From Candidatus Krumholzibacteriota bacterium (GTDB lineage Bacteria; Krumholzibacteriota; Krumholzibacteriia; JAJRXK01), in NCBI GenBank assembly GCA_029262065.1, contig JAJDAC010000048.1:62001-126000 (forward strand): a stretch of DNA of 64,000 nucleotides, read 5' to 3'. How positions within the stretch are numbered: the first letter of the stretch is position 1; the number at the start of each line of letters is the position of its first letter. The notes beneath the pieces were generated by a model, which was given only the letters and a program-made list of their open reading frames with translations, was not told where the DNA came from and searched no databases. Positions 1-64,000 of this stretch are shown piece by piece. A program made the position numbers and the translations under genes.

Positions 1-914
1 ATCTTCAGGGCGCGTTCCGACTCGGGCCGCGCGGCTTCGATCGCACCCACCGAGGAAAACAGCGTGGCGAGTTCGCGATGCATCTGGGCCTCGGCCCGCG
101 CGTCGCCCATGTCGCCGAACTTCTGACGCAGATCGTTCAGGCTCTCGAGCGCGTCGTCCCAGTTTCCACGTACCAGGTCGATCGACGCCAAACCGGCTTC
201 GGCGTACATGCTGGGCAACGTCAGACCCGAATCGGCAAACGCCACCTTGGCCTGCTGGTAGTAGGTCTTGGCGTGTTTGAGGTCGCCGTCCTTGGACGCC
301 AGGATAGCCAGGTTATGCGCACAGCCTCCAGCATCCCACGTACGACCCTCGCGTTGAAACTCGCGCATGGCGTAGCGGTAACGCTCGGCGGCCTTCTTGT
401 ACTGTCCGTTCAGGAGCCAGGCGTTGCCCAGGTTGTTTTCCAGTCGCGCACGCAGCGTACGTTGATCGCGACGAATGTGCTGGCGACCCTGCGTGGTGAT
501 CTCGAGCGCTCGCTGCGGATCGCCGGCCAGCGCCAGCGCGAAGACCCAGCCCACCGCCGTGGCACCCAGTTCTTCCTTTGCGTTCGCGGCGGCGAAATCG
601 TTCCAGGCGCTCGCGTACGATTCGAGTGCTTCGGGAATGCGTCCCAGCGCCTGCAATGCGTGCCCGCGTAGGCGCCGCAAGCGGGCGCGCTTGGTGGCTT
701 CGAGCGATCGACCCAGCCCGTTTCGGAGGTGGTCGATGGCTTCGAGAGTGTCCTGGGGATTGGCCCGCGAGTGGGCCAGAAGGAATTCGTAGAGTCGATC
801 GAAGCTCTCAGGGCGATCAATCTGTCCACCGTCGGCCCACCGATCCAGAAGATCGGCGTTTGCCGGTAGCGCCCTTAGGCGCGCGACTTCGGGTCCGGCG
901 GGGCGCGCAATCAC
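1..914 (-). CDS. TPR-repeat protein, C-terminus beyond window edge
   Basis: Runs off the left edge, so about 304 N-terminal residues are visible. It starts with GTG inside the stop of the anti-sigma gene (GTGA, positions 914-911), which indicates translational coupling. The visible protein is all-helical TPR repeats with typical phrases such as GNAWLLNGQYKKAAERYRYA and GDLKHAKTYYQQAKVAF, and there is no signal peptide. In many bacteria an ECF-like sigma/zinc anti-sigma pair is followed by a TPR protein that may end in a CHAT protease domain; whether that domain exists here cannot be seen. Likely a cytosolic scaffold or effector of the sigma module. The gene is sure; its function is inferred. 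Confidence 0.8.
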   Translation of the reverse strand, partial: MIARPAGPEVARLRALPANADLLDRWADGGQIDRPESFDRLYEFLLAHSRANPQDTLEAIDHLRNGLGRSLEATKRARLRRLRGHALQALGRIPEALESYASAWNDFAAANAKEELGATAVGWVFALALAGDPQRALEITTQGRQHIRRDQRTLRARLENNLGNAWLLNGQYKKAAERYRYAMREFQREGRTWDAGGCAHNLAILASKDGDLKHAKTYYQQAKVAFADSGLTLPSMYAEAGLASIDLVRGNWDDALESLNDLRQKFGDMGDARAEAQMHRELATLFSSVGAIEAARPESERALK

Positions 915-1507
915 GCGTCGGGGTCTTCCAGCCGCAGCGTTTCACCGGTGGGAAGGTGCAGCTCCAGCGACCAGCCCGAGCCAACTACGTCTTCAAGCTC
1001 GAAATAGCCGCCGTCGAAGACCTCGGTCGAAGCGATCACGTGATCGTCGTGTACCAGAAGAACCTGGATGGCACGGGCGTCGGCTTCGCGCAACCAGACC
1101 CGACCTTCGATACGCCATTCGCCGCTGGCCTCGGGCGGGATGGCCACGATTCCCAACTCGGCCTGCGGAAACATGCGCGACACCATACGCGAGGCGCTGG
1201 CGGTCGAAACTCCACCGCGTACGTCGGCGGGCGCCCAGCGTACGTTGCGCGGTTGGGTCGGCGCCGGCGGAAGTGTGGCTCCCTGCGGCCGGCGACGAGC
1301 GGCCGAACTCAGTTCGGTCGGCGGCGCCACCCACTTTGGAACGCGGCGAGCGCGCTGCAGATTCTGAAGGAACTCGGTGTCCTTCGTACATCGTGAGCAC
1401 GACTCCAGGTGCGATGCCAGGGACTCGCGTTCTTCGGTTCCCTCGCCCTCGCCCGCAATGAAACGTACCCAGATGTCCATGCCAGGGTGGGCTTGTCTCG
1501 GATTCAT
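911..1507 (-). CDS. Soluble zinc-binding anti-sigma factor-like protein
   Basis: 198 aa. The N-terminus carries the zinc-finger anti-sigma signature HxxxCxxC (His33, Cys37, Cys40) that clamps ECF sigma factors. No hydrophobic membrane segment follows, so it is probably cytosolic. The C-terminal half is rich in beta-type sequence (EGRVWLREADARAIQVLLV onward), resembling a small transthyretin- or carboxypeptidase-regulatory-like fold. The ATG at 1507 overlaps the sigma factor stop (ATGA). In-frame codons further upstream lie inside the sigma gene, so the coupled ATG is preferred. It ends overlapping the TPR gene by GTGA. Role inferred: binds and holds the neighbouring sigma factor until an unknown cytosolic signal. 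Confidence 0.82.
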   Translation of the reverse strand: MNPRQAHPGMDIWVRFIAGEGEGTEERESLASHLESCSRCTKDTEFLQNLQRARRVPKWVAPPTELSSAARRRPQGATLPPAPTQPRNVRWAPADVRGGVSTASASRMVSRMFPQAELGIVAIPPEASGEWRIEGRVWLREADARAIQVLLVHDDHVIASTEVFDGGYFELEDVVGSGWSLELHLPTGETLRLEDPDA

Positions 1508-2208
1508 GAAATCGCCTCCAGGATCTTTCTTAGTCGCAACAGGCAACGCGACCGGGTGGGACCAATGGACCCGATCGCCAGACCCGTGCGGTCGGAGATG
1601 TCTTCGTAACTCTGTTTCTTTGGCTGCAGGAACAGCATGCGCAAGAGCTCGGCGCAACTACCGCCCAGTTCGTCCAGCGCCTGTTCCAATCGCATTCTCG
1701 TTTCGACATCCTGCAGTTCTTCATCGGGAAGACTTGCGGGGTCGACCATCTCACGCGTGATGCTGGGCACCATACGTCGTCCGCGGGCAGCCACCTTGTA
1801 CGACAGACGTCGCGTGGCGACGATCAGCCAGCGAGGCAAGCCGGTGGCGTTGCGAATGCGAGGGAGCGAGCGATGCAGTTCCAGCCATACCTGTTGAAAC
1901 ACATCGCCGGCGTCTTCTTCGTTCAGGCCCACTTTCAGGGCCTCCGAATAGACGAGGTTTTCGTAGCGCGCGACCAATAGGGTCCAGGATCGCTCATCGC
2001 CATCGGCGCATTGCCCCAGCAGCTTCTGGTCGCTGAGTTCCTCGGTGCTCGGCAAACGCTTGGGCCTCGTCAGGGGAACGGGAAGCGCGGACGGACACTG
2101 AGAGCATACAGGAGGGGTGGCGCGGTTTGATACTTGTCGGTTCGTCGTGGGCCGAGGGGAGCGGAGCGTGCCCGTGGAGTCGCGTAGCGGTTGACTGGCT
2201 CCGCTCAT
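1504..2208 (-). CDS. ECF-like RNA polymerase sigma factor
   Basis: 234 aa. Sigma region 2 is seen as LLVARYENLVYSEALKVGLN followed by EEDAGDVFQQVWLELH, and region 4 as a helix-turn-helix near the end (LLRMLFLQPKKQSYEDISDR, then SIGPTRSRCLLRLRKIL). There is no region 1.1 or 3. The first ~55 residues are Pro/Ser/Arg-rich and look disordered, so a later start is possible; the ATG at 2208 has GGAG 8 nt upstream. It heads a three-gene unit (sigma, anti-sigma, TPR) with 4-bp overlaps at both junctions. Probably autoregulated from the 2209-2424 divergent region, but no promoter was recognised there. Confidence 0.85.
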   Translation of the reverse strand: MSGASQPLRDSTGTLRSPRPTTNRQVSNRATPPVCSQCPSALPVPLTRPKRLPSTEELSDQKLLGQCADGDERSWTLLVARYENLVYSEALKVGLNEEDAGDVFQQVWLELHRSLPRIRNATGLPRWLIVATRRLSYKVAARGRRMVPSITREMVDPASLPDEELQDVETRMRLEQALDELGGSCAELLRMLFLQPKKQSYEDISDRTGLAIGSIGPTRSRCLLRLRKILEAIS

Positions 2209-2424
2209 ATTAGATCTCCGAGGCAAGGGTGAGGGATGTACGGATTCCTCCGCCGCCCGAGTTCCCCCAGAACGACGGGCGACGGAGTTTCCGCTGGCAG
2301 CAATACGGGCGTCGAGCCCGCGCGGTGATACAGGGGGAATGACTTTTTTTGTGAGGTACGTATCAGGAGACCGGGAACACCCCCATTTGTTTGTTGCCCA
2401 TCCATCTGCCCGGAAGGCCCTTGT

Positions 2425-3057
2425 ATGACTGTTTCGACCGAACGTCGGTCGACACGCGACGAGCCGCCGCGCCGGATTCTCGTCAGAGGTCCGGCTTCGG
2501 TGTTGCAAACCCGTGTGGTTCCAGAGCTTCCAGCGCTAGCTATGGTCAATCCCCGGCTGGGTTTTCATTGTCTGGCCAGTGACTCGGCGATTTCGCTGGA
2601 GGGCGTGCAGGCGGGCGAGACCCAGTTGGCCGTGGTCGGGGGCGACGCCATTCTCCAGAACTTCCGGTGGCGGCCGCTCGCGGCCGAACGATCGTCGCTA
2701 TTCGTCTGTACCGATTGGCGGGGCCGCGAGCTGGATGACCTGGTCGAGAACGAGGCGATCGTCGACTTCGATCCCATGGACGACAGCACCTACCGCTGGT
2801 TCCGCCGCTTTGGGATTCGCCGTCGCGGTCCCGCCCTGCGACATTTTGCCAACAACATGAGTTCGTTGGTGGCCATGGTCGCGGTGGGCCTGGGCTACTC
2901 GGTGCTCGATGTGGACTTCGCGCGCCCGTGGGTCGAGGCGAACCGACTGCACTGCGTGGATTCCGATCGCGTGGTCGAGTTGGGACTTTCGTTGGTGTGG
3001 AGTCGGCAAGCCGAGGGCGACGATTTGGTGGAAGAGCTGGCGCGGCGAATTCGGTAG
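2425..3057 (+). CDS. LysR-type substrate-binding domain protein without HTH
   Basis: 210 aa. From about residue 18 onward it reads like the periplasmic-binding-protein-like effector domain of LysR-type regulators, closest in style to ArgP: VQAGETQLAVVGGDAI in the first lobe and ANNMSSLVAMVAVGLGYSVL for the hinge and ligand-pocket stretch. The ~60-residue winged HTH and linker helix that should precede it are absent. The ATG at 2425 has GGAAGG 8 nt upstream, so translation is expected to start here, and the upstream DNA (2209-2424) has no recognisable HTH coding sequence. It could be a ligand sensor that pairs with another regulator, or a remnant. Divergent from the sigma operon. Confidence 0.7.
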   Translation: MTVSTERRSTRDEPPRRILVRGPASVLQTRVVPELPALAMVNPRLGFHCLASDSAISLEGVQAGETQLAVVGGDAILQNFRWRPLAAERSSLFVCTDWRGRELDDLVENEAIVDFDPMDDSTYRWFRRFGIRRRGPALRHFANNMSSLVAMVAVGLGYSVLDVDFARPWVEANRLHCVDSDRVVELGLSLVWSRQAEGDDLVEELARRIR

Positions 3058-3110
3058 GGGTCGGTAGTTCGGACAACCCCGGTCGGGGTTGCCCGTGTGA
3101 TCGAAACTCT

Positions 3111-3124
3111 GGGACCCGGGTCCC
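3111..3124. repeat. 14-bp perfect palindrome, copy 1
   Basis: GGGACCCGGGTCCC, flanked by T and A so that 16 bp are self-complementary. It lies between the ends of two convergent genes (stops at 3057 and 3148). A second identical copy is at 4837-4850, on the other side of the lipoprotein gene. It could fold as a 5-bp stem with a CCGG loop, but no U-run follows on either strand, so it is not a standard terminator. Confidence 0.75.
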
Positions 3125-3147
3125 ATTCGACTTCGTGGTCGCTGAGT

Positions 3148-4608
3148 CTAGTTGCCGACCTCGATGGGAATCGGAAGCTCCTCGGCCGGTTCGCTCGAAC
3201 TGCGGGGATCGAAGAACCACGAGCCCAGCGCGAGCTGATCGTACTCAAGGCCCAGCGTGGACGGGGCCGGAGCAGAAACCTGTCCCACCGGTTCCAGGCG
3301 GATTCGGATGGCCTCTGACTTCCCCGAAGGCAACGCGACATTTCCTACGGCGTCGTAGGCGTACGAGTCTGGATCGAAGTTGATCGCCTGCAGGGCAAAT
3401 CCCGTGGCCGGCACGCCGGGCAGCGCCCACGCGGACTGACCGTTGGCACGCGTCACATTGACTATTGCGTTGCCTCTGCGCAGGACGGTCATCTGGTAGC
3501 CAGCTCCGTGCGGGTAAGCCGCGTCCACGCTCAATCCAAAGGCTGGATGCCACCCCAGGCTCAGATTCAAAACGAGGGATTGAGCCGACTTGTTCGGACT
3601 CAGCCCGTCGATGTCGATCTTGAACGACTCACCGGCCGTATCCAGCGTCACGCCGTTGAGCTGCAGTCCGCCGGGTTGGTCGAACAATCCACCGATCATC
3701 GCACGCGCGATGTCGCCTTGAACGCCGACCCAACCACCGCTGTTCTGAACGCCCAACAGGCTTTCGCAGGTTCCCTGAATCGTGAGACCTTTGTGGCCGA
3801 CCTGACTTCCGACCATTTCCACGGTGGTGACGGAAGAACCGGGCATCTGTGTGAACATGAAGTCCTGCATCCACTGCAAATCGTCCAGGGGCATGGGCCA
3901 CGTCACCTGCACCTGATCGGTGGTCATCTCCCCTCCATTGGGGCAGGTGACCGTCACCGGCGATTCGAAATACAGATCCATGCGAAGCCCCGAACCGCCG
4001 GCACTTTCTCCCCCGAAAACTGCACTCAGACTGGTTCGTTCCACCGCGGGTGCGTCGTGTAGCAGTAGTTGCCAGTCTGGCCCGGCGGAGTCGTGCCTTT
4101 CGAAGGCCTGATTGTTCTCCAGGAGCACGAGCTCCGCGTCGGTAGCGGGTGACTGTGAGCCATCGAACCTCAGAACGATCTCGCTGTCGCGTAGCTCCAG
4201 TACCGTCGACACCAGGAATTCCGTGCCGCTGGCTTCACCGCGAGCGGACCAGTTCAGTCGAGTATCCAGAGGCGAAAGGGTGCGGAACGAATTGTCAGCG
4301 CTCTCGTACGCATCCAGGGGAAGGCAGACACCGTCCAGACCGCTGCTGCCGATGCCGAGAATCGTGAGCGATCCCCCGCAGGCATCGCCCAAAATGGCGT
4401 TGCCCATGGGATAGTAGCGAAGTCCTGAATACACGGTGGGGGGGCCAAGCATCATGTTCGGCGCAATGGAGTTTGCCGCGCGGGGCGACTCGGCCGCTTC
4501 GGGCTCCATCTGAGGTTCGACCACGTCGCAGGCCGCGAGAGTAGACAAGGCCAAGATGGAAGTGGCGACGAGGGATAGGGATCTGACGTAGCGGAAGGTG
4601 GAATTCAT
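3148..4608 (-). CDS. Hypothetical lipoprotein
   Basis: 486 aa. The signal peptide is basic (RYVR) then hydrophobic, and ends in the lipobox LSTLAAC with Cys27 as the predicted lipidated residue. The mature protein is Ser/Thr/Gly-rich, probably beta-structured, with no recognised domain and no enzyme motif. Cysteines such as those in GDACGG, GVCLP, TVTCPNG and GTCES may form disulfides. Start chosen at ATG 4608, with a strong GGAGG 5 nt upstream. Likely outer-membrane anchored. It is monocistronic, flanked on both sides by identical 14-bp palindromes. Function unknown. Confidence 0.8.
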   Translation of the reverse strand: MNSTFRYVRSLSLVATSILALSTLAACDVVEPQMEPEAAESPRAANSIAPNMMLGPPTVYSGLRYYPMGNAILGDACGGSLTILGIGSSGLDGVCLPLDAYESADNSFRTLSPLDTRLNWSARGEASGTEFLVSTVLELRDSEIVLRFDGSQSPATDAELVLLENNQAFERHDSAGPDWQLLLHDAPAVERTSLSAVFGGESAGGSGLRMDLYFESPVTVTCPNGGEMTTDQVQVTWPMPLDDLQWMQDFMFTQMPGSSVTTVEMVGSQVGHKGLTIQGTCESLLGVQNSGGWVGVQGDIARAMIGGLFDQPGGLQLNGVTLDTAGESFKIDIDGLSPNKSAQSLVLNLSLGWHPAFGLSVDAAYPHGAGYQMTVLRRGNAIVNVTRANGQSAWALPGVPATGFALQAINFDPDSYAYDAVGNVALPSGKSEAIRIRLEPVGQVSAPAPSTLGLEYDQLALGSWFFDPRSSSEPAEELPIPIEVGN

Positions 4609-4862
4609 GGTTCCTCCAGGGACGTGGTGAGGTCTTCAGTAGACTCAACGTCGCCGGAGGGCTGACCGCACAAAGGTCGCCGTTTTTTTCGGTCTTGTAC
4701 GCTAGTGGCGTCCGATCCGTCGCGGTGCAGGGATCCCCTCGAAAGCAATGTTGTTTGTTCGCAACAGAGTACCCGGGTATTTTTTTCGGGTATCTGACTG
4801 AAGCCGGAACGGGGTGTTGCGCATGGTTGACACCATGGGACCCGGGTCCCGATTCACATGGC
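4609..4862. other. Intergenic region with palindrome and T-run
   Basis: About 250 bp between the lipoprotein start and the Nudix stop. It holds a run of seven T near 4684-4690, an inverted repeat CATGGTtgacACCATG (4823-4838) abutting the second copy of the 14-bp palindrome, and presumably the lipoprotein promoter. No ORF here looks coding. Confidence 0.5.
4837..4850. repeat. 14-bp perfect palindrome, copy 2
   Basis: GGGACCCGGGTCCC, identical to positions 3111-3124. It is 12 bp beyond the stop of the Nudix gene and next to another inverted repeat (CATGGT/ACCATG). Both copies sit just downstream of gene ends, so a 3'-end structure or protein-binding site is possible. Confidence 0.75.
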
Positions 4863-5429
4863 TTACGTCGACGATTTGCCCAGAACCTGCGGCCGCGCCT
4901 GCACGAGCCACCAGAAACCGCAGATCACCAGCGCGTGGGCGATCGCGCCGCTCGATACCAGCTGGGGAATGGCGGCCACCGGCTCCGTCTGCACCTCGAT
5001 GTCTTCCCCATCGTCTTGCGCCATCTCGTGCGTGCGTTCGCAGTTTTCTAGCAGAAACGTGTGACAGCGGTTGTCGATGAACGCGGGGTTGGGTTCCACG
5101 ACGCCGATGCATCCCGCCAGTTCACCGGTGTATCCGGTTTCCTCGCGCAACTCTCGTACCGCGGCTGCCTCGGGTGACTCGCCCGGGTCCACCAGTCCAC
5201 CGGGAATCTCCAGCGTCATGGCCTGCGTACCGTGACGGTATTGTTTCACCAGCACGATCTCCATATCGCGCGTGATGGCCACGATGTTGACCCAGTCGGC
5301 CGTGTGCAATACCGACACCTGGCGCACCTGGTTGGTGCGCGGCGAACGAACCTTGGCGCGGAACAACTGGAAAATCTGCATGTCGGCCACGGTTTCCAGA
5401 TCGAATCGGGGCCAATCTCTTAGCGCCAT
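4863..5429 (-). CDS. Nudix hydrolase (ADP-ribose pyrophosphatase-like)
   Basis: 188 aa. Contains a complete Nudix box at residues 78-100 (GGLVDPGESPEAAAVRELRE followed by ETGY), with the Gly, Glu84, Arg92-Glu93 and Glu96-Glu97 that bind Mg and hydrolyse nucleoside diphosphates linked to X. The preceding IVLVKQYRHGTQAMTLEIP is typical of the ADP-sugar/ADP-ribose pyrophosphatase branch. Start ATG at 5429 begins 7 bp after the methyltransferase stop; the alternative upstream in-frame start would overlap that gene by 83 bp. Third gene of a unit with an APH-like kinase and a DNA methyltransferase. Exact substrate not determinable. Confidence 0.88.
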   Translation of the reverse strand: MALRDWPRFDLETVADMQIFQLFRAKVRSPRTNQVRQVSVLHTADWVNIVAITRDMEIVLVKQYRHGTQAMTLEIPGGLVDPGESPEAAAVRELREETGYTGELAGCIGVVEPNPAFIDNRCHTFLLENCERTHEMAQDDGEDIEVQTEPVAAIPQLVSSGAIAHALVICGFWWLVQARPQVLGKSST

Positions 5430-5436
5430 GCCTTGT

Positions 5437-6246
5437 CTACTTCCTGTATGGGCGCCGTTTGCGTGACGGCGCTCCGGATTTTTTCGGGGGGCGCGCATTT
5501 TCGGGAACCGGCGCGCCAACCTTGCGTGGCTTGTAGCCCGGCGACGGTTCCTTGTACATCACGAACAGGTAGTTGAACCCGCGAAGGTAGTAGTTCCCCT
5601 CGAGAGCCGACGTATGCCAGTGGTTGCGCATGAGTGTGCGGTTATGACGCACCACGCCCACGATATCAATGGGAGTGAACCGCTGTCGCAACTGTGCGAA
5701 CAGTTCGAAGCCAATGGGCACGAACGGTTTCTTGCGTTGAAACGAATCGCTCACGTACAGCGCCAGGTAGCGGTCGGGCCGGAGCACGCGATGCAGTTCT
5801 TCAATCACCACTTCCATGGCCTCGAAGTACCCGCCGTCGCGTGCGTCGAGTTCGCCGATGCACTCAGGCTTCCCTGAGTATTTCACATGCGTGGAGTACG
5901 GCGGATCCACGAACACGAAATCGACGCTGCGATCCTTCAGTGGCAACGAACGTGCGTCGGCCGGCTCGATGTCCTTGCGGCTGGATTGTAGGTCGAACGC
6001 CAGGGGTGTCCGGCCCAGATCGCGGGCCACGTCGGGTGTGGTTCCACTTCCGGCCATGGGGTCCAGAACAATGTCCGCGGGGTCGGTGTAACGGTGCAAC
6101 AGGTTGGCGATGACGTAGCTGGGCGTGGCGCCCACGTAGTTCGTGTCGCCCTGCTTTCCGTCGCCGTAGTTCTGCGAAGGAAAGTCCCACAGGGTCGTGG
6201 TCATGAGGGGCACGTCGCCCGCGATGAATCTTCGTTCCTTGGCCAT
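5437..6246 (-). CDS. DNA (N4/N6-amino) methyltransferase-like protein
   Basis: 269 aa. SAM-binding motif I is DPMAGSGTT (residues 62-70) and the amino-methyltransferase catalytic motif is DPPY (114-117). The order motif I then DPPY, the early TTTLWDFPSQNYG segment and the short length fit the family of small site-specific DNA methylases. The C-terminus is a basic, Lys/Arg/Pro-rich tail. No restriction endonuclease lies nearby, so it appears to be an orphan. It sits 5 bp after the APH-like gene and 7 bp before the Nudix gene, so all three are likely co-transcribed. A structured-RNA substrate cannot be excluded. Confidence 0.8.
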   Translation of the reverse strand: MAKERRFIAGDVPLMTTTLWDFPSQNYGDGKQGDTNYVGATPSYVIANLLHRYTDPADIVLDPMAGSGTTPDVARDLGRTPLAFDLQSSRKDIEPADARSLPLKDRSVDFVFVDPPYSTHVKYSGKPECIGELDARDGGYFEAMEVVIEELHRVLRPDRYLALYVSDSFQRKKPFVPIGFELFAQLRQRFTPIDIVGVVRHNRTLMRNHWHTSALEGNYYLRGFNYLFVMYKEPSPGYKPRKVGAPVPENARPPKKSGAPSRKRRPYRK

Positions 6247-6251
6247 GGGAT

Positions 6252-7124
6252 CTACGCCATACCACGACCGGGGGCGCGGCTGCTATCGAACACCCGCAGG
6301 GCCGAGGCACCCGGACGATGCAGCATTTCCAACCAGCGCGTCCAGGTGTCGCGCGCGGGCATCTCCTGGGCCTGGGCGTGTTGCCGTAGGCGCCGTTCCA
6401 ACTCCCGGATGAGCGCGCGGCGCAACACGGGTTCACGCGGCGGCAGCCCGCCGGCGTTCACGTACGCTTCGTAGAATACGCGCCCCAATCGCGGGCGCGG
6501 CTCGGCTTCGCAGATGGCCATCTCCACCAGGTCGGCTTCGGGCGGGCCCCAGCGTACGAAGCTCCAGTCGATGATGCCGGTCACGTTCCAACCTTTCTTG
6601 GGGTCGTGCTCAGCCAACAGATTGCCCAGATGTGCGTCGCCGTGCAACAACACGTCACTGTCGTCGATGTCGTCGAACAGGCGGCGGATGGCGGTTTCCT
6701 GTCCTTCGGGCAACCGTATCCTGTGGAGGCGGGCCAGGACATCGCCCAGTTGCTCGCAGATTCGCGCCAGGTCGACGTTCGGTAGTCCTCGCTGGCGCAG
6801 ATCGGTAACGCGGGTGCCGTTCAGAATGGGCATGAGGCTGCCCTCGGGTTCGTCGCGGCTGGGAATCAGGGCCACCGGGTGGGGCACGGGAAGCAGATTC
6901 TGGGTAAGCAGGATGGCCTCGGCCTCGGCTCGCAGCACCTTGGGAGCATTGTATAGTTCGGTGTTCATGGGCAGCCGCAGCAATAGCAGGGGCCCATCGT
7001 TCAACTCAACCACCAGCAAGTGGTTGTGGCTGCCGTGGCCAGCGTCCTGGATCTGGCGCGGCGGCAGTCCGCTGCGGCGTAGTAGTCCGTCGGCGCGCTC
7101 GATGGCTGTGCGTGGGCTGCTCAC
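6252..7124 (-). CDS. Aminoglycoside phosphotransferase-family small-molecule kinase
   Basis: 290 aa. Protein-kinase-like APH fold: the catalytic-loop motif HGDxxxxN is at residues 161-168 (HGDAHLGN) and the metal-binding Asp is in GIIDWS (Asp186). Family members phosphorylate aminoglycosides, choline, homoserine, fructosamine or other metabolites; nothing here identifies the substrate, and drug resistance should not be assumed. Start GTG at 7124. First gene of the kinase/methyltransferase/Nudix unit, divergent from the phosphatase-TPR gene. Confidence 0.82.
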   Translation of the reverse strand: MSSPRTAIERADGLLRRSGLPPRQIQDAGHGSHNHLLVVELNDGPLLLLRLPMNTELYNAPKVLRAEAEAILLTQNLLPVPHPVALIPSRDEPEGSLMPILNGTRVTDLRQRGLPNVDLARICEQLGDVLARLHRIRLPEGQETAIRRLFDDIDDSDVLLHGDAHLGNLLAEHDPKKGWNVTGIIDWSFVRWGPPEADLVEMAICEAEPRPRLGRVFYEAYVNAGGLPPREPVLRRALIRELERRLRQHAQAQEMPARDTWTRWLEMLHRPGASALRVFDSSRAPGRGMA

Positions 7125-7200
7125 CTGGAACCGTTTTTCCCTGCCGTTTGTAGGAAGCGAAGCGCCTGCGTATACTCAGTTTACTCCATTTTTTCCCCCC

Positions 7201-9726
7201 ATGCGGGACCCGGTCGTGAAACACATTTCGTCCATGCTGCGCGCGGCAGGCGCGTGCCTTCTGTTGATGATGTCCTTGGGTGGTTGTTCTCGCGAAGAGA
7301 CTCCCGAACTGTGGATCATAGGCCTCGATGGTGCCGACTGGGACATCCTGGAACCGCTGATCGCACGCGGTGACCTGCCGAACCTGGCGCGCCTGCGTAG
7401 CCAGGGCGCGTACGGGCGGCTCCAGTCGGACGAGCCCATGCTGTCGCCCATCCTGTGGACCAGCATCGCCACCGGCAAGACGGCCGATCTGCATGGCGTG
7501 ACCTGGTTCATGAGCGACGCCCCGGACGGAACGAAGATTCCGGTGAGCAGTCGCAATCGACAAGTGCGGGCACTGTGGAACATCGCCGACGAGCGCGATG
7601 TCTCGTCTGGCGTAGTGGGTTGGTGGGCCACCTGGCCGGCCGAGCCCATCAAAGGCTTCATGGTGAGCGACTACGTGGGCTGGCACAGCTTCGGCGTCAC
7701 CGGTCGCGAGTTGGACGTGCCGGGAAAGACCTGGCCCACCAATCTGGTCGATGATGCCACACGTCTGTTTGGATCGCCCGACGACGTGTCCGACCAACTG
7801 CTGCAACGCATGGTGCATCTACCGTCAGACCGATTGGGTTTCGACGCCGCGGCGGGTCCGTTCGGAGGTCCCTTGCCTCACCTGCGACAGGCCGTGGCCA
7901 CGGCCCGTGGCTACACCGACTTGACCAAGGAACTGCTCGAACGCGATCGCCCCAATTTGTTGTGCTTGTACTACGAGGGCACCGACGCGGTGGAGCATCT
8001 GTTCACCAGCTACGCTTCGCCGCGCCTGCCGTGGGTTTCGGCCGAAGACCACGCCGCGTTCAAAGACGTCATTGATCAGTACTGGAAGTGGCAGGATGAA
8101 CTGCTGGGTGAACTGCTTGCTCTGCGTGGTTCGCAAACCACGGTCATGATCGTTTCTGACCACGGGTTTCGCACGGGCGACGAACGGCTGAAAGAAGACG
8201 AGTTCAGCGTGGAGACCGCCGACGCTTCGCACATGACCGACGGCATCGTCGTGTTGCACGGCCCCGGCATCAAGCCCGCGTCGCGCCTGGGCCGGGCCAC
8301 CATCTACGACGTGACGCCTACCGCATTGCACCTGCTGGGCCTTCCTGTCGCGTCAGACATGCGCGGGCGAGCGCTGACCGAGGCATTGCTCGACGCCGAT
8401 ACCCGACCCGTGCAGACGGTGGCCACGTTCGAAACCGGCGCCTGGGATCGCGGTGACGACATCGTGGCCGACCCCGAAGCCGGCGTTCGCATGGAAGAGA
8501 TGCTGCGCTCATTGGGCTACATTTCCGGCGGCGATGGAACCGCGTCGGGCGAGTCGCTCGGTGCCAACGTGGAACAGAACGTCAACCTGGCGGTGGTCCT
8601 GCGGCAGCAGGGGCGCTTCGACGAAGCGATCGTTCTGTTGGAAGAGGTCTTGTCCACCCAGCCCGATCATCGGCCGGCGCAGTCGAACCTGGCGCGGATC
8701 TTCGCCGAAGCGGGACGCATGGAAGAGGCTGTGGATCTGTACAGGACGTTGCACGAGGCGCAGCCGGACGACCTGGCCGCGCTGGAGGACTACGCGCTCG
8801 CGTTGGGCCGCAGTGAGCGCCCCCAGGACGCGTTGGATGTGTACGAGAAGGGCTTGAAGCTGGACCCCCAGTGGGTGGTGGGCCTGGCGGGCAAGGGATT
8901 CTCGTTGCACTCGCTCGATCGCAGCGAGGAAGCGTTGCGCACACTCGACGCGGCGATCGAGGCCGATCCGCGTCATCCCGACACGCACTACTACCGTGGC
9001 GTGGTGTTGGCCGACGCCGAACGTTTTGAAGAAGCGAAGACCGAGTTGGAGCGGACCCTGAAGCTCGACCCCGGTCACCCGCAGGCGGCCGCGCGTCTGG
9101 GAACGTTGTTCGAGGCCACGGGCCAAGCCGGCTCGGCCGCGGCACTCATTGAAAGCGCGTTGAAGAGCACGCCGGATGATCCGCAATTGCGAGCCCAGCT
9201 GGGAGCCATTCAACTTCGAAATGGCGCCATGCAGCCGGCACTGGAGAACCTGTCGTTCGCCGCCGCGCGCTTGAAGGACGACCTGGGAGTCCAGGGCAAC
9301 TACGGTTTCGCATTGGCCAACCTGGGCCGGCTGGATGAAGCCGCGCAGGCCTTCGAACGGGTCGTGGCGATCGACCCGAAAGCCAGCGACGCGTTCGCGA
9401 CCCTGGGAAGTATCTACGCGCAGATGGGCCAGATGGAACGGGCCGAGTCCCGATTGAAGCAGGCGGTGGAGTTGGCGCCGGGCGAAGCGGGGGTTCAGTT
9501 TGCCATGGGCGACTTCTACCACCGCACCCGACAGTTGAGTCTTGCCCGCCCCTACTACGAGAAGGCCGTTGAACTCGACGACACCGTGGGACGTTTTCAG
9601 TACCAACTGGCCATGCTGTTGGGAACCCAAGGCGATGAAGAGGCCGCCCTGGCCATGATCGAACGCGCTCGTGAACTCGATCCTTCACTACCCGATCCTA
9701 CCCAGGTGCAGAATCCGGGACCCTGA
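7201..9726 (+). CDS. Phosphodiesterase/phosphatase-fold lipoprotein with TPR repeats
   Basis: About 841 aa. The signal peptide ends at lipobox SLGGC (Cys29). The catalytic half (to ~residue 430) is an alkaline-phosphatase-superfamily type I phosphodiesterase: metal-binding WIIGLDGADWD, nucleophile region PILWTSIATGK with a Thr, and MIVSDHGFR for the second metal site. The C-terminal half is a long run of TPR repeats (for example NLAVVLRQQGRFDEAIVLLE). Start ATG 7201 has no clear ribosome site; in-frame ATG 7234 is an alternative that keeps the lipobox. Upstream in-frame sequence overlaps the divergent kinase gene and is rejected. Likely anchored at the periplasmic or outer surface. Substrate unknown. 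Confidence 0.88.
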   Translation: MRDPVVKHISSMLRAAGACLLLMMSLGGCSREETPELWIIGLDGADWDILEPLIARGDLPNLARLRSQGAYGRLQSDEPMLSPILWTSIATGKTADLHGVTWFMSDAPDGTKIPVSSRNRQVRALWNIADERDVSSGVVGWWATWPAEPIKGFMVSDYVGWHSFGVTGRELDVPGKTWPTNLVDDATRLFGSPDDVSDQLLQRMVHLPSDRLGFDAAAGPFGGPLPHLRQAVATARGYTDLTKELLERDRPNLLCLYYEGTDAVEHLFTSYASPRLPWVSAEDHAAFKDVIDQYWKWQDELLGELLALRGSQTTVMIVSDHGFRTGDERLKEDEFSVETADASHMTDGIVVLHGPGIKPASRLGRATIYDVTPTALHLLGLPVASDMRGRALTEALLDADTRPVQTVATFETGAWDRGDDIVADPEAGVRMEEMLRSLGYISGGDGTASGESLGANVEQNVNLAVVLRQQGRFDEAIVLLEEVLSTQPDHRPAQSNLARIFAEAGRMEEAVDLYRTLHEAQPDDLAALEDYALALGRSERPQDALDVYEKGLKLDPQWVVGLAGKGFSLHSLDRSEEALRTLDAAIEADPRHPDTHYYRGVVLADAERFEEAKTELERTLKLDPGHPQAAARLGTLFEATGQAGSAAALIESALKSTPDDPQLRAQLGAIQLRNGAMQPALENLSFAAARLKDDLGVQGNYGFALANLGRLDEAAQAFERVVAIDPKASDAFATLGSIYAQMGQMERAESRLKQAVELAPGEAGVQFAMGDFYHRTRQLSLARPYYEKAVELDDTVGRFQYQLAMLLGTQGDEEAALAMIERARELDPSLPDPTQVQNPGP

Positions 9727-9890
9727 ACGTCTTGCAGCATACCGGAACTTTGTCCGTCGCTTTCTTTTGTGATCGTGGTGCGGTACCATCAACTTCTGAC
9801 GGAACGCAGATTGCTCCCGGGTCCAACCACTCTGCGCTCATCCTTCGTAGGCAACGAATCTGAACTCGCTCCTTGGTTTCGATTGGACCT

Positions 9891-12068
9891 ATGAAAATTT
9901 GGTATCTCGTCGCGGGACTCGTGCTCGCGATGCCGTATGGCGCACTCGCCGCCGACGGCGTATTGATCCCTCCTCGTCAAGATTCCATCCGCGTCGACGG
10001 ATTGTTGGACGAACCCGCGTGGGCCGACGCGGCCGTGGCCACCAACTTCATTCAACAACGTCCCGACACCGGCGAACCAGGCAGTCGTGCGACGATCGTC
10101 CGCGTGATGTACTCGCAATCCGCCCTGCTGGTGGGATTCGAGTGTGTGGACGCAGCCCAGGACGTGCGCAGCCGCTCGTTGGGGCGTGACGCGTTGCTGG
10201 TCGAAGAAGACTACTTTGCGTTGGTCCTGGATACGTTTCTCGATCGCCAGAACGGCTACTTCTTCCAGGTGAATCCCAACGGCGTCCGACGCGATGCCCT
10301 GTTTCGGGCCGAGGGTGAGGATCGCAACAACGACTGGGATGGCGTGTGGAACGCTCGCTGCCGGGTGACCGATCGCGGGTGGCAGGGTGAAATCGAGATT
10401 CCCTGGCGCACGCTACGCTTTCCCGCGGCGGACGTCGTAGCCATGGGCATCAACTTCGAGCGCCAGCGCCGGGTGGTGAACGAGCAAAGCCAGTGGCAGC
10501 CCGTGGACCGTCAGTACAGCGTGTTTCGCGTGACCGACGCTGGTCGGATCGAAGGCCTGCGCGGAATCCAGCCCGGACGAAGCGTCTGGGTGCGACCGTA
10601 TGTCCTGGGCCGAGTGGAGCGGGGGGACGACACCAGTGGCGGTCAGTATCGTCAGGACGACTGGGATCAGAAGGGCGACGTGGGGCTCGATCTGAAAGTG
10701 GGTGTGAGCAGCGAGCTGACCCTGGATCTCACGGTGAACACCGATTTTGCCCAGGTCGAAGTAGACGACGCACAGGTCAACCTGACCCGATTTCCGTTGT
10801 TCTTTCCCGAGAAGCGCGACTTCTTCCTGGAGAAACGCGACTTCTTCAACTTTGGCTCGGCCGGCAACCGACTGTTCTTCAGCCGCAACATCGGCCTGGC
10901 CGGGCCCGGCGCCACCAACGCGGGCCAGTTTCTTCCTATTCACTACGGCGCCCGTCTCACGGGCAAGGTGGGACGGACCGACGTCGGGGCCCTGTTCATG
11001 GAGACGGGCGAAGAAGGATCGGTGCCGCAGCGCCGCTTCGGTGTGCTGCGCGCCTCCCGCGACATCGGAACCCGATCCCGGGTTGGCGTCATGGGCGTGC
11101 TGCGAACCTCCTCGCGCTTGGGTGCCGCCGACGAACATGACAATCTGGCGGTGGGAGCCGACGCCAACCTGCGACTGAGTTCGGACACCGACCTCTCCAT
11201 TTTCGGCGCCGTGACCGACGATCTGGACACGTCGCGGGAAGGCACCGACGACGCCACGCTGGGTGCGCGTGTTCGCGTTTCGCGCTCGCAATGGAACGCA
11301 TTCCTGGTGCGGGAGACCATCGGTCGCGACTACAACCCCGCGGCCGGATTCGTGCCCCGACGAGGAGTGAACCAGACGATCCTGGCCGGGGCCTACACCC
11401 CCGAGCCCAACAACCGATTCTTCCGACGCTTCGATAATCACGTGAACGTGCAGTGGATCGACCGCCGCGAGGGGTCGCAGGAAACCCGCTACGTCCACGT
11501 CCATCCACTTGCGTTCACCCCAAGCGGGGCCGAATTCGGGGTTTATTTTGACAATTCCCGCGAGCGGCTGTTCGAGGCCTTTCCCCTGGGCGCCATTGAA
11601 TTTGCCCCGGGGCTATACGAATTCTCGGTGGTGGGTTTCAACGCGGGCAGCGATCCCAGTCGGGATCTGGCGGCCGAGGGACGTCTGGAGGTGGGCGACT
11701 TCTTCGATGCCGAATCGACATCGTTGAATATTTCGGCCACCGCCAAGATCGTGCCTCATTTCACGGCCGAGACCGACTGGCGACACGACCGCATTCGGCG
11801 CGCGGGCCCCTCGGAAGTGGAGTTCCGCAGCGATGTGGTCGGGTTGCGGCTACGATTCGACGTAAGCAATGCCCTGAGCTTCAACGTGTATTCGCAGTGG
11901 TCGCGGGCCGATGATCTGGTCTTGTCGCAGTTTCGCGCGCGCTACGTGTTCACCAACGAGAGCGACATTTTCCTGGTGATCACCGACTCGCGCACCGATG
12001 CAAGCTTCGATTATGAGCCTCGCCGGCAGGAAGTGGTGGTGAAGCTGAACTTCGCGCGCCGCATCTAG
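9891..12068 (+). CDS. DUF5916 outer-membrane protein with N-terminal CBM9-like domain
   Basis: 725 aa. A signal peptide (MKIWYLVAGLVLAMPYGALAA) precedes a carbohydrate-binding-family-9-like domain (IRVDGLLDEPAWADAA; FALVLDTFLDRQNGYFFQVN). Then comes the DUF5916 core with its highly conserved DFAQVEVDDAQVNLTRFPLF and FPEKRDFFLE, ending in a beta-rich barrel-like segment and a final aromatic/basic strand. Family members are common in Bacteroidota-related phyla and are often annotated as hydrolase-like or outer-membrane proteins; the biochemical role is unknown. ATG 9891 is chosen because it begins directly with the signal peptide. About 160 bp separate it from the preceding gene. Confidence 0.9.
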   Translation: MKIWYLVAGLVLAMPYGALAADGVLIPPRQDSIRVDGLLDEPAWADAAVATNFIQQRPDTGEPGSRATIVRVMYSQSALLVGFECVDAAQDVRSRSLGRDALLVEEDYFALVLDTFLDRQNGYFFQVNPNGVRRDALFRAEGEDRNNDWDGVWNARCRVTDRGWQGEIEIPWRTLRFPAADVVAMGINFERQRRVVNEQSQWQPVDRQYSVFRVTDAGRIEGLRGIQPGRSVWVRPYVLGRVERGDDTSGGQYRQDDWDQKGDVGLDLKVGVSSELTLDLTVNTDFAQVEVDDAQVNLTRFPLFFPEKRDFFLEKRDFFNFGSAGNRLFFSRNIGLAGPGATNAGQFLPIHYGARLTGKVGRTDVGALFMETGEEGSVPQRRFGVLRASRDIGTRSRVGVMGVLRTSSRLGAADEHDNLAVGADANLRLSSDTDLSIFGAVTDDLDTSREGTDDATLGARVRVSRSQWNAFLVRETIGRDYNPAAGFVPRRGVNQTILAGAYTPEPNNRFFRRFDNHVNVQWIDRREGSQETRYVHVHPLAFTPSGAEFGVYFDNSRERLFEAFPLGAIEFAPGLYEFSVVGFNAGSDPSRDLAAEGRLEVGDFFDAESTSLNISATAKIVPHFTAETDWRHDRIRRAGPSEVEFRSDVVGLRLRFDVSNALSFNVYSQWSRADDLVLSQFRARYVFTNESDIFLVITDSRTDASFDYEPRRQEVVVKLNFARRI

Positions 12069-12169
12069 GTCGTATCCAGGGGCTTGGTTGTTCTTGACCG
12101 CGCGCACCTGTGCGGGCACACTTTCTTCCACGGGCTCGCACCCATCCCCAACTTTCGCGCAATTCCTAC

Positions 12170-13552
12170 ATGATTGAAAACCTGACGACGACATTGGAAA
12201 CCATCTCCGGATTCATCTGGGGAATTCCTCTTGTCGTGCTGCTACTCGGTGGCGGAATCATTCTCTCGGTGGTCGTGCGGTTCATCCAGATCCGCAAGGT
12301 CGCGCATGCTCTCGATATTGTTCGAGGCAAGTACGACGATCCCGATGAAGAAGGCGACATCACCCACTTCCAGGCCCTGGCCGCGGCGCTCAGCGCGACC
12401 ATTGGTATTGGCAACATCGTGGGTGTGGCCACCGCCATCCATTACGGTGGACCCGGTGCCCTGTTCTGGATGTGGATCTCGGCGTTCGTGGGCATGGCCA
12501 CGAAGTACTGCGAGTGTTTGCTGGCGCTGCACTACCGCAAGATATTGCCCGACGGCTCGGCCGCGGGTGGTCCGATGTACTACCTGGAGCACGGCCTCAA
12601 GTCCAAGCCCCTGGCCGTGGCCTTTGCCGCCCTGACCGTCATTGCCAGCCTGGGCTCGGCCAACATGGTCCAAAGCAACAGTGTGGCGCTGAATCTCGAA
12701 ACCACCCTGGGTGTGCCTCGTGTGGCCACGGGGGCGGTTCTGGCCGTTCTGCTGGCCCTGGTCATCGTGGGCGGTATCAAGCGCATTGCCAACGTGGCGT
12801 CCAAGCTGGTCCCCAGCATGAGCATTCTGTACATCTCGGGCGCGCTCGTGGTGCTCGCCTCGAATGCCGACCAGATCCTCCCCGCGTTCCAGCTCATCGT
12901 GAAGCACGCCTTCACGCCCACCGCGGCCGGCGGCGGATTCCTGGGAAGCACCATTGCGCTCACGTTGCAGTGGGGTATCAAGCGGGCGCTGTTCAGCAAC
13001 GAATCGGGCCAGGGGTCGGCACCCATCGCGCACGCCGCGGCCAAGACCAAAGAGCCGGTGCGCGAAGGTCTCGTCGCCATGTTGGGTCCGCTGATCGACA
13101 CCATCATCATCTGCACCACTACCGGACTGGTCATCGTTACCACCGGCGCGTGGAAGAACGCGATAGGTGACGACGGTGTGTTGCTCAACGGAGGCGACCT
13201 TACGTCGTGGGCGTTCCGCGAAGGCATGAGTGGAATCGGTAACTGGGGACACTACATCGTTACCATCTGTATTCCGTTCTACGCCTTTTCCACGTCGGTC
13301 AGCTGGTCGTACTACGGTGATCGAAGCATTGACTATTTGTTTGGCGCGAACGCACGTGTGGTATACCGTTGGGTCTTCGTCGGGGCGCAGTTCCTTGGCG
13401 CGGTGTTTACGTTGCGATTGGTCTGGGCTATTGCTGATATCTGCAACGGACTCATGGCCGTACCGAACATGATCGGTGTTGTCGGGCTCTCGGGAGTAGT
13501 AATCAGGCTGACGAAGGATTACTTCTCCCGACCACAGAACCCGACAAGTTGA
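12170..13552 (+). CDS. AGCS-family amino acid:cation symporter
   Basis: 460 aa inner-membrane protein with about 11 hydrophobic helices. AGCS (alanine/glycine:cation symporter) hallmarks are the stretch ALSATIGIGNIVGVATAIHY with GGPGALFWMW, AAGGPMYYLEHGL, and LFSNESGQGSAPIAHAAAKT with EPVREGL. Transports alanine, glycine or similar amino acids with Na+ or H+. Start ATG 12170; the upstream in-frame sequence is non-hydrophobic filler. Followed by a clear rho-independent terminator at 13579, so the transcript ends here. Confidence 0.93.
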   Translation: MIENLTTTLETISGFIWGIPLVVLLLGGGIILSVVVRFIQIRKVAHALDIVRGKYDDPDEEGDITHFQALAAALSATIGIGNIVGVATAIHYGGPGALFWMWISAFVGMATKYCECLLALHYRKILPDGSAAGGPMYYLEHGLKSKPLAVAFAALTVIASLGSANMVQSNSVALNLETTLGVPRVATGAVLAVLLALVIVGGIKRIANVASKLVPSMSILYISGALVVLASNADQILPAFQLIVKHAFTPTAAGGGFLGSTIALTLQWGIKRALFSNESGQGSAPIAHAAAKTKEPVREGLVAMLGPLIDTIIICTTTGLVIVTTGAWKNAIGDDGVLLNGGDLTSWAFREGMSGIGNWGHYIVTICIPFYAFSTSVSWSYYGDRSIDYLFGANARVVYRWVFVGAQFLGAVFTLRLVWAIADICNGLMAVPNMIGVVGLSGVVIRLTKDYFSRPQNPTS

Positions 13553-13578
13553 AGGGGAGACGGAAGCCCCTGGTAGAT

Positions 13579-13612
13579 CCGGCGGTCGCTTTTGCGGCCG
13601 CCGGTTTTTTTT
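13579..13612 (+). terminator. Rho-independent terminator after the AGCS symporter gene
   Basis: Stem CCGGCGG (13579-13585) pairs with CCGCCGG (13598-13604), 12-nt loop, followed by eight T (13605-13612). Orientation and position fit termination of the plus-strand symporter transcript. Confidence 0.9.
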
Positions 13613-13698
13613 GCCTTTTCTGCTGTCGTTGATCCGACCACCAGCTTTTCTGTATGGTGTCGCCCGTCCAGGTTTCTACCTCCCAGCGGAAGGCGCCC

Positions 13699-14892
13699 AT
13701 GGGCCCGGTCGTAAAGCTACTGCAGATGAGCGACGTTCATTTCGGCGCCCGGGTCACCGGCAGTCGATTGGGTCTGCCCCTGGCCACCGCCGCGCTTCGG
13801 GCCGAAGAACGGCGCAACCAGTTCGCGCGGGCCATCGACCTGGTGGAACAGCGCAACCTGGACGGCGTGCTCATTCCCGGCGATCTGTTCGACGATGAAT
13901 CGGTTACGACCGATCTGTTGCGATTCGTGCTGCACCAGCTGGGCCGGGTGGCTCCCAAACCCGTGTTCATTGCCCCGGGCAATCACGATCCCTACGGTGG
14001 CCCTTCGCCCTACAACCCGTTGACGCGGGAGGCGGCGCGAGGCCTGACCTGGCCCGACAACGTGGTGGTATTCGCCCACGAAGACTTCCGCACGGTGCAT
14101 TGGCCGGGTCGGCCGGAGATATCGGTGACCGGCTGCGGTGTGCAGGCCAACCTGCCCTCGGCGACGCGCCGGTTGGCGGCGCGTATCGATCCCGTCGAGA
14201 GTGCACTTTCGCTATTCCTTTTCCACGGCAGTCGCGATGACGGTACCTGGCTGCAGTCCGACAAGGCCACCTACCCGTTTTCGAAGGAAGAGCTCCTGGC
14301 CCAGGGATTCCACTGGACGGCCCTGGGGCACTATCACGATGCGCAGATTCTGAACGACTCGAGCGGCGTGCCACGCGCGGCGTATTCGGGTTGTCTGCAG
14401 GCCAGCGGGCTGGACGAGATGGGTGCCAAGGGGTGCCTGGTGGTCGAGGTCTCGGCCGCCAATGTGAAGGTCGACCGGATCCCGTTGGATCGCCGCCAGA
14501 TTCGGCGCGTGGAATGCGACCTCACGGGGAGCTTCTTCGCCGAAGACGCCCGGTCGCGCGTGGTTGCGGCGCTGCAGGCGGCGGGCTGCGATGAGCAGGA
14601 TCTGCTACTGCTGGAGCTGGTGGGCCGTCGTTCGCCGGGTCTGGACCTTTCGTTCCTGGGTCGCATGGCCAACGACTTCTTCCATATGAAGGTCGACGTT
14701 TCGCAGCTGCATCCCGACATTGACCTCGACGACTACCCGGAACTGGATGAGGCGGTCACCGTCGAGCAACGGTTCGTGGCTCGCCTGAAGACTTCGCTCG
14801 AGGGCGAAGACGCCCCGACGGCACGGCGGGCTTTGCTGTACGGTCTGGATGCTTTGCACCGCGGTCGAATCGACAATCGTTATGAAGCATGA
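13699..14892 (+). CDS. Metallophosphoesterase, YhaO/SbcD-like DNA exonuclease
   Basis: 397 aa. Calcineurin-like phosphoesterase motifs: LLQMSDVHFG (Asp-x-His, ~residues 12-14), GVLIPGDLFDD, APGNHDPY and ALGHYHDAQ, which together build a dinuclear Mn site as in SbcD/Mre11. A C-terminal ~130-residue cap domain matches the length of YhaO-type proteins. Start ATG 13699 has GGAAGG 6 nt upstream. It is followed 61 bp later by a large SMC-like ATPase, the usual partner (SbcC or YhaN), implying a nuclease/ATPase complex acting on DNA ends or structures. Confidence 0.88.
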   Translation: MGPVVKLLQMSDVHFGARVTGSRLGLPLATAALRAEERRNQFARAIDLVEQRNLDGVLIPGDLFDDESVTTDLLRFVLHQLGRVAPKPVFIAPGNHDPYGGPSPYNPLTREAARGLTWPDNVVVFAHEDFRTVHWPGRPEISVTGCGVQANLPSATRRLAARIDPVESALSLFLFHGSRDDGTWLQSDKATYPFSKEELLAQGFHWTALGHYHDAQILNDSSGVPRAAYSGCLQASGLDEMGAKGCLVVEVSAANVKVDRIPLDRRQIRRVECDLTGSFFAEDARSRVVAALQAAGCDEQDLLLLELVGRRSPGLDLSFLGRMANDFFHMKVDVSQLHPDIDLDDYPELDEAVTVEQRFVARLKTSLEGEDAPTARRALLYGLDALHRGRIDNRYEA

Positions 14893-14953
14893 AGCCATCA
14901 TCGCTGAATCCGGCATCAACCTGGTGAATTCCATGGCTCAGGAGATCTGACGC

Positions 14954-17881
14954 GTGCGGCTCACGAAACTCGATGTACGAGGATTCGGTCGCCTCAAGGG
15001 GGCATTTCCCCTGGAGATGGGCCCGGGAACCGTGGCCTTGCTGCTCGAACGCAATGAGGCGGGCAAGACCACGCTCAGCGCGGCCGTTTTGGCGGCCCTG
15101 TTCGGGTTGCCCGGCGACCGTCGGCGTAGCAAGGGCAAGCTTACCCAGCGCGACCACTATCGGCCGTGGGGCGGCGGTGACTACGGCGTGAGCCTGCACC
15201 TTACCGTGGGCAACCAGGACCTGGTGATCGACCGCGACTTCGAGGCCGATTCGGTGCGCGTACTCGCAGGTGGCAAGGACGTGAGCGATCGCTTTCAGCA
15301 GGGATCGCGCATGGCGGTGGGCGAAATGCTCACGGGTCTCAGCCGCGAACAATTCATGCTCAGCGCCTTCATGGGCCAGGGAGACCTGATCTGGAGCGAT
15401 GGTTCCGGGCTGAGCGACGCCCTGCAACGCGTGGCCGACAGCCGATCGGGCAGCCATACGGCGGCCTCGGCGCTGGCGGTTCTCGAAGGCGCCCTGACCA
15501 ACTACGAGGGCGTGACCGTCAAGAATCGCGGCCGCGTGGATACCGAAGTAAAACGGTGCCAGGATCGAATCGCCGAAGATCAGCGCAATCTGGAGGCGCT
15601 CGACGCCCGCCGAAACTCGTTGCGAGAGGCCATCGACGGCTTGGGACAACGGCATCTGGAGCAACGCCAGCTGGAGGCGCAACGCAAACTGCTGCGATAC
15701 CGGCGCCTGCGGACCGAACAAGGTGAGGTGCGGGCTCGGCTGGAAAACGACGATCTGGCGCGCGCACGATTGGATGAATACCAACAGCAGCTACTGGGCC
15801 AGGAAGAGCTGCTCGAATTCACGCGTGAGCGATTGCACCAGGTGGAGGCCGCGCGCCGCGTCCACGACAGCGATCAGAGGCTGGTGGATGCGGCCGAAGA
15901 GCAGCGTCTCGCAGCGGAGTCGCAACGCGCGACCGCGCAGGAACTTCTGGATGAAGCCGGCCTGTCACGGGCGGTCACCGATGCCGATCGGGACGTCATC
16001 AAGGACGCCCTGTTGCGCATGGAGTTCGTGGGAAACCAGCGCCGCGACCTGGAGCTGCAGCTCCAACAGGAATCCAAGCAGTTCTCTTCTGAAGGGCTGA
16101 CCCTCGATCAGGCGGTCGAGCTGGCTTCGGGGTTCCACCGCATTCAGCCCGCCGATCGTGACGTGCTACGCGGGCATGCGCAGGCGCTGTTGGGCCTGGT
16201 CGACGAACGCCAGCGCAAGGATGAAGTTGTATCGCACACCAAGCGCAGCCGGGCCGAGTTGCGTCAGGGTCAACAACTGCGCAAACACTTCGGCATCTGG
16301 TGTTTGATCGTGGGCATGCTTCCCATCATGGCGGGAATCAGCATGCACGCGCATCTGCGCTTCGATCCGCTCTGGTTGTACGTTCCGGGTCTGTTGTTCC
16401 TGGTGACCGGTATCGTAGCGTTCAGCTCGGGCAGTCGTTACGGCCGTCGTCAGGATGCCCAGCTGAAACAGACGATCGCCAGCGCGCGCGAAGACCTGGC
16501 CCGCATCGAACTCGACGAAGAGGCCGAGAACGCGCGTTGGAACGACCTGGCGCAGCGGCTTGGACTCGAGCCGACCCAGTTGGAGCGGCGCTACGAGCGC
16601 TACCTGGCCATCGAGCGTCAGGTGGACACGGTTGGCCGCTTGCGCGATCGATTGGCCGAGTGCGATCGGCTCGAGAGCGAGTCGGTGGCTGGCCTGTCGG
16701 CGGTTGAGAACCTGTTCGCGCGTAGGGTTTCGGTGCAGGAGCTGCCTTCGCTACTGGAATCCGTGGAGGCGGCCGCGGCGCTGCAGCGCGAGCTGGATGC
16801 GGCGCGGACCACCGCGTTGGAATGCGAGCGAAGGCTGAACGAGTCGAAGGCCCACGTACGGGAAGACACCACGCGGGTGGTCGATCTGTTGGGTGCGTGC
16901 GGCATCGAGATGGGCTCGTCCATGGACAAGGCCTTCGAGGCCTTGCACGCCAAGGCCGAGGTGGCCCAGAAAACCAGACACCTGCGCGACGTGACCGTTC
17001 CCGACCTGGAACAACAGCTTCTGGACTCTGCCGCGACCACCGAATGTGAAGAACGTCTATCGGAGCTGGCGCAGGAGATGAGTCGCCTGCGAACCGAGTT
17101 CACCGAACTGGGCGAGGCGCCCGAAGAAACAGAGTTGCAGCCGCTGTCGCAGCGTGACTACGACGATGCCATGGTCGATGTGAACGCCCAGGATCAGATA
17201 TCGCGCGAGAGAAACGAGAGCGAGCGCACCGAGGCGAGGGCTTTTCTGGCGCACTACGAAGAACAGGCGCCGCGCCTGCGTGAGTCGCTCGATCTGCACA
17301 CAGAGGCCCTGCGCCAGGCGCAGGAGTTCCAGGAATCGGTGACCCTGGCTCGAGATACGCTCGCGGCCATCAGTCGCGAGACCCATCGCGACTGGGCCAC
17401 GGCCATCAATCGCCACGCGAATGAGATTCTGGGCGAAATGGGCAGCCACGTGCGCGAACTCCATCTGGACGAGAATCTTCACCTTCGAATGAAGCACGGA
17501 AAGCAGCTGCTGACTGGCTCCGAGGCGGCCCAGCAACTCTCGGCCGGGGCTATCGACGGCGTATATCTGGCCGTGCGCATGGCCATCGCCCGCTTTCTCA
17601 GCGGCGGCAGCGAGGTCCTGCCGCTGATTCTGGACGATCCTTTCGCCAATGCCGACGACCAGCGGCTGGAAGCGGGCCTGGAGCTGTTGCTGGAGTCGGT
17701 GGCCCGCGATCAGCAGGTTCTGCTCATGGCCTGCCAGCACTCACGCTACGCCTGGGCCCGGGCGCAGCTTGGATATCCCGAGAATCTGGTGCTTCTGCCG
17801 GTGGACGATCCGACCGCGATCGAAGACGAAGCCAAGGCCGCGGCCATACGACAGGTTTCTTCGCGGGACGAACACCGCTGA
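14954..17881 (+). CDS. YhaN/SbcC-like ATPase with coiled coils and a membrane hairpin
   Basis: 975 aa. N- and C-terminal ATPase halves are separated by long coiled coils rich in Glu, Arg, Leu and Gln. The P-loop is RNEAGKTT, but the position of the first conserved Gly is Glu32 (relatives have G-x-NEAGK-[ST]). Signature-like LLTGSEAAQQLSAGAIDGVY and Walker B VLPLILDDPFANADDQR are intact. About residues 442-492 form two adjacent hydrophobic helices (FGIWCLIVGMLPIMAGI; LWLYVPGLLFLVTGIVAF), as in membrane-associated YhaN. GTG start at 14954 has GGAG 9 nt upstream. Partner of the upstream metallophosphoesterase. Confidence 0.87.
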   Translation: MRLTKLDVRGFGRLKGAFPLEMGPGTVALLLERNEAGKTTLSAAVLAALFGLPGDRRRSKGKLTQRDHYRPWGGGDYGVSLHLTVGNQDLVIDRDFEADSVRVLAGGKDVSDRFQQGSRMAVGEMLTGLSREQFMLSAFMGQGDLIWSDGSGLSDALQRVADSRSGSHTAASALAVLEGALTNYEGVTVKNRGRVDTEVKRCQDRIAEDQRNLEALDARRNSLREAIDGLGQRHLEQRQLEAQRKLLRYRRLRTEQGEVRARLENDDLARARLDEYQQQLLGQEELLEFTRERLHQVEAARRVHDSDQRLVDAAEEQRLAAESQRATAQELLDEAGLSRAVTDADRDVIKDALLRMEFVGNQRRDLELQLQQESKQFSSEGLTLDQAVELASGFHRIQPADRDVLRGHAQALLGLVDERQRKDEVVSHTKRSRAELRQGQQLRKHFGIWCLIVGMLPIMAGISMHAHLRFDPLWLYVPGLLFLVTGIVAFSSGSRYGRRQDAQLKQTIASAREDLARIELDEEAENARWNDLAQRLGLEPTQLERRYERYLAIERQVDTVGRLRDRLAECDRLESESVAGLSAVENLFARRVSVQELPSLLESVEAAAALQRELDAARTTALECERRLNESKAHVREDTTRVVDLLGACGIEMGSSMDKAFEALHAKAEVAQKTRHLRDVTVPDLEQQLLDSAATTECEERLSELAQEMSRLRTEFTELGEAPEETELQPLSQRDYDDAMVDVNAQDQISRERNESERTEARAFLAHYEEQAPRLRESLDLHTEALRQAQEFQESVTLARDTLAAISRETHRDWATAINRHANEILGEMGSHVRELHLDENLHLRMKHGKQLLTGSEAAQQLSAGAIDGVYLAVRMAIARFLSGGSEVLPLILDDPFANADDQRLEAGLELLLESVARDQQVLLMACQHSRYAWARAQLGYPENLVLLPVDDPTAIEDEAKAAAIRQVSSRDEHR

Positions 17882-17891
17882 CGCGGCTAGA

Positions 17892-18350
17892 ATGCCCCGC
17901 ATGGACATTGACCGGAAGGCTCCTATCTTACTAGAGCGCCAGCGTGAGATCTTGGCCTCGGCCTTCACGGTCTGGAAGGTGCTGTCGGACATCCAACAGT
18001 GGCCGCAGTGGGTTCCACACGTGGACGCAATGAATCTGCGGGGACCGTTCCTGATTGGATCCACGTTTCAGTGGCGATCAGGCTGGTTTCCGATCGTCTC
18101 GACTTTACGCGAAATCCAAAAGCCGAATCGTCTGGTGTGGGAAGGCAATAGCCTGGGCGTGCGCGCGGTGCACGTCTGGGCGATTGACGAGGATGGCCCC
18201 GGCCAGTGTCGCGTCACCACGCTCGAATCCATGGAAGGTTGGGCGCCCCGTACTTTTCGTGGATCGCTCGAAGCAAAGACCGCCAACACACTTGATATTT
18301 GGCTCGACGCGCTGGCCAAGCGCGTGAGGGGAGAGGTGCCCTGTGAATGA
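17892..18350 (+). CDS. SRPBCC-family protein (polyketide cyclase/START-like)
   Basis: 152 aa. SRPBCC fold pattern: TVWKVLSDIQQWPQWVPHVD near the N-terminus, a central beta region (LREIQKPNRLVWEGN), and a long C-terminal helix (LDIWLDALAKRVRG). These proteins bind hydrophobic ligands in a deep pocket; a few are enzymes. Start could be ATG 17892 or 17901 (MDIDRKAP); neither has a strong ribosome site. The stop overlaps the GTG start of the glucose-6-phosphate isomerase gene by 8 bp, so the two are co-translated. Ligand unknown. Confidence 0.82.
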   Translation: MPRMDIDRKAPILLERQREILASAFTVWKVLSDIQQWPQWVPHVDAMNLRGPFLIGSTFQWRSGWFPIVSTLREIQKPNRLVWEGNSLGVRAVHVWAIDEDGPGQCRVTTLESMEGWAPRTFRGSLEAKTANTLDIWLDALAKRVRGEVPCE

Positions 18351-19647
18351 TTCGAAGGCAAACCTGATACAGCTATCCACGGATCGATTGGGTGACCTGG
18401 GTCCCATTGCTTCGGCGCCCGCGCACAAGGAGCTCGAAGCCGTGGTTCAGAGCGTGCGCAAGCGCACCGGTCCCGGTTCGGAGTACTTCGGCTGGCTCGA
18501 CCTGCCCAAGCGCCGGGGCGAGGAATTCGAGCGCATGTTGGAGTGCGCCAAGACCCTGCGCAGCGACGTGGAGTTTCTGGTGGTCGTGGGAATCGGCGGC
18601 AGCTATCTGGGCACGCGCGCGATCCTGGACGCGATGGAACCGGCCCTGGACTCGCAGGATGGTCCCATCGTCCTGTTCGCTGGCCATCATCTGGAACCCA
18701 GCTCGTACAAGCGGCTGCTCGACAATCTCGAAGGCACCGAAGTCGCCGTGAACGTGATCTCGAAGAGTGGGACGACAACCGAGCCCGCTTTGGCGTTCCG
18801 TCTGCTCAAGGCGAAACTCGAAGACATGTACGGCGCAAAGAAGGCACGGACGCGCATCGTCGCGACCACCGATGCCAGTCGGGGGGCTCTGCGTACGCTG
18901 GCCGAAGAAGAAGGCTACGAAACCTTCGTGGTTCCCGACGACGTGGGTGGGCGTTTCTCGGTGCTCTCGCCCGTGGGGCTGTTTCCCCTGGCGGTGGCTG
19001 GAGTCGACATCGAGGGACTATTGACGGGCGCCGCGGCCGAGGCCGATCGCTGTCATACCGCCAAGATCATGGACATGCCCGCCGCGCGATATGCCGCGGC
19101 CCGCTATGACCTCTACCAACGGGGAATGCAGATCGAGGTGTGGGCTTCGTTCTTTCCGTCGTTGCACATGGTGTCCGAATGGTGGAAGCAGCTGTTCGGC
19201 GAGAGTGAAGGCAAGGAACAGGGAGGACTGTTCCCGGCCAGCGTGTCGTACACCACCGACCTGCATTCCATGGGGCAGTACATGCAGCAAGGTCGACGGC
19301 ACATGCTGGAAACCTTCGTCGACGTCGCGAACCCCATGCCCGGGCCATCGGTGGAGGCCACCAGCGCGGACCTGGACGGCTTGAACTACCTGGCTGGTCG
19401 CAGCGTAGCCGACATCAATCGAGTGGCGTTGGAGGCCGTGGCGCAGGCGCATGAGGACGGCGGGGTTCCCAACATGACCGTCACGTTGCCCTACATCAAT
19501 CCGCCCAGTCTCGGCAGCCTCATGTTCTTCTTCGAGTACGCCGCGGCCGTGAGCGGGAGGCTGCTGGGGGTAAACCCGTTCGACCAACCGGGTGTCGAGG
19601 CTTACAAGGCGAATCTGTTCAAGCTGTTGGGAAAACCGGGGGCTTGA
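18343..19647 (+). CDS. pgi: Glucose-6-phosphate isomerase
   Basis: 434 aa, matching the short bacterial PGI type (~430-450 aa). Motifs: phosphate-binding VVGIGGSYLGTRA, SKSGTTTEPALAFR, VSEWWKQLFGESEGK with the catalytic Glu, and late GRLLGVNPFDQPGVE preceding the conserved Lys in EAYKANLF. Interconverts glucose-6-P and fructose-6-P in glycolysis/gluconeogenesis in the cytosol. GTG start at 18343 overlaps the SRPBCC stop and has GGGGAG upstream. Lies near a phospho-sugar mutase (22248), with a histidine kinase between them. Confidence 0.94.
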   Translation: MNDSKANLIQLSTDRLGDLGPIASAPAHKELEAVVQSVRKRTGPGSEYFGWLDLPKRRGEEFERMLECAKTLRSDVEFLVVVGIGGSYLGTRAILDAMEPALDSQDGPIVLFAGHHLEPSSYKRLLDNLEGTEVAVNVISKSGTTTEPALAFRLLKAKLEDMYGAKKARTRIVATTDASRGALRTLAEEEGYETFVVPDDVGGRFSVLSPVGLFPLAVAGVDIEGLLTGAAAEADRCHTAKIMDMPAARYAAARYDLYQRGMQIEVWASFFPSLHMVSEWWKQLFGESEGKEQGGLFPASVSYTTDLHSMGQYMQQGRRHMLETFVDVANPMPGPSVEATSADLDGLNYLAGRSVADINRVALEAVAQAHEDGGVPNMTVTLPYINPPSLGSLMFFFEYAAAVSGRLLGVNPFDQPGVEAYKANLFKLLGKPGA

Positions 19648-19796
19648 CCCGGCTCTTCCCGGCCGCATGGGACGCGTCGGCCGCCCGCGTTCCGGTGGCC
19701 ACATCCTTGCTCTGATCGTGGGTTCAGGCCGCGCCATCGGCGGCCGATAAAGGTTGGGAATCCCCGCCCTTTTGCCGCTGACCCAAGGTCCGAGCA

Positions 19797-22175
19797 TTGA
19801 GTCTGAGCCACGATAGCCACGCCCCTGCTCCGAGTGCCACCTGGGCCACGGTTCTGGGAGTCCTGGTGGGGGGCGCGGTCGCGGCCACGATTGCCGGTCT
19901 TGCCTGGGGCAGTGCGGTGTTCTCCGCGTCCTGGGAATTCCACCGGGAAAATCCTGCCGCCATGGTAGTGGCGATGTTGCCAATACTTGGTGGCATCGTG
20001 GGATTCTTCGGGGGGCAGCAACGTTCGCGGGCTCGCGCCGGTCTTGCCTCGCTATTGCTCGAGATCGAGAACCAACGCCAGCGTCAGTCCGACCTCGAGG
20101 AACGCCTTTCGCGGCGATATCAGGAATTGGCCAGCGGCATTCGTCGCGAGCAGTCCATGCGGACCGACGCCGACATGGCCAACCGTGCGAAAAGCGAGTT
20201 CCTGGCGAACATGAGCCACGAGATCCGGACGCCCATGAATGCGATTCTGGGCATGGTCGATCTCATCCACCAGACCGAATTGCGAGACGATCAGCAGGAA
20301 TACGTCGACACGGTGCGTCGTAGCGCCGAAGCCCTGTTGGCCGTGCTGAATGAAATCCTCGACTTCGCCCGCCTTGATTCGGGACGCGTCGAGTTGGCGT
20401 CGGTCGACTTCGAACTGCGCAGCGTACTGGAAGACGCACTGGAGCTGGTGGCACCGCTGGCGTCGGAAAAGGGTCTGCGCCTTACCTACCTCAGCGATCC
20501 CAAACTGCCCACGCTGGTGCGTGGTGACCCGTTGCGTTTGCGTCAGGTGCTCATTGCGTTGCTCAACCACGCGGTACAGGCGACACCCGAGGGCGAGGTG
20601 GGTTTGAAGGCCGAGTTGATTCGCGTGGACGGCGACTCGATAGTTCGGTTCCACGTCGTGGACACCGCGCCGGCCGACTCGCCCGACGATCTACAGGCGC
20701 TGCGTGCGCCCGAGTTGCCGCAGCTCGCAAGTCGTGCTCCCACGTCAGGACTGGGTCTGGTCGTGACCCGCCGCCTGATCGAGCTCATGCAGGGTGAAAT
20801 CGAAGTCGAAGCCCGCGCCCGCGGTGGGCGATGTGTCTCGTTCTTCGCGCCCGGAATAGCGCTTCTTTCGTCACCCGCCGAACCGATCGATCTGGACCTG
20901 GAAGGCAAGCGCGTGTTGGTGGCCAGTGACCACGCCAATACGCGTCTCATGCTCGTGCAACAGTTGCGCCCCTGTAACTGCACGCCGACCGCCGCGGCCG
21001 ATGGGCCCGCGGCTACCGCCACCTTGCGGGCGGCCGCCGCCGCCGGCGATCCCGTGCGGGTGGTGGTGTGTGACTTGAGCATGCCAGGCATGGATGGAAT
21101 TCAGCTGGCGCAAGCGGTCCGCCGGGACCCGGCGCTGGGTGCTCCGGCGGTCGTGCTGTTGGCCGAGTCCGACGACCGCGAAGGCATCGAACGCGCCGCG
21201 GGGTTTGGTCTGGGACGGCCCATTGCCAAGCCGGTGCGCCAGTCCAGATTGTTGGCCGCGGTGAAGAGCGCATTGGCGGATCCGCAGGTCGCGGTGGTAG
21301 ACGAATCGTCTGATACCGTGGTGGGCATGATCGAGGCGGCGTCGGCGCAGTCCCACGCGATCACGCCGGCAATCTCGGACGAAACGGACCATGCCGACGA
21401 TTCCTACCTGATTCTGTTGGTCGACGACAACGCCGTGAACCGCCGCGTGGCGTCTCTGATTCTCGAGAAGGCCGGTCATCGGGTGGCCCAGGCACCCGAT
21501 GGTGCCGAGGCGGTCGAGATGGTTCAGACCCAGTCGTACGACCTGGTGCTCATGGACATCCACATGCCGCGTCTGGACGGTTACGCCGCCACGCGAGAGA
21601 TTCGTAGTCGTGAGAAGCCCGATCGGGCGGTTCCCATCGTGGCCATGACGGCCCGGACGATGGGTTCCGACGCGCGCAAGTGCATCGAAGCTGGCATGGA
21701 CGGTTACGTGAGCAAACCGGTGAAGGCCGCCGCGTTGCTGGCGGCGGTGGAAAGTTGGTCGCTGCGATCGGACGAGAGTCGCACGTTGCTTCCCAGCGTT
21801 TCTCTGGAATCTCCGGCGCCGGCCAGCGACGTGCTCGACCCCACGGCCATCGAGGAGCTTCGCAGCTACGGCGGCGAGGCGGCCGAGGCGATCCTGAACG
21901 AGTTGGTCGTGATGTTCGCCGAAGGCGCCAACAAGCACCTGGCGGCCATGCGAGCGGCCATGGCCGCGCACGACGCACGCGCCATGGAAAAGGCGGCGCA
22001 TACCCTGAAGGGTAGCGCCGGTACCCTGGGTGCGGTGAAGCTGCTCGCGCAGTGTGCCGATCTGGAGGAGGCGGCCGCCAAAGGCCAGCTACCGCCCGAC
22101 CCGGCGTTCCTGGAAACCCTGGCCCATGACATCGAACGGGTATGCGAAGAGCTCGAGTTGCTCGTGGCTGGCTGA
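19797..22175 (+). CDS. Hybrid sensor histidine kinase (HisKA-HATPase-REC-REC-HPt)
   Basis: 792 aa. Two N-terminal membrane helices (~residues 16-70) have almost no periplasmic domain. Then a coiled coil, HisKA with His141 (FLANMSHEIRTPMN), an HATPase-like domain, REC1 (Asp425 in VVCDLSMPGMDG), REC2 (Asp587 in LVLMDIHMPRLDG) and HPt (His735 in AAHTLKGSAGT). The ATP-binding domain is degraded: N-box Asn residues are Ala254 and His258, and the G1 'DTGIG' reads DTAPA (Ala291); the G2 box TSGLGL remains. REC1 also lost one N-terminal acidic residue (VASDHAN). REC2 and HPt look intact. TTG start at 19797 with AAGG upstream. Signal unknown. Confidence 0.88.
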   Translation: MSLSHDSHAPAPSATWATVLGVLVGGAVAATIAGLAWGSAVFSASWEFHRENPAAMVVAMLPILGGIVGFFGGQQRSRARAGLASLLLEIENQRQRQSDLEERLSRRYQELASGIRREQSMRTDADMANRAKSEFLANMSHEIRTPMNAILGMVDLIHQTELRDDQQEYVDTVRRSAEALLAVLNEILDFARLDSGRVELASVDFELRSVLEDALELVAPLASEKGLRLTYLSDPKLPTLVRGDPLRLRQVLIALLNHAVQATPEGEVGLKAELIRVDGDSIVRFHVVDTAPADSPDDLQALRAPELPQLASRAPTSGLGLVVTRRLIELMQGEIEVEARARGGRCVSFFAPGIALLSSPAEPIDLDLEGKRVLVASDHANTRLMLVQQLRPCNCTPTAAADGPAATATLRAAAAAGDPVRVVVCDLSMPGMDGIQLAQAVRRDPALGAPAVVLLAESDDREGIERAAGFGLGRPIAKPVRQSRLLAAVKSALADPQVAVVDESSDTVVGMIEAASAQSHAITPAISDETDHADDSYLILLVDDNAVNRRVASLILEKAGHRVAQAPDGAEAVEMVQTQSYDLVLMDIHMPRLDGYAATREIRSREKPDRAVPIVAMTARTMGSDARKCIEAGMDGYVSKPVKAAALLAAVESWSLRSDESRTLLPSVSLESPAPASDVLDPTAIEELRSYGGEAAEAILNELVVMFAEGANKHLAAMRAAMAAHDARAMEKAAHTLKGSAGTLGAVKLLAQCADLEEAAAKGQLPPDPAFLETLAHDIERVCEELELLVAG

Positions 22176-22247
22176 CCGCCCTTTTTTTCCTCGCCCGCAA
22201 TCGCTAAGCTTCACCTTCCTCTGGCCCGCTGACGGAAGGTTAGGCAA

Positions 22248-23984
22248 TTGTCCCAGCTCGAATCCCTGATGGAACGTGCCCGCACCTGGATGCGCGACGA
22301 CCCCGACGCCAACACCCGCGCCGCCACCGAAGCGCTGCTTCGCAAAGGCGATGAATCGGCGCTGATGGATTGTTTCGGTGACCGCTTGCAGTTTGGAACG
22401 GCCGGCTTGCGCGGCGTCATCGGCCCAGGTCCCAATCGGATGAACCGGGCCCTCGTACGGCGCGTGAGCGCCGGCCTGGGGCGTTACGTCCTGGACCACG
22501 CCACGCGGCCACCCCGGGTAGTGGTGGCCAACGATGCTCGCATCATGTCACCCGAATTTGGCGAGGATGTGGCCCGCGTGTTGGGTGGCATGGGTCTGTC
22601 GGTGGTCCGGTTTTCTGGCTTCACGCCTACCCCGGTACTCGCGTTCGCCGTCAAGGCTCTGGGCGCGGCCGCGGGGGTGGTGGTTACGGCCAGCCACAAT
22701 CCACCCGAGTACAACGGCTACAAGGTGTATTGGGACAACGGTGCGCAGATCATCCCGCCGCACGACACCGGAATCAGCGCCGCGATCGATGCCATCGATT
22801 CGCTCGAAGATGTGGCCATGCCCTCGTTGGACGAACTCAGGGACATGGGCGCGCTGGAGGAGTGTCCGGAGTCCATCGTCGACGACTACTTCGCGGCAAT
22901 CGCGGCCGAGCAGCGTCACCCCGGTGTGCCGCGGGATCTTGCGGTGGTGTACACGCCCCTCCACGGCGTGGGCGCGGAGTCGGTCGAGCGTGCGTTGCGC
23001 GAGGCGAAGCTCGAGCGATTGCACGTCGTGGCCGAGCAGCGCGAGCCCGACGGGGCCTTTCCCACCGTGCGCTTCCCCAATCCCGAGGAAGACGGAGCGC
23101 TGGATCTGGCGTTGGCCCTGGCGGCGGCCACGGATTCCGAGTTGATCCTGGCCAACGATCCCGATGTCGATCGATTGGCGGTGGCGGTACCCACGTCGCC
23201 CGATGCGTCGGCGTTCCGCTTGCTCACCGGCAATGAAATCGGCTCGTTGTTGGGGTACTACCTGTTGACCGAGAACCTACCGGCCGCGGGCGAACCGTTG
23301 GTCATGACCACGGTCGTGAGCTCGCGGTTGCTGTCGCGAATCGCCAAGGGCCTGGGCGCTCATTACGACGAGACGCTCACCGGCTTCAAATGGATCGCCA
23401 ACGCCTCGGTCGCCCACCAGGCTCAGGGCCGGATTCTGCAGATGGGCTACGAGGAGGCCCTGGGCTACACGGTGGGGCTGGTGACCCCCGACAAGGATGG
23501 TGTTTCCGCGGCGCTCCTGTTCACCGAGCTGGCGGCCGTGTGCAAGAGCCGGGGGCAGACGGTGCTGGAGTACCTGGAAGCAATTCACCGGCGCTTCGGA
23601 CTTCACGTCAGCGATCAGGTTTCCATTACCCTGCCCGGACGCGAGGGAGCGTCGCTGATTGCGTCGCTCATGGAGAAGATCCGCCGTGACCCACCGAGCA
23701 AGCTGAGCGACGGCACGCGCATCGAGAGCACCGTCGACTACCTGCCTGGCCACGGCGACCTGCCGCCGTCGAACGTACTGGCATTCGATTGTCACGACGG
23801 CTCGCGCATTCTCGCGCGCCCCAGCGGTACCGAACCCAAGATCAAATTCTACTTCGAGCTGGTCGAGCACCTCAGCGCGACCGACGACTACCGGCAAGCG
23901 CAGGCCCGCGGTCAGGAACGCATGGCCCAACTGCAGCGGGCGTTCCTGGCCCAGGTTGATGGCCTGCCGGCGTTGGAATCATGA
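22248..23984 (+). CDS. Phospho-sugar mutase (phosphoglucomutase/phosphomannomutase)
   Basis: 578 aa, alpha-D-phosphohexomutase superfamily of the longer PGM2-like type. The active phosphoserine loop is VVTASHNPPEYNGYKVYW (~146-163), the metal-binding loop LANDPDVDRLAV (~301), the sugar-binding region GYEEALGYTVG (~405), and the C-terminal phosphate-binding loop ARPSGTEPKIKFY. Interconverts hexose- or pentose-1-P and -6-P/5-P; an N-terminal GTAGLRGVIGPGPNRMN motif is typical of this branch, some of which act on ribose/deoxyribose phosphates. TTG start 22248 has GGAAGG upstream. Stop overlaps the next ATG (ATGA). Confidence 0.92.
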   Translation: MSQLESLMERARTWMRDDPDANTRAATEALLRKGDESALMDCFGDRLQFGTAGLRGVIGPGPNRMNRALVRRVSAGLGRYVLDHATRPPRVVVANDARIMSPEFGEDVARVLGGMGLSVVRFSGFTPTPVLAFAVKALGAAAGVVVTASHNPPEYNGYKVYWDNGAQIIPPHDTGISAAIDAIDSLEDVAMPSLDELRDMGALEECPESIVDDYFAAIAAEQRHPGVPRDLAVVYTPLHGVGAESVERALREAKLERLHVVAEQREPDGAFPTVRFPNPEEDGALDLALALAAATDSELILANDPDVDRLAVAVPTSPDASAFRLLTGNEIGSLLGYYLLTENLPAAGEPLVMTTVVSSRLLSRIAKGLGAHYDETLTGFKWIANASVAHQAQGRILQMGYEEALGYTVGLVTPDKDGVSAALLFTELAAVCKSRGQTVLEYLEAIHRRFGLHVSDQVSITLPGREGASLIASLMEKIRRDPPSKLSDGTRIESTVDYLPGHGDLPPSNVLAFDCHDGSRILARPSGTEPKIKFYFELVEHLSATDDYRQAQARGQERMAQLQRAFLAQVDGLPALES

Positions 23985-24871
23985 CGCACCGATTCATGGA
24001 AATTGAGCCGGTGGCGCTGGACCGGGCCGACGTGGCCGTCCTGTCGTTTCCCTTCGAGGGAAGCGTCAGCTACGGCACGGGCACCGCGGCTGGGCCGGCC
24101 AGCGTGTTGGTTGCCAGTCAACACCTGGAGACGTGGGACGAAGATACCGAGCAGGAGCTGGAGGACGTTCTGCGCGTGTGCGCGCTCGAACCCATTGCCC
24201 CGCACGCGGACGAGGCCAGCGAGGAGTATCTGGAGCGGCTGACGCGCGAAGTGCGATCGATGGCGCCGCGCCTTCCGTTTCCACTGTCCCTGGGGGGAGA
24301 GCACTCGATAACGCCGGCCATCCTGAAGGGCCTGGTGGCCGACCCCTCGCCGCTCACGATTGTGCAGATCGACGCCCACGCCGACCTTCGCCACGACTAC
24401 GGCGGCAGCCGTTACAACCATGCGTGTGCCATGCGGCAGACGTTGGATCTGGGAGTACGGAGGCTGGTGGCCATTGGCATACGCAGTGCCGAACGCGAGG
24501 AAGCCCGTCTGGCGCGCGAGGATCCCCGTATCGACACCTTCTACGCGCATCGATTGCAGACCCCTGCGGCGTGGCGGACGCTGGTACAGAAGCTGGAGGG
24601 CCTTCAGGGGCCAGTGTACCTGACGATCGACATCGACGGTCTGGACTGTACGTTGTGTCCGGGAACCGGCACGCCGCAGCCGGGCGGTCTTACGTGGTAT
24701 CAGGCGGTGGATGTGGTGCGTGCGGTCGTTCTGGCGCCGGGCGTGGAACTGGTGGGCGCGGACATCATGGAAACGGCGCCCATGTCGCAGTCCCAGATCA
24801 ACGAGATGGTGGCCGCCAAACTTGCCATGAAGATTCTCGCCTACCGACAGCAGCGAGCGGCCGGCCAGTAG
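23981..24871 (+). CDS. speB: Agmatinase/arginase-family ureohydrolase
   Basis: 296 aa. Binuclear Mn ligands of the family are visible: LGGEHSITPAIL (His), VQIDAHADLRHDY (DAHxD) and LTIDIDGLDCTLCPGTGTP (DxDxxD). Residues after the last motif (PQPGGLTWYQ) match agmatinases, which hydrolyse agmatine to putrescine and urea in polyamine synthesis; formiminoglutamase or guanidinobutyrase specificity is possible. ATG overlaps the upstream mutase stop (ATGA). Convergent with the alpha/beta hydrolase gene, 24 bp away. Confidence 0.88.
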   Translation: MTHRFMEIEPVALDRADVAVLSFPFEGSVSYGTGTAAGPASVLVASQHLETWDEDTEQELEDVLRVCALEPIAPHADEASEEYLERLTREVRSMAPRLPFPLSLGGEHSITPAILKGLVADPSPLTIVQIDAHADLRHDYGGSRYNHACAMRQTLDLGVRRLVAIGIRSAEREEARLAREDPRIDTFYAHRLQTPAAWRTLVQKLEGLQGPVYLTIDIDGLDCTLCPGTGTPQPGGLTWYQAVDVVRAVVLAPGVELVGADIMETAPMSQSQINEMVAAKLAMKILAYRQQRAAGQ

Positions 24872-24895
24872 AGAGCGTTCAGGGTACCGAAAGTC

Positions 24896-25726
24896 TCATC
24901 GTCGAAGCGGCGGCAGTGCCTTCAGGAATTCCAGCACCACTTCCGCGACGTCGTACGAGTCCAGATCGTTGTGCGCGGCCTCGGCAATGAAGTGCGCGGT
25001 CTTGGGTTCGTTGGCCGCTTCGAACAGTCGTCGGCCCTGGCGCGCCGGCACCACACGGTCGGCCTCGCCGTGGATGAGCAGCAGTGGTGCCGTCACGCGA
25101 CCGATCTTGGACAGACTGTCGTAGCGATCGCGCAGCAGCACACGCACCGGCAACCAGGGGTAGGACGTTTGGCCCACGTCGACCGCTGAAGTAAAAGGGG
25201 ACTGCAGAATGAGGGCCGCCACGTTCCGCTCGGCGGCCATTTGAACGGCCACTCCCGATCCCAATGACTCGCCGTAGATCGCCACGGAACCCGCGTCGTG
25301 TCCCTGCGCGCCAAGCCAATCAAGCGCGGCGCGGGCATCGGCGTATAGCCCCTGTTCGGTCGGACTGCCTGGATTGCGACCGTAGCCGCGGTAGCCGGCC
25401 AGCAGCACACCGTAGCCACGTTCCATGTACGGCCGCATCGCGGTCGCGCGATCGCCGTGCTGGCCGCCGTTGCCCTGAAACCGTACCAGCGTGGGCATGC
25501 CGTCGTTGGGCGGGTGGAACCACGCGGACAGGTCGAGGCCGTCGGACGTCCGGTACGATACCGACGTCATCAGTCCGCCGGTGACTTGTCCAGCGTTCTG
25601 GATCGAATTGGAGGGGAGGTATTGGAGTCTTCGTTGGAACGCAAAGAGCGCACCGGCGATGGCCGTGTAGCCCAAGAGAACCCACAGTAGCCAGATCACG
25701 GGACGTCGACCTAGTCCCGTACGCAT
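24896..25726 (-). CDS. Membrane-anchored alpha/beta hydrolase (Bem46/ABHD-like)
   Basis: 276 aa. One N-terminal hydrophobic segment (VIWLLWVLLGYTAIAGALFAF, ~10-30) acts as signal anchor. Catalytic triad candidates: nucleophile Ser154 in YGESLGSG, Asp in HGEADRVVP, His in EAAHNDL. An oxyanion-type FQGNGGQ and the YRGYGRNPGSP loop are typical of the ABHD13/Bem46 family of serine hydrolases. Start ATG at 25726. It follows the NYN-S1 gene by 42 bp on the same strand. Substrate unknown; likely an esterase or lipase facing the periplasm. Confidence 0.85.
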   Translation of the reverse strand: MRTGLGRRPVIWLLWVLLGYTAIAGALFAFQRRLQYLPSNSIQNAGQVTGGLMTSVSYRTSDGLDLSAWFHPPNDGMPTLVRFQGNGGQHGDRATAMRPYMERGYGVLLAGYRGYGRNPGSPTEQGLYADARAALDWLGAQGHDAGSVAIYGESLGSGVAVQMAAERNVAALILQSPFTSAVDVGQTSYPWLPVRVLLRDRYDSLSKIGRVTAPLLLIHGEADRVVPARQGRRLFEAANEPKTAHFIAEAAHNDLDSYDVAEVVLEFLKALPPLRR

Positions 25727-25768
25727 CGTGCGATGCCCACTTGGTGGATGTTCGACCGCAAGTAATCC

Positions 25769-26674
25769 CTAGTAGTTCTCGTCGCCCTCGATCTGCACCC
25801 GTACCTCGGGCACGTCGCGGTCACGATCTATGCCCAGGATCTGTACGGTTACTTCGTCGCCCACGCGATAGTACTGCCCGGCATCGGGCACGTAGCCCCG
25901 GTTCATGTCCTTCACGTGCAACAGCGTCTTGGCGTGTTCGTGCAAATCCAGAAACACGCCGTATTTCTTCACGGCCTGCACCCGACAGCGCACGACCTCA
26001 CCTTCGAGCGGTAGCTCGATGTCCCCGGCGCGCGGCGCGACCGGCGGTGGTGGGTCGTCCTGGTAGTGTCCATTGCCGTTGCTGTATTCGTACTCGTCGT
26101 CAGCGAAATCGGAGTCTTCTTCTGAATTGGTGCTGTGGCTTGCGGGCCGGCGTTCGGGCGGCCGCTTGTCGCTCTCGATATCCTCGCGCAGGTCCTGCAG
26201 GTCGATGTAGTTCACGCCCACCGACTGGCGCAGCTCCACGGCTACGTTCTGTTGCGTGGCCACGATCACCACGCGCTTGCCCCGGCTCTGCAGCGCTTCC
26301 ACCAACGGAACGAAATCGCTGTCACCCGTCACAAGGTAGACGGTGTCGAAGCGGGATTCTTCGGTAAGGGCGTCAATGGTCAGATCAATGTCGAGGTTGC
26401 CCTTGAGCGTGGTCTCGCCCGAGCCTCGGTCGTAGACGCTCTTGAGGATCTTCTTGCGAACCGCGAATCCCACCAGCGTGAGGTGGTGGAGGAATCGATC
26501 CTGTTCGGGTTCGGGGTTCGCCCGGTAGGCCTGGTACCAGCGGGCAGTTGCTAGATCTTTGTCTTCACCCAGTACGTCGAGGAAGCTGGGCCAATCAATC
26601 CACCAACCCAGTGCTTCCTTCTGCGCGAAATAGACGTTGGCTCCGTCTACGTAGATGGCGACACGTTCAGTCAT
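25769..26674 (-). CDS. NYN (LabA/DUF88) nuclease-like domain fused to an S1 RNA-binding domain
   Basis: 301 aa. N-terminal NYN/PIN-like domain (~1-165): VAIYVDGANVYF (Asp10, Asn13), KGNLDIDLTIDAL (Asp95, Asp97) and VTGDSDFVPL (Asp118, Asp120) are the acidic residues expected to bind metal for RNA cleavage. Residues ~165-218 are a very acidic, Ser/Pro-rich linker. The C-terminus (~220-296) is an S1-type OB fold (EGEVVRCRVQAVKKYGVFLD; GDEVTVQILGID). S1 suggests direct RNA binding, so a ribonuclease is the best inference. Start ATG at 26674. Lies between selD and a hydrolase on the same strand. Confidence 0.85.
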   Translation of the reverse strand: MTERVAIYVDGANVYFAQKEALGWWIDWPSFLDVLGEDKDLATARWYQAYRANPEPEQDRFLHHLTLVGFAVRKKILKSVYDRGSGETTLKGNLDIDLTIDALTEESRFDTVYLVTGDSDFVPLVEALQSRGKRVVIVATQQNVAVELRQSVGVNYIDLQDLREDIESDKRPPERRPASHSTNSEEDSDFADDEYEYSNGNGHYQDDPPPPVAPRAGDIELPLEGEVVRCRVQAVKKYGVFLDLHEHAKTLLHVKDMNRGYVPDAGQYYRVGDEVTVQILGIDRDRDVPEVRVQIEGDENY

Positions 26675-26797
26675 GTCACGGCTCCGTTTCAGTTCTTCAT
26701 GGACAGTCGTCAGTTGGGACTATCAATGAGTTCAAAGCATTGGCGTGAGCTGGGGCAATGGAGAGAGTGGGCCCACCGCTCGCAAAGTCGAAAATGT

Positions 26798-27853
26798 TTA
26801 CCAAATAATCAGAGGAAACTCTCCTTTCGTGGCCACCGATCCTACGACGGTAGCCTGATCATATCCCGCGGCGCGTAACGCCCTTACCGCTTTTGCCGCC
26901 TGGTCGCTGGGCAGCGAGATCATCAGTGGACCCGACGTTTGCGGGTCGTGTAGCAAGTGTCCTTGTTCCTCAAGCAGTTCTCGTTCGAACGTGACCTTAC
27001 CCTGTGTGCGTTTCTGGTTGGCATTGCCGCCGCCGCACGTGTGGCCTTGTCCCAGAAGTTCCACGGCCCGGTCGAGCAACGGCAGTGCGTCGTACTCGAA
27101 TCGTAGAGTCACTCCGCTTCCCTGTGCCATCTCCAGACCGTGCCCGGACAATCCAAATCCGGTGACGTCGGTCATGGCGTTCACGCCGAAGTCACGGGCG
27201 ATGGTGGCCGCGGGCCCATTCGACAGAGTCATGCTCGCTACCATTGTTGCATATGCAGGGTCACTTTCTGCAAGCTCGCCTCTCTTAAAAGCTGTCGCCA
27301 GCGCCGCGGTACCGAGGGGTTTGTTGAGAATCAGTGAATCCCCCACAACCGCGTCGCAGTTCCTCAGGATCTTGTCGGGGTGCACTTCACCCACGACCGC
27401 CAAGCCGAATTTGATTTCCTCGTCCTTGATGGTGTGGCCGCCCACGATGGGGCAGCCGGACGCCAGGGCGACCTCGTTGGCTCCGCCCAGCAGCTCCTGG
27501 TACACGGTGGCCGGCAGCTTGGGCGAGAAGCAGCAGATGTTCAGCGCGGCCAGGGGGCGTCCGCCCATGGCGTACACGTCGCTCACGGCGTTGGTGGCCG
27601 CCACTTGGCCGAAGGTGCGCGCGTCGTCGACGATGGGCGTAATGATATCTACCGTGAGGACGATGGCACGATCGTCACTCACACGAAATACGCCGGCGTC
27701 GTCGGCGGTATCGAAGCCGACCAGCACCCGGGGGTCGGCCTGCATCGGCGCGAGCCCCTCTAGAATGATCTCCAAGTCGCCCGGACTGAGTTTCGCAGCT
27801 CAGCCGGCAGCACTTGCGTACTGCGTCAGGCGGACCTTCTCGTGGTCGCTCAT
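26798..27853 (-). CDS. selD: Selenophosphate synthetase, itself a selenoprotein (in-frame UGA)
   Basis: 351 aa if the UGA at 27802-27800 is read as selenocysteine. SelD makes selenophosphate from selenide and ATP for tRNA-Sec. From ATG 27853 the protein begins MSDHEKVRLTQYASAAG-U-AAKLSPGDLE. This aligns without gaps to the family start (RLTQYSHGAGC-GCK in E. coli), with U18 at the essential Cys position and Lys21 at the essential Lys. Downstream motifs are intact: VLTVDIITPIVDD, NAVSDVYAMGG, GGHTIKD, TDVTGFGLSGHG, HDPQTSGPLM. A gene caller that stops at UGA would truncate it to a TTG start at 27775. A hairpin follows the UGA. 40 bp after an Omp85 gene; selA and selB are not in the window. Confidence 0.93.
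27770..27790 (-). promoter_or_regulatory. Candidate bacterial SECIS hairpin in selD mRNA
   Basis: Nine nt after the UGA codon the mRNA reads CUC-AGUC-CGGGC-GACU-UG-GAG. CUC pairs with GAG and AGUC with GACU, leaving a 2-nt UG bulge and a 5-nt loop containing GGG. Distance from UGA, small G-rich apical loop and side bulge fit the SelB-recognised bacterial SECIS type. Inferred from pairing only. Confidence 0.55.
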
Positions 27854-27893
27854 TGCGCTTTCTCGATGGGGGAGTGTGGCCCGGACGTCCGAA

Positions 27894-29198
27894 TCAGAAC
27901 GTCAGGGTGTCTTCGAATACAAATACGTTATCGCCATCGTCGGTTCTTGCCCATTCGAACCGGAAGCTTTTTGTATTCAGGTTTACGTGCGCGCCCAATC
28001 CGCGTGACCAACGGACGGGTACCGAAGAGAACGGGTCGTTGGCCTCGAAGCTCTTGCCCCAGTCATGGAACGCGTGTACGCCCAGCCCGACGGTGCGGCC
28101 GTCGCGTAGCGGCAAGATGAAGATGGGGCGCCGGATCTCGAGTGTGGCCAGGTAGCTCTGGTCGCCCTCGATGCTGCCGAAGTCCAGGCCGCGGAGGTTG
28201 GAGGGCCCGCCCAGGTAGGTGCGCTCGTACAGGGGCAGGGTGACGTCGGCGCCCCGGTACCAGACGCGAGCGGCCAGGATTTCGACGAAAGGAAGGCGAT
28301 AAAACGTCGCAAGCTGCGCCTCGAAGAAAGTGTACCCAGCCTCGTCGCCCTGACCCAGTCCGCCCACCGAGACCTGCCCTTCGGCGTGGACGCCGGCGCT
28401 GGGGTAGTACTGGATGTTACGCGTATCGAACGACGCGTTCAGGTCGAGACGGGGATCGGCGCCGGATCCGCTGAAGACGTCGCTCTCGTCGAATCCGAAG
28501 TCGCGGTACTGGTAGGTAATGCCCACTTGGCCATGTTGGCCGGCCGGTCGGGACACGCCGATCCAGGCGCCGGCTTCGCGCAGGCGAAACGACTCAAAGC
28601 GGAAGTCGTAGCGTTCCCAGTAGGCTCCCACGGCCAGACCCAACCTTGCGTTGCCCAGGATGTGGGGGTTGGACCAGCCGCCGTAGTAGCCGTGCTTGGC
28701 CCACCACGAGGTGGAGAGTTGGACGGTCTCGGCTCGACCGCGCACGTTCAGCATGCGTGCGTCGAGCCCCACGATGACGCCATCGTGACGTCGTTCGTAC
28801 TCGGCTCGCGGCGCTACCTGCACGCGTTGGTCTTCCTCGATCTGGATGACCAGATCGACCACCTCGGCCGAGCGTGACTGCTGGATATCGACGTACGCCA
28901 CGAAGTTCAACTGTTCCAACCGTTCCCATGCGTCCGACACCTCCAGGGCGTCGTACGAGTCACCCTCCTTCAGGCCCAGCGTCCGGTAGAGGATGTAGTC
29001 CTGGGTGACTTCGTTCCCCAGAAATGAAATGCGGCCGATCTTGCGATCGCCGCTTCGTTGTAGAAAAGGGTTCTGGGCCGAGGCGGTACTTGCGAACAGA
29101 AAGATCCCCAGGCCCACTGCGAAAATCGCAGTGGTGAATGCCCGGATCACAGTCGCGTGGACCGGCGAATTGGCCGAAAGTCGGGTACGGAAAAACAT
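27894..29198 (-). CDS. Omp85-family outer-membrane protein (POTRA plus barrel)
   Basis: 434 aa from ATG 29198. A signal peptide ends near FASTASAQ. A single POTRA-like domain follows (IGRISFLGNEVTQDYILYRT; DLVIQIEED), then a 16-strand-type barrel. The Omp85 lid-loop signature appears as YLGGPSNLRGLDFGSIEGDQ, and the protein ends with alternating hydrophobic residues closing on an aromatic (Phe). Shorter than BamA (one POTRA, not five), so it more likely belongs to the TamA/patatin-associated or surface-antigen branch. In-frame ATG at 29252 is a possible earlier start. Same strand as selD, 40 bp apart. Confidence 0.83.
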   Translation of the reverse strand: MFFRTRLSANSPVHATVIRAFTTAIFAVGLGIFLFASTASAQNPFLQRSGDRKIGRISFLGNEVTQDYILYRTLGLKEGDSYDALEVSDAWERLEQLNFVAYVDIQQSRSAEVVDLVIQIEEDQRVQVAPRAEYERRHDGVIVGLDARMLNVRGRAETVQLSTSWWAKHGYYGGWSNPHILGNARLGLAVGAYWERYDFRFESFRLREAGAWIGVSRPAGQHGQVGITYQYRDFGFDESDVFSGSGADPRLDLNASFDTRNIQYYPSAGVHAEGQVSVGGLGQGDEAGYTFFEAQLATFYRLPFVEILAARVWYRGADVTLPLYERTYLGGPSNLRGLDFGSIEGDQSYLATLEIRRPIFILPLRDGRTVGLGVHAFHDWGKSFEANDPFSSVPVRWSRGLGAHVNLNTKSFRFEWARTDDGDNVFVFEDTLTF

Positions 29199-29248
29199 GG
29201 CGCACACGCTACATCCAAACCCGATTGCTGGAAAGGTCGGACCGTCTC

Positions 29249-29860
29249 TCACATTCGAACGGATTCGACTCCGGCGGGGGCCGGCGACCGTTCCTGGGTG
29301 GCGAACTCGAATCGGCTGAGATGGAGCCCCAGGCTGGTGAGCCGTGGCTCGAGATCCTGGCGCAGATCAGCCGAGGTGGGTTTCGAACCCGGATCGTGTT
29401 CGAATCGTTCGATTGCGGCGCCCTCGACTACGCTGGTCGTAACCCGGAAGAAGGTCTCGCTGCTGATCTCTTCGGTATGGCGTAGGAACGCTTCGTACAT
29501 CTGGCTGGGATGACGGATCTCGATCCGGAACGAACCGCTGGCCGTGCCATCGGAACCATCCACGTTCCATGCATAGGACGGTAGCCCCCGCACTCGCAGA
29601 AACAGAATTCGATCCCCTGGGTGCACGATGACGCGGGCCAGAGGGTCGTGTTCGCCACGTGGGGCGTCGACCGACTCCAGCACGTGCAGGTTCGGCAACA
29701 GCACGGTAACGAGTTCGAAGTCCCGTACCAGCAACGCCACCTGGTCGTGGCCCACGTCCACGGCGAAACGGGGTTCGGCGAAACTGTCCACGTTGCACAT
29801 GGGACCCACCGGCCCATCCTGTTGTCGCGTCGACCAATGCAATACCGATGGTGTACTCAT
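29249..29860 (-). CDS. Putative SPFH/virion-core-like domain protein
   Basis: 203 aa. No signal peptide. The pattern resembles the SPFH family often labelled 'virion core protein': VGHDQVALLVRDFELVTVLL at the start, RIEIRHPSQMYEAFLRHTEE in the middle, and LRQDLEPRLTSLGLHLSRFE near the end. The family homology is an inference from these patterns. ATG 29860 overlaps the upstream gene stop (ATGA), so it is co-translated with the 181-aa helical protein. Function unknown; SPFH proteins usually oligomerise on membranes. Confidence 0.6.
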   Translation of the reverse strand: MSTPSVLHWSTRQQDGPVGPMCNVDSFAEPRFAVDVGHDQVALLVRDFELVTVLLPNLHVLESVDAPRGEHDPLARVIVHPGDRILFLRVRGLPSYAWNVDGSDGTASGSFRIEIRHPSQMYEAFLRHTEEISSETFFRVTTSVVEGAAIERFEHDPGSKPTSADLRQDLEPRLTSLGLHLSRFEFATQERSPAPAGVESVRM

Positions 29861-30405
29861 AGGAATTCGTCCAACGTGAAGATTTCGTCGCTCTCTTCCC
29901 GGGCTGAGAGTGGTTTCAGCCCCAGCAGGGAGTTGCGGCGTTCCAGCTGACGCGCGGCCAGGCGAAGTCGCTTGTGGAAAGAGTCTCCGTGGCGTTCCAG
30001 CCATAGCCCGCGGGCCTCGCGAAAGCGAAGTTCGGTGGCCAGCTCCTGCGAGCTCTCCACCACCCGCAGCAGCATGCTGTCGCATTGCCGCAGGGGTCGT
30101 GCCCGTCGCCACGACGAGGTGTCGCAGTCGGACATCTCATGGGCGTTGAGTTGGCGGAAGCAGGTTCCGATCTGCTCCATGATCTGATCCACTGTCGCAC
30201 CTTGCGAACGAGTTAGCGAGGTGCCCGGTTGTTCAGCCAAGTCGAGGATTCGATCTCCCCAAGTCTTGAGAATTCTCCCCAAAGCCAGACGGTAGCCGCT
30301 CTCAACCATGTGAGTGGAGTCGAGATCGTCGTACATCGCGTAGTCAGGGAGCGTCTCAAGTAGCTTCACCAAGGCCGGCGAGGACAAGGCGGCGCTTGCG
30401 GTCAT
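29857..30405 (-). CDS. Hypothetical helical protein
   Basis: About 182 aa, mostly charged amphipathic helices, no signal peptide, no membrane segment and no recognised domain. The centre has two cysteines (MSDCDTSS, RQCDSM). Start ATG 30405 has GGAA ~9 nt upstream. First gene of the pair with the SPFH-like protein (ATGA junction). The ~200 bp upstream, up to the Hsp20 terminator, should hold the promoter. Confidence 0.65.
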   Translation of the reverse strand: MTASAALSSPALVKLLETLPDYAMYDDLDSTHMVESGYRLALGRILKTWGDRILDLAEQPGTSLTRSQGATVDQIMEQIGTCFRQLNAHEMSDCDTSSWRRARPLRQCDSMLLRVVESSQELATELRFREARGLWLERHGDSFHKRLRLAARQLERRNSLLGLKPLSAREESDEIFTLDEFL

Positions 30406-30610
30406 GATGTGTGTTCCTATTGGTGTCGTGTCGTGACGCGTCGATGCTTGCAGTGTCCAAGCCCGACGTCCCTTGAAAATGGCAAGCTCCGGGCCACGAA
30501 AGGCCCTTTCAACCCGGTATCTGGCGTCGTGTCGCGGTCCGCGCAAGTGCGGGGAATCCATGGGAAGGCAAAGGGACGCACGTGGAAGCAAAGAGAATCA
30601 TGGGACCGTC
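30406..30610. other. Intergenic region upstream of the hypothetical/SPFH-like pair
   Basis: About 200 bp between the Hsp20 terminator and the start at 30405. No convincing coding sequence, repeat or RNA gene seen; presumably contains the minus-strand promoter. Confidence 0.4.
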
Positions 30611-30649
30611 GAGAAAAAAGAGGGGCTCATCGGTGTGGATGAGCCCCTC
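30611..30649 (-). terminator. Rho-independent terminator of the Hsp20 gene
   Basis: On the minus strand a perfect 12-bp stem GAGGGGCTCATC/GATGAGCCCCTC with a 6-nt loop is followed by six T and CTC. It lies ~85 bp after the Hsp20 stop and is directional for the minus strand. Confidence 0.92.
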
Positions 30650-30735
30650 CGTGGTTGGTCCGGTGCCCAGCTCGGAAAAGGGGAGCCCGATTCCCTTCTC
30701 CTTGCTGTTCACCGGACACATTGTTTCCCGTTTGG

Positions 30736-31164
30736 CTAGTCGACGGGAACCTGTCGCGGCAGCGCTTTCGCCACCTTGGGTATGGTCAGGGTCAGCACGC
30801 CCTCTTTGAGCGCACCGCGGATGCCGTCGGGATTCACGTTGTCGCCCAGCGAGAAACTGCGAATGTACTTGCTGGACTCGTAGCGCTCGACCCGGAGGGC
30901 CTCGTGCGATTCCTTGGTCTCGCTCTTGCGAATGGCCGAGATGGTCAGGGTGCCGTTCTCGGCCTCGACCTTGAGTTCGTCCTTGGTCACGCCAGGCAGC
31001 TCAGCCTCGATCAGGAACTCGTTGTCGGATTCGAAGACATTCACCCGTGGCCGGAGCTGGATCTCACCGGACTCTGAGCGCAATGCCCGCTGGGACTGGT
31101 TCCCGCGCAGGAGCTGGTCGAACAGGCTGTCCACGGGGGCAAAGTTGGTAATCAGGTTGGTCAT
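30736..31164 (-). CDS. Small heat-shock protein (Hsp20/alpha-crystallin family)
   Basis: 142 aa, typical Hsp20 size. The alpha-crystallin domain spans residues ~40-140: VNVFESDNEFLIEAELPGVT, DELKVEAENGTLTISA, SFSLGDNVNPDGIRGALKEG and the hallmark GVLTLTIPK, with a short C-terminal tail ending RQVPVD. ATP-independent holdase preventing aggregation of unfolded proteins in the cytosol. Start ATG 31164 has a strong GGAGGA ribosome site; longer in-frame starts lack one. Preceded by a structured 5' leader (hairpin 31223-31265) and followed by a strong terminator, so it is monocistronic. Confidence 0.95.
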   Translation of the reverse strand: MTNLITNFAPVDSLFDQLLRGNQSQRALRSESGEIQLRPRVNVFESDNEFLIEAELPGVTKDELKVEAENGTLTISAIRKSETKESHEALRVERYESSKYIRSFSLGDNVNPDGIRGALKEGVLTLTIPKVAKALPRQVPVD

Positions 31165-31222
31165 GGGAATTCCTCCAAGTGGGATGCAATTGACACCGTG
31201 GGTCACGGATTTCTCGAGCCGC

Positions 31223-31265
31223 GACTCCCAACGGCACCGCTCTCGCTGCGCTACCGTCGGGAGTC
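31223..31265 (-). promoter_or_regulatory. Hairpin in the Hsp20 5' leader, candidate thermosensor
   Basis: On the minus-strand RNA, GACUCCCGACGG pairs with CCGUUGGGAGUC: 12 bp including one G-U wobble, enclosing CGC/GCG pairs in the loop. On the plus strand the wobble would be an A-C mismatch, so the structure favours minus-strand RNA, the Hsp20 leader. It ends 58 nt before the start codon. No minus-strand gene lies immediately upstream that it could terminate. Confidence 0.55.
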
Positions 31266-31453
31266 TCCACCCACGTAATCTCGTCGTTCTATTTCCCCTA
31301 ATACAACCCTGGTGCCAGTTGACGTTCCCAGACCCTGGCCCTACATTTAAACAGTTGCCACACAATGCTTTATCGTCCAACTTTGCGCTCGCCCGCCGCT
31401 TCCTTTCCGCCCCAGAAGGCTGACAACGGTACGTCGTGACATGCCACTATGAC

Positions 31454-33103
31454 ATGACGAGCGGGCGGCTAGCTGCCATCATGGCGCTTGCTCTTCTGCT
31501 CACGGCCGCGGCGCCGCCACCGTCCGACGAGGTCAGTGCGGACGCCAACATGGTCGTGCGCAGAATTCATTTCGATCGGGGTCCCATCTTCTCCAAGGAA
31601 GACCGGGAACGCCTGTCATGGCTGCCGCTGGGCCTGGTCGATGTGTTCCACGTGGACACGCGCTACTACGTGATCCGTCGCGAATTGGTATTCGCGGCCG
31701 GTGATCGCATTGGTGACGAAGACCTGAGCGAGAGCGCGCGCCGCCTGCGATCGACCGGGTTTTTTGGCGACGCCAGCCTCGAGGTCGTGCCTGTGGTGGC
31801 CGATACCGTCGATGTGATCGTGCATACCAGGGAGATCTGGACCACGGCCGTGAACGTGACCTACGAGAAGTTCGAGAGCGAACTTCTCTGGTCGGCGCAG
31901 TTGCGCGAGCGCAACTTCCTGGGGACCGCACGTTCGTTTTCGGTAAGCCGCCGAGAGGACGCCGACCGCATCACGTGGTCGTTTGGCCTCGGTGATCGGC
32001 AGATGTTCGGGGGTCGTTGGCGCGGCAACCTGAACTTCGCCGACAGCGACGACGGTTCGAGTTCGGCTTGGAGCATCGCCCGCCCATTCTTTCGAGTGAC
32101 GTCCGAGTGGAGCCTGGAGGCCGCTTACTTCAACGGCGGCTCTCGTCCCCGCTATTATATCAACGGCGACCAGTACATTCGGCCGCAGGGCTCTTTCAAC
32201 TCCGCCCGCGTGTTCCTCAATCACCGCGCCAGGATCACCGGTGGAGCCGTGTGGCGGGTAGGCGGTGGAGTGCAGATTTCCGATCAGCGCTTCAACACCG
32301 AAGCGGGGCTGAGCGTGCTTGACGCGGAGGGCGACACCGAGACCGAGGTGGACCTTGGGGCCGGCGTTGACGAGAACCGCGATCTGCGGATTCCGTTCGT
32401 GCATGTGAGCCGGGCCAGTCGACGGTTCACCGAACAGCGCTACTTGTTCTCGATGGGCAGAATCGAGGACCTTCCCGTGGGGTTGGAAACCTCGCTCGAG
32501 CTGGGCTGGGCCACGCGTGCCGCCGGTGGTAGCCAATCGGGTCTGTGGTTCGACGCGCGGCAACGCTGGATCGCCGACCGAAATACCACACTGCTCGTGG
32601 TTGGTGGCGGCAGTCGTGGTCTTCTCGGTAGTGACAAGGTGACCGACCTGCGGGCCTCGGGGTTTGCTAGCCTCTACCAGTCGTTGCACGAACGAATGCG
32701 TCTGGTGGTGGGTGTTCTGGGGGCCACGGCCGACGCCATCGACCGCGATCAGGTTTTCACCCTGGGTTTGGAAAGCGGCCTGCGCGCGGCTCGCTTTCGC
32801 GAGTTTGCGGGCGATCGATTGGTGCGCGCAAATGTGGAGTTGAGATGGATCTATACTCCCGGAATCCTGGATCTGGCGACTCCGGGTTTCGCCCTGTTCG
32901 GCGACTTCGGTCACGCGTGGTTCGAGGCCGAGGACGACTTGCGCATAAGCAGCGTACGCGGCGCCGTGGGGTTTGGTTTTCGATTCGGTTTCAATCGTGG
33001 ATCCGAGGAAGCGCCCATTCGCATCGATCTGGCTTGGCCAGTGCTGTACGACAATGGTCGCGATGGCGCGGTGCTGAGTATCGGCACCGGCCAGGTGTTC
33101 TAA
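31454..33103 (+). CDS. Surface-antigen (Omp85-like) outer-membrane protein
   Basis: About 549 aa. Short signal peptide (AAIMALALLLTAAAPPPS). Residues ~25-120 look POTRA-like (MVVRRIHFDRGPIFSKED; RRLRSTGFFGDASLEVV). The rest is a beta-barrel with alternating aromatic strands, containing RNFLGTARSFSVSRRED and GFALFGDFGHAWFE, and ending in the outer-membrane terminal pattern SIGTGQVF. Start ATG 31454 chosen because it leads into the signal peptide; GTG 31436 is possible. Followed after 13 bp by a flippase gene on the same strand. Substrate unknown. Confidence 0.78.
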   Translation: MTSGRLAAIMALALLLTAAAPPPSDEVSADANMVVRRIHFDRGPIFSKEDRERLSWLPLGLVDVFHVDTRYYVIRRELVFAAGDRIGDEDLSESARRLRSTGFFGDASLEVVPVVADTVDVIVHTREIWTTAVNVTYEKFESELLWSAQLRERNFLGTARSFSVSRREDADRITWSFGLGDRQMFGGRWRGNLNFADSDDGSSSAWSIARPFFRVTSEWSLEAAYFNGGSRPRYYINGDQYIRPQGSFNSARVFLNHRARITGGAVWRVGGGVQISDQRFNTEAGLSVLDAEGDTETEVDLGAGVDENRDLRIPFVHVSRASRRFTEQRYLFSMGRIEDLPVGLETSLELGWATRAAGGSQSGLWFDARQRWIADRNTTLLVVGGGSRGLLGSDKVTDLRASGFASLYQSLHERMRLVVGVLGATADAIDRDQVFTLGLESGLRAARFREFAGDRLVRANVELRWIYTPGILDLATPGFALFGDFGHAWFEAEDDLRISSVRGAVGFGFRFGFNRGSEEAPIRIDLAWPVLYDNGRDGAVLSIGTGQVF

Positions 33104-33116
33104 CCGGGAGCCCGTG

Positions 33117-34541
33117 GTGAGCAAGGGACGCGTGATCGTCCGCAACACCTTCTTTCTCGTCCTGGCCCACGGTTCAACCAAGGTCTTCAGCATTGCGCTT
33201 ACGGCTATTGCCGGCCGGGTACTCGGTCCGGTGGGATTTGGTGTCTACATAACCGGTTCCGCCCTGGTCGAGGTGGGGCGTGTTCTCGCGGCCGGGGGGT
33301 TGAACTTCCTGGTTGCCCGCGAGGTGGCCAGCGACGTCGAACGCGGCTCGTACGTGGCCAGCAACGCGGCGGCCGTGAAACTCATGGGCAGCGCCATTAC
33401 CTACGCGGTATTGCTGGCCATTGCCGCCTGGGGCTACCCGCCGCCCGTATTGTTCGTGGTGGCCGTGCTGGGCAGTGCACTCTTCCTGGAAAACCTGAGC
33501 GATCTGTACGACGCGGTGTTTCAGGGTCGCGAGCAGATGCAGTACACCACGTTGGCGCTGGGACTCAGCGCCGCCGTGATCTTCGTGTTGGGCTCCTCCG
33601 CCCTGCTGTCCGGACTGGGACTGCGTGGCTATTGCGTGGCCATGGCCGTGGGATTCGCAACCCGGTTGGGTATCATGACGGTCGTTGCCCGTCGCGGAAA
33701 CTTTGTGCACCTGCGGCCGCGCCTGGTGGAAAAACCCGAGGTAAAGCGTCTGTTGGTGGCGGGCGCGCCCCTGCTGGGAGCCACCGTGGTGAGCCTGTTG
33801 TTCCATCGGGTAGATCTACTGATGCTGGGCCAATTGGCCGACGAGGCACAGGTGGGTCTGTACGGCGCGGCCGTTCGCATCATCGACGTGGTCGTGCTGT
33901 TGCCTCGCGTATTGGCCACCGCCGTGTATCCGAGTCTGCGCAAGAGTCAGCAGCAAGACGGTACGGTCGCCATGGTCTCGCTCATGGAGCGCAGCACGCG
34001 TCTCTCGTTGGTCCTTTGTTCGGCCGCGGGCCTGGGCGTGTGGATACTGGCGCAGTTCGCCCTGCGTTGGATACCGGGTGAAGAATTCGTGCCGGCCACC
34101 GGCGCGCTGCGGCTACTCGCCTGGGGCGTCGTGTTGCAGGGCGGTAGTCATCTCATGGCTCGCCTGTTGTTCTCGCTCGATCGCGAAACCGATTTCCTGC
34201 GCATTGGCGGACTGTCGTTGCTGTGCAACGTGGTACTGAACGCGTGGTGGATTCCGCGAATGGGAATTGAGGGCGCCGCCGCCGCCACGCTCGTGAGCTA
34301 CACGTTGAACGTGGTGTTGTACTGGGTGTACGCAGCTCGCCAGAACGTCGTGGTACCGTTGTCGGCGTTCCTGGGGCCGGTGGCGGGCCTATTGGCCGCG
34401 GCCGGCGTGGCGCAGTGGGTGCCGTTGTCCACGCCCGTGCTTGCGTTGGCCATGGTCGTGGCGTGGGTGGGTACGCTTACGGCGCTGCGAGTCATTGGTC
34501 GCGAAGAGATGGCTCAACTTCGACAGATGCTACGGCGCTGA
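33117..34541 (+). CDS. Polysaccharide/lipid-linked oligosaccharide flippase (MOP superfamily)
   Basis: About 474 aa with 12-14 hydrophobic helices. N-terminal VRNTFFLVLAHGSTKVFSIA and AGRVLGPVGFGVYITGSALV are typical of Wzx/polysaccharide transport proteins, as is the central HRVDLLMLGQLADEAQVGLY and the ILAQFALRWIPGEEFVPA loop. Moves undecaprenyl-linked glycans across the inner membrane. Start GTG 33117 is 6 nt from GGGAG; adjacent GTG 33114 is an alternative. Convergent with and directly abutting the rhomboid gene. Glycosyltransferases occur 3-8 kb downstream. Confidence 0.85.
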   Translation: MSKGRVIVRNTFFLVLAHGSTKVFSIALTAIAGRVLGPVGFGVYITGSALVEVGRVLAAGGLNFLVAREVASDVERGSYVASNAAAVKLMGSAITYAVLLAIAAWGYPPPVLFVVAVLGSALFLENLSDLYDAVFQGREQMQYTTLALGLSAAVIFVLGSSALLSGLGLRGYCVAMAVGFATRLGIMTVVARRGNFVHLRPRLVEKPEVKRLLVAGAPLLGATVVSLLFHRVDLLMLGQLADEAQVGLYGAAVRIIDVVVLLPRVLATAVYPSLRKSQQQDGTVAMVSLMERSTRLSLVLCSAAGLGVWILAQFALRWIPGEEFVPATGALRLLAWGVVLQGGSHLMARLLFSLDRETDFLRIGGLSLLCNVVLNAWWIPRMGIEGAAAATLVSYTLNVVLYWVYAARQNVVVPLSAFLGPVAGLLAAAGVAQWVPLSTPVLALAMVVAWVGTLTALRVIGREEMAQLRQMLRR

Positions 34542-35297
34542 TCAGTTGGGAGGTGGCACGATCGTGCGCCAGGCCGCCCGTGAGTGGTGGTGTTGCAACC
34601 GCCCTCGACCCATCACCCGAATCCAGATCCAGCCCGCGGCGAAGCCTCCGATGTGGGCCCAGAACGCCACGCCGCCGCCGCCACCGCTCATGCCCAGGCC
34701 GGCCAACCCGCCCAGGACCTGGATGGCCATCCAGACGCCCAGCAGCACCATTGCGGGAATTTCGACGGTAGTGAAGAACACGAACAGGATGATGACCGAC
34801 TGGAACCGCGCGCGCGGGTAGAGAACCAGATACGCACCCATGATTCCGCTGATCGCGCCGCTCGCTCCCACCATGGGAATGATCGAACCGGGGTCCACGA
34901 CCACGTGAGCCAGAGCCCCGACCAGACCGGTGGCGAGGTAGAACGCCAGGAATCGCGCATGGCCCAGGAAGTCTTCCACGTTGTTTCCGAATAGCCACAG
35001 GAAATGCATGTTCATGATGATGTGGAGCCAGCCGCCGTGCAGGAACATCGAACTGAACAACGTAAGCGGTATGGGAATGGGCGACGGCGCATGCACCAGA
35101 CCGATTTCCGGAATGGTTCCCACCAGATCCTCGAGCCGCGTGATCTCGTACGGTGTGGCTCCCCATTGCGCCATGAAGTAACTCTGGTCGCCCTGCATCA
35201 ACTCGATGATCCAAACCAGGACGTTGGTGACGATCAGGGCGATCGTCACATAAGGCGTGCGGAGGGTGGGATTGTGGTCGCGCAGGGGCAGGAACAT
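34542..35297 (-). CDS. Rhomboid-family intramembrane serine protease
   Basis: 251 aa, six or more membrane helices. Rhomboid hallmarks: FLHGGWLHIIMNMHFLWLFG (His/Asn of helix 2), catalytic Ser in MVGASGAISGIMG (GxSG), and catalytic His in WAHIGGFAAG. The long L1-type loop before helix 2 (EDLVGTIPEIGLVHAPSPIP) is common in this bacterial subfamily. Cleaves transmembrane substrates in the inner membrane. ATG start 35297. Follows the 35308-35904 gene by 10 bp on the same strand. Substrates unknown. Confidence 0.92.
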   Translation of the reverse strand: MFLPLRDHNPTLRTPYVTIALIVTNVLVWIIELMQGDQSYFMAQWGATPYEITRLEDLVGTIPEIGLVHAPSPIPIPLTLFSSMFLHGGWLHIIMNMHFLWLFGNNVEDFLGHARFLAFYLATGLVGALAHVVVDPGSIIPMVGASGAISGIMGAYLVLYPRARFQSVIILFVFFTTVEIPAMVLLGVWMAIQVLGGLAGLGMSGGGGGVAFWAHIGGFAAGWIWIRVMGRGRLQHHHSRAAWRTIVPPPN

Positions 35298-35307
35298 GCG
35301 CGTGAGT

Positions 35308-35904
35308 CTACTTGAACATGCTGGTGATTTTCGACCACAGCGACGTTTTGCGCTCCAAGGTCACACTCAGTCCGGTGGCGTAGGGTTTGGGCCAAGAAGC
35401 CTCGGGGTCACAGAGCTCCACGCTCAGCCCCCAGTCCTTGTGGCCACGCACGGTCACTTCACCCTTCTCGAAGGTGGGGCTGACGCGCATACGTACGCGG
35501 CCCAGAGCCACGGGTGTGGTTCCCGTCATCTCCTGGCATTCCTGCCAGAATTGAAGCTCCATCCCCTTCTCGGTAGGCGAGCCCATCTGTTTGAGCCCGG
35601 GGATGTTGCGCCACCGAATGGCCCCATCGAGTTCCACGCCAAAGGGCATGTCCAGCCCAAAGGCGGCACCACTGAACACACGCGTTGAATCGCCGGCGAT
35701 GGCTATGAACGCCTCGATCAACTCCACGTCCTTGTCGAACGTGATCTCATGCGATGTGAGACTCTCGTTGGCGTAGAGGCCGAGCGTGTAGGCCCCGGGA
35801 ACCTCGTTGCGATCGTAGAGCTTACCCTGCTGGGCCAGGCCGGGAATCGGAACGGACGCAACTGCGGCCAGAGCCGCGATCGAAACTAGAGCTGACCACT
35901 TCAT
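35308..35904 (-). CDS. Hypothetical secreted protein
   Basis: 198 aa. Signal peptide MKWSALVSIAALAAVASVPIP cleaved near GLAQQG. The mature protein has no recognised domain; it appears beta-rich with Cys residues in EFWQECQE-like and VELCDPE contexts. Start ATG 35904 overlaps the upstream transferase stop (ATGA). Located between a DUF2064 transferase and a rhomboid protease on the minus strand, so probably one transcript. Function unknown. Confidence 0.75.
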   Translation of the reverse strand: MKWSALVSIAALAAVASVPIPGLAQQGKLYDRNEVPGAYTLGLYANESLTSHEITFDKDVELIEAFIAIAGDSTRVFSGAAFGLDMPFGVELDGAIRWRNIPGLKQMGSPTEKGMELQFWQECQEMTGTTPVALGRVRMRVSPTFEKGEVTVRGHKDWGLSVELCDPEASWPKPYATGLSVTLERKTSLWSKITSMFK

Positions 35905-36581
35905 GGGTTCCAATGCTCCTGCAACCAGGTTTGGGTGTGGGGGGCCCGTTCGGGGTGGGCGTGCAGACGCTCGACCAGCGAGTTCAGGTCTTCCGTCTCG
36001 TCTACATCGTACCACGCGGGCACGTTTCCTACGTTCAACCCGAGAGCGCCGGCTCGGTTCCGGAGTTGGGCACCGGTGTGCTCACTGCTCCAGGTAATGC
36101 CTTCAAATAGCTCTGGCACGGCCAGCCGAAGCCCAATGCACCAGACGCCACCGTCGTCGGCCGGCCCCAGAACCAGGTCGTGTTCCTGCGTCGCCTGAAG
36201 GGCCTGGTCGATGTACTCCACCGGCAGGTCGGGGCTATCGCTACCCAGGAACACCAGGGGCATCCGTCGCTGGCTCTGGGCGCTTGCCGCCGCGGCGGCC
36301 AATCGTTGGCCCAGATCCCCTTCGACCTGGGCCAGTGTAGAAATCCGGTCGATCGATGTATCCGCAACGGCTCGCGGTAGATACCCCTCCACGGGCGGTC
36401 CATCGAAGGCCAGGATCAGGTGCTCGGCGCGCGATTGCAGGGCGACGGTCACAGAGTCGTGCAGCAGTGCCGTATATAGGTCGCAGGCCGCCTGATCGCC
36501 CAGCTGAGCGGCGACGCGTGTCTTTACCCGGCCCGGCCGTGGGGCTTTCAGAAATATTGCCAGGTTCACTTGCGTTCCCAT
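35901..36581 (-). CDS. TIGR04282/DUF2064-family nucleotidyl- or glycosyltransferase-like protein
   Basis: 226 aa. N-terminal LAIFLKAPRPGRVKTRVAAQ is the family signature (GT-A-like nucleotide-binding loop with KTR), followed by VFLGSDSPDLPVEYIDQAL and VLGPADDGGVWCIGLR, matching DUF2064. Some relatives sit in arsenosugar-type clusters, but no radical SAM or ArsM partner is visible here. Start ATG 36581 (GTG 36590 also possible). Divergent from the Crp/Fnr regulator; starts are only 42 bp apart. Biochemical role uncertain. Confidence 0.8.
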   Translation of the reverse strand: MGTQVNLAIFLKAPRPGRVKTRVAAQLGDQAACDLYTALLHDSVTVALQSRAEHLILAFDGPPVEGYLPRAVADTSIDRISTLAQVEGDLGQRLAAAAASAQSQRRMPLVFLGSDSPDLPVEYIDQALQATQEHDLVLGPADDGGVWCIGLRLAVPELFEGITWSSEHTGAQLRNRAGALGLNVGNVPAWYDVDETEDLNSLVERLHAHPERAPHTQTWLQEHWNP

Positions 36582-36623
36582 ACTCGACACGAAGCCATCA
36601 GTGGCACCAGAATGAAGGCGACG

Positions 36624-37340
36624 ATGGACTCCAATAAACTTTGGTATCTCAAGCGAATCAATCTGTTCCGTTGTCTCGATGCCGGTGAGCTCGAGCGCGT
36701 CGGCGAGATGGCGCATCATCGCGTATATCAGCGCCGCCAGCTCATCTTCTCTCCCGAGAATCGCGGAGACTGTATCTACCTGCTGAAGCAGGGTCGCGTG
36801 AAGCTCTCTCGGTTCGACGATACGGGAAAAGAGGTGACCCTCGCCATTCTTGAAGAGGGTGAGTTCTTCGGAGAAGAGGCGCTGACCGGACAAGAACGGC
36901 GCAACGGCTACGCCGAGGCTCTTGAGGAAGTTCGTGTATGTCGCATCTCGCGCGAAGATTTCGAAAAGTTGCTGGAGGCGAATTCCGAACTGGCGCTCCA
37001 CGTGGCGCGCCAGATGAGCGAGCGTCTCCTGGGGGCGCATTCGCAGATCGAGTCGCTGGCGTTCCAGGGCGTGCCTCAGCGGCTGGCGGCGGTCGTCGTG
37101 AAGCTGGCCGAAGCCCACGGTCAGACGCTCGATACCGGCAAGATCCGCATCGACCTGCGGCTGACCCATCAGGAACTGGCCAGCCTGGTCGCATCGACGC
37201 GCGAAACCACAACCACCGTCCTGAGCCGGTTCAAGCGTGAAGGATGGATCGAGACCGATGGAAGGTGGATTCTGGTGAACAGTCTGGAAGCGTTACGTGC
37301 CTTTGCCGCCGACGAAGTGAAATGGAGTTCCACGCGGTGA
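36624..37340 (+). CDS. Crp/Fnr-family transcriptional regulator
   Basis: 238 aa. N-terminal cyclic-nucleotide-binding fold (~10-125: RQLIFSPENRGDCIYLLKQG, GKEVTLAILEEGEFFGEEAL), dimerisation helix, and a C-terminal winged HTH (~165-225: LTHQELASLVASTRETTTTV then LSRFKREGWI). The cAMP-type arginine in the 'GEFFGEEAL...' phosphate-binding cassette is not present, and there is no N-terminal Fe-S cysteine cluster, so the effector is unclear. Start ATG 36624 has GAAGG 5-6 nt upstream. Divergent from the DUF2064 gene, overlapping the following glycosyltransferase (GTGA). Confidence 0.9.
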   Translation: MDSNKLWYLKRINLFRCLDAGELERVGEMAHHRVYQRRQLIFSPENRGDCIYLLKQGRVKLSRFDDTGKEVTLAILEEGEFFGEEALTGQERRNGYAEALEEVRVCRISREDFEKLLEANSELALHVARQMSERLLGAHSQIESLAFQGVPQRLAAVVVKLAEAHGQTLDTGKIRIDLRLTHQELASLVASTRETTTTVLSRFKREGWIETDGRWILVNSLEALRAFAADEVKWSSTR

Positions 37341-38080
37341 ATTCGAAACGCCGCGTCTGGGTGGTGATGCCGGCGTTGAACGAAGAAGCATCGATCGGCC
37401 TGGTGCTCGACGCTCTTCCCCGCGATCACGAATTGACCGTGGTCGTGGCCGACAACGGCAGCACCGATACGACCGCCGCCGTGGCGACCAAAGCTGGTGC
37501 GGTGGTCGTGCCCGAGCCGGTGCGCGGATACGGGCAAGCCTGTCTTACTGCGTTGTCCGAAGTGCGCCGCCGCCAGCCCGCCGCCGAGGACGTCGTGGTG
37601 TTTCTCGACGCCGACTTCAGCGACGATCCACGCGAGCTGCCCCTGGTCATCGAACCCATCGTGGCCGGCCGGGCCGACCTGGTCATTGGTTCACGGGTCC
37701 TTGGCCAACGCGAACCGGGGGCTCTACTGCCTCAGGCGCGTTGGGGCAACTGGTTGGCGGGCCACTTGATCAAGTTCATGACCGGCGTGCGTTTTACCGA
37801 CCTGGGACCGTTTCGGGCCATCCAATGGGAGTCGCTGGAGGCGCTGGCCATGGCCGATCGAGCGTTCGGCTGGACGGTCGAGATGCAGTTGAAAGCAGCT
37901 TCGGGCGGCTTGCGCTGCGTTGAGGTTCCGGTGAGCTACCGCAAGCGGGTGGGCCAGAGCAAGATCACCGGCACCTTCCGCGGCACCGTGCTGGCCAGCG
38001 TAACCATCCTTGGCATCCTGGGTCGTTGGGCGTTGCCCGGCCACGGCGGGATGGCGGCTCGGCGCACCTCGCAGCTCTGA
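37337..38080 (+). CDS. GT2-family glycosyltransferase (dolichyl-phosphate-sugar synthase-like)
   Basis: 247 aa. GT-A fold motifs: VWVVMPALNEEASIG, VVADNGSTDTTAA (nucleotide binding), VVFLDADFSDDP (DxD-type metal site), RFTDLGPFRAIQW and RVGQSKITGTFRG near the C-terminus, typical of polyprenyl-phosphate sugar transferases. Transfers a sugar from an NDP donor to a lipid or glycan acceptor at the inner membrane. GTG 37337 overlaps the regulator's stop and has GGAG 10 nt upstream; ATG 37322 is an alternative. Probably co-expressed with the regulator. Confidence 0.88.
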   Translation: MNSKRRVWVVMPALNEEASIGLVLDALPRDHELTVVVADNGSTDTTAAVATKAGAVVVPEPVRGYGQACLTALSEVRRRQPAAEDVVVFLDADFSDDPRELPLVIEPIVAGRADLVIGSRVLGQREPGALLPQARWGNWLAGHLIKFMTGVRFTDLGPFRAIQWESLEALAMADRAFGWTVEMQLKAASGGLRCVEVPVSYRKRVGQSKITGTFRGTVLASVTILGILGRWALPGHGGMAARRTSQL

Positions 38081-38096
38081 ATTCCGTAGACTACGG

Positions 38097-38582
38097 TCAG
38101 GTATCTTCCAGTGGCCAGTCGATCTGCGTTCGCCATTGGGCGGGGTCTGGTACGGCCACCGGATCGGTCAGGTAGATTTCACGCGGCACGCCCGCGCTCG
38201 CGAGCCCCTGCGCGAGCAACTGGGCGTCCAGTACCAGGTAGGCACTCATCAACTGATCGTAATCGCCTTCGTGCACGGTACTGAGTACCGGACCGGCCGG
38301 GAGTTGATGGACCCGCACGGGCCGCGGCAGCGAGATCTGGTCTTCGATGGGGAAGCCCGATTCGATGGTCCACGGCGGGGAACTCGGCACGTCACCCGGC
38401 TTGGCGTAGTGTGAAATGGAGAACGGTGGTCCCGCCGGACCAGCTCCGTTCGCTTCGAGCGCCGACCACACCTGGGTGAGTGTGTTTTCCACGCGATTGG
38501 CTGCATTGCGTGGGTCAGCCTCGAACGCAATGGTGGCAACCCACTGCGCCGGGCGGTTCTCCATCGACACTTGGTAGTCCAT
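38097..38582 (-). CDS. GyrI-like/AraC effector-binding domain protein
   Basis: 161 aa. Stand-alone bacterial transcription-activator effector-binding domain: PFSISHYAKPGDVPSS, WTIESGFPIEDQI, VHQLPAGPVLSTVHEGDYDQ and REIYLTDPVAVPDPAQWRTQ. The latter matches the typical 'YLTDP...P.EW.TEI..P' ending. These domains bind small hydrophobic or cationic molecules. No DNA-binding domain is attached. Start ATG 38582, preceded by GGAAA. Ligand unknown. Separated by 86 bp from the next minus-strand gene. Confidence 0.85.
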   Translation of the reverse strand: MDYQVSMENRPAQWVATIAFEADPRNAANRVENTLTQVWSALEANGAGPAGPPFSISHYAKPGDVPSSPPWTIESGFPIEDQISLPRPVRVHQLPAGPVLSTVHEGDYDQLMSAYLVLDAQLLAQGLASAGVPREIYLTDPVAVPDPAQWRTQIDWPLEDT

Positions 38583-38668
38583 CGTTTCCACAATCCCATC
38601 CGGGAGCCTGCGGGCAGTATACCAGCAGGTTCCCCCAATTGTCTGCGCGTTCGCGGCGCGCCGCGCAT

Positions 38669-39334
38669 TCAAATGGTGAGGGCGCCCAGCAGTTGGGTCG
38701 ACCCCTTCAGTTCGTACCCCTCGCGCCGAAAGACATCGGCGTGTTCGTACACGGGCACGCCGTCGGGGTGGCGCCCCGTGTAGAACCGCACCAGCACCTG
38801 GGTATTGTCTTCTTGCACCAGCGGCCGCCAGTCGCGGGGGGGATCCTTTCGCCAGAATTGGTCGATAGGCTGCGGTCCACGTTTTGCGGCGGGTAGGGAG
38901 GTCCACGGATTGCGTTGAACAAGATCGTGTTTGGCCCAGCGCGCATGGGCGCCGCGGGTTCCGGTCTCGGAAAGTTCTCGCCACAAGATCGAAGCGCACA
39001 GGTATGGCCACGGTCCGGGCTCGGCGTCGAAGGCCTCCATGAACGAAGGTACCCGGCGGCCGCCGGGTGACGTGGCCCACACCCGACTGGCTATTCCCTG
39101 GGCGTCCACCTCGTGGCGCGCGTGCAGCGCCCAGCCCGGGCGTAGCTGGAGGGCGTCGTCAAACGCCAGCAGGGCTTGATCGAGGAAAAACGAACCCTCG
39201 TGCACACCCGACGGCACGTTGTCCGGCAATGCACTGGCGCGTTGGAAGCGCCGACGCATGTGGCGCAGCTGCTCTACCTCGTGCTCGCGAAACGACGTTC
39301 TCAGGCTCATTGCGATTGCGGTTCCTTTGCTCAT
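38669..39334 (-). CDS. Hypothetical protein
   Basis: About 221 aa, soluble, no signal peptide, no recognised domain. Contains Trp/Arg-rich segments (PWPYLCASILWRELSETG; IDQFWRKDPPRDWRPLVQED). ATG 39334 or ATG 39310 may be the start; neither has a strong ribosome site. Divergent from the TMTC-like gene. Function unknown; the coding call rests on length and codon usage typical of the window. Confidence 0.6.
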   Translation of the reverse strand: MSKGTAIAMSLRTSFREHEVEQLRHMRRRFQRASALPDNVPSGVHEGSFFLDQALLAFDDALQLRPGWALHARHEVDAQGIASRVWATSPGGRRVPSFMEAFDAEPGPWPYLCASILWRELSETGTRGAHARWAKHDLVQRNPWTSLPAAKRGPQPIDQFWRKDPPRDWRPLVQEDNTQVLVRFYTGRHPDGVPVYEHADVFRREGYELKGSTQLLGALTI

Positions 39335-39395
39335 GCCAACGCTATAGCATTGTAAACCATACTCCTGTGGACCCCTATCCATCCTCGATTGCCGG

Positions 39396-41186
39396 GTGCG
39401 AGCTTTGTTCGTGCGGACTGCGTTCTTGTTCCTGCTCGTGCTGACGCTGGTGGCGTACGCCAGCGTGCGTGGGCACGACTACATCACGTTGGATGACCCT
39501 GGCTACGTGAGTGAAAACGCTGAGGTGTTGGAGGGACTCACCGGTCACGGCGTGAGCTGGGCTTTCAGTACCTTCCACAAATCCAATTGGCATCCGCTTA
39601 CCTGGATTTCGCACATGACCGACGTCCAGTTCCTGGGGGCGGGAGCGGGCGCGGCCCACCTGGTGAACCTGCTGTTCCACCTGTTGAACGTGGTTCTGGT
39701 TTTTCTGGTGTTGAGAGAGCTGACGCACGATGAATGGCGCGCGCTGGTGGTAGCCGCTCTGTTTGCATTGCACCCCACCCACGTCGAGTCGGTAGCGTGG
39801 GTTTCCGAGCGAAAAGACGTACTGAGTCTGTTCTGGGGAATGGTGGGTCTGTTTGCCTACGCCCGCTACGTGCGGACCGATTCGGGTCGCCAGAAATGGT
39901 ACGTCCTGATGGTCGTGGGTATGGCGGCCAGCCTGCTGGCCAAGCCCATGTTCGTGACGTTCCCGTTCGTCTTGTTGCTGCTCGATGCGTGGCTGCGGCG
40001 CGATCGATCGCGGCGGTTGTTGGTGGAGAAGCTGCCGTTGTTCGCCCTGACCATCGTGTCGTGCGTAATGACGCTGCGGGCACAGTCGGCGGGTGGCGCA
40101 GTCATGGCGCTCGAGTCGGTGCCCCTGGGCGAACGCGTGGTCAATGCTCTGGTCAGCTACATGCGTTACATGGGCAAGACGGTGTGGCCCACCGATCTGG
40201 TGGTGTTCTATCCGCTCGAACATCCGTCTGCGGCCACGATATTCGGCGCGGCGGTAGTGGTCGGCGGCATGACCGCGGTGACACTGTTTTTTGCCCGTCG
40301 CTGCATGGCCGCCTTGGTGGGCTGGTTGTGGTTCCTGGGTACGCTCGTTCCCGTGATCGGACTGGTGCAGGTAGGATCGCAGGCCATGGCCGATCGCTAC
40401 ACCTACCTACCGTCGCTGGGCCTGTTCATCATGCTCGCCTGGGTGCTGCCGCTCAACGATGTCCGTCGTAGTTGGGTTTCCCGTTCGGCGTGGGCGTTGA
40501 CCGCGCTGGTCGTGATCGCGTTCACGCTGCAAACGCGCGCGCAAGCGGCACGCTGGAAGGACACCCAGACCCTGTTTGCCCACGCGGTCAGTGTAATGCC
40601 CGACAATCATCGCGCGCACTACAACCTGGCGTTGGGGCTGCGTTCGGCGGGAGATCTGGCGGGCGCCCAGACGCATCTGCGATCGGCCATGCAACTACGA
40701 CCCGATTGGTACGAGCCGCCGCTTCTGTTGGCCACGATCCTGCGTGGCCAGGAGCCCACCTCCGAAGCTCTCACGCTGGCCAGACGCGCGGTGGAGTTGA
40801 ACGGTGCCGACGCGCGCGGTCAGTATGTGATGGGTTTGCTGTTGGCCGAAGACCGTCAGTTCAGCGAGTGCGAGCCGTTCCTGCGCCGCGCGATCGAGTT
40901 GAATCCAACCGACCCGCGTCCGGCCGAAGTGTTGGGCAACGTCTATGCGCAGAATGGCCGGGTGGATGACGCTGTGCCGCTGTACGAATCGGTGCTGGTG
41001 CTGGACCAGAACAACGCGAAGGTCCACAACAACCTGGGGATGCTGCTGGGGCGTCAGGGGAAGCTACGTGAGGCTCGCGATCATTTCGCGGCCGCGGTGC
41101 GTGCGGACCCCGATCACGGTCAGGCGCGGCAGAACCTGGAGCGTGCGGAAACCATGCTGCAGAGAAATCCCGACGGCAACCGCTGA
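39396..41186 (+). CDS. TMTC-like polytopic membrane protein with C-terminal TPRs
   Basis: 596 aa. The first ~400 residues hold about 10 membrane helices with the signature LDDPGYVSENAEV near the N-terminus, NLLFHLLNVVLVFLVLREL, HPTHVESVAWVSERKDVLS and MADRYTYLPSLGLF. These are hallmarks shared with eukaryotic TMTC O-mannosyltransferases (GT-C-type) and bacterial TPR membrane proteins. Four to five TPR repeats follow (HYNLALGLRSAGDLAGAQTH onward). Start GTG at 39396. Likely a lipid-linked-sugar-dependent glycosyltransferase of the inner membrane, by analogy only. Stands alone between two minus-strand genes. Confidence 0.82.
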   Translation: MRALFVRTAFLFLLVLTLVAYASVRGHDYITLDDPGYVSENAEVLEGLTGHGVSWAFSTFHKSNWHPLTWISHMTDVQFLGAGAGAAHLVNLLFHLLNVVLVFLVLRELTHDEWRALVVAALFALHPTHVESVAWVSERKDVLSLFWGMVGLFAYARYVRTDSGRQKWYVLMVVGMAASLLAKPMFVTFPFVLLLLDAWLRRDRSRRLLVEKLPLFALTIVSCVMTLRAQSAGGAVMALESVPLGERVVNALVSYMRYMGKTVWPTDLVVFYPLEHPSAATIFGAAVVVGGMTAVTLFFARRCMAALVGWLWFLGTLVPVIGLVQVGSQAMADRYTYLPSLGLFIMLAWVLPLNDVRRSWVSRSAWALTALVVIAFTLQTRAQAARWKDTQTLFAHAVSVMPDNHRAHYNLALGLRSAGDLAGAQTHLRSAMQLRPDWYEPPLLLATILRGQEPTSEALTLARRAVELNGADARGQYVMGLLLAEDRQFSECEPFLRRAIELNPTDPRPAEVLGNVYAQNGRVDDAVPLYESVLVLDQNNAKVHNNLGMLLGRQGKLREARDHFAAAVRADPDHGQARQNLERAETMLQRNPDGNR

Positions 41187-41192
41187 CGCAGC

Positions 41193-41945
41193 TCAGCGAG
41201 CGCGCGGAAACCTGGGTGCCGACAGAAGACCCCAGCGGCATAGGCGAAATTGCACGGCGGTCAGCACGCAGCCGATACCGTAGCGCATGCTGCGCGAGAA
41301 GTTGATGCTCGACGCCTCGGGGAAGTACTTCGTGGGGCACGTGATCTCGGCAATCGTGTACCCGTGCCACAACACCTGGGCGAGGATCTGATTGTCGAAT
41401 ACGAAGTCGTCGGAGTTCGCTTCGAGATCGATTTCCTCGAGAATCTCACGCGAGTAGGCTCGGTACCCCGTGTGGTATTCCGATAGCTTGGCGCCGTAGA
41501 ATATGTTGCACCACAAGGTCAGGAATCGGTTGGCGATGAACTTCCACCACGGCATGCCGCCTTCCTTGGCGTACCCGCCCAGGATGCGCGAGGCCAGGAC
41601 GCAGGGATACAGCCCGTTGCCGATCATGTAGGACATGGCCGGGATCAACAGAGGCGTATACTGGTAGTCGGGGTGCACCATGATCACGATGTCGGCGCCA
41701 GCGTCCAGAGCCAGGCGGTAGCACGACTTTTGATTGCCGCCGTAGCCTCGGTTTTCGGGATGGGTGTGCACGGTCACGTGCTCGAGCGCGCGCGCCACAT
41801 CGGACGTCGAGTCCTTGCTGGCGTCGTCCACCAGGATCACGTGGTCGACCACTTCCTGTTCCATCACTTCGTGATAGGTTTTTTCGAGGGTGCGCGCGGC
41901 ATTGTAGGCCGGCATCACCACTACGACTTTCTTGCCATGAATCAT
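41193..41945 (-). CDS. GT2-family glycosyltransferase (polyprenyl-phosphate mannosyl/glucosyl-type)
   Basis: 250 aa. Motifs: VVVVMPAYNAARTLEKTYHE, VILVDDASKDSTS, HPENRGYGGNQKSCY, IVIMVHPDYQYTP (DxD-type; reads HPDYQY), and YRAYSREILEEIDLEANSDD. The HPDYQYTP motif is typical of DPM1-like enzymes of this branch. No C-terminal membrane helices. Last gene of the four-gene ATGA-coupled unit; its ATG overlaps the phosphatase stop. Suggests that sugar transfer is linked to the phosphatase upstream, but the substrate is unknown. Confidence 0.9.
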   Translation of the reverse strand: MIHGKKVVVVMPAYNAARTLEKTYHEVMEQEVVDHVILVDDASKDSTSDVARALEHVTVHTHPENRGYGGNQKSCYRLALDAGADIVIMVHPDYQYTPLLIPAMSYMIGNGLYPCVLASRILGGYAKEGGMPWWKFIANRFLTLWCNIFYGAKLSEYHTGYRAYSREILEEIDLEANSDDFVFDNQILAQVLWHGYTIAEITCPTKYFPEASSINFSRSMRYGIGCVLTAVQFRLCRWGLLSAPRFPRAR

Positions 41946-43558
41946 GGTTGTTGATGGATGGCGAGGGGGGCAGCGGCGGGGACGTCGGCGGGTGAGGCCA
42001 CTCCCAGGAGCTTGGCGATGGTAGGCGCCACGGCGCGCATGTCCAGTCTTTCGACCGACGAGCCGGCCTCCACCTGTGACGACATGACCAAAAGAGGCAC
42101 GTGCGTATCGTAGTTGTAGGGCGTTCCGTGGTTCGTGCCCCCCGGAAACGTGTCGACCAGCCAGTACGGCGGCCAGCGTAGCAAGATGTCGGGTCCACGA
42201 TCCGCGGGCCAGGTCCGACGGTAGGCGTCCAGATAGGGATCCTCACCCGGTTGCCTGCGACTCAATAGCTCCGATCGGGTGTAGGCAGCGGCCACAAAGG
42301 GAAGCGCCTCGAGCTCTTGCTTGCAGGCCATTTCGAACGCTGTGGAATCGATTCCGGCCGAGGTGGCCGTCTCGTAGTCCAGCACGATGCCCTCGAATGT
42401 TGCGTGGCGAAAGCAGGCGCGACCTACTTCGAACTCCTGCCCCAGGTTGCGGTCGCAGCTGGAAATGAATGCCTGGTAGTCATCCGAGACGATGCGCTTG
42501 GCCGGCACCCCCTGGAATTGCGCGTACTCGGGCAGGGGAGCCACACCGTGGTCGGAAGTGAGCACCACCGAGTACTGATCCTTACCTATGCGAGCGTCCA
42601 ACCCGTCGAAGAACTCGCCCAGGTAGGCATCCAGTCGGGTGTAGTAGTCCTCGACTTCCTGGCTGTACGGTCCATACAGGTGGCCTATCAGGTCGGCGGA
42701 GGACAGACCGATCCACAACAAGTCGGCGGTGTCATCCTGACCCAGCTCCATGTTGTCGATCGCCAGCGTGGCGAACTGCAATGTCAGATGATCGCCCAGC
42801 GGCGAGAATGTGATCTGCCGAAAATAGTTTTCGTCGAAGTGATGCGTGAAGGATACGTCCACCCCACCGTTTTCGGTGTCGAAGCCGTCTTGGCGCGTTT
42901 CGGCGTTGCGGCTTTCGGCATGCATGGGTTCCCAGGACTGACCCTCGTATTGGAACAGCACCTTCTCGTTGAACGGGGCCACCCAGGCTGGCAGTTCGGG
43001 CAGGTAGTACGTCGAGGTAACCGCGCCCGGTACGTCCGGATGAAACCAGAACGCGGCATCGGCCGAGTGGCCACCCAGGGCAATGGCCGATCGCGCCTTG
43101 ATGGCAAGCGAGACCACGTGGCTTTGCGGCGAAGCTTTCTTCAACCAGTCGCCTACCGTTTCTTTCCGCAGTCGAAACGGCGAGGCACCGGAGTCGGGGT
43201 CGTTCAACACCGGATACCGCGGATCATCGGTCCAGCGTACGACTTCGTTGCTATCGCGATCGAACCATGATTGTTCGAAAACGCCGTGCTCCCTGGGGTC
43301 CTGGCCGGTGGCGATGGTAGCGTGGCCGGGGGCCGTTCCGGTCATGGCCGCGCCGAAGTAGGCTTCTTGAAACCATTGACCCTGGTCGACCAGTCGCCGC
43401 AGCCCTCCCTCGAGCAGCACGTTGAATCGATTCAGGTAGTCGCCACGCATCTGGTCGACAACCAGTACCACCACCAGGCGTGGCGCGGCTGGGGGAGTTG
43501 GAGCGCAGGCTCCCATGAGCAGGGTCCACCCCAGGCAAACCGCGGTAATCCGTTTCAT
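41942..43558 (-). CDS. PafA-like alkaline phosphatase lipoprotein
   Basis: 538 aa. Signal peptide with lipobox LLMGAC (Cys18). Alkaline-phosphatase fold resembling PafA: first metal site VVLVVDQMRGDYLNRF, Thr nucleophile region MTGTAPGHATIATGQ, VVLTSDHGVAPLPE for the second metal site, and THVPLLVMSS near the C-terminus. PafA hydrolyses phosphomonoesters and can be independent of phosphate starvation control. Start ATG 43558 overlaps the stop of the cNMP-domain gene (ATGA). Expected to face the periplasm, anchored to a membrane. Confidence 0.9.
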   Translation of the reverse strand: MKRITAVCLGWTLLMGACAPTPPAAPRLVVVLVVDQMRGDYLNRFNVLLEGGLRRLVDQGQWFQEAYFGAAMTGTAPGHATIATGQDPREHGVFEQSWFDRDSNEVVRWTDDPRYPVLNDPDSGASPFRLRKETVGDWLKKASPQSHVVSLAIKARSAIALGGHSADAAFWFHPDVPGAVTSTYYLPELPAWVAPFNEKVLFQYEGQSWEPMHAESRNAETRQDGFDTENGGVDVSFTHHFDENYFRQITFSPLGDHLTLQFATLAIDNMELGQDDTADLLWIGLSSADLIGHLYGPYSQEVEDYYTRLDAYLGEFFDGLDARIGKDQYSVVLTSDHGVAPLPEYAQFQGVPAKRIVSDDYQAFISSCDRNLGQEFEVGRACFRHATFEGIVLDYETATSAGIDSTAFEMACKQELEALPFVAAAYTRSELLSRRQPGEDPYLDAYRRTWPADRGPDILLRWPPYWLVDTFPGGTNHGTPYNYDTHVPLLVMSSQVEAGSSVERLDMRAVAPTIAKLLGVASPADVPAAAPLAIHQQP

Positions 43559-44499
43559 GAAGCCTGCTCGATGGTGTTGTTGCTCGCGTCCTGCTCGAGG
43601 TAACGCAGAATATTCTGCGCCAAGGCCATCAGGAGTTTCTGCGCCACATCGAAATGGTCTTCCATGGTGTCGAAGATTCGTATCGAATCGCTGCGCATGG
43701 CCCGGACCGGGGTTATGCATTCGGCCCGGTACCACCGGGGCATCTGGGCGATCGTTTCGACGTTCCCGAGCGGGTACCCCGCGCCGGCGGTGAACTGTCG
43801 TCGACCTTCGTCGAACGTACAATGCACATCACCCGACAGGATCAACTGCATGTGGTCGGCGGTCGCTCCGGGCTCCCACAGCACGGTTCCCGCGTCGAAC
43901 GTCTGGTAGATCTGACCCGCCGCGATATTGGCCAGCGCTTCCAGGCTGGCGGTGGCGAAGATGGGCGACTTGCGAATGAGCACCAGGCCCTGGATGAGGT
44001 CGGGTTCACCTTCGGGCGCCTGCACGCCGCGTTCCTGCCAAGGCGATTTGTACCCTCCGTCGGTGGTGGACTTCAAGATCTCCAGCGTTCGCTGCGACAT
44101 GTTCTGGATGGCGCTGCGCAGCATGGGAAAGTGATCTTCCCAGATCTCCATGACCGACGGCCCCCAGAATTCCAGCGCAACCACGTCGGTGTCGGCCACG
44201 GCCAACATGCCTTCGCTGTCACCCGCCAGCCATTGGAGAAACCCCACCGCTTCTCCCGCGTGCGACGGCAACTGGGTAACGCCGTGCTTTTCCGCCCTCA
44301 CCGTTCCTTCGACGATCATATAGAATCGACGAAGCAAGCTCTCGTCCTGTACGAGGATGTCTCCCGCGCGAAACTGGCGTTCGATGGCCAAGCGGGCCAA
44401 GGGCACCAGCTGTGAGGTCGATAGGCCACGTAGCGGCTCGAGGCTCTTCAGGTAGAGAACCCGATCAAAGGGCCCTACGAATCTCGTGGTGTCGTTCAT
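43555..44499 (-). CDS. Protein with two cyclic-nucleotide-binding domains
   Basis: 314 aa, soluble, no HTH and no enzymatic domain. Two CNB-like beta-roll domains: ~20-150 (LAIERQFRAGDILVQDESLL, FYMIVEGTVRAEKHG) and ~170-300 (GQIYQTFDAGTVLWEPGATA, MQLILSGDVHCTFDEG). Neither carries the canonical FGE...R(S/T)A phosphate-binding cassette, so ligand binding may be altered or lost. Sits between the nucleotide-translocase-like gene and the phosphatase, with ATGA overlaps on both sides. Probably a regulatory partner of the membrane protein; CNB domains are known next to or fused with such translocases. Confidence 0.82.
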   Translation of the reverse strand: MNDTTRFVGPFDRVLYLKSLEPLRGLSTSQLVPLARLAIERQFRAGDILVQDESLLRRFYMIVEGTVRAEKHGVTQLPSHAGEAVGFLQWLAGDSEGMLAVADTDVVALEFWGPSVMEIWEDHFPMLRSAIQNMSQRTLEILKSTTDGGYKSPWQERGVQAPEGEPDLIQGLVLIRKSPIFATASLEALANIAAGQIYQTFDAGTVLWEPGATADHMQLILSGDVHCTFDEGRRQFTAGAGYPLGNVETIAQMPRWYRAECITPVRAMRSDSIRIFDTMEDHFDVAQKLLMALAQNILRYLEQDASNNTIEQAS

Positions 44500-47261
44500 C
44501 CCCCGGCTCCTTCGGGCATGGGTCCTCGCAACAGATCCAGAGCCCGTCGCGCCGTACGTACCACCGGGGCCGAGCTGCCGCGCGACATCTCTTCCACGTA
44601 CGGTTCCAACGTCTTGATCTTCAATTCACCTACGTGGTAGGCGGCCAGACTGCTCAGAGCCACGCTGCCTTCCTGCATGAGTACTCCCATCAGTTCTTCG
44701 TAGCTGTCCACCCGGGGGCGGTAGTATCGGCCTGCGTGGCGTAGCTTCTCGCGGTCGGATGTGTCGTCCAGGATTCCAAGGATAGCATTGCGCAATGGGG
44801 GTTCGATGAGAGCCTCCACCAATTCTCGGCTACTCGCCTGCTGATCGGGGCGATCGCTGCGAATTCCCTGATAGATGCGCTGAAAATCCTGGCCAGGGTC
44901 GTCATGGGTCAGACCCACCAGGCGGAACAGGCGTTCGATGGCGTATTCGAACTTGTTGTCGAACGCGTGCAGCATGAGTTCGTGCACATCTGTCCTCCGC
45001 GTGGGGTCCGCGGCTCCCCATTCTTTCATTTTCTGGCGCCAGTCGATCAGTCGGAACGCTGATTCCATGGTGCGGTCGATGGCGGCCTCGACTTGGGCGG
45101 GATCAAACCGAAGGTCAGGACGACGATCGCGCATCTGACCCAACGCTCGCAGGATCTTGAAGCGCGTCATGCCGTCGCTATCCGATGCCAGCCGGGGCAG
45201 AAGAATCCGCACCGCGGACTCGTGGTCGAATCGGTGGATCGTGCGCGGAATATGACGTCGTATTTCGGTAGGGGTTTCGGTGTCTTCCAGCGCGGCCTCG
45301 AGCGCATCGAGAGCCGGCTTGCCCAGGGCCAGGAGCGCCGCTCGCGCGTTGGGCCGCAGGTCGGCCTGCGAGAGCATGTCGATGAGCGGCGGAATGAACT
45401 TGGGGTTGGCCACTGCCTGCATGGCGCGGCCCACCGCAACACGGGTGTTCAGATCCACCGAAGACGATAGCTGCAACAAGATGTCTTCGAAGATGGCATC
45501 GGGCTGATGGTAGATGGCTTCGGCCAACGCCGTTCGCTCGCGCGCCGTGGCGGCGCGGGCGAAGGCCGCGAGTGCATCCTTGGCCTGGGGCTCATCGACC
45601 CAACGCGCCGCGGCCAGTCCCACCAGAGCGGTCGAGCGTACTTCGGGCGAGGGGTCTTCGAGAAAGTCGTGTAGGTGAGCCGAGATATCGGGAGCGATGG
45701 CGGCGCGCGCGCGCATGGAAGCCGCGCGGACCGCCGGGTTCTGGTGCTCCATCAGGCGTTCGGTCACGGGCAGGATGTCTTCCCGGCGTTCGTGCGCGAA
45801 CACGTCCAGCGCCTTCAGTACCACATCTGAAGACGGGTGATACAGAATCAAGGCCGGAATGAGTCGGGACCGTCCCTGTTGTGCCAGCAGATCGAGGGCG
45901 GCGATCACCTCGGCATCATTGGGTCGGTTCAGTGTGGCAATGAGGGTTTCGAGCGAAGCCATGTCCAGTTCGGGAAAGTCCAGGCTGGTCTCGAAGTGTC
46001 CTTCCTCCAGGGTCGTTCGATTCAGGTCCAGGTACAGTCCGAATATCCGGTTGGCGACAACAATCCAGGCCGCCAGCAAGGCCGCCAGTACGCCCGTGAG
46101 CACCGTGAGGTTGTTGCCCAGGGCAACCCCCGCCAGGATTCCCATGGAGGCCAGCGCCTGACCACCACGTTGCCCCAGTACATCGATCACGGTCTTGGCT
46201 CGCGCGCGTGCTTCGCGCGTCAGCGGCACGAACAACATTTCCGTGGATGTGCGGTGGATCGAGTGGCGCAGGCTACCGTCGATGACCTTCATCATGAGAG
46301 CGCATGGCAGCACCAGAAATGGTTCAAACAACAGCGCGGCCAAAAGGGCCAGCGCGGCGAGGCCCAGTCCCGACGGCAATATGGCGAGTACGCGCTGAAG
46401 CCCAAATGAATGAGTGAGGAAGCGGACCAACGTGATCTGCACCAGCAGCGACATGAGGTTCAGACCCAGATAGGCCGAAGAGAAGAAGCTCCCCAGCCGT
46501 TCGGGTTCGATGACCGCCGCGACGAAGCTCTTGAACAGGTAGTCGACCAGCGTCAGCGCCAATGTCGACACGAGCGTCAGAGCCAGGAGCTTCTTCAGGT
46601 AGGGGCGCCGGAGCACGATACGCAGGCCGCTGCCCCAGTCGGTGTCCGGCTGGTCTTCGCTCACGGCCGAACCGGTGGCGCGCGATTGCAGGAGCAGCAT
46701 GGGACCCAGCGCGGTCACGCCGAACAGGGCCATGGCGGCCAGGACCATCGTTTCGGGCGCGGCCACCTCGGCCAGTACCCGGGCCGTGGCCGAGCCGGCG
46801 ATGGCGCCCAGTACACTGCCGGTTCCGATAACGGCGAACAATCGCTTGGCCTGGGTGATGGTGAAGACATCACCCACCAAGATCCAGAATCGAACGATCA
46901 CCAGGCTGGAGTAGACCGAGGGCCAGATGTACAGCGCGTAGATGGCCACGGTGCCACCCGTCTTCAGCCAAGCCCACAACAGGGCGGTAACCGCCGCCGA
47001 CCCCAGTAGCGACCAGCCCAACAGCTGGCGGTCGCCTCGGTTGCCCAGTGTGCGATCCTGGATTCGAGCCAGCGCCAGGGCCAGGATGGCCACGATCAGG
47101 TACACCCACGGCAGCCGCGATGGGGGCAACTTGGCCAGGAACAACGCGTCTCGAGCCGTTTCCAGGATCGCGTGTCCGGCCATGATGCCAAACAGCGTCA
47201 GGAAGGCGCCCAGGGTGGCACGCCGTTCGTTGGCCCTAACTTGTGCCAGGATTCTTATCAT
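44496..47261 (-). CDS. Npt1/Tlc-type (MFS-like) translocase fused to HEAT repeats
   Basis: 921 aa. Residues ~1-420 form about 12 membrane helices similar to ADP/ATP (Tlc/Npt) translocase-like MFS proteins, with ILETARDALFLAKLPPSRLP and a VIGTGSVLGAIAGSATAR loop. The C-terminal ~500 residues are HEAT-like helical repeats (HQNPAVRAASMRARAAIAPD; DPSPEVRSTALVGLAAARWV) facing the cytosol. Start ATG 47261; TTG 47270 is possible. First gene of the four-gene unit. Family members outside intracellular parasites are poorly characterised, so nucleotide transport is only a hypothesis. Confidence 0.83.
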   Translation of the reverse strand: MIRILAQVRANERRATLGAFLTLFGIMAGHAILETARDALFLAKLPPSRLPWVYLIVAILALALARIQDRTLGNRGDRQLLGWSLLGSAAVTALLWAWLKTGGTVAIYALYIWPSVYSSLVIVRFWILVGDVFTITQAKRLFAVIGTGSVLGAIAGSATARVLAEVAAPETMVLAAMALFGVTALGPMLLLQSRATGSAVSEDQPDTDWGSGLRIVLRRPYLKKLLALTLVSTLALTLVDYLFKSFVAAVIEPERLGSFFSSAYLGLNLMSLLVQITLVRFLTHSFGLQRVLAILPSGLGLAALALLAALLFEPFLVLPCALMMKVIDGSLRHSIHRTSTEMLFVPLTREARARAKTVIDVLGQRGGQALASMGILAGVALGNNLTVLTGVLAALLAAWIVVANRIFGLYLDLNRTTLEEGHFETSLDFPELDMASLETLIATLNRPNDAEVIAALDLLAQQGRSRLIPALILYHPSSDVVLKALDVFAHERREDILPVTERLMEHQNPAVRAASMRARAAIAPDISAHLHDFLEDPSPEVRSTALVGLAAARWVDEPQAKDALAAFARAATARERTALAEAIYHQPDAIFEDILLQLSSSVDLNTRVAVGRAMQAVANPKFIPPLIDMLSQADLRPNARAALLALGKPALDALEAALEDTETPTEIRRHIPRTIHRFDHESAVRILLPRLASDSDGMTRFKILRALGQMRDRRPDLRFDPAQVEAAIDRTMESAFRLIDWRQKMKEWGAADPTRRTDVHELMLHAFDNKFEYAIERLFRLVGLTHDDPGQDFQRIYQGIRSDRPDQQASSRELVEALIEPPLRNAILGILDDTSDREKLRHAGRYYRPRVDSYEELMGVLMQEGSVALSSLAAYHVGELKIKTLEPYVEEMSRGSSAPVVRTARRALDLLRGPMPEGAGG

Positions 47262-47687
47262 GCTCGCCAAGAACTGCCCAACGGCAGACCATAGTGGGAA
47301 ATGTCATCCACCACAAAATGCGCTATGACGGACGCAGCCGCCGGTTCCCGCGCTCTTTCTGGTTCGGAATAAAACCTGTCGCGGGTCGGGCCCGCGAGGG
47401 TTGTTCGTTCGGAAACTCCAGATAGGCATCCCTAAAGTTGGGTTTTCAACCAGGGCGGATGAAATCCGCCAGGGCGTACGGACATGGCGTGGCCCCTTCT
47501 CCTGGTTCTCCAGATGATCCCAGAGTTGGCGTCGTGCTTGCCATAGACAATACCGCAAGCGGGGCTCCCAGCTAGCTCATCCGAGTATGCTCCCACTAGC
47601 TGATACGACGTGCTTGAACGCTCCCGTTGGAGTTCCGCTGCTTCAAGCCTTGCCCCTCGGGCTCCCTCACATTTGAGGGGCGAGGTG
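47262..47687. other. Intergenic region, no gene seen
   Basis: About 425 bp upstream of the translocase operon. Contains a small hairpin GGCGGAT-gaa-ATCCGCC (47454-47470) and short reading frames of unconvincing composition. No tRNA-like cloverleaf or T-loop sequence recognised. Presumably holds the promoter of the 47261-41193 operon. Confidence 0.45.
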
Positions 47688-47723
47688 AAAAAAGTGGCCC
47701 CTCGATCGCCAGATCGGGGGGCC
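47688..47723 (-). terminator. Second of two tandem minus-strand terminators
   Basis: On the minus strand GGCCCCCCGATC pairs with GATCGAGGGGCC (4-nt loop, one C-A or wobble position), then AC and six T. It lies ~150 bp after the end of the di-heme protein gene and has nearly the same stem as the terminator at 47797-47830, so it is probably a backup or duplicated copy. Confidence 0.8.
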
Positions 47724-47796
47724 TCTTCATTTTCCGCCCGGGAACGGACTTTCCAACGCGGGCCCCACCGGAGAGTCTCAAGCCACACTCCCCGAC

Positions 47797-47830
47797 AAAA
47801 AAAGCCCCCCGATCGGTGATCGAGGGGCTT
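47797..47830 (-). terminator. Terminator of the di-heme YncE-like gene
   Basis: Minus-strand RNA AAGCCCCUCGAUC pairs with GAUCGGGGGGCUU (3-nt loop, one U-G wobble), followed by seven U. It begins 22 bp after the stop at 47853. Orientation fits the minus-strand gene. Confidence 0.9.
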
Positions 47831-47852
47831 GCTTGCTTCAGCGGTCGGCGGG

Positions 47853-50657
47853 CTACTTCACGTAGGCAACTTTCCGTACGTGTTCGGAGTCGGTAGTAGC
47901 CAACTTCACCAGGTACGTTCCGGCCGCAGCCACCGCGCCCGACTGGTCGCGGCCGTCCCAAGTGAAACTATGCACGCCCGGTGACAACGTTTCGTCGGCC
48001 AACACCCGGACGCGACGTCCACGAACGTCGAACACGTCCACGCGGGCACGATCACTTCCCGACAGATAGACCTGCACGGTGGTCGTGCTATTGAACGGCG
48101 CGGGGAAGATGCTCGTGACGCGGCTGACGTTCGCGGGGTTCGCGAATGGATCGGTCGCGGTGGGCAGCGTGGGCGTGTTGTTGGGGTCAGCGGGGTCGCC
48201 GCCCAGGTCGATCTCGTCGCGGTCGAAGACACCGTCGAGATCGCGGTCATTGCCCATGCGTACGCCCTCGCCCAGCGGCACGGCCAGGAAGGTGATGGTG
48301 GCGTTACCCACCAGCAGACTCAACAGTTGCGTCGAGGTCTTGATGTCGCCCAGGCGGTCGCCGTGGAACCCTACTTCGATGAAGTTGTAGCCACGCAGTT
48401 CAGCGCCGATGGTCCCGTGGGCAATGAGATCCATATGACTCTGATTCGCCGCGACGATCAGGTCGCTGAGTATATCGAGCTTGGTCTGGTCGCCCGTGCT
48501 GGTCACGTCAAATGTCACCTGCGCGCCCACGGCGGGGTAGGTTTCTGAATTGAAATTCAGCAGGAATGCGACTAGGTTGGCCTGCTGATCGACCGGGACG
48601 AAGAACCCGGGTTCGGCCACGAACTCTTCCAGCGTCGTAAACTCACCGTCATGGGTGAATCCGAAACCACGTTTGTTGCTGCCGAAGTGGTCGTCGAAAC
48701 CTTCCTTGTCGAGCAACCCACGCGCCTGCGTGTTCTTGATGGACTGATTGCCCAGCGCCGTCGGTGCCGTATCCACCACTACCTTGTCCGTACCCCATGG
48801 CAGCTTGTGGCAGCTGATGCACGCGAAGAACGTGTACGTGGTCTCGCCCAGGTTGGGATTGCCGCTGTGCGTGTCGTTCATGCTGTCATCCAGCGAGCGC
48901 ACCGGGTTGGGCGGATACTTTATGGTGCCTACGAAATCCGAGAACATCTGCAGTTCGGGCGGGGTCAGTGGGATGCCACCCATGAGTGAGCCGAATGCCC
49001 CGTTGAAGGCGCTGACATCGGCCCGGTCGCCGCGCCAGTGCAGGCGCCCCACCTCGAGCAGGCCACGTAGGCTCTGCGACATCAACGGGCCCTTGTCGGG
49101 GTGGAACGGCATGGTGGGCCGGAAGAAATTCTCTTCGGGCGGCAGCGTATCGAGCACTGCGATGTTGGTGTTGCCCAGGTTCCAGGCCACGCCATCGAAG
49201 TGACCGTAGGGATGGCACGTCGCGCAGGCCATGTTGCCATTGCCGCTGCGGTTGCCGGTGTAGAGAAACGGTCGTCCGTCTTTGACCTCGGGCGGCGTGG
49301 GATCCCAGCCGCTGAGTCCCACCGGGACCGTTGTGCCCGTGGTTCCGGTGTTGGGATCGATCAGCTCCAGTGAGTTGTCGAACCAATTCAACATTATCAG
49401 GTTGCCCGATCCCGGGTGAGCCACCAGGCCAACCGCGCCCTCGGCACACGCCAGTCGACGAACAACCAAGCCAGTGGCCGGATTGACCACCGCTATGCGC
49501 TCGCCACCAAGTGAGGACACGTAGAGTTCGGTGGCGCCCGAAATGTCGGACAGGATCACTTCGTTGGGAATACACAGCGAGTCATCGGCCAACGGTCCCA
49601 CCGGACCGGGCACGGTCGCTTGCGTGCTGGTGACGACGTGGTCGTTCAGCAGGTGGTCTACGGGGGTTCCCGAGCCACCGGGAATCTGTGTCAGATGGTT
49701 GCGCGCGAAATCACCCTGCAATACGTCTTCGAAGTACACGTCGTTGAACGAGTCGATGTTCACGACCCAGATGTCACCGTTGGCGGGGTTCACGACCAGA
49801 TCTTCGATAAGCGTTCCCACCCCCGTCACGGCAGTGGCCACGTTGGGCGACGCACTGATGTTCAGACGAATGATGTCCTGGTCGTAGAGATCCCAGGTAA
49901 CGAAGCTGCTCCAGTCGCCGCCCATGTCGTCGAGCCACTGGCCGGTTCCGTTCTTCTTCACGATGAGCCCGTTGTCGGGCTGATTGGCCGGCGGCAGGCT
50001 GCCGCTGAACGACGGACTGTACGGCGGTAGCGCTCCGAGGTAGGGGCCAGAGATGTCGGCCACCATGTCACGGCGCACCAGCGTGGTGTTGCTTCCGCTT
50101 TCGAATACTGCGATCCAGACCGTGCCCGCGTTGGGATCAACGGCCATGGCGCGCGGGTCGGCCCCGTTCAGATCGATGCTGAACAGTTCGTTGCGCGCGC
50201 CCTCGGCCTCGAGGATGACGACGCGATCTTCGCGACTGATGGTGACCACGGCCCAGTGCAAGCCGCCCACGACGGGGTCGTCGACGAAGGCGATGTCGGC
50301 GGGCTCATCACCCACCGGAATCGTGGCGAGCACGGTTCCCAGGTCGAGGTCGATGACCGAGACATCATCGGAAAGATGGTTGGCCACCCAGGCCACCGAC
50401 GAATTCAGCATGCGAACCGACACCGGTTCCAGGCCCACCCGGATTTCGCGTTCGAGCACCGGTGTTCCGGTGGACATGTCAAACACGGACACCCGGTTGT
50501 CGGCCGAGTTCAAGGCGACCAGTCGATCCCCCAGGATGTCCAGGGGGTGTGTCTGATGCGACTCGAACTGGACGGGGTCGGCCAGTGAAGATCTGGGAGC
50601 CAGCGAGAGAAGGGCGGAGAGCAAGATGGCGAGCCGCACCGGCCGATGTTTCTTCAA
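47853..50657 (-). CDS. Secreted di-heme c-type/YncE-like beta-propeller protein with FlgD-like domain
   Basis: 934 aa. Signal peptide (LAILLSALLSLAPRSSLA). N-terminal YncE/YVTN-like propeller (DRLVALNSADNRVSVFDMST; VWIAVFESGSN). Then a cytochrome-c-peroxidase-like region with two heme motifs, CATCH and CISCH, the first followed by HFDGVAWNL and the second by KLPWGTDK. A short EF-hand-like DRDLDGVFDRDEIDLGGDP precedes the final FlgD-like Ig domain (FPAPFNSTTTVQVYL; WDGRDQSGAVAAAGTYLVKL). TTG start 50657 has GAGGA 9-10 nt upstream. Exported; likely redox-active or electron-transferring. The C-terminal domain may help secretion or surface attachment. Two strong terminators follow. Confidence 0.87.
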   Translation of the reverse strand: MKKHRPVRLAILLSALLSLAPRSSLADPVQFESHQTHPLDILGDRLVALNSADNRVSVFDMSTGTPVLEREIRVGLEPVSVRMLNSSVAWVANHLSDDVSVIDLDLGTVLATIPVGDEPADIAFVDDPVVGGLHWAVVTISREDRVVILEAEGARNELFSIDLNGADPRAMAVDPNAGTVWIAVFESGSNTTLVRRDMVADISGPYLGALPPYSPSFSGSLPPANQPDNGLIVKKNGTGQWLDDMGGDWSSFVTWDLYDQDIIRLNISASPNVATAVTGVGTLIEDLVVNPANGDIWVVNIDSFNDVYFEDVLQGDFARNHLTQIPGGSGTPVDHLLNDHVVTSTQATVPGPVGPLADDSLCIPNEVILSDISGATELYVSSLGGERIAVVNPATGLVVRRLACAEGAVGLVAHPGSGNLIMLNWFDNSLELIDPNTGTTGTTVPVGLSGWDPTPPEVKDGRPFLYTGNRSGNGNMACATCHPYGHFDGVAWNLGNTNIAVLDTLPPEENFFRPTMPFHPDKGPLMSQSLRGLLEVGRLHWRGDRADVSAFNGAFGSLMGGIPLTPPELQMFSDFVGTIKYPPNPVRSLDDSMNDTHSGNPNLGETTYTFFACISCHKLPWGTDKVVVDTAPTALGNQSIKNTQARGLLDKEGFDDHFGSNKRGFGFTHDGEFTTLEEFVAEPGFFVPVDQQANLVAFLLNFNSETYPAVGAQVTFDVTSTGDQTKLDILSDLIVAANQSHMDLIAHGTIGAELRGYNFIEVGFHGDRLGDIKTSTQLLSLLVGNATITFLAVPLGEGVRMGNDRDLDGVFDRDEIDLGGDPADPNNTPTLPTATDPFANPANVSRVTSIFPAPFNSTTTVQVYLSGSDRARVDVFDVRGRRVRVLADETLSPGVHSFTWDGRDQSGAVAAAGTYLVKLATTDSEHVRKVAYVK

Positions 50658-50815
50658 AAGGGCGTCCTCAGGGCTGGGTTGGGCAGACTCTGGTACGGGC
50701 TCCAGAGTGCGGAGGTTCAGGACCTACTATTTTGCACTGTTTCCGGGGTCATGTTCAACCCGGAGCACGCGAAACATTGCCCGAATCAAGGGGATGCCCC
50801 GAGATGGGCCCGATT
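50658..50815. other. Intergenic region upstream of the di-heme gene
   Basis: About 160 bp between the lipoprotein stop at 50816 and the TTG start at 50657. No gene or strong hairpin seen; should include the di-heme gene promoter. Confidence 0.35.
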
Positions 50816-51427
50816 CTACCAAGCACGCCACCAGTGAGGGGCCCGCAGGGCCACCATGACGCCGCCCTGACCCACCAGCATCCAATTCTGTGATGCGGCG
50901 TCCATGAGCTCCAGCGCCGCAGCGGGGGATCGTCCCCGGAGCTGGGTCAGCAGGGATTCGATGGCCGCGGCCGTTTCGGCTTCTGGAAGCGCAGCGTCCA
51001 GGATCAGCAAGGAGACCCGATGTTGCGCGACCCACGCGGACAGGTCTTCCGAGGATGGCAGGTTCGATGGATTCTTGCCGGGAGGGCGTGTCCACACGAT
51101 CAGGTTCGCATGCGGCGCAGCCGCCGCCAGCGCGGCGTCGAGTTCCCCCGTGCGCGCGTGTGTCCAGACCAACGCGTAGCGTCGGTCGATCGCGTCCGCG
51201 GCCGACCAGGGTTCGTTGCGGGGAATCATTTCAAACGTTCGCGTATGGCGACGAAAAATCTTCACGATGGTCGTGATGCCGCGCGCACTCTCGGGCTCGT
51301 CCAGTAGTGGCGCGAGTGCGAGCACTCCGGTGGGGCGGTCAGCGGTAGCACCCTGACACCCCAGCGTGGCCAGCGCCAACCAAACGCCCACCACCATTGC
51401 ACGTCTTGTTGTTCGCCGCTGGGTCAC
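50816..51427 (-). CDS. Hypothetical lipoprotein
   Basis: 203 aa. Signal sequence with lipobox LATLGC (Cys24). The mature part has alternating helices and strands (ALVWTHARTGELDAALAAAA; HANLIVWTRPPGKNPS; RVSLLILDAALPEAETAAAI), suggesting an alpha/beta fold; no family recognised. GTG 51427 overlaps the stop of the LVIVD-repeat gene (GTGA); ATG 51397 also retains the signal peptide. Co-translated with that lipoprotein, so a shared envelope role is likely. Confidence 0.7.
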   Translation of the reverse strand: MTQRRTTRRAMVVGVWLALATLGCQGATADRPTGVLALAPLLDEPESARGITTIVKIFRRHTRTFEMIPRNEPWSAADAIDRRYALVWTHARTGELDAALAAAAPHANLIVWTRPPGKNPSNLPSSEDLSAWVAQHRVSLLILDAALPEAETAAAIESLLTQLRGRSPAAALELMDAASQNWMLVGQGGVMVALRAPHWWRAW

Positions 51428-53328
51428 GGGCAGTGCGCGGGAACGATGATGAGCCCGCCACGATCGTCCGCCACGTAGACCAGCTCGTCTTCGAGAACGG
51501 CATCTTGCGCCAAGGTCGAAGTGTCGATCGCTCCCAGCAGGACCATGTTTGTCGGGTCGGTGACATCGATGGCTTGTAGACCCCGCTCGAACATTGCCAC
51601 GTAGACCACCGCCGGATCGTCGCCCACGCTCACTCGTAGCGCGGCGTCGGGCGTGGCGATGCTATCGAGTCTCTGGGGCGAAGCCGGATCGGTTACATCG
51701 TAGGTCGCCACCCCGCTCATGTTCTCGGCCACGAACATCGTGCTGCCCTTGACCTCCACGTCGCGAGCAGAACCAATGGTGATGGCCGTGCCCAGCAGCT
51801 GTGGGGACACGGGGTTGGACAGGTCGAAAATGGCCACGCCGTCACGATCGTCGGCGACATAGGCCCTGTTTCCGGCCACGTGAACGCCCCGGGCGACACC
51901 TGGGGTTGGGATGGTCGTGGTTACTCGTGGTGAAGCGGCGCTGCTCACATCGACCACCACCAAGCCGGCCAGGCCGGCCGCCACGAAGGCGTAGTTCTCG
52001 GCCACGGCCAAGCCCTGCGCGTTGCCGATGATCGCGTTTCCCAGAATGCGGGGCGCATCGGGTTCAGAGATGTCGACGATCTGCAATCCCTGGACCTCGT
52101 CGGTCACGTAGAGCCGATTGCCTTCGAGGTACAACGATACGCTGCGACCGGGCAGACCAACCGAACCCACCTCGAAAGGGCGTTCCGGATCGATCGCATC
52201 GATGATGGCGAGGCCGAACGTGCCGTCGGCCAGGAACACCAGGCGTTGGCGGACCGCGACTGCGCGGGCGATTCCCGGCGAATCGAATTCACCAATGCGC
52301 GTGCGTGCGCGTGGCGACCCCACGTCGATCCGGACCAGCCCCGTGTCGTCGGCCATCCACAGGTCCTTGCCCGCGCGGGCAAACGTGCGCGCGGTTCCCG
52401 GTGTGTCGACCGATCCCACCAGCGTCAGTTCTTCGCCGCCTCGATCCACGATCGTCAGCCCCGACGTGCCCGAAGCCACGTAGGCGAGCGGGCCATCCAG
52501 CTGCACGTCGTTCGCGGTGCCGGACAGGTCGATCCGCGCCGTCTGCATGGGTGCGGCTGGATTCGTTACGTCAATTCGAAGCAGTCCATCGAGGCCGGCG
52601 GCTACGTAGGCTACCGATCCGTCCACCGTGACGCCGAGCGCCGAGCCCGGCGTGGGTAGGTTGCCCAGTAGCGCGGGCGACGCGGGCGTGGAGGCGTCGA
52701 AGATCGACAGACCGGCGATAAGGTCGGCCACGTAGACGGTGGTACCCACCACGGTCAACGCTTCGGCCTGACTGTTGGTGGCCACCCGTCCGACTACCGT
52801 GGGGTTTGCACCATCGGAAACGTCACAGACGATGAGTTCGTCGAGGCGACCCAGAACATAGGCGGTATTGCCGGCAGCGAAAACGTTGCGGGCGCCACTG
52901 TCCACGGGCAGCGTTCCCAGGAGTTGAGGGGCGGCGGGCGTGGCCACATCCAGTACATGTAGCCCGGTGCCATTGGCCGCCACGTAGGCGCGGCTTCCGT
53001 CGACATGGATCGCCCAGGGATTGCCATCCAGGCTCACGGGCGCCAGCGGCGTGGGCGGCTCGGTGGAAAGGTCGAACACCAGAAGGTCTTCGTCGAAGGT
53101 CGCCACCAACGCCACGGTGCCGACGATGGCAATGTCCCGGACCTGACCCGACTGCAGTACGTTGCCCAGCGCGAACGGCATGGACTGGAAGTTGATGCAC
53201 GCTGCGTAGGGATCCACCTGCCGGCCGGGTGGCTCGGGCGGCGTGACGGTATCGTCACCGCAACCGACCGCGAGAACGGAGACCAGCAGGTACGTCGCGA
53301 CGGCTATCAGGTTAAGTTTGATTTTCAT
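51424..53328 (-). CDS. LVIVD-repeat beta-propeller lipoprotein
   Basis: 634 aa. Lipobox SVLAVGC (about Cys23). The mature protein is built of ~12 repeats of about 40-45 residues with the core 'G-L-x-I-x-D-(I/V)-(S/T)-x-P-x-x-P' (GLHVLDVATPAAPQLLG, GLSIFDASTPASPALLG, GLQIVDISEPDAPRILG, GLVVVDVSSAASPRVTT, GVAIFDLSNPVSPQLLG). This is the LVIVD pattern of surface beta-propellers. Start ATG 53328; longer in-frame starts would lie before the signal peptide. Role unknown; probably adhesion or protein interaction at the outer membrane. Confidence 0.87.
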   Translation of the reverse strand: MKIKLNLIAVATYLLVSVLAVGCGDDTVTPPEPPGRQVDPYAACINFQSMPFALGNVLQSGQVRDIAIVGTVALVATFDEDLLVFDLSTEPPTPLAPVSLDGNPWAIHVDGSRAYVAANGTGLHVLDVATPAAPQLLGTLPVDSGARNVFAAGNTAYVLGRLDELIVCDVSDGANPTVVGRVATNSQAEALTVVGTTVYVADLIAGLSIFDASTPASPALLGNLPTPGSALGVTVDGSVAYVAAGLDGLLRIDVTNPAAPMQTARIDLSGTANDVQLDGPLAYVASGTSGLTIVDRGGEELTLVGSVDTPGTARTFARAGKDLWMADDTGLVRIDVGSPRARTRIGEFDSPGIARAVAVRQRLVFLADGTFGLAIIDAIDPERPFEVGSVGLPGRSVSLYLEGNRLYVTDEVQGLQIVDISEPDAPRILGNAIIGNAQGLAVAENYAFVAAGLAGLVVVDVSSAASPRVTTTIPTPGVARGVHVAGNRAYVADDRDGVAIFDLSNPVSPQLLGTAITIGSARDVEVKGSTMFVAENMSGVATYDVTDPASPQRLDSIATPDAALRVSVGDDPAVVYVAMFERGLQAIDVTDPTNMVLLGAIDTSTLAQDAVLEDELVYVADDRGGLIIVPAHCP

Positions 53329-53428
53329 GCAGGTGAGCCTAACAGAGCGGCGTTCGCGGCGGAAGCCGTGGCCGCGTACCTTGGCCATGTACCCAGGCCG
53401 CGAAGAACCCAGCGAATCCGGAGACGCC

Positions 53429-53881
53429 GTGTCCAACCTCTATCGACTGGTCCTGAGCCAGGAAGGCAGCGTGCTTCCCTGCGAGGATCTGCGCCAGCGA
53501 TTGCGCCGTATTCCCGGCCTCGAGAACGAAGACGCCAACACGCTCACGTTCGGTGACGAAGACGAGCACGGCCTCATGCGCATCCGCTTTCGGCCGGTGG
53601 CCGACCCCGCCGACAGCTACGATGGTCTGGACGTCGAAGTACCGCGGCCGTGGGTGCATGCCCGCGGGCCGCAGGTGTTTGCCCTGGTGTTCATGATCGC
53701 CGAGTGGATCGGGTGGTCGGTCTACGACCCCCAGATCGAATCAACGCTGCAGAAAGAAGCCGTGCTCCAGGGCCTGGTCGCCATGCGCCAAGCCCAGCTG
53801 GAGAAGGAGGGCAAGGGCGGTCCCCCGGGAACCCAGGCTCATTTCGTTACGCCCACGCTGCGCGACAAACCCGATTCCTAG
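53429..53881 (+). CDS. Hypothetical protein
   Basis: 150 aa, soluble, no recognised domain. N-terminal NLYRLVLSQEGSVLPCEDLR, a central Asp-rich patch (DEDEHGLMRIRFRP) and a helical segment (FALVFMIAEWIGWSVYDPQI). GTG 53429 has GGAG 6 nt upstream and is preferred; in-frame ATG 53387 lacks a ribosome site. Divergent from the LVIVD gene and convergent with the acyl-CoA dehydrogenase gene, overlapping its end by 4 bp. Function unknown. Confidence 0.65.
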   Translation: MSNLYRLVLSQEGSVLPCEDLRQRLRRIPGLENEDANTLTFGDEDEHGLMRIRFRPVADPADSYDGLDVEVPRPWVHARGPQVFALVFMIAEWIGWSVYDPQIESTLQKEAVLQGLVAMRQAQLEKEGKGGPPGTQAHFVTPTLRDKPDS

Positions 53882-55068
53882 AACGCGTTCTCGCCCGTCA
53901 GATAGCGCCCCAGGATGAGCGTGTGCACTTCGTTCGTTCCTTCGTAGGTGTACACGGACTCCAGGTTCAGCATGTGACGAATCGCGGCGAACTCGACGCT
54001 GATGCCGTTGCCACCCAGAATCGAGCGCGACACGCGGGCGATGTCGAGGGCCATGGCGCAGTTGTTTCGCTTCACCAGACTCACGTGGTACGGAGCGAAG
54101 TTCTTGCCCTCGTCCTTCAGTCGACCCAGATGCAGGACGGCCCACTGAGCCAGCGCGATCTGCGTGGCCGAATCGACCAGCTGTTGCTGGATGAGTTGCT
54201 TGCTGGCGATAGGCCGGTCGAAGACGATCCGTTCCTTGGCGTAGGCGAGCGCCTCGTCGAAACACGCACGGGCGGCGCCAATCACGCCCCAGGCGATGCC
54301 AAAGCGCGCCTGGTTCAGGCAGGCCAGGGCACTGCCAAGGCCCTTGGTCTCGGGCAGTATGGCGTCGGCGGGAACCCGTACCTCGTCCATCACGATCTCA
54401 CCGGTAAGTGAGGCCCGCAGGGACATCTTGTGATGGGTTTCCGGACACGTAATGCCCGCCTTGTCGGTATCGACGATGAAGCCGCGAATGGTACTTGCGT
54501 CGTCGCTGTCGACCTTGGCCCAGACGATGGCCAGGTGCGCGGCGGGGCTGTTCGTGATCCACATTTTCTGACCACTGATGACGTACTCGTTGCCGTCACG
54601 CGTGGCGCGGGTGGTCATGGCTCCCGGGTCACTTCCGGCTCCGGGCTCGGTCAACCCGAAGCAGCCGATGAGCTCGCCGGCCGCCATCTTGGGCAGGTAC
54701 TTCTGCCTCTGTTCTTCGCTGCCAAAACGAAAGATGGGGAACATGCACAGGGCGCCCTGCACCGACACGAAGCTGCGTAGACCCGAGTCACCGTATTCCA
54801 GTTCCTGCATGGCCAACCCGTACGACACGTTGTTCATGCCGGCGCAGCCGTAGCCCTGGATGTTCGCACCGAACAGACCCAGCTCTGCGATTTCGGGGAC
54901 GAGCTCCATGGGGAACGTGGCGTTCTCGAAGTGGGTGGGCACACCCGGAAGAAAACGCTCGCGAATCCAGCGTCGCGTCGTGTCGCGGACGAGGGTCTCC
55001 TCGTCCGAGAGCTTCGCATCGATGCTGATGACATCGTCCAGGGAGACCTGGTTCGTGCCGGTGTTCAT
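53878..55068 (-). CDS. Acyl-CoA dehydrogenase, glutaryl-CoA dehydrogenase-like
   Basis: 396 aa, the usual length. FAD/substrate motifs: GCFGLTEPGAGSDPGAMTTR, MWITNSPAAHLAIVWAK, RFGIAWGVIGAARACFDEAL, VSRSILGGNGISVEFAAIRH. The C-terminal TYEGTNEVHTLILGRYLTG has the catalytic Glu in the position used by glutaryl- and short-chain acyl-CoA dehydrogenases, and the overall pattern is closest to glutaryl-CoA dehydrogenase. Start ATG 55068 with AAAGGA upstream. No electron-transfer flavoprotein gene adjacent. Fatty acid or lysine/tryptophan degradation; substrate not certain. Confidence 0.9.
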   Translation of the reverse strand: MNTGTNQVSLDDVISIDAKLSDEETLVRDTTRRWIRERFLPGVPTHFENATFPMELVPEIAELGLFGANIQGYGCAGMNNVSYGLAMQELEYGDSGLRSFVSVQGALCMFPIFRFGSEEQRQKYLPKMAAGELIGCFGLTEPGAGSDPGAMTTRATRDGNEYVISGQKMWITNSPAAHLAIVWAKVDSDDASTIRGFIVDTDKAGITCPETHHKMSLRASLTGEIVMDEVRVPADAILPETKGLGSALACLNQARFGIAWGVIGAARACFDEALAYAKERIVFDRPIASKQLIQQQLVDSATQIALAQWAVLHLGRLKDEGKNFAPYHVSLVKRNNCAMALDIARVSRSILGGNGISVEFAAIRHMLNLESVYTYEGTNEVHTLILGRYLTGENAF

Positions 55069-55530
55069 GTGATTTCCTTTCGCCGCCGCAAACGGGCCCG
55101 GGGGGGGGCCAAAGGGGGGGATCGCCGGTCGTTCTGGCCTTCGTGACGATACAAGGTCGTCGCAGATGGCCGTGGCGGCAAGCGTCAACGCGGGGCCGCC
55201 GGTTTCGGGCCATCGGTCGTCGATCCTGGCGACCAAAACCACCGAAGATCGCGAGAATTGACGAAGTGGCGCCACCCTCAGCGCCAGTCCCCAACCAGGG
55301 AGAACCCGCTGAAAAAGTTCAAAACAAACAACTTACGAGGCATGCCCGCGCCGGGTTGCACCGACTTCCAGTCAATGGCACGTCGCCTGCGATAGGGGAG
55401 GTCAGAGAGAGGCAGGTCGCACGCTGCGATTCGGAGTGGCTCTGACCGAAACGGACGATACGCAAACAGGGGGCGCACCTTGAGTGGACAGCAACAGATG
55501 CCCCCCGCAGCTTTGGTCGGAGCCACCCGT
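55069..55530. other. Long non-coding stretch left of the repeat array
   Basis: About 460 bp with no convincing ORF on either strand: the frames present have Arg/Pro-rich or low-complexity composition. It starts with G-runs (GGGGGGG near 55101), followed by the upstream region of the dehydrogenase gene. Together with the repeat array and the plus-strand terminator at 55742 it may belong to a plus-strand non-coding RNA. Confidence 0.4.
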
Positions 55531-55642
55531 ACTGAATCGAGACTGAGACTGAGACTGAGACTGAACTGATTGATCTGAACTGAACTGAAACTGAACTGAT
55601 TGATCTGAAACTGAACTGACTGATTGGACTGAACTGAACTGC
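55531..55642. repeat. CTGA-core repeat array
   Basis: About 112 bp with 17 CTGA tetranucleotides. It begins with four tandem GACTGA units (55541-55564). Then two nearly identical 30-bp units begin at 55561 and 55591, sharing the exact 19-mer CTGAACTGATTGATCTGAA. A degenerate third unit follows from 55621. No spacers between units, so not a CRISPR array. Confidence 0.9.
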
Positions 55643-55741
55643 ATTTTGAACAGACAAGGTCGCGACGGAGCACGCGACGAGAAAATGGGTTCTGGAGCCG
55701 CCGCATCAATACCCCGCGGGCTGGCACCAGGCCTCAGACAG

Positions 55742-55778
55742 CCCCCCGGTGAGGTTCAGACTTCGCCGGGGGGTTTTT
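55742..55778 (+). terminator. Plus-strand rho-independent terminator without an assigned gene
   Basis: Stem CCCCCCGG (55742-55749) with CCGGGGGG (55766-55773), 16-nt loop, then five T and CTTTG. The T-run is only on the plus strand; the flanking gene at 55788 is on the minus strand and its transcript would meet no U-run. Hence it should end a plus-strand transcript starting within 55.1-55.7 kb. Confidence 0.82.
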
Positions 55779-55787
55779 CTTTGTCTG

Positions 55788-57233
55788 CTATCGCGTAAGC
55801 ACCACGCGGATCCGTGCCTCGTCGACCCCACTCGTGGCGCGAACCACGTACACACCCGATGCTACCGGAGCATCGGCTTCGTCGCGTCCGTTCCAGGTGA
55901 GGGTGTGTGCACCGGTGGCCATGGCGGCGTCGTGCAACGTGCGGACGAAGCGTCCGCGCACATCGTGAATGGACACGACCACGTGCGTGTCTTCCACGAT
56001 GTCGACATGGATGGACGTGCGGGGATTGAACGGATTGGGAGTGTTCTGCCGCAACGCCACGTTCGGCCGCGTGGCCGTCGCCGGCGTGTCGACCGCGTTG
56101 GGATTCTCCAGCTTGAAGATTCCACCCGAAAGGTAGCAGGCGTAGAGCTCGTTCTGATCGTCGGTGCCGAACGAGGCCAGTGAGAAGTTGGGCCCGTCGA
56201 TCAACTGACGGTTGTAGGTATTCACTCCGTCGTAGCGCAGCGCCCAGATGCGGCCGCTCAGGTAGTCTCCGTAGACATAGTCACCAAACAGCGAGGGCAG
56301 CGCGGTCCCTCGGTAGACGTATCCGCCCACGATGGTGCCGTCCAACCCCGAGTGCGGGTATTCCCACACCGGCGGTTCGAATCCCAGGATCTGGCAACCC
56401 GAAGGAGGGCTGTAGCAGTTGTCGCCTTCCCGCGTGGGCCAACCGTAGTTCTTGCCCACTTCGATGATGTCGATCTCTTCCCAGGCATTCTGTCCCACAT
56501 CCGAAACCCACAACGTGGTTTGCCCTTCGTATTCGTCGATGCTGAATCGCCACGGGTTGCGTAGGCCGCGCGCGAAGATCTCTTCCTGGAAGATCAGACT
56601 GCCCTTCCACGGGTTGCCGTCGGGGATGGAGTAGGGCGTTCCCACGCCCGGCGTGTCGACATCGATGCGAAGCATCTTGCCCAGAAGCGACGTCAGATCG
56701 GGAGCGGCCTGTGGCGTGGAACCGCCGTCGCCGGTACCGATGTAAAGCAAATCGTCGGACCCGAATGCAAGTTGCCCCGCGTTGTGGTTGGTGGCGGTCT
56801 GGTTGAACTCCAGGAAGATGGTTTCGGTACTGTCTTCCACCGCCATGGCATTTGGAGGATCGGCGCGGTAGCGCGCGATGACCGTGCGTAGCGGACCGTT
56901 CTGGAAGGTCGTGTAGTTCACGAAGAAATAGCCGTTGGTGGCGAACTCGGGGTGGAACGCCAGGCCCAATAGTCCCATTTCGCTGCCGGTATCGACCAAC
57001 GTGTTGATATCGAGATACGTGGACGAGCTGGCCGTGGCCGCGTCGTTGTCGAACACCTGGATGAGCCCCTGCTGTTCCACCACGAATAGTCGGTTGGTCC
57101 CGTCGTGGGCCGACTGAAGATCCACCGGAGATGAAAACGACAGGCTCGGGAACGCAGGTTCCAATGTGTACTGCGCGTTGGCGCCGGAAATCGCGGTGGC
57201 CAGGACGACCAGAGACAAGATGAAACGGCGCAT
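55788..57233 (-). CDS. Secreted PQQ-type sugar dehydrogenase (GSDH/HHIP-like) with FlgD-like domain
   Basis: 481 aa. Signal peptide (FILSLVVLATAISGANA). Six-bladed GSDH propeller: LFVVEQQGLIQVFDN, MGLLGLAFHPEFATNGYFFV, TNHNAGQLAFGSDDLLYIGT with GDGG, and ARGLRNPWRFSIDEYEGQTT with VSDVGQNAWEEIDI, all typical of the soluble aldose sugar dehydrogenase/HHIP family. The C-terminus (~400-481) is a FlgD-like Ig domain with LRQNTPNPFNPRTSIHV and HTLTWNGRDE. ATG 57233 has GAGGAG 8-9 nt upstream. Periplasmic or exported; cofactor PQQ or metal and sugar substrate not provable here. Confidence 0.9.
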   Translation of the reverse strand: MRRFILSLVVLATAISGANAQYTLEPAFPSLSFSSPVDLQSAHDGTNRLFVVEQQGLIQVFDNDAATASSSTYLDINTLVDTGSEMGLLGLAFHPEFATNGYFFVNYTTFQNGPLRTVIARYRADPPNAMAVEDSTETIFLEFNQTATNHNAGQLAFGSDDLLYIGTGDGGSTPQAAPDLTSLLGKMLRIDVDTPGVGTPYSIPDGNPWKGSLIFQEEIFARGLRNPWRFSIDEYEGQTTLWVSDVGQNAWEEIDIIEVGKNYGWPTREGDNCYSPPSGCQILGFEPPVWEYPHSGLDGTIVGGYVYRGTALPSLFGDYVYGDYLSGRIWALRYDGVNTYNRQLIDGPNFSLASFGTDDQNELYACYLSGGIFKLENPNAVDTPATATRPNVALRQNTPNPFNPRTSIHVDIVEDTHVVVSIHDVRGRFVRTLHDAAMATGAHTLTWNGRDEADAPVASGVYVVRATSGVDEARIRVVLTR

Positions 57234-57336
57234 CGGGGTTCTCCTCAGGATCGGGAATCTGGGCGCCGGGCGATCTTGGACCACCGCCACGCTCGGCACA
57301 AGGCCCTACGATCCTGACAATTGTTGGCGCCCGACC

Positions 57337-58044
57337 CTAGGCGCGCGGGCCGTTGCCGCCGTGCATGCGCGCGGTAATGGGAATTTCACGCAGTGCGTTT
57401 TCTTCGATCACGACGCGTCGTGTGAGTTCCGTTTCGACCAGGTCGGTGGGGTAGTACTCGCGGGCAAGCTCGACGAACAAGAACGCGTGGCCACTCTCGG
57501 ATTGGGCCAGTCCCGCGTACAGGGCGGCCAGGTCTTCCGCCTGCGGAACGTCGGGTGCGAATTCACGCAGTCCCCAGGCCAACGAAACAAAACGCTCGCA
57601 GCTTCGCGCTTCCACCAACGCCGCTACCATGAGGTCGTCGAGCAAGGCGTGCTCCGACCCCATGCGTTCGCGATTCACGGCCTTCAGGTAGGGTGAGGGC
57701 ATCGGTCGTGTGAGGGTTCCACCGCGCGTCTGGAGTACGTCACGGACCTGCCGGTAGTGTCGCATTTCCTCGCGGCACAACCCCGCCAGGTGTTGCACCA
57801 GTTTCTCGCGATTGGGATTTCTACCGATCAGGGCCAGCGCGTTGCTGGCTGCTTTCAGTTCGCACTGACAGTGGTCGTCCAGCAGCTCATTCAGATTGGC
57901 CAGCGCGTGACGCACCCAGCGTTCACTGGTGGCCCCGCGCAGGGGCACCATGTTCAGGCGCTCGAGTTCGGTGGCCTGGCCGGGTAGCGCCGCGGCCCGC
58001 ATCCGCTGTTCGATGTCGGGATCGATTCGTGGCGTTGATTCCAT
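57337..58044 (-). CDS. miaE: MiaE-like tRNA hydroxylase (ferritin-like diiron protein)
   Basis: 235 aa. Ferritin-like four-helix bundle with carboxylate/His iron ligands spread as in MiaE: ELLDDHCQCELKAASNALAL, LCREEMRHYRQVRDVL, VAALVEARSCERFVSLAWGL and LAQSESGHAFLFVELAREYY. MiaE hydroxylates ms2i6A37 to ms2io6A in tRNAs reading codons starting with U. ATG start 58044. Alone between a secreted protein gene and the sugar dehydrogenase gene. Partner genes miaA and miaB are not in the window. Confidence 0.85.
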   Translation of the reverse strand: MESTPRIDPDIEQRMRAAALPGQATELERLNMVPLRGATSERWVRHALANLNELLDDHCQCELKAASNALALIGRNPNREKLVQHLAGLCREEMRHYRQVRDVLQTRGGTLTRPMPSPYLKAVNRERMGSEHALLDDLMVAALVEARSCERFVSLAWGLREFAPDVPQAEDLAALYAGLAQSESGHAFLFVELAREYYPTDLVETELTRRVVIEENALREIPITARMHGGNGPRA

Positions 58045-58092
58045 GCCGTGAATCTAGCACAGGCGAGGCGAGCTACGCTTCCGTCGTGGTTA

Positions 58093-59100
58093 CTAGGGGT
58101 TTTGGTAAGGGTTGCCGATGTACTCGGTGTCGAAGCCCTGGCCGGGAAAGTACAGGTTGCAGAGCCCGGCGGGGTGGGTGGCAATCCAACCCCGCTCGGC
58201 CTGCGAATCGCGTCCGTCGTATAGGTCCCAGGGTGCACTGGCTTTTCCCGTGAGGCAGGCCCGAAGCGGTCCGCCGCAGTCGTTCGTATCGGAAGAGAAG
58301 CGCCCCCAGTGGGAGAATGTTCGCGGGTTCACGCGCTGTGACCACAGACCGTTTGGCGCGAAGATGTCCACCAGGGCGTAGGGCACGCCCGCATCGTCAG
58401 GGTCGGCGGGCTCCTCGCCGTCGGCGGATCCCGGCACGTAGATCACACCACCGCTGGAACGCAATTCCACGAATGGCCAAGCCGCCAGACCGTGGCCCTT
58501 GGCTTCCTGGGCGGTGACCGGTCGGCTTAGCCCCTCGTACTGCACGAAATTCAATGGTCCCGCCGTACGATCGGCGATCGGACGTAGGCGCGTGCCAGCC
58601 GGTAGGAAGACCAGAAAGCGTTGGTGGAACACGGTGATCGCGCCTTCGACCACGCCGTCGGTGTCGCCTTGCTTGCGAACGATCAGCAGCAGAGCCTCGA
58701 AGTCGTTCTCGTGCTCGGAATCGATCCAACGCGGGCTGAACCAACGGTCGGTCCAGTCGCGCGGGTGGTAGAAACCATAGAAAAGGAACCAATGGTTCGC
58801 GGTTTCCGCGGCCGACGTGTACACGACGGCGTTGAGTTCGCGGTCGGCCGCGTTTTCCCAATTGTTGGAGCAGTCCCAATCGTCGTCGAAATCGACGGCG
58901 GCCAGGTAGTCGGCCCGGCCATTCAGCGCGTGGTTGCCGGTGGTGTCCACGTCCTGGTGGTGCACCGGTGCCCACCGGGCCAACATGTCGGAGGCTTCCC
59001 CCGCGATCGCCTCGGGGGCGCGGGCAGCGCCGAGAACGAGAACGAGGGCCCAGGCCAGCTGGACGGTTGGGGCTTTGACGTTGGTTCCCACGCGATGCAT
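58093..59100 (-). CDS. Hypothetical secreted protein
   Basis: 335 aa. N-terminal hydrophobic signal (VQLAWALVLVLGAARAPEAIA). The mature protein is rich in Trp, Asp and Tyr, with WAPVHHQDVDTTGNHALNGR, VDFDDDWDCSNNWEN, NHWFLFYGFYHPRDWTDRWF and ENDFEALLLIVRKQG. The early His/Asp-rich block and the later 'HENDFE' resemble metal-binding patterns of VPS62-like or necrosis-inducing-like proteins, but the similarity is weak. Start ATG 59100. Divergent from rpiB (48-bp gap). Function unknown. Confidence 0.72.
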   Translation of the reverse strand: MHRVGTNVKAPTVQLAWALVLVLGAARAPEAIAGEASDMLARWAPVHHQDVDTTGNHALNGRADYLAAVDFDDDWDCSNNWENAADRELNAVVYTSAAETANHWFLFYGFYHPRDWTDRWFSPRWIDSEHENDFEALLLIVRKQGDTDGVVEGAITVFHQRFLVFLPAGTRLRPIADRTAGPLNFVQYEGLSRPVTAQEAKGHGLAAWPFVELRSSGGVIYVPGSADGEEPADPDDAGVPYALVDIFAPNGLWSQRVNPRTFSHWGRFSSDTNDCGGPLRACLTGKASAPWDLYDGRDSQAERGWIATHPAGLCNLYFPGQGFDTEYIGNPYQNP

Positions 59101-59147
59101 CCTATACTCTTGCCGCCAACTCGCTGCAAGCTCGGGGAGCACAAGGT

Positions 59148-59783
59148 ATGAAGCAGGATCGAGACCGCGTTCGGCGCGTGGTGGAAAGCGTCGTCGACGA
59201 ATTGTTGCCGCGGCAGGGTGCTTTGCCGCCGGCCCCGAAGCCACCGACCGGCGGTTGGAAGGTGGCGCCGTTCTACGTGGGCGACCCCAAGACCAGACAA
59301 CCCCTCATTGGAGCCCGCGGGCTGAAGCTGCAGCCGGGAGCCGAGCGTCGCGTGGCCATTGGCAGCGACCACGGCGGGTTTGCCCTCAAGAAGATTCTCA
59401 TCGAAGAGTTGAGGGAGTTGGACTTCCAGGTGGAAGACTGCGGTACCTACAGCACCCAGAGTTGTGATTACCCCGACTTTGCCCAGCGCGTGGGCGAGCA
59501 ACTGCAGCGTGGCCAGTGCCGGCTGGGCATCATGATCGATGGTGCGGGCATTGGCAGCGCCATGGCGTTGAACAAGATGCGCGGCGTGCGCGCGGCGACC
59601 GTGCACAACGAGGCCACGGCGATCAACAGCCGCGAACACAACGATGCCAACGTACTGGTGTTGGGGAGCGGCCAACTCCATTCGGGCCACGCGCGGCGAT
59701 TGGCGCGCATCTGGTTGGCTACGCCGCACGCGGGGGGGCGCCACGCAAAACGCGTGGACAAGATCAACGCGCTCGACGGTTAG
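59148..59783 (+). CDS. RpiB/LacAB-family sugar-phosphate isomerase with N-terminal targeting-like helix
   Basis: 211 aa versus ~150 for RpiB. The core from ~67 matches RpiB: VAIGSDHGGFALKKILIEEL, CGTYSTQSCDYPDFAQ, REHNDANVLVLGSG and GGRHAKRVDKI. The catalytic Cys-Gly-Thr of E. coli RpiB is Asp131-Gly-Ala133 (MIDGAGIGSAMALNKMRG), as I recall for the microcompartment-associated branch. Residues 5-20 (RDRVRRVVESVVDELL) form an amphipathic helix with hydrophobics at i, i+3/4, i+7/8, followed by a Pro-rich linker (PRQGALPPAPKPPTGG), like encapsulation peptides. Probably a pentose or deoxypentose phosphate isomerase. Next to nucleoside salvage genes. ATG 59148. Confidence 0.87.
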   Translation: MKQDRDRVRRVVESVVDELLPRQGALPPAPKPPTGGWKVAPFYVGDPKTRQPLIGARGLKLQPGAERRVAIGSDHGGFALKKILIEELRELDFQVEDCGTYSTQSCDYPDFAQRVGEQLQRGQCRLGIMIDGAGIGSAMALNKMRGVRAATVHNEATAINSREHNDANVLVLGSGQLHSGHARRLARIWLATPHAGGRHAKRVDKINALDG

Positions 59784-60481
59784 CGGGGCGCGAAGGCGCT
59801 CTTCACCGCTCCCAGGCTGATGGCGTTCGTAGCCACGCCCGTACCAAACTCCAACTCGCCCGACATGGTATTGAACGTGTTGCCGTCGCCCTCGCAGGGC
59901 TCGCCATCGACTGTGCTGCATGCCCACCACGAGCAAGAGTCGACGATGAACCGGTACGCACCGGGCGACAGGGTTCCGGTGCCAGCGCCGCCGATTCCTC
60001 CCCACGTAAGTACATCCGGTTGCGTGGCGGCGGTGGATGCATCGGGTACGGGTATCAGCCGCGCCCACCAGTTGCCGGTGGCCGTGGCTGGACCGTACTG
60101 GCACTCGTAGCGAAATTCGGTGGAGGCCAGTATCCGGAACTCGATTTCGAAGTGCAAACCGGCACTGGCGCTCTCGCCGCGGGCGCCCGTGGCCGAGGTG
60201 GTCGACGAAACCGTGAATGCCGCGGGCGTGAGCATCGAGTCGAATTGAATGTGCGCGGCGGCTTCGCCGCAGGTGGCGTCGAGCTGCTCGTCTATGGCGA
60301 AGGCACCGACGGACTGGGAGTCATCTTGGACCACTTGGGAGTCATAGCTGCCGTCGCCACAGTAGCCACCCACCTGGGTGTGCCACTGTCGACTCACCGA
60401 GAGCAACTCGACGTCGGCCGCCCCGGCGGCCGAGCTTGCGAGTAGGGTCAGTAGGAGGGGGAGCAAGGAGATGCGTGTCAC
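59780..60481 (-). CDS. Hypothetical secreted protein
   Basis: 233 aa. Signal peptide LLPLLLTLLASSAAGA. The mature protein is beta-type, Ser/Thr/Ala-rich with several paired cysteines (GGYCGDGSYDSQ, LDATCGEAAA, CSWWACSTV, EPCEGDG) consistent with disulfides in an exported protein. GTG start 60481. Its stop overlaps rpiB's end by 4 bp in convergent orientation. No family recognised. Confidence 0.68.
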   Translation of the reverse strand: MTRISLLPLLLTLLASSAAGAADVELLSVSRQWHTQVGGYCGDGSYDSQVVQDDSQSVGAFAIDEQLDATCGEAAAHIQFDSMLTPAAFTVSSTTSATGARGESASAGLHFEIEFRILASTEFRYECQYGPATATGNWWARLIPVPDASTAATQPDVLTWGGIGGAGTGTLSPGAYRFIVDSCSWWACSTVDGEPCEGDGNTFNTMSGELEFGTGVATNAISLGAVKSAFAPR

Positions 60482-60652
60482 GTGGTCTCGGATGCGGTGT
60501 CTTGGGTGAGAACGAACGGCAGCGCCCGTTGATGCAACTCAACCCCAATGATAGCACAGCGGGTCTGGTCGCGGTCGGGCCGGTACCCTAATATGACAGC
60601 GCATTCGACCCCGCATCCGTCATTCGTCTATCGCCAGTCAAGGAAACGCCGC

Positions 60653-61378
60653 ATGGCCAACAAACCCACTTCTTCTGCCCACGGAGCCCCTTTGCTGGGT
60701 CCCACCCCCACGGGCGAAAAGGTCCCGTTCTTCGTGGCCATCGCCGGCAACATCGGTGTGGGCAAGACCATGGTTACCGACCTGCTGGGAGAACGCCTGG
60801 GGTGGGATACCTACTACGAACCCGTGGTCGACAATCCCTACCTGGAAGATTTCTACCGCGACATGCGTCGGTTCAGCTTTCACCTGCAGGTGTTCTTCCT
60901 ATCCAAGCGTTTCGCTCTGCAGCGCACGTTGCTCGAGAGTGGCCGCAGCGCCGTGCAGGATCGGACCATCTACGAAGACACCGAGATCTTCGCGCGCATT
61001 CTTTACCGCCGGGGCCAGATGGAAGAACGCGACTACCAGAACTATCGTGAGCTGTTCGCCGAGATGGTCAGCTATCTGCGTCCGCCCGACCTGGTGCTGT
61101 ACATGCGTGCGCAGCCCAAGACGATTCTGGGACGAATTCGTCAGCGTGGTCGTGAGATGGAAAAAGATATCGACGTGGAGTATCTGGGCGAGCTCCACGA
61201 CGCGTACGAGAACTGGGCGCAGTACATTCCGCGCATGGCGCCGCTGCACATCATAGACACCGATGTCGTGGATCTGAAATCTGACCGCGCCGCACAGAGC
61301 GAGCTGGTGGCGAAGATCCAAGCCATGTCGAAGGCCAAGGATCAACAGATTCTCGCGCGGCGATCGGCCCAGGCATGA
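60653..61378 (+). CDS. Deoxynucleoside kinase (dNK/dGK family)
   Basis: 241 aa. The P-loop is FFVAIAGNIGVGKTMVTDLL (GxxxxGK[ST]); then YYEPVVDNPYLEDFYRDM, the DRS-like motif QDRTIYEDTEIFARIL, a lid with RIRQRGREMEKDIDVEYL and the LHIIDTD region. Phosphorylates deoxynucleosides (dA/dG/dC type) using ATP, for salvage. ATG 60653 has AAGGA 9 nt upstream; the N-terminal ~23 residues are a disordered extension. First of three coupled salvage genes: its stop overlaps the next ATG (ATGA). Confidence 0.92.
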   Translation: MANKPTSSAHGAPLLGPTPTGEKVPFFVAIAGNIGVGKTMVTDLLGERLGWDTYYEPVVDNPYLEDFYRDMRRFSFHLQVFFLSKRFALQRTLLESGRSAVQDRTIYEDTEIFARILYRRGQMEERDYQNYRELFAEMVSYLRPPDLVLYMRAQPKTILGRIRQRGREMEKDIDVEYLGELHDAYENWAQYIPRMAPLHIIDTDVVDLKSDRAAQSELVAKIQAMSKAKDQQILARRSAQA

Positions 61379-62472
61379 AACACGAGCTACCAATCGTCAG
61401 CGACTTCCTGAGGGGTCGCGACATTCCTACCCACTTGTTGGCTGACCTCCCGAAGGTTGACCTGAGTATCCATTTTGATGGCAGCCTCAGATTTTCGACG
61501 TTCGTCGAATTGTCGCGGCAGCAAGGTCTTGCTTTACCCGGAGGTTCCGAAGAAAAGGCACGGGAGATCCTGACCGGAGCCAGCGGCAGTCAGACCCTGT
61601 TGGAATACATTGCCCTATTCGACTATTCCCTGGCCGTGCTGCAGGACGCGGCGTCGCTGCGACGGGCCATCCACGAGCTGGTCGAAGACTGCGCGCGGGA
61701 GAACGTCTGGCATTTCGAACTGCGGTTCACGCCCACGTTGCACACGGAAGGCGAGCTGACCGTGACTTCGGTTACCGAGTTGGTATTGCACGAACTGCAC
61801 CAGGCCGCCAACGACGCCGGGATCAGCGCCGGGCTGATCATCTCGGGGCTGCGTCATCGGGGAATCGAAGAAGTCCGGGAGCTCGCCGAGCTGGCCGTAC
61901 GGTACAAGAGCAAAGGCGTTGTGGGTTTCGATCTGGCGGGGGCCGAGGCGAACTTCCCGGCCAAAGACCACACCGAGGCGTTCTACCTCATCCTGAACAA
62001 CAACATCAACTGCACGGTCCATGCCGGCGAGGCCTGGGGCCCCGAGAGTATTCAGCAGGCGCTGCACTATCTGGGCGCGCACCGGATTGGGCACGGAGCT
62101 CGGGTCGAAGAGGATTCCGATCTCACGCACTACATTGCCGACCATCGAATTCCCATCGAGGTGGGGCTCAGCAGCAGCGTGCGAACGCAAAGCGTGCCGA
62201 GCCTCGAGCGGCATCCATTGCGTCGATTCCTCCGACGGGGACTTCGATTGACCCTGTGCAGTCACAACCGTCTGTTCCTGGACAACTCCTTGACGCATGA
62301 GATGCGCCTGGCGGTCGACACGTTCGACCTGACGTTGCTCGACATCGAGAACCTGATCGTCATGGGGTTCAAGAGCGCGTTCTTGCACCAGACCGACCGC
62401 AAAGAGCTGCTACGGGGAGCCGTGCAGGAATTCGGTGAAGTTCGCCGTCGGCATGGACTGGAGGGTCCGTGA
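61375..62472 (+). CDS. Adenosine deaminase-like protein with altered metal ligands
   Basis: 365 aa. The TIM-barrel amidohydrolase of the ADA family is clear from LPKVDLSIHFDGSL, NCTVHAGEAWGPESI (His216, Glu219), LGAHRIGHGARVEED (His240) and IEVGLSSSVRTQSVPSLERH. But the first metal His of HxH is Ser31 (His33 retained), and the catalytic Asp-Asp of NTDDP reads Ser-His297-Asn298 (LTLCSHNRLFLDNSLTHEM). It may use a rearranged metal site, act on another nucleoside or aminopurine, or be inactive. Overlaps dNK (ATGA) and PNP (GTGA), so it is part of a salvage operon. Confidence 0.85.
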   Translation: MKHELPIVSDFLRGRDIPTHLLADLPKVDLSIHFDGSLRFSTFVELSRQQGLALPGGSEEKAREILTGASGSQTLLEYIALFDYSLAVLQDAASLRRAIHELVEDCARENVWHFELRFTPTLHTEGELTVTSVTELVLHELHQAANDAGISAGLIISGLRHRGIEEVRELAELAVRYKSKGVVGFDLAGAEANFPAKDHTEAFYLILNNNINCTVHAGEAWGPESIQQALHYLGAHRIGHGARVEEDSDLTHYIADHRIPIEVGLSSSVRTQSVPSLERHPLRRFLRRGLRLTLCSHNRLFLDNSLTHEMRLAVDTFDLTLLDIENLIVMGFKSAFLHQTDRKELLRGAVQEFGEVRRRHGLEGP

Positions 62473-63350
62473 GTCATCTAAAGGCCGCGGACGGCTGGCG
62501 CTTGGACGACGCCTTCGCGCAGCGCGTGGAAGCGGCGGCTGAGTCGTTGCGAGCCGAAGGGTTTGGCGCGCCCGTGGGCATGGTGCTCGGAAGTGGACTG
62601 GGCAACGTGGTCGACCGCATGGAGGTCCAGGCCGTGCGGCCGTTCGGTGAGATACCGGGATTCCATGCTCCCACGGTGGCCGCCCACAAGGGCCAGCTGG
62701 TGCAAGGGACTCACGACGGGCGCTCGGCCCTGATTCTGCAAGGCCGCCTGCACGCCTACGAGGGCCTGGACATGGCCGACGTGGTGTTTCCCATCGCCAC
62801 GTTGGTAGCGCTTGGTTGCCGTACCATTCTCATGACCAATGCGGCCGGTGGTCTGCATCCCGATTCCCGCGCGGGCGATGTCATGGTCATCTCCAGCCTG
62901 ATCGACTTCCACTGGGCGGACGCGACGCGCGGTCTGGTATTGCCCCCGGCCAATGTCGACACCGAGGTCGCCTTGCGGGCGGCCACCCACGCGGGGCCAT
63001 TCGATCGTGCGCTGGCCCACGGTCTGGTGAAGGTTGCGGCCTCTTGCAAGGTCTTCGCTCGCACCGGTACCTACGTCTCGTTGTGGGGTCCCAACTACGA
63101 GACGCCGCGAGAGATCGGCTTTCTGCGCCGTATCGGCGGCGACGCCGTGGGCATGAGCACGGGTCCCGAGTCGGCCTTCGCGCGGCGAATGGGCGTGCGC
63201 CTGGCGGGGATATCGCTGATTACCAATGTCGCGGTGGAATCCGGTGGCGAAGTGGTTACGCACGACGAGGTGATCGAAGTGGGGGCGGCCAGTCGGGAGT
63301 CGCTGGCCGACGTCATTCTGGCCGCGTTGCCCCTTCTGCACGGGTCGTGA
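62469..63350 (+). CDS. Purine nucleoside phosphorylase (PNP-I, trimeric type)
   Basis: 293 aa. Phosphate-binding GMVLGSGLGNVVDRM, VAAHKGQLVQG, RLHAYEGLDMADVVFPI, NAAGGLHPDSRAGDVMVI, TYVSLWGPNYETPREI, GMSTGPESAFARRMG and GISLITNVAVESGGEVVTHD are the trimeric PNP family motifs, with the purine-binding Asn in ITN. Cleaves (deoxy)guanosine/inosine with phosphate to base plus (deoxy)ribose-1-P. GTG start 62469 overlaps the upstream stop (GTGA). Its sugar phosphate product could feed a phosphopentomutase and the neighbouring RpiB-type isomerase. Confidence 0.93.
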   Translation: MSHLKAADGWRLDDAFAQRVEAAAESLRAEGFGAPVGMVLGSGLGNVVDRMEVQAVRPFGEIPGFHAPTVAAHKGQLVQGTHDGRSALILQGRLHAYEGLDMADVVFPIATLVALGCRTILMTNAAGGLHPDSRAGDVMVISSLIDFHWADATRGLVLPPANVDTEVALRAATHAGPFDRALAHGLVKVAASCKVFARTGTYVSLWGPNYETPREIGFLRRIGGDAVGMSTGPESAFARRMGVRLAGISLITNVAVESGGEVVTHDEVIEVGAASRESLADVILAALPLLHGS

Positions 63351-63428
63351 AGTCGACCGGCCGCGGCCGGCTTGAACCGGTCGCCGCAGTATGCAAAGCT
63401 TGCGGCTCATCTTGAGCAAGAGAGTGCC

Positions 63429-64000
63429 ATGAGCCGCGCGCAGCGCCGATTCTTCCGCATCGTGATCCTGGTAGGGCCACTGCTGTTTCTGCAGGCGGCC
63501 CTGGCTTTCGCGCGTCCCAACCTGGTCGTGTTCGCGGTCGATACGTTGCGGGCCGATCGCCTGTCCTGTTATGGCCACAACCGGCCCACCAGCCCCAACA
63601 TCGACTGGATCGCCGAGCGTGGTGTTCGCTTCGATCACGCCGTGGCCACCGCGCCGTGGACGCTACCCAGCTTCGCCAGTCTATTCACCGGCCGGTACCC
63701 CACGCGTCATGGCGCGGGCCTGGTAGGGCCCACGCGCAACCTGGGATCCGACGTTCCGCGCGTGCTGAGCGCCGAGGCCACGACGCTGGCCGAGGTGTTG
63801 CGCGAGGCCGGCTATCAGACCGGGGCCGTGGTGACCAATCCGTACCTTTCGCTGGGCCTGCACCGCGGCTTCGACCACTACCGGTATAGCGCCATGGCGG
63901 CGCCGCAGGTGGGGGTTCTGGCGCGCAGTTGGTTGGCCAGCACCAGCGACGACGAGCCGTTCTTTCTGCTGTGTCATTTCAACGACCCGCATGAGCCCAC
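63429..64000 (+). CDS. Sulfatase/phosphatase-fold protein, truncated by the window end
   Basis: The first ~190 residues are visible. N-terminal membrane or signal segment (IVILVGPLLFLQAALAFA), then LVVFAVDTLRADRLSCYGHN with NRPTSPNIDWIAERGVRF: the first metal-binding motif and family pattern of sulfatases. The nucleophile region reads APWTLPSFASLFTGRYPTRH; the formylglycine motif CxPxR is absent and a Thr stands in, as in many phosphatase/phosphoethanolamine-like members. ATG 63429 begins 78 bp after the PNP stop. Likely acts in the envelope. C-terminal half outside the window. Confidence 0.85.
   Translation, partial: MSRAQRRFFRIVILVGPLLFLQAALAFARPNLVVFAVDTLRADRLSCYGHNRPTSPNIDWIAERGVRFDHAVATAPWTLPSFASLFTGRYPTRHGAGLVGPTRNLGSDVPRVLSAEATTLAEVLREAGYQTGAVVTNPYLSLGLHRGFDHYRYSAMAAPQVGVLARSWLASTSDDEPFFLLCHFNDPHEP

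Follow-up and report, generated by a model that had tools for sequence, protein, structure and literature searches.

A predicted selenocysteine-containing selenophosphate synthetase (SelD) in a Candidatus Krumholzibacteriota bacterium

In a stretch of 64,000 nucleotides from a Candidatus Krumholzibacteriota bacterium (contig JAJDAC010000048.1, positions 62,001 to 126,000; hereafter the window), the reading frame of a gene for selenophosphate synthetase (SelD; selenide, water dikinase) is crossed by a UGA codon at 27802-27800. The locus therefore raises the question of whether this codon ends or disables the frame, results from an error, or is decoded as selenocysteine (Sec). A preliminary description of the locus, made from the DNA letters, had proposed a Sec-containing SelD, and our sequence comparisons uphold this proposal: the gene almost certainly encodes a SelD that is itself a selenoprotein, with the UGA decoded as Sec.

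The selD frame and its in-frame UGA

The features of the coding region are as follows.
26798 to 27853, minus strand: selD, with 351 codons when the single TGA is read through and the stop TAA at 26800-26798; relatives are read in the same way
27800 to 27802, minus strand: UGA predicted to be read as Sec (residue 18, the catalytic Cys position), from translation and alignment
27791 to 27793, minus strand: conserved Lys (residue 21), encoded three codons past the UGA, from translation and alignment to PDB entries 3u0o and 2yye

The frame from 27853 to 26798 contains a single TGA, that of residue 18, and no other in-frame stop before the gene end. Its read-through translation scored 342.5 bits against the NCBIfam profile TIGR00476, whose cut-off is 125, and the match ran from position 1 to position 310 of the 311 in the profile; the Pfam domains AIRS and AIRS_C were also matched. 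The best solved chains were 3u0o (1.2e-62), which we take to be Escherichia coli SelD, and 2yye (1.1e-48; 169.4 bits), presumably the SelD of Aquifex aeolicus, whose native form we understand to carry Sec. U18 and K21 aligned with the Cys and Lys of both chains (AGCGCK in 3u0o and SGCAAK in 2yye) without gaps around the site, consistent with the gap-free family N-terminus and the placement of the UGA on the catalytic Cys that had been described. The Cys or Sec and the Lys three residues later have catalytic roles in SelD. The protein thus combines a whole-length family match above the cut-off with a Cys/Sec and Lys at this spacing, the two features by which we assigned it to SelD, and the alignment of its in-frame UGA to the Cys of homologues provides the Cys/Sec pair expected of a bacterial selenoprotein gene.

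In a list of open reading frames that obeys every stop, the same frame is represented only by an ORF at 26798-27775, with 325 amino acids, a TTG start at 27775 and no active site. This ORF speaks for a pseudogene or for a product whose translation begins past the TGA. However, the N-terminal part of the extended protein aligned from residue 1 in three family members, to which the protein is 53-59% identical, the profile was matched from its first position, and the remainder of the frame is free of further stops; we therefore give next to no credence to a pseudogene or a short product. The Sec reading accordingly corrects the gene model of the locus, from which a stop-obeying gene caller would drop the active site, as had been pointed out. 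On the same strand, the downstream neighbour of selD (window 25769-26674) encodes a fusion of NYN and S1 RNA-binding domains, and the upstream neighbour (window 27894-29252) encodes an Omp85/POTRA outer-membrane-type protein and ends in TGA.

Codon usage at the site and the decoding machinery

We compared the codon at residue 18 in 107 loci including the present gene, comprising 30 class-level loci (L018-L047, of which L018 is the present gene) and 77 loci from named genomes, which are scattered over many phyla and whose Cys set is mostly Clostridia by record title. The column was covered by 106 of the 107 loci and contained TGA in 59, TGC or TGT in 47, and nothing else. All of the 30 class-level loci have TGA, and the 77 named-genome loci have TGA (29), TGC (42) or TGT (5), except for one locus (L123) that lacks the column. 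A sequencing or assembly error, in which TGA replaced TGC or TGT in an ordinary Cys-SelD, would require the change of only one base, and Cys codons do occupy the column in 47 of 106 related loci. Nevertheless, 29 further class genomes and 29 named loci from other lineages also have TGA in this column, a recurrence that makes this explanation untenable, and the presence of Sec machinery (see below) also argues against it; we regard such an error as extremely improbable.

The residues that follow the column also differ between the two forms. All 59 TGA proteins have U-A-[A/S/G]-K (UAAK in 30, UASK in 27 and UAGK in two), and the 47 Cys proteins have CGAK (42), CGCK as in E. coli (four) or CAAK (one). 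The preliminary description had regarded the Ala after Sec and the missing His-Gly as an unusual active-site neighbourhood. Neither is in fact unusual, and the Ala is the rule rather than an oddity, since every TGA gene compared has it.

In a search of 58 genomes, SelD matches of at least 177 bits with an internal TGA were found in 48 genomes, the present one included (the position of the TGA was checked in 30 loci); the match in one genome (G014) has a TAG as well as the internal TGA. The same search yielded 16 stop-free SelD-type matches of at least 177 bits, and the 13 that were inspected all have Cys. Eleven of these (L156-L166) have the motif GCACK and 390-484 open-frame codons upstream, and the other two have GCSAK and 27 codons upstream. 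Six of the 11 genomes with such fusion-like Cys-SelDs have a TGA-SelD as well.

The genome assembly (95.6% complete, 59 contigs) also contains the genes for Sec synthesis and insertion: selA (C7:54221-55594; 467.8 bits, cut-off 267.9), selB (C58:35488-37347; 354.1 bits, cut-off 242.25) and tRNA-Sec (C17:51993-52084; 71.6 bits, gathering threshold 47), with the anticodon tca according to ARAGORN. The genome thus holds, together with the in-frame UGA, the set of selA, selB and tRNA-Sec by which Sec decoding in bacteria is recognised. The Sec system that had been implied to exist elsewhere in the genome was therefore found, and the objection that selA, selB and selC might be absent falls away because all three are present. 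SelB was above its cut-off in 54 of the 58 genomes, including this one. Next to the tRNA-Sec gene on C17, another, weak match to SelB (78.7 bits) resembles LepA by its sequence and was set aside; on C14, a further hit that passed the Rfam threshold for tRNA-Sec (47.4 bits) is a tRNA-Leu according to ARAGORN. Right beside selB ends an ORF of 275 residues (L002 649-1476) with a redoxin-like stretch, ITGSFSCGVYV, in which Cys is encoded; it appears to us deiodinase-like by eye, and it is absent from the list of T4_deiodinase matches in the genome.

Several genes of this genome are open through TGA, as would also be seen if UGA were reassigned genome-wide, for example to Trp, and selenium were not involved. 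Among the 28 coding-like frames of at least 900 nt in the window, however, the stop is TGA in 18, TAG in eight and TAA in two, so that a general reassignment of UGA has not occurred. Moreover, the 47 loci that have no TGA in the SelD column all encode Cys there and none encodes Trp, and a UCA tRNA-Sec, selA and selB are present. Reassignment to Trp would call for a tRNA-Trp with the anticodon UCA; the sole tRNA-Trp seen, at one locus rather than in a genome-wide scan, has CCA. Wholesale reassignment is thus a very remote prospect, and decoding of this UGA as Sec is preferred.

The region downstream of the UGA

The following candidate for a SECIS hairpin was found shortly after the UGA.
27771 to 27785, minus strand: putative bacterial SECIS hairpin UCCGGG-CGA-CUUGGA, from a 40-nt fold, a place conserved among relatives, and the consensus model in the available text of PMC13188914

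The hairpin has six pairs (two of them G-U) and a 3-nt loop, CGA, with G as the second loop residue, and the loop starts 20 nt past the UGA. It is present in the 40-nt fold, and its bases pair otherwise in folds of 61, 63 and 111 nt. These dimensions agree with the bacterial SECIS model, which in that text has a loop of 3-9 nt, a stem of 4-16 pairs, G within the first two loop positions and a distance of 16-37 nt after the UGA (PMC13188914), although the rule by itself also accepts most control positions: a loose version of it was satisfied in 30/30 class TGA genes (control positions, 89%), in 90% of the remaining TGA genes (79%) and in 89% of Cys genes (79%). The stability of the post-UGA region of selD alone was not above that of shuffled sequences (z = 0.13, -0.50 and 0.50; -0.85 in a second test), and Cys genes fold as stably as TGA genes in the region after the column.

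Since the rule fits most controls and the stability of the single sequence does not exceed that of shuffles, the support for a SECIS element comes from a comparison at fixed places. A hairpin of at least five contiguous pairs at either of two fixed registers, A and B, both picked after the class sequences had been seen, was found in 22/30 class TGA genes, 11/29 other TGA genes and none of the 47 Cys genes; among 5100 control positions, taken elsewhere within the class genes, the share was 0.9%. At register A, the inner six positions were paired in 84% of cases among 28 distinct class sequences, versus 13-53% when the register was slid by 1-3 positions; the corresponding values were 67% versus 30-56% for 24 distinct other TGA sequences, which hardly stands out, and 50% versus 28-78% for 46 distinct Cys sequences. 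At register B, the values were 77% versus 21-61% (class), 42% versus 33-59% (other TGA) and 43% versus 34-75% (Cys). Only the hairpin at a fixed place across relatives separates the TGA genes from the Cys genes.

On this basis, the ribosome would decode the UGA at 27802-27800 as Sec with SelB, tRNA-Sec(UCA) and the stem-loop whose loop starts 20 nt downstream. The Sec residue would lie in a flexible N-terminal selenium-binding loop and handle selenide in the ATP-dependent synthesis of selenophosphate, which SelA would in turn use to produce Sec-tRNA-Sec.

Other selenoprotein candidates and comparison with known systems

To which products would this selenophosphate be directed? In the families searched, ten UGA-decoding candidates were found in the genome, namely SelD and nine genes with thiol-redox motifs, which mark the organism as a Sec user. 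The 25 AhpC-TSA matches include seven with an internal TGA. The single T4_deiodinase match (108.9 bits) is one of these seven, and no match to this family was found in any of 14 control genomes. In the deiodinase-like candidate (L127, G000:C55:23845-24318), a protein that we liken to deiodinases, the TGA lies in FFGSYTUPPF. Other candidates have TGA in TPGUTVE (L130), GVWUPHC (L137), HFGUMFC (L143) and GTSWUPRC (L144, where the match is confined to profile positions 1-51 out of 124). Two peroxiredoxin-like neighbours (L140 1501-1842 and L141 1501-1845, in G000:C27:47514-48493), with GYGUVFC and GYGUPFC, form a candidate tandem pair of selenoproteins. Both SelW-like (Rdx) matches have a CxxU motif via TGA (YCGAU in L154 and YCETU in L155). 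The motifs TxxU (peroxiredoxin), UxxC (peroxiredoxin-like) and CxxU (SelW-like) are among the selenoprotein motifs listed in the available text of PMC13188914, and for deiodinase-like proteins that text gives UxxC, from which the UPPF of L127 differs.

All formate dehydrogenase matches in the genome were under the cut-off and none contains an internal stop, so the UGA-containing formate dehydrogenase that had been suggested as a companion did not materialise. Selenouridine synthase was represented in the genome only by a 20.5-bit fragment (cut-off 219.75), and the genome search yielded no second SelD, Cys-form SelD or fusion-like SelD, the two other SelD matches reaching at most 26 bits. The genome has no match to DsbA (PF01323). 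When the window was scanned by codon usage for TGA read-through, one weak site (15967, minus strand) was listed and selD itself was missed; the scan is therefore uninformative on the absence of further read-through genes.

Since neither a Cys-form SelD nor a selenouridine synthase above the cut-off was found, the product of SelD seems to be used for Sec synthesis only, that of its own Sec included. We are thus inclined, with some reserve, to think that the sole selenophosphate synthetase is a selenoprotein on which Sec synthesis depends in a closed loop, and that this loop is kept by peroxiredoxin-, deiodinase- and SelW-like selenoproteins and not by formate dehydrogenase. Sec-decoding organisms without FdhA were noted to have a Sec-SelD, most of them together with the selenouridine trait (PMC1794560, available text), and the self-dependent loop, if true, would be a sharper case of this pattern. 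The principle is established; the value of the present gene lies in its annotation and in a further example of a genome in which the only SelD apparently requires what it makes itself.

The crystallised chain of 2yye has SSGCAAKVGPGDL where the present protein has AAGUAAKLSPGDL; the Ala-Ala-Lys context is common to both, but Cys occupies the position of Sec in the crystallised chain. The E. coli protein (3u0o) belongs to the same family and shares the catalytic position, but is a Cys form with a G-C-G-C-K motif and without Sec. The SelDs of the fusion-like relatives differ in being Cys forms with G-C-A-C-K and a long upstream extension; in 11 relatives they recall the Ndh-SelD fusions described in PMC2398784 and PMC4561486, the upstream part being known here as an open frame alone. 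According to the available text of these sources, Sec occurs in 19% of the SelD genes of reference prokaryotes, always at the same position, with Cys in the rest (PMC4561486); 357 Sec-SelDs were counted in ocean samples, and few single-domain SelDs (<5%) have a second Cys in the active-site motif, which is written there as CxxC (PMC2398784). The selenoproteins of a marine deltaproteobacterium likewise include selenophosphate synthetase (PMC8318568). With the bacterial Sec-SelD family the present gene shares Sec at the same single position, a whole-length SelD, a hairpin just past the UGA, selA, selB and tRNA-Sec in the genome, and the U-A-[A/S/G]-K found in 58 other TGA genes, and it differs from the three members compared in the degree of sequence identity and not in kind. 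The selD gene described here is thus another case of the widespread and long-known Sec-SelD selenoprotein (PMC4561486, PMC2398784, PMC13188914).

What the first reader, a model, noticed from the sequence alone, without database searches (positions are those of the whole stretch)
59148..59783. RpiB-type isomerase with an encapsulation-peptide-like N-terminus and altered catalytic motif
The ~65-residue extension consists of an amphipathic helix (RDRVRRVVESVVDELL) plus a Pro-rich linker, the architecture used to direct enzymes into bacterial microcompartments. The Cys-Gly-Thr catalytic motif is Asp-Gly-Ala, which I associate with the microcompartment branch of the family. Sugar-phosphate-utilising compartments are known to contain RpiB-like enzymes. 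No shell-protein gene is in this window, but a PNP/dNK salvage operon lies 0.9 kb away.
Basis: partly seen in the sequence, partly recalled or inferred. Interest (0 to 1): 0.62.

Follow-up and report, generated by a model that had tools for sequence, protein, structure and literature searches.

The report
RpiB-like cargo enzyme of bacterial microcompartment
This gene makes a sugar-phosphate-isomerase-like enzyme that carries a "ship me into the protein organelle" tag; the genome also encodes the organelle shell and two similarly tagged partner enzymes at other places, so the bacterium probably uses the organelle to digest the sugar of DNA building blocks.

Summary
ORF 59148-59783 is an RpiB-family protein with a 66-residue N-terminal extension: a predicted amphipathic helix (residues 5-19), then a disordered linker. 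Asp-Gly-Ala stands where RpiBs have Cys-Gly-Ser/Thr. The genome (a relative of Candidatus Krumholzibacteriia) encodes a complete shell set on another contig: one BMC-H, one BMC-T and three BMC-P, plus an aldehyde dehydrogenase with its own helix tag. Its only deoxyribose-phosphate aldolase, on a third contig in a cdd-deoC-deoA operon, also begins with such a helix. This three-place layout, including rpiB-dNK-ada-pnp, recurs in two other genera of the family. Asp-type RpiB tracks shell genes almost perfectly: 41 of 42 genomes with it have shells, and 43 of 44 shell-less genomes examined lack it. In at least 49 of 80 distant relatives it lies beside shell genes, and at least 35 carry the same helix tag. 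A profile of those foreign tags scores this N-terminus above all 115 control proteins. Best reading: cargo of a dispersed, nucleoside-fed, sugar-phosphate-utilisation-like metabolosome. The chemistry of the Asp-type enzyme is open. Its 2-deoxy substrate has no C2 hydroxyl to isomerise, so a ring-opening role feeding the aldolase is possible but unproven.

The parts
59134..59139 (+). Probable ribosome-binding site GGGGAG, 8 nt before the ATG
   Evidence: sequence
59148..59783 (+). rpiB-like gene, 211 aa, Asp-type (microcompartment branch)
   Evidence: ORF; Pfam PF02502 6e-49; tree
59160..59207 (+). Encapsulation-peptide-like amphipathic helix RDRVRRVVESVVDELL (residues 5-20)
   Evidence: AF2 helix 5-19; profile score 9.3 bits, above all 115 controls; helix kept in G001 and G002
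59208..59345 (+). Pro/Gly-rich linker, residues 21-66, central part disordered
   Evidence: AF2 pLDDT about 42 for residues 31-57; not conserved in relatives
59346..59780 (+). RpiB domain, residues 67-211
   Evidence: Pfam 69-206; Foldseek to 3he8, E 1.2e-15, TM 0.93 by target length
59538..59546 (+). Asp131-Gly-Ala133, in place of catalytic Cys and the Ser/Thr two residues on
   Evidence: function of the Cys/Thr from PMC4783025
59637..59639 (+). His164, equivalent of the ring-opening His99 (E. coli)/His102, retained
   Evidence: 71 of 71 Asp-type rows; PMC4783025
60548..61378 (+). Deoxynucleoside kinase; directly follows rpiB in two other genera of the family
   Evidence: Pfam dNK 4.6e-52; synteny
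61375..62472 (+). Adenosine deaminase
   Evidence: Pfam A_deaminase 7.6e-80; synteny
62469..63350 (+). Purine nucleoside phosphorylase
   Evidence: Pfam PNP_UDP_1 1.3e-39; synteny

Best explanation
The protein is a cargo enzyme of a catabolic bacterial microcompartment of the sugar-phosphate-utilisation kind, whose genes are spread over three unlinked loci. Residues 5-20 form an encapsulation peptide that, by analogy with known ones, binds the inner face of the shell and carries the RpiB domain in on a flexible linker. Inferred pathway: adenosine deaminase, purine nucleoside phosphorylase (this operon), cytidine deaminase and thymidine phosphorylase (the deoC operon) release deoxyribose-1-phosphate from nucleosides. 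[quoted passage not shown] The Asp-type RpiB works in the same lumen on a pentose phosphate; the exact reaction is not established (the rivals below split on it). Shown by sequence: shell genes, three tagged enzymes, conserved three-locus layout, tracking of the Asp motif with shells. Inferred: encapsulation, substrate flow and the reaction.
For: Shell genes in the same genome: three PF00936 domains (one BMC-H, one double-domain BMC-T) and three PF03319 genes. The aldehyde dehydrogenase among them is nearest to microcompartment-type enzymes, and its N-terminus was the best of the 115 control N-termini in a scan with foreign tags. The only DeoC starts at a GTG overlapping the cdd stop and begins TADRQQLIDTITDRVVERL. 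The three-locus layout recurs in three genera. Of 86 genomes examined: Asp-type and shell 41, Asp-type without shell 1, shell without Asp-type 1, neither 43. Asp-type rows need only two label changes on the tree, against 22 in shuffles. At least 49 of 80 relatives, most of them from other phyla, lie beside shell genes and 65 beside DeoC; at least 35 have the same tag ahead of the RpiB domain. In RpiB-DeoC fusions the tag sits in the linker. A separate housekeeping RpiB (Cys type, no extension) exists in this genome. Literature: SPU compartments share pfam01791 and pfam02502 (PMC8217296; PMC4207490).
Against: No experiment shows encapsulation. The gene is not next to shell genes. The two family-f2 genomes have shells and an Asp-type RpiB without a clear tag, so a tag on RpiB is not universal. 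No PduL and no iron alcohol dehydrogenase were found, so the cofactor-recycling core is incomplete or uses other enzymes; two Pta genes exist, not linked to the shell locus. Deoxyribose-5-phosphate has no C2 hydroxyl, so normal isomerisation cannot be this enzyme's step on that substrate.
Confidence: 0.88

Rival explanations
1. Same cargo, particular chemistry: the Asp-type RpiB is not an isomerase but an 'openase'. It opens the furanose ring of 2-deoxyribose-5-phosphate (about 99.8% cyclic) and hands the free aldehyde to DeoC inside the compartment. It keeps the ring-opening histidine and most of the phosphate pocket but has lost the residues that act on C2-H and O2.
For: In RpiB the Cys takes the proton from C2, the Thr shuttles the proton between O2 and O1, and His102 protonates the ring oxygen (PMC4783025). 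In the Asp branch Cys became Asp in 71/71 rows, Ser/Thr became Ala in 69/71, the position of M. tuberculosis Glu75 became Ser in 71/71, and His102 is kept in 71/71. RpiB is fused to DeoC in many relatives. An aldolase helped by an openase is known: YhcH for NanA (PMC8141875). dR5P is 99.8% furanose (PMC5975929).
Against: PMC5975929 argues that ring opening of dR5P is not expected to limit DeoC. Asp could act as a base for a normal isomerisation. No activity data.
Confidence: 0.25
2. Same cargo, other chemistry: it is a true aldose-ketose isomerase with Asp131 as base, acting on ribose-5-phosphate from ribonucleosides or on a related sugar phosphate, and is encapsulated so that ribo- and deoxyribo-nucleosides are handled in one place.
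For: Full RpiB fold and family score; M. tuberculosis RpiB uses Glu75 instead of Cys (PMC4783025), so a carboxylate base is possible; PNP can release ribose-1-phosphate as well. PMC8217296 assumes ribose-5-phosphate isomerisation in SPU compartments.
Against: The hydroxyl two residues on, kept in all Cys-type and Gly-type RpiBs examined, is lost in almost all Asp types. A separate housekeeping RpiB already exists.
Confidence: 0.4
3. Same cargo, no chemistry: it is catalytically dead and serves as a scaffold or binding partner of DeoC in the lumen.
For: Fusion to or neighbourhood of DeoC; catalytic Cys and Thr lost; C69S and C69A kill other RpiBs (PMC4783025).
Against: The active-site change is uniform and conserved across phyla (Asp, Ala and Ser fixed, ring-opening His kept); decay would give varied residues.
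Confidence: 0.12
4. The extension has nothing to do with a compartment (wrong start codon, or another targeting or interaction role), and the shell genes are coincidental.
For: rpiB lies far from the shell genes; helical moment alone is unremarkable.
Against: Good ribosome-binding site at the ATG; the helix is kept in three genera while the linker is not; the same tag is found on RpiBs inside shell loci of other phyla; 41-1-1-43 table.
Confidence: 0.06

Closest known systems
SPU (sugar phosphate utilisation) bacterial microcompartments (Axen 2014 PMC4207490; Sutter 2021 PMC8217296)
   Same: DeoC-type pfam01791 + RpiB-type pfam02502 + CoA-acylating aldehyde dehydrogenase + shell; proposed use of DNA breakdown products
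   Different: Here the two signature enzymes are not in the shell locus; each sits in a nucleoside-catabolism operon. No PduL found. Single BMC-T with two strong BMC domains.
HO-type microcompartment of Haliangium ochraceum (PMC8217296)
   Same: Triplet of BMC-P; DeoC elsewhere in the genome with an encapsulation-peptide-like N-terminus (reported for some HO genomes)
   Different: Here rpiB is also elsewhere and tagged; the paper's text names only the pfam01791 enzyme. Function of HO unknown.
Ribose-5-phosphate isomerase B (C. thermocellum 3he8, E. coli 2vvr)
   Same: Same fold; ring-opening His and most substrate-binding residues kept
   Different: Asp for the catalytic Cys, Ala for Ser/Thr, Ser at the M. 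tuberculosis Glu75 position, N-terminal tag
YhcH N-acetylneuraminate anomerase ('openase') (PMC8141875)
   Same: Would work the same way if the ring-opening idea is right: supplies an aldolase with the open sugar
   Different: Different protein family (DUF386) and sugar; for the RpiB this is only a hypothesis

Membership tests
RpiB / LacAB_rpiB family (PF02502) | Profile match over the whole domain | tested here: met
   6e-49, 166 bits against cut-off 24.7; NF004051 158 bits against 135
RpiB / LacAB_rpiB family (PF02502) | Equivalog 'ribose 5-phosphate isomerase B' (TIGR01120) score | tested here: not met
   130.5 bits, cut-off 138.65: family member, but not to be called a proven ribose-5-phosphate isomerase
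RpiB / LacAB_rpiB family (PF02502) | Catalytic Cys (or Glu75 as in M. tuberculosis) and Ser/Thr two residues on | tested here: not met
   Asp131, Ala133, Ser137
SPU microcompartment | BMC-H and BMC-P shell genes in the genome | tested here: met
SPU microcompartment | pfam01791 DeoC and pfam02502 RpiB of the compartment type | tested here: met
   both present and both with helix tags, at other loci
SPU microcompartment | Signature enzymes inside the shell locus | tested here: not met
   shell locus C16:6254-9562 holds only shell genes and the aldehyde dehydrogenase
SPU microcompartment | PduL phosphotransacylase (common, not universal) | tested here: not met
   no PF06130 in six genomes; Pta present elsewhere
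HO-type microcompartment | BMC-P triplet and DeoC with a tag outside the shell locus | tested here: met
HO-type microcompartment | HO shell-protein and aldehyde dehydrogenase clades | not tested
   reference trees of PMC8217296 were not available
Encapsulation peptide | 15-20 residue amphipathic helix at a terminus plus flexible linker | tested here: met
   AF2 helix 5-19 and disordered linker; profile score
Encapsulation peptide | Directs cargo into shells | not testable with these tools
   needs a loading experiment

The most novel reading that the evidence does not exclude
Deoxyribose-type microcompartments carry an RpiB that has given up isomerisation and become a ring-opening enzyme for 2-deoxyribose-5-phosphate, supplying the open aldehyde to its partner aldolase inside the shell. 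The Asp-Gly-Ala motif would then be a one-glance marker of a nucleoside-eating organelle, even when the gene lies far from the shell genes.
Probability: 0.22. Interest if true: 0.8.

Novelty: new variant of a known kind. Interest (0 to 1): 0.6.

Why it matters
Microcompartment surveys such as PMC8217296 read genes near shell genes. Here the cargo genes sit in two ordinary nucleoside-salvage operons far from the shell, which links the compartment to nucleosides by gene order instead of by guess. The Asp-Gly-Ala motif gives a sequence marker for such unlinked cargo. It also sharpens an open question: why deoxyribose compartments need an RpiB when their substrate lacks the C2 hydroxyl that isomerisation requires. 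A simple enzyme assay would answer it.

Tried and rejected
Helical hydrophobic moment and a simple heptad pattern did not separate the tag from controls: 7% of 115 N-termini had an equal or higher moment, and the pattern also hit signal peptides. I dropped both and used a profile trained on other phyla instead. Signal-peptide or wrong-start explanations were rejected on the ribosome-binding site, the charged helix and conservation in three genera. PduL and iron alcohol dehydrogenase were searched and not found. A search for phosphopentomutase failed because the Pfam accession I gave is not in the library, so that step of the pathway is unverified. I could not assign the shell to SPU, HO or a new type, lacking the reference trees.

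Full report
OBSERVATION. The ORF at 59148-59783 (+) is 211 aa long, with an ATG and a GGGGAG ribosome-binding site 8 nt upstream. Pfam LacAB_rpiB covers residues 69-206 at 6e-49, leaving an extension of about 66 residues. AlphaFold2 on an alignment of 15 sequences gives a helix at 5-19 (pLDDT about 82), a disordered stretch at 31-57 (about 42) and a confident RpiB fold; Foldseek's best hits are solved RpiBs such as 3he8. Residues 131-133 are Asp-Gly-Ala where C. thermocellum RpiB has Cys-Gly-Thr.

SHELL GENES. The window is part of contig C48 of a 5.77-Mb, 59-contig genome. Contig C16 of the same genome has a compact shell locus at 6254-9562. It contains a BMC-H, a BMC-P, an aldehyde dehydrogenase, a double-domain BMC-T and two more BMC-P genes. 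The dehydrogenase is of the CoA-acylating PduP/EutE kind (NF011927, 613 bits against a cut-off of 403; best solved match 5jfl). It begins MALSEEAIARIVADARGRAHAAEAPASPRP, a helix plus a Pro/Ala linker. The genome's only DeoC lies on contig C39 in the order cdd-deoC-deoA. Its GTG start overlaps the cdd stop, and it begins with the helix TADRQQLIDTITDRVVERL. A second, Cys-type RpiB without extension on C31 is the housekeeping copy.

CONSERVED LAYOUT. The nearest relatives by RpiB sequence are Candidatus Krumholzibacteriia genomes. In two other genera of the window's family (G001, G002) the same three loci are found: the shell locus with the dehydrogenase, rpiB-dNK-ada-pnp with rpiB directly before dNK, and deoC-deoA (with cdd in front in G001). 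Both rpiB genes carry a helix (NREALRRLVEEIVRELEG; SRETVRRMVQEVASDLLG) followed by unrelated linkers. In the window a reverse-strand ORF separates rpiB from dNK. In family f2, cdd-rpiB-deoC-deoA form one cluster away from the shell genes. In a fourth genome of the family (G003), and in many class relatives, RpiB and DeoC are fused; G003's fusion lies in the shell locus. In the fusions the helix tag lies in the linker between the two domains, in the same place, just ahead of DeoC, as the N-terminal tag of the window genome's DeoC.

ASP-TYPE RpiB TRACKS SHELLS. I scored RpiBs and shell genes in the same set of 98 genomes and read the motif from sequence in 86 of them. Shell genes and Asp-type RpiB: 41 genomes. 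Asp-type without shell: 1 (G076, contamination listed as 7%). Shell without Asp-type: 1 (G070, 76% complete). Neither: 43. Relatedness inflates this, but two of the hits (G091, G097) are outside the class. Across 80 further loci from Chloroflexi, Acidobacteria, Gemmatimonadota and others, at least 49 have shell genes in the fetched flank and 65 have DeoC. At least 35 of these RpiBs have a tag of the form xDxEIxxIVxRVVxxTLG ahead of the RpiB domain. On a tree built without the motif columns the Asp types need only two changes of label, against 22 in shuffles; many forks are weak, because only 137 columns are available.

THE TAG IS MORE THAN CHANCE. Helical moment alone is not special. A position profile built from 35 tags of other phyla, none from this genome, scored 115 N-termini of this genome. 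The top was the shell-locus aldehyde dehydrogenase (8.7 bits) and the best unrelated protein had 5.7. The window RpiB, scored separately, had 9.3, and only 1 of 682 60-residue chunks of the control proteins reached that. DeoC scored a weak 4.9 here, but its homologue in G001 scored 11.3.

CATALYSIS. In the literature on RpiB, the Cys takes the proton from C2, the Thr two residues on moves the proton between O2 and O1, and a His opens the furanose ring; M. tuberculosis uses Glu75 as the base (PMC4783025). Asp-type rows have Asp in 71/71, Ala in 69/71, Ser at the Glu75 position in 71/71 and the ring-opening His in 71/71. 2-Deoxyribose-5-phosphate lacks the C2 hydroxyl, so it cannot undergo the isomerase reaction (established chemistry). 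Three readings remain: a carboxylate-based isomerase of ribose-5-phosphate, a ring-opening helper of DeoC, or a dead scaffold. A ring-opening helper of an aldolase has a precedent in YhcH (PMC8141875), and deoxyribose-5-phosphate is 99.8% furanose, although the same paper doubts that opening is limiting (PMC5975929).

VERDICT. The protein works like cargo of an SPU-type compartment. Strict membership is not claimed, because the signature enzymes are not in the shell locus; the HO type shares that trait for DeoC (PMC8217296). I found no mention of the Asp-Gly-Ala marker or of a tagged RpiB in a nucleoside operon in the papers searched, but the library is incomplete and supplements were not read.

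Noticed in passing
L019-L042 (RpiB-DeoC fusions), e.g. L042:589-2025: In fused RpiB-DeoC proteins the encapsulation helix lies between the two domains and is followed by a conserved PCVGxCPDTAxxFxxLGAxRL stretch; the window genome's DeoC N-terminus resembles it (CGC...GACRL).
   Followed up: partly
L080, L081, L089, L104, L109, L123 and others: Many Asp-type RpiBs carry an extra segment before the RpiB domain, 'ITEADVxxVPxGxxLxVPPGALVTPLARDxAxERxI', after the tag where there is one (L109 starts with the segment); no Pfam family matches it (on L080 and L109).
   Followed up: partly
L016, L017 (G008, G004): Family f2 has shells and an Asp-type RpiB without a recognisable tag, next to a DeoC (tagged at least in G008); RpiB may ride in on DeoC.
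   Followed up: no
window 59780-60481 (-): A 233-aa reverse-strand ORF with a signal-peptide-like start and no Pfam match sits between rpiB and dNK; it is absent at that place in G001 and G002.
   Followed up: partly
L004:5082-5852: A methyltetrahydrofolate:corrinoid methyltransferase-like gene (PRK07535, 9e-37, below its cut-off) lies directly upstream of the shell locus.
   Followed up: no
window 57337-58044 (-): MiaE-like tRNA hydroxylase (Pfam MiaE 4e-38); a homologue lies beside rpiB in G002 too.
   Followed up: no
L014:1950-2430: The linker of the G001 RpiB is a long Gly/Arg/Glu-rich stretch interrupted by a run of N.
   Followed up: no
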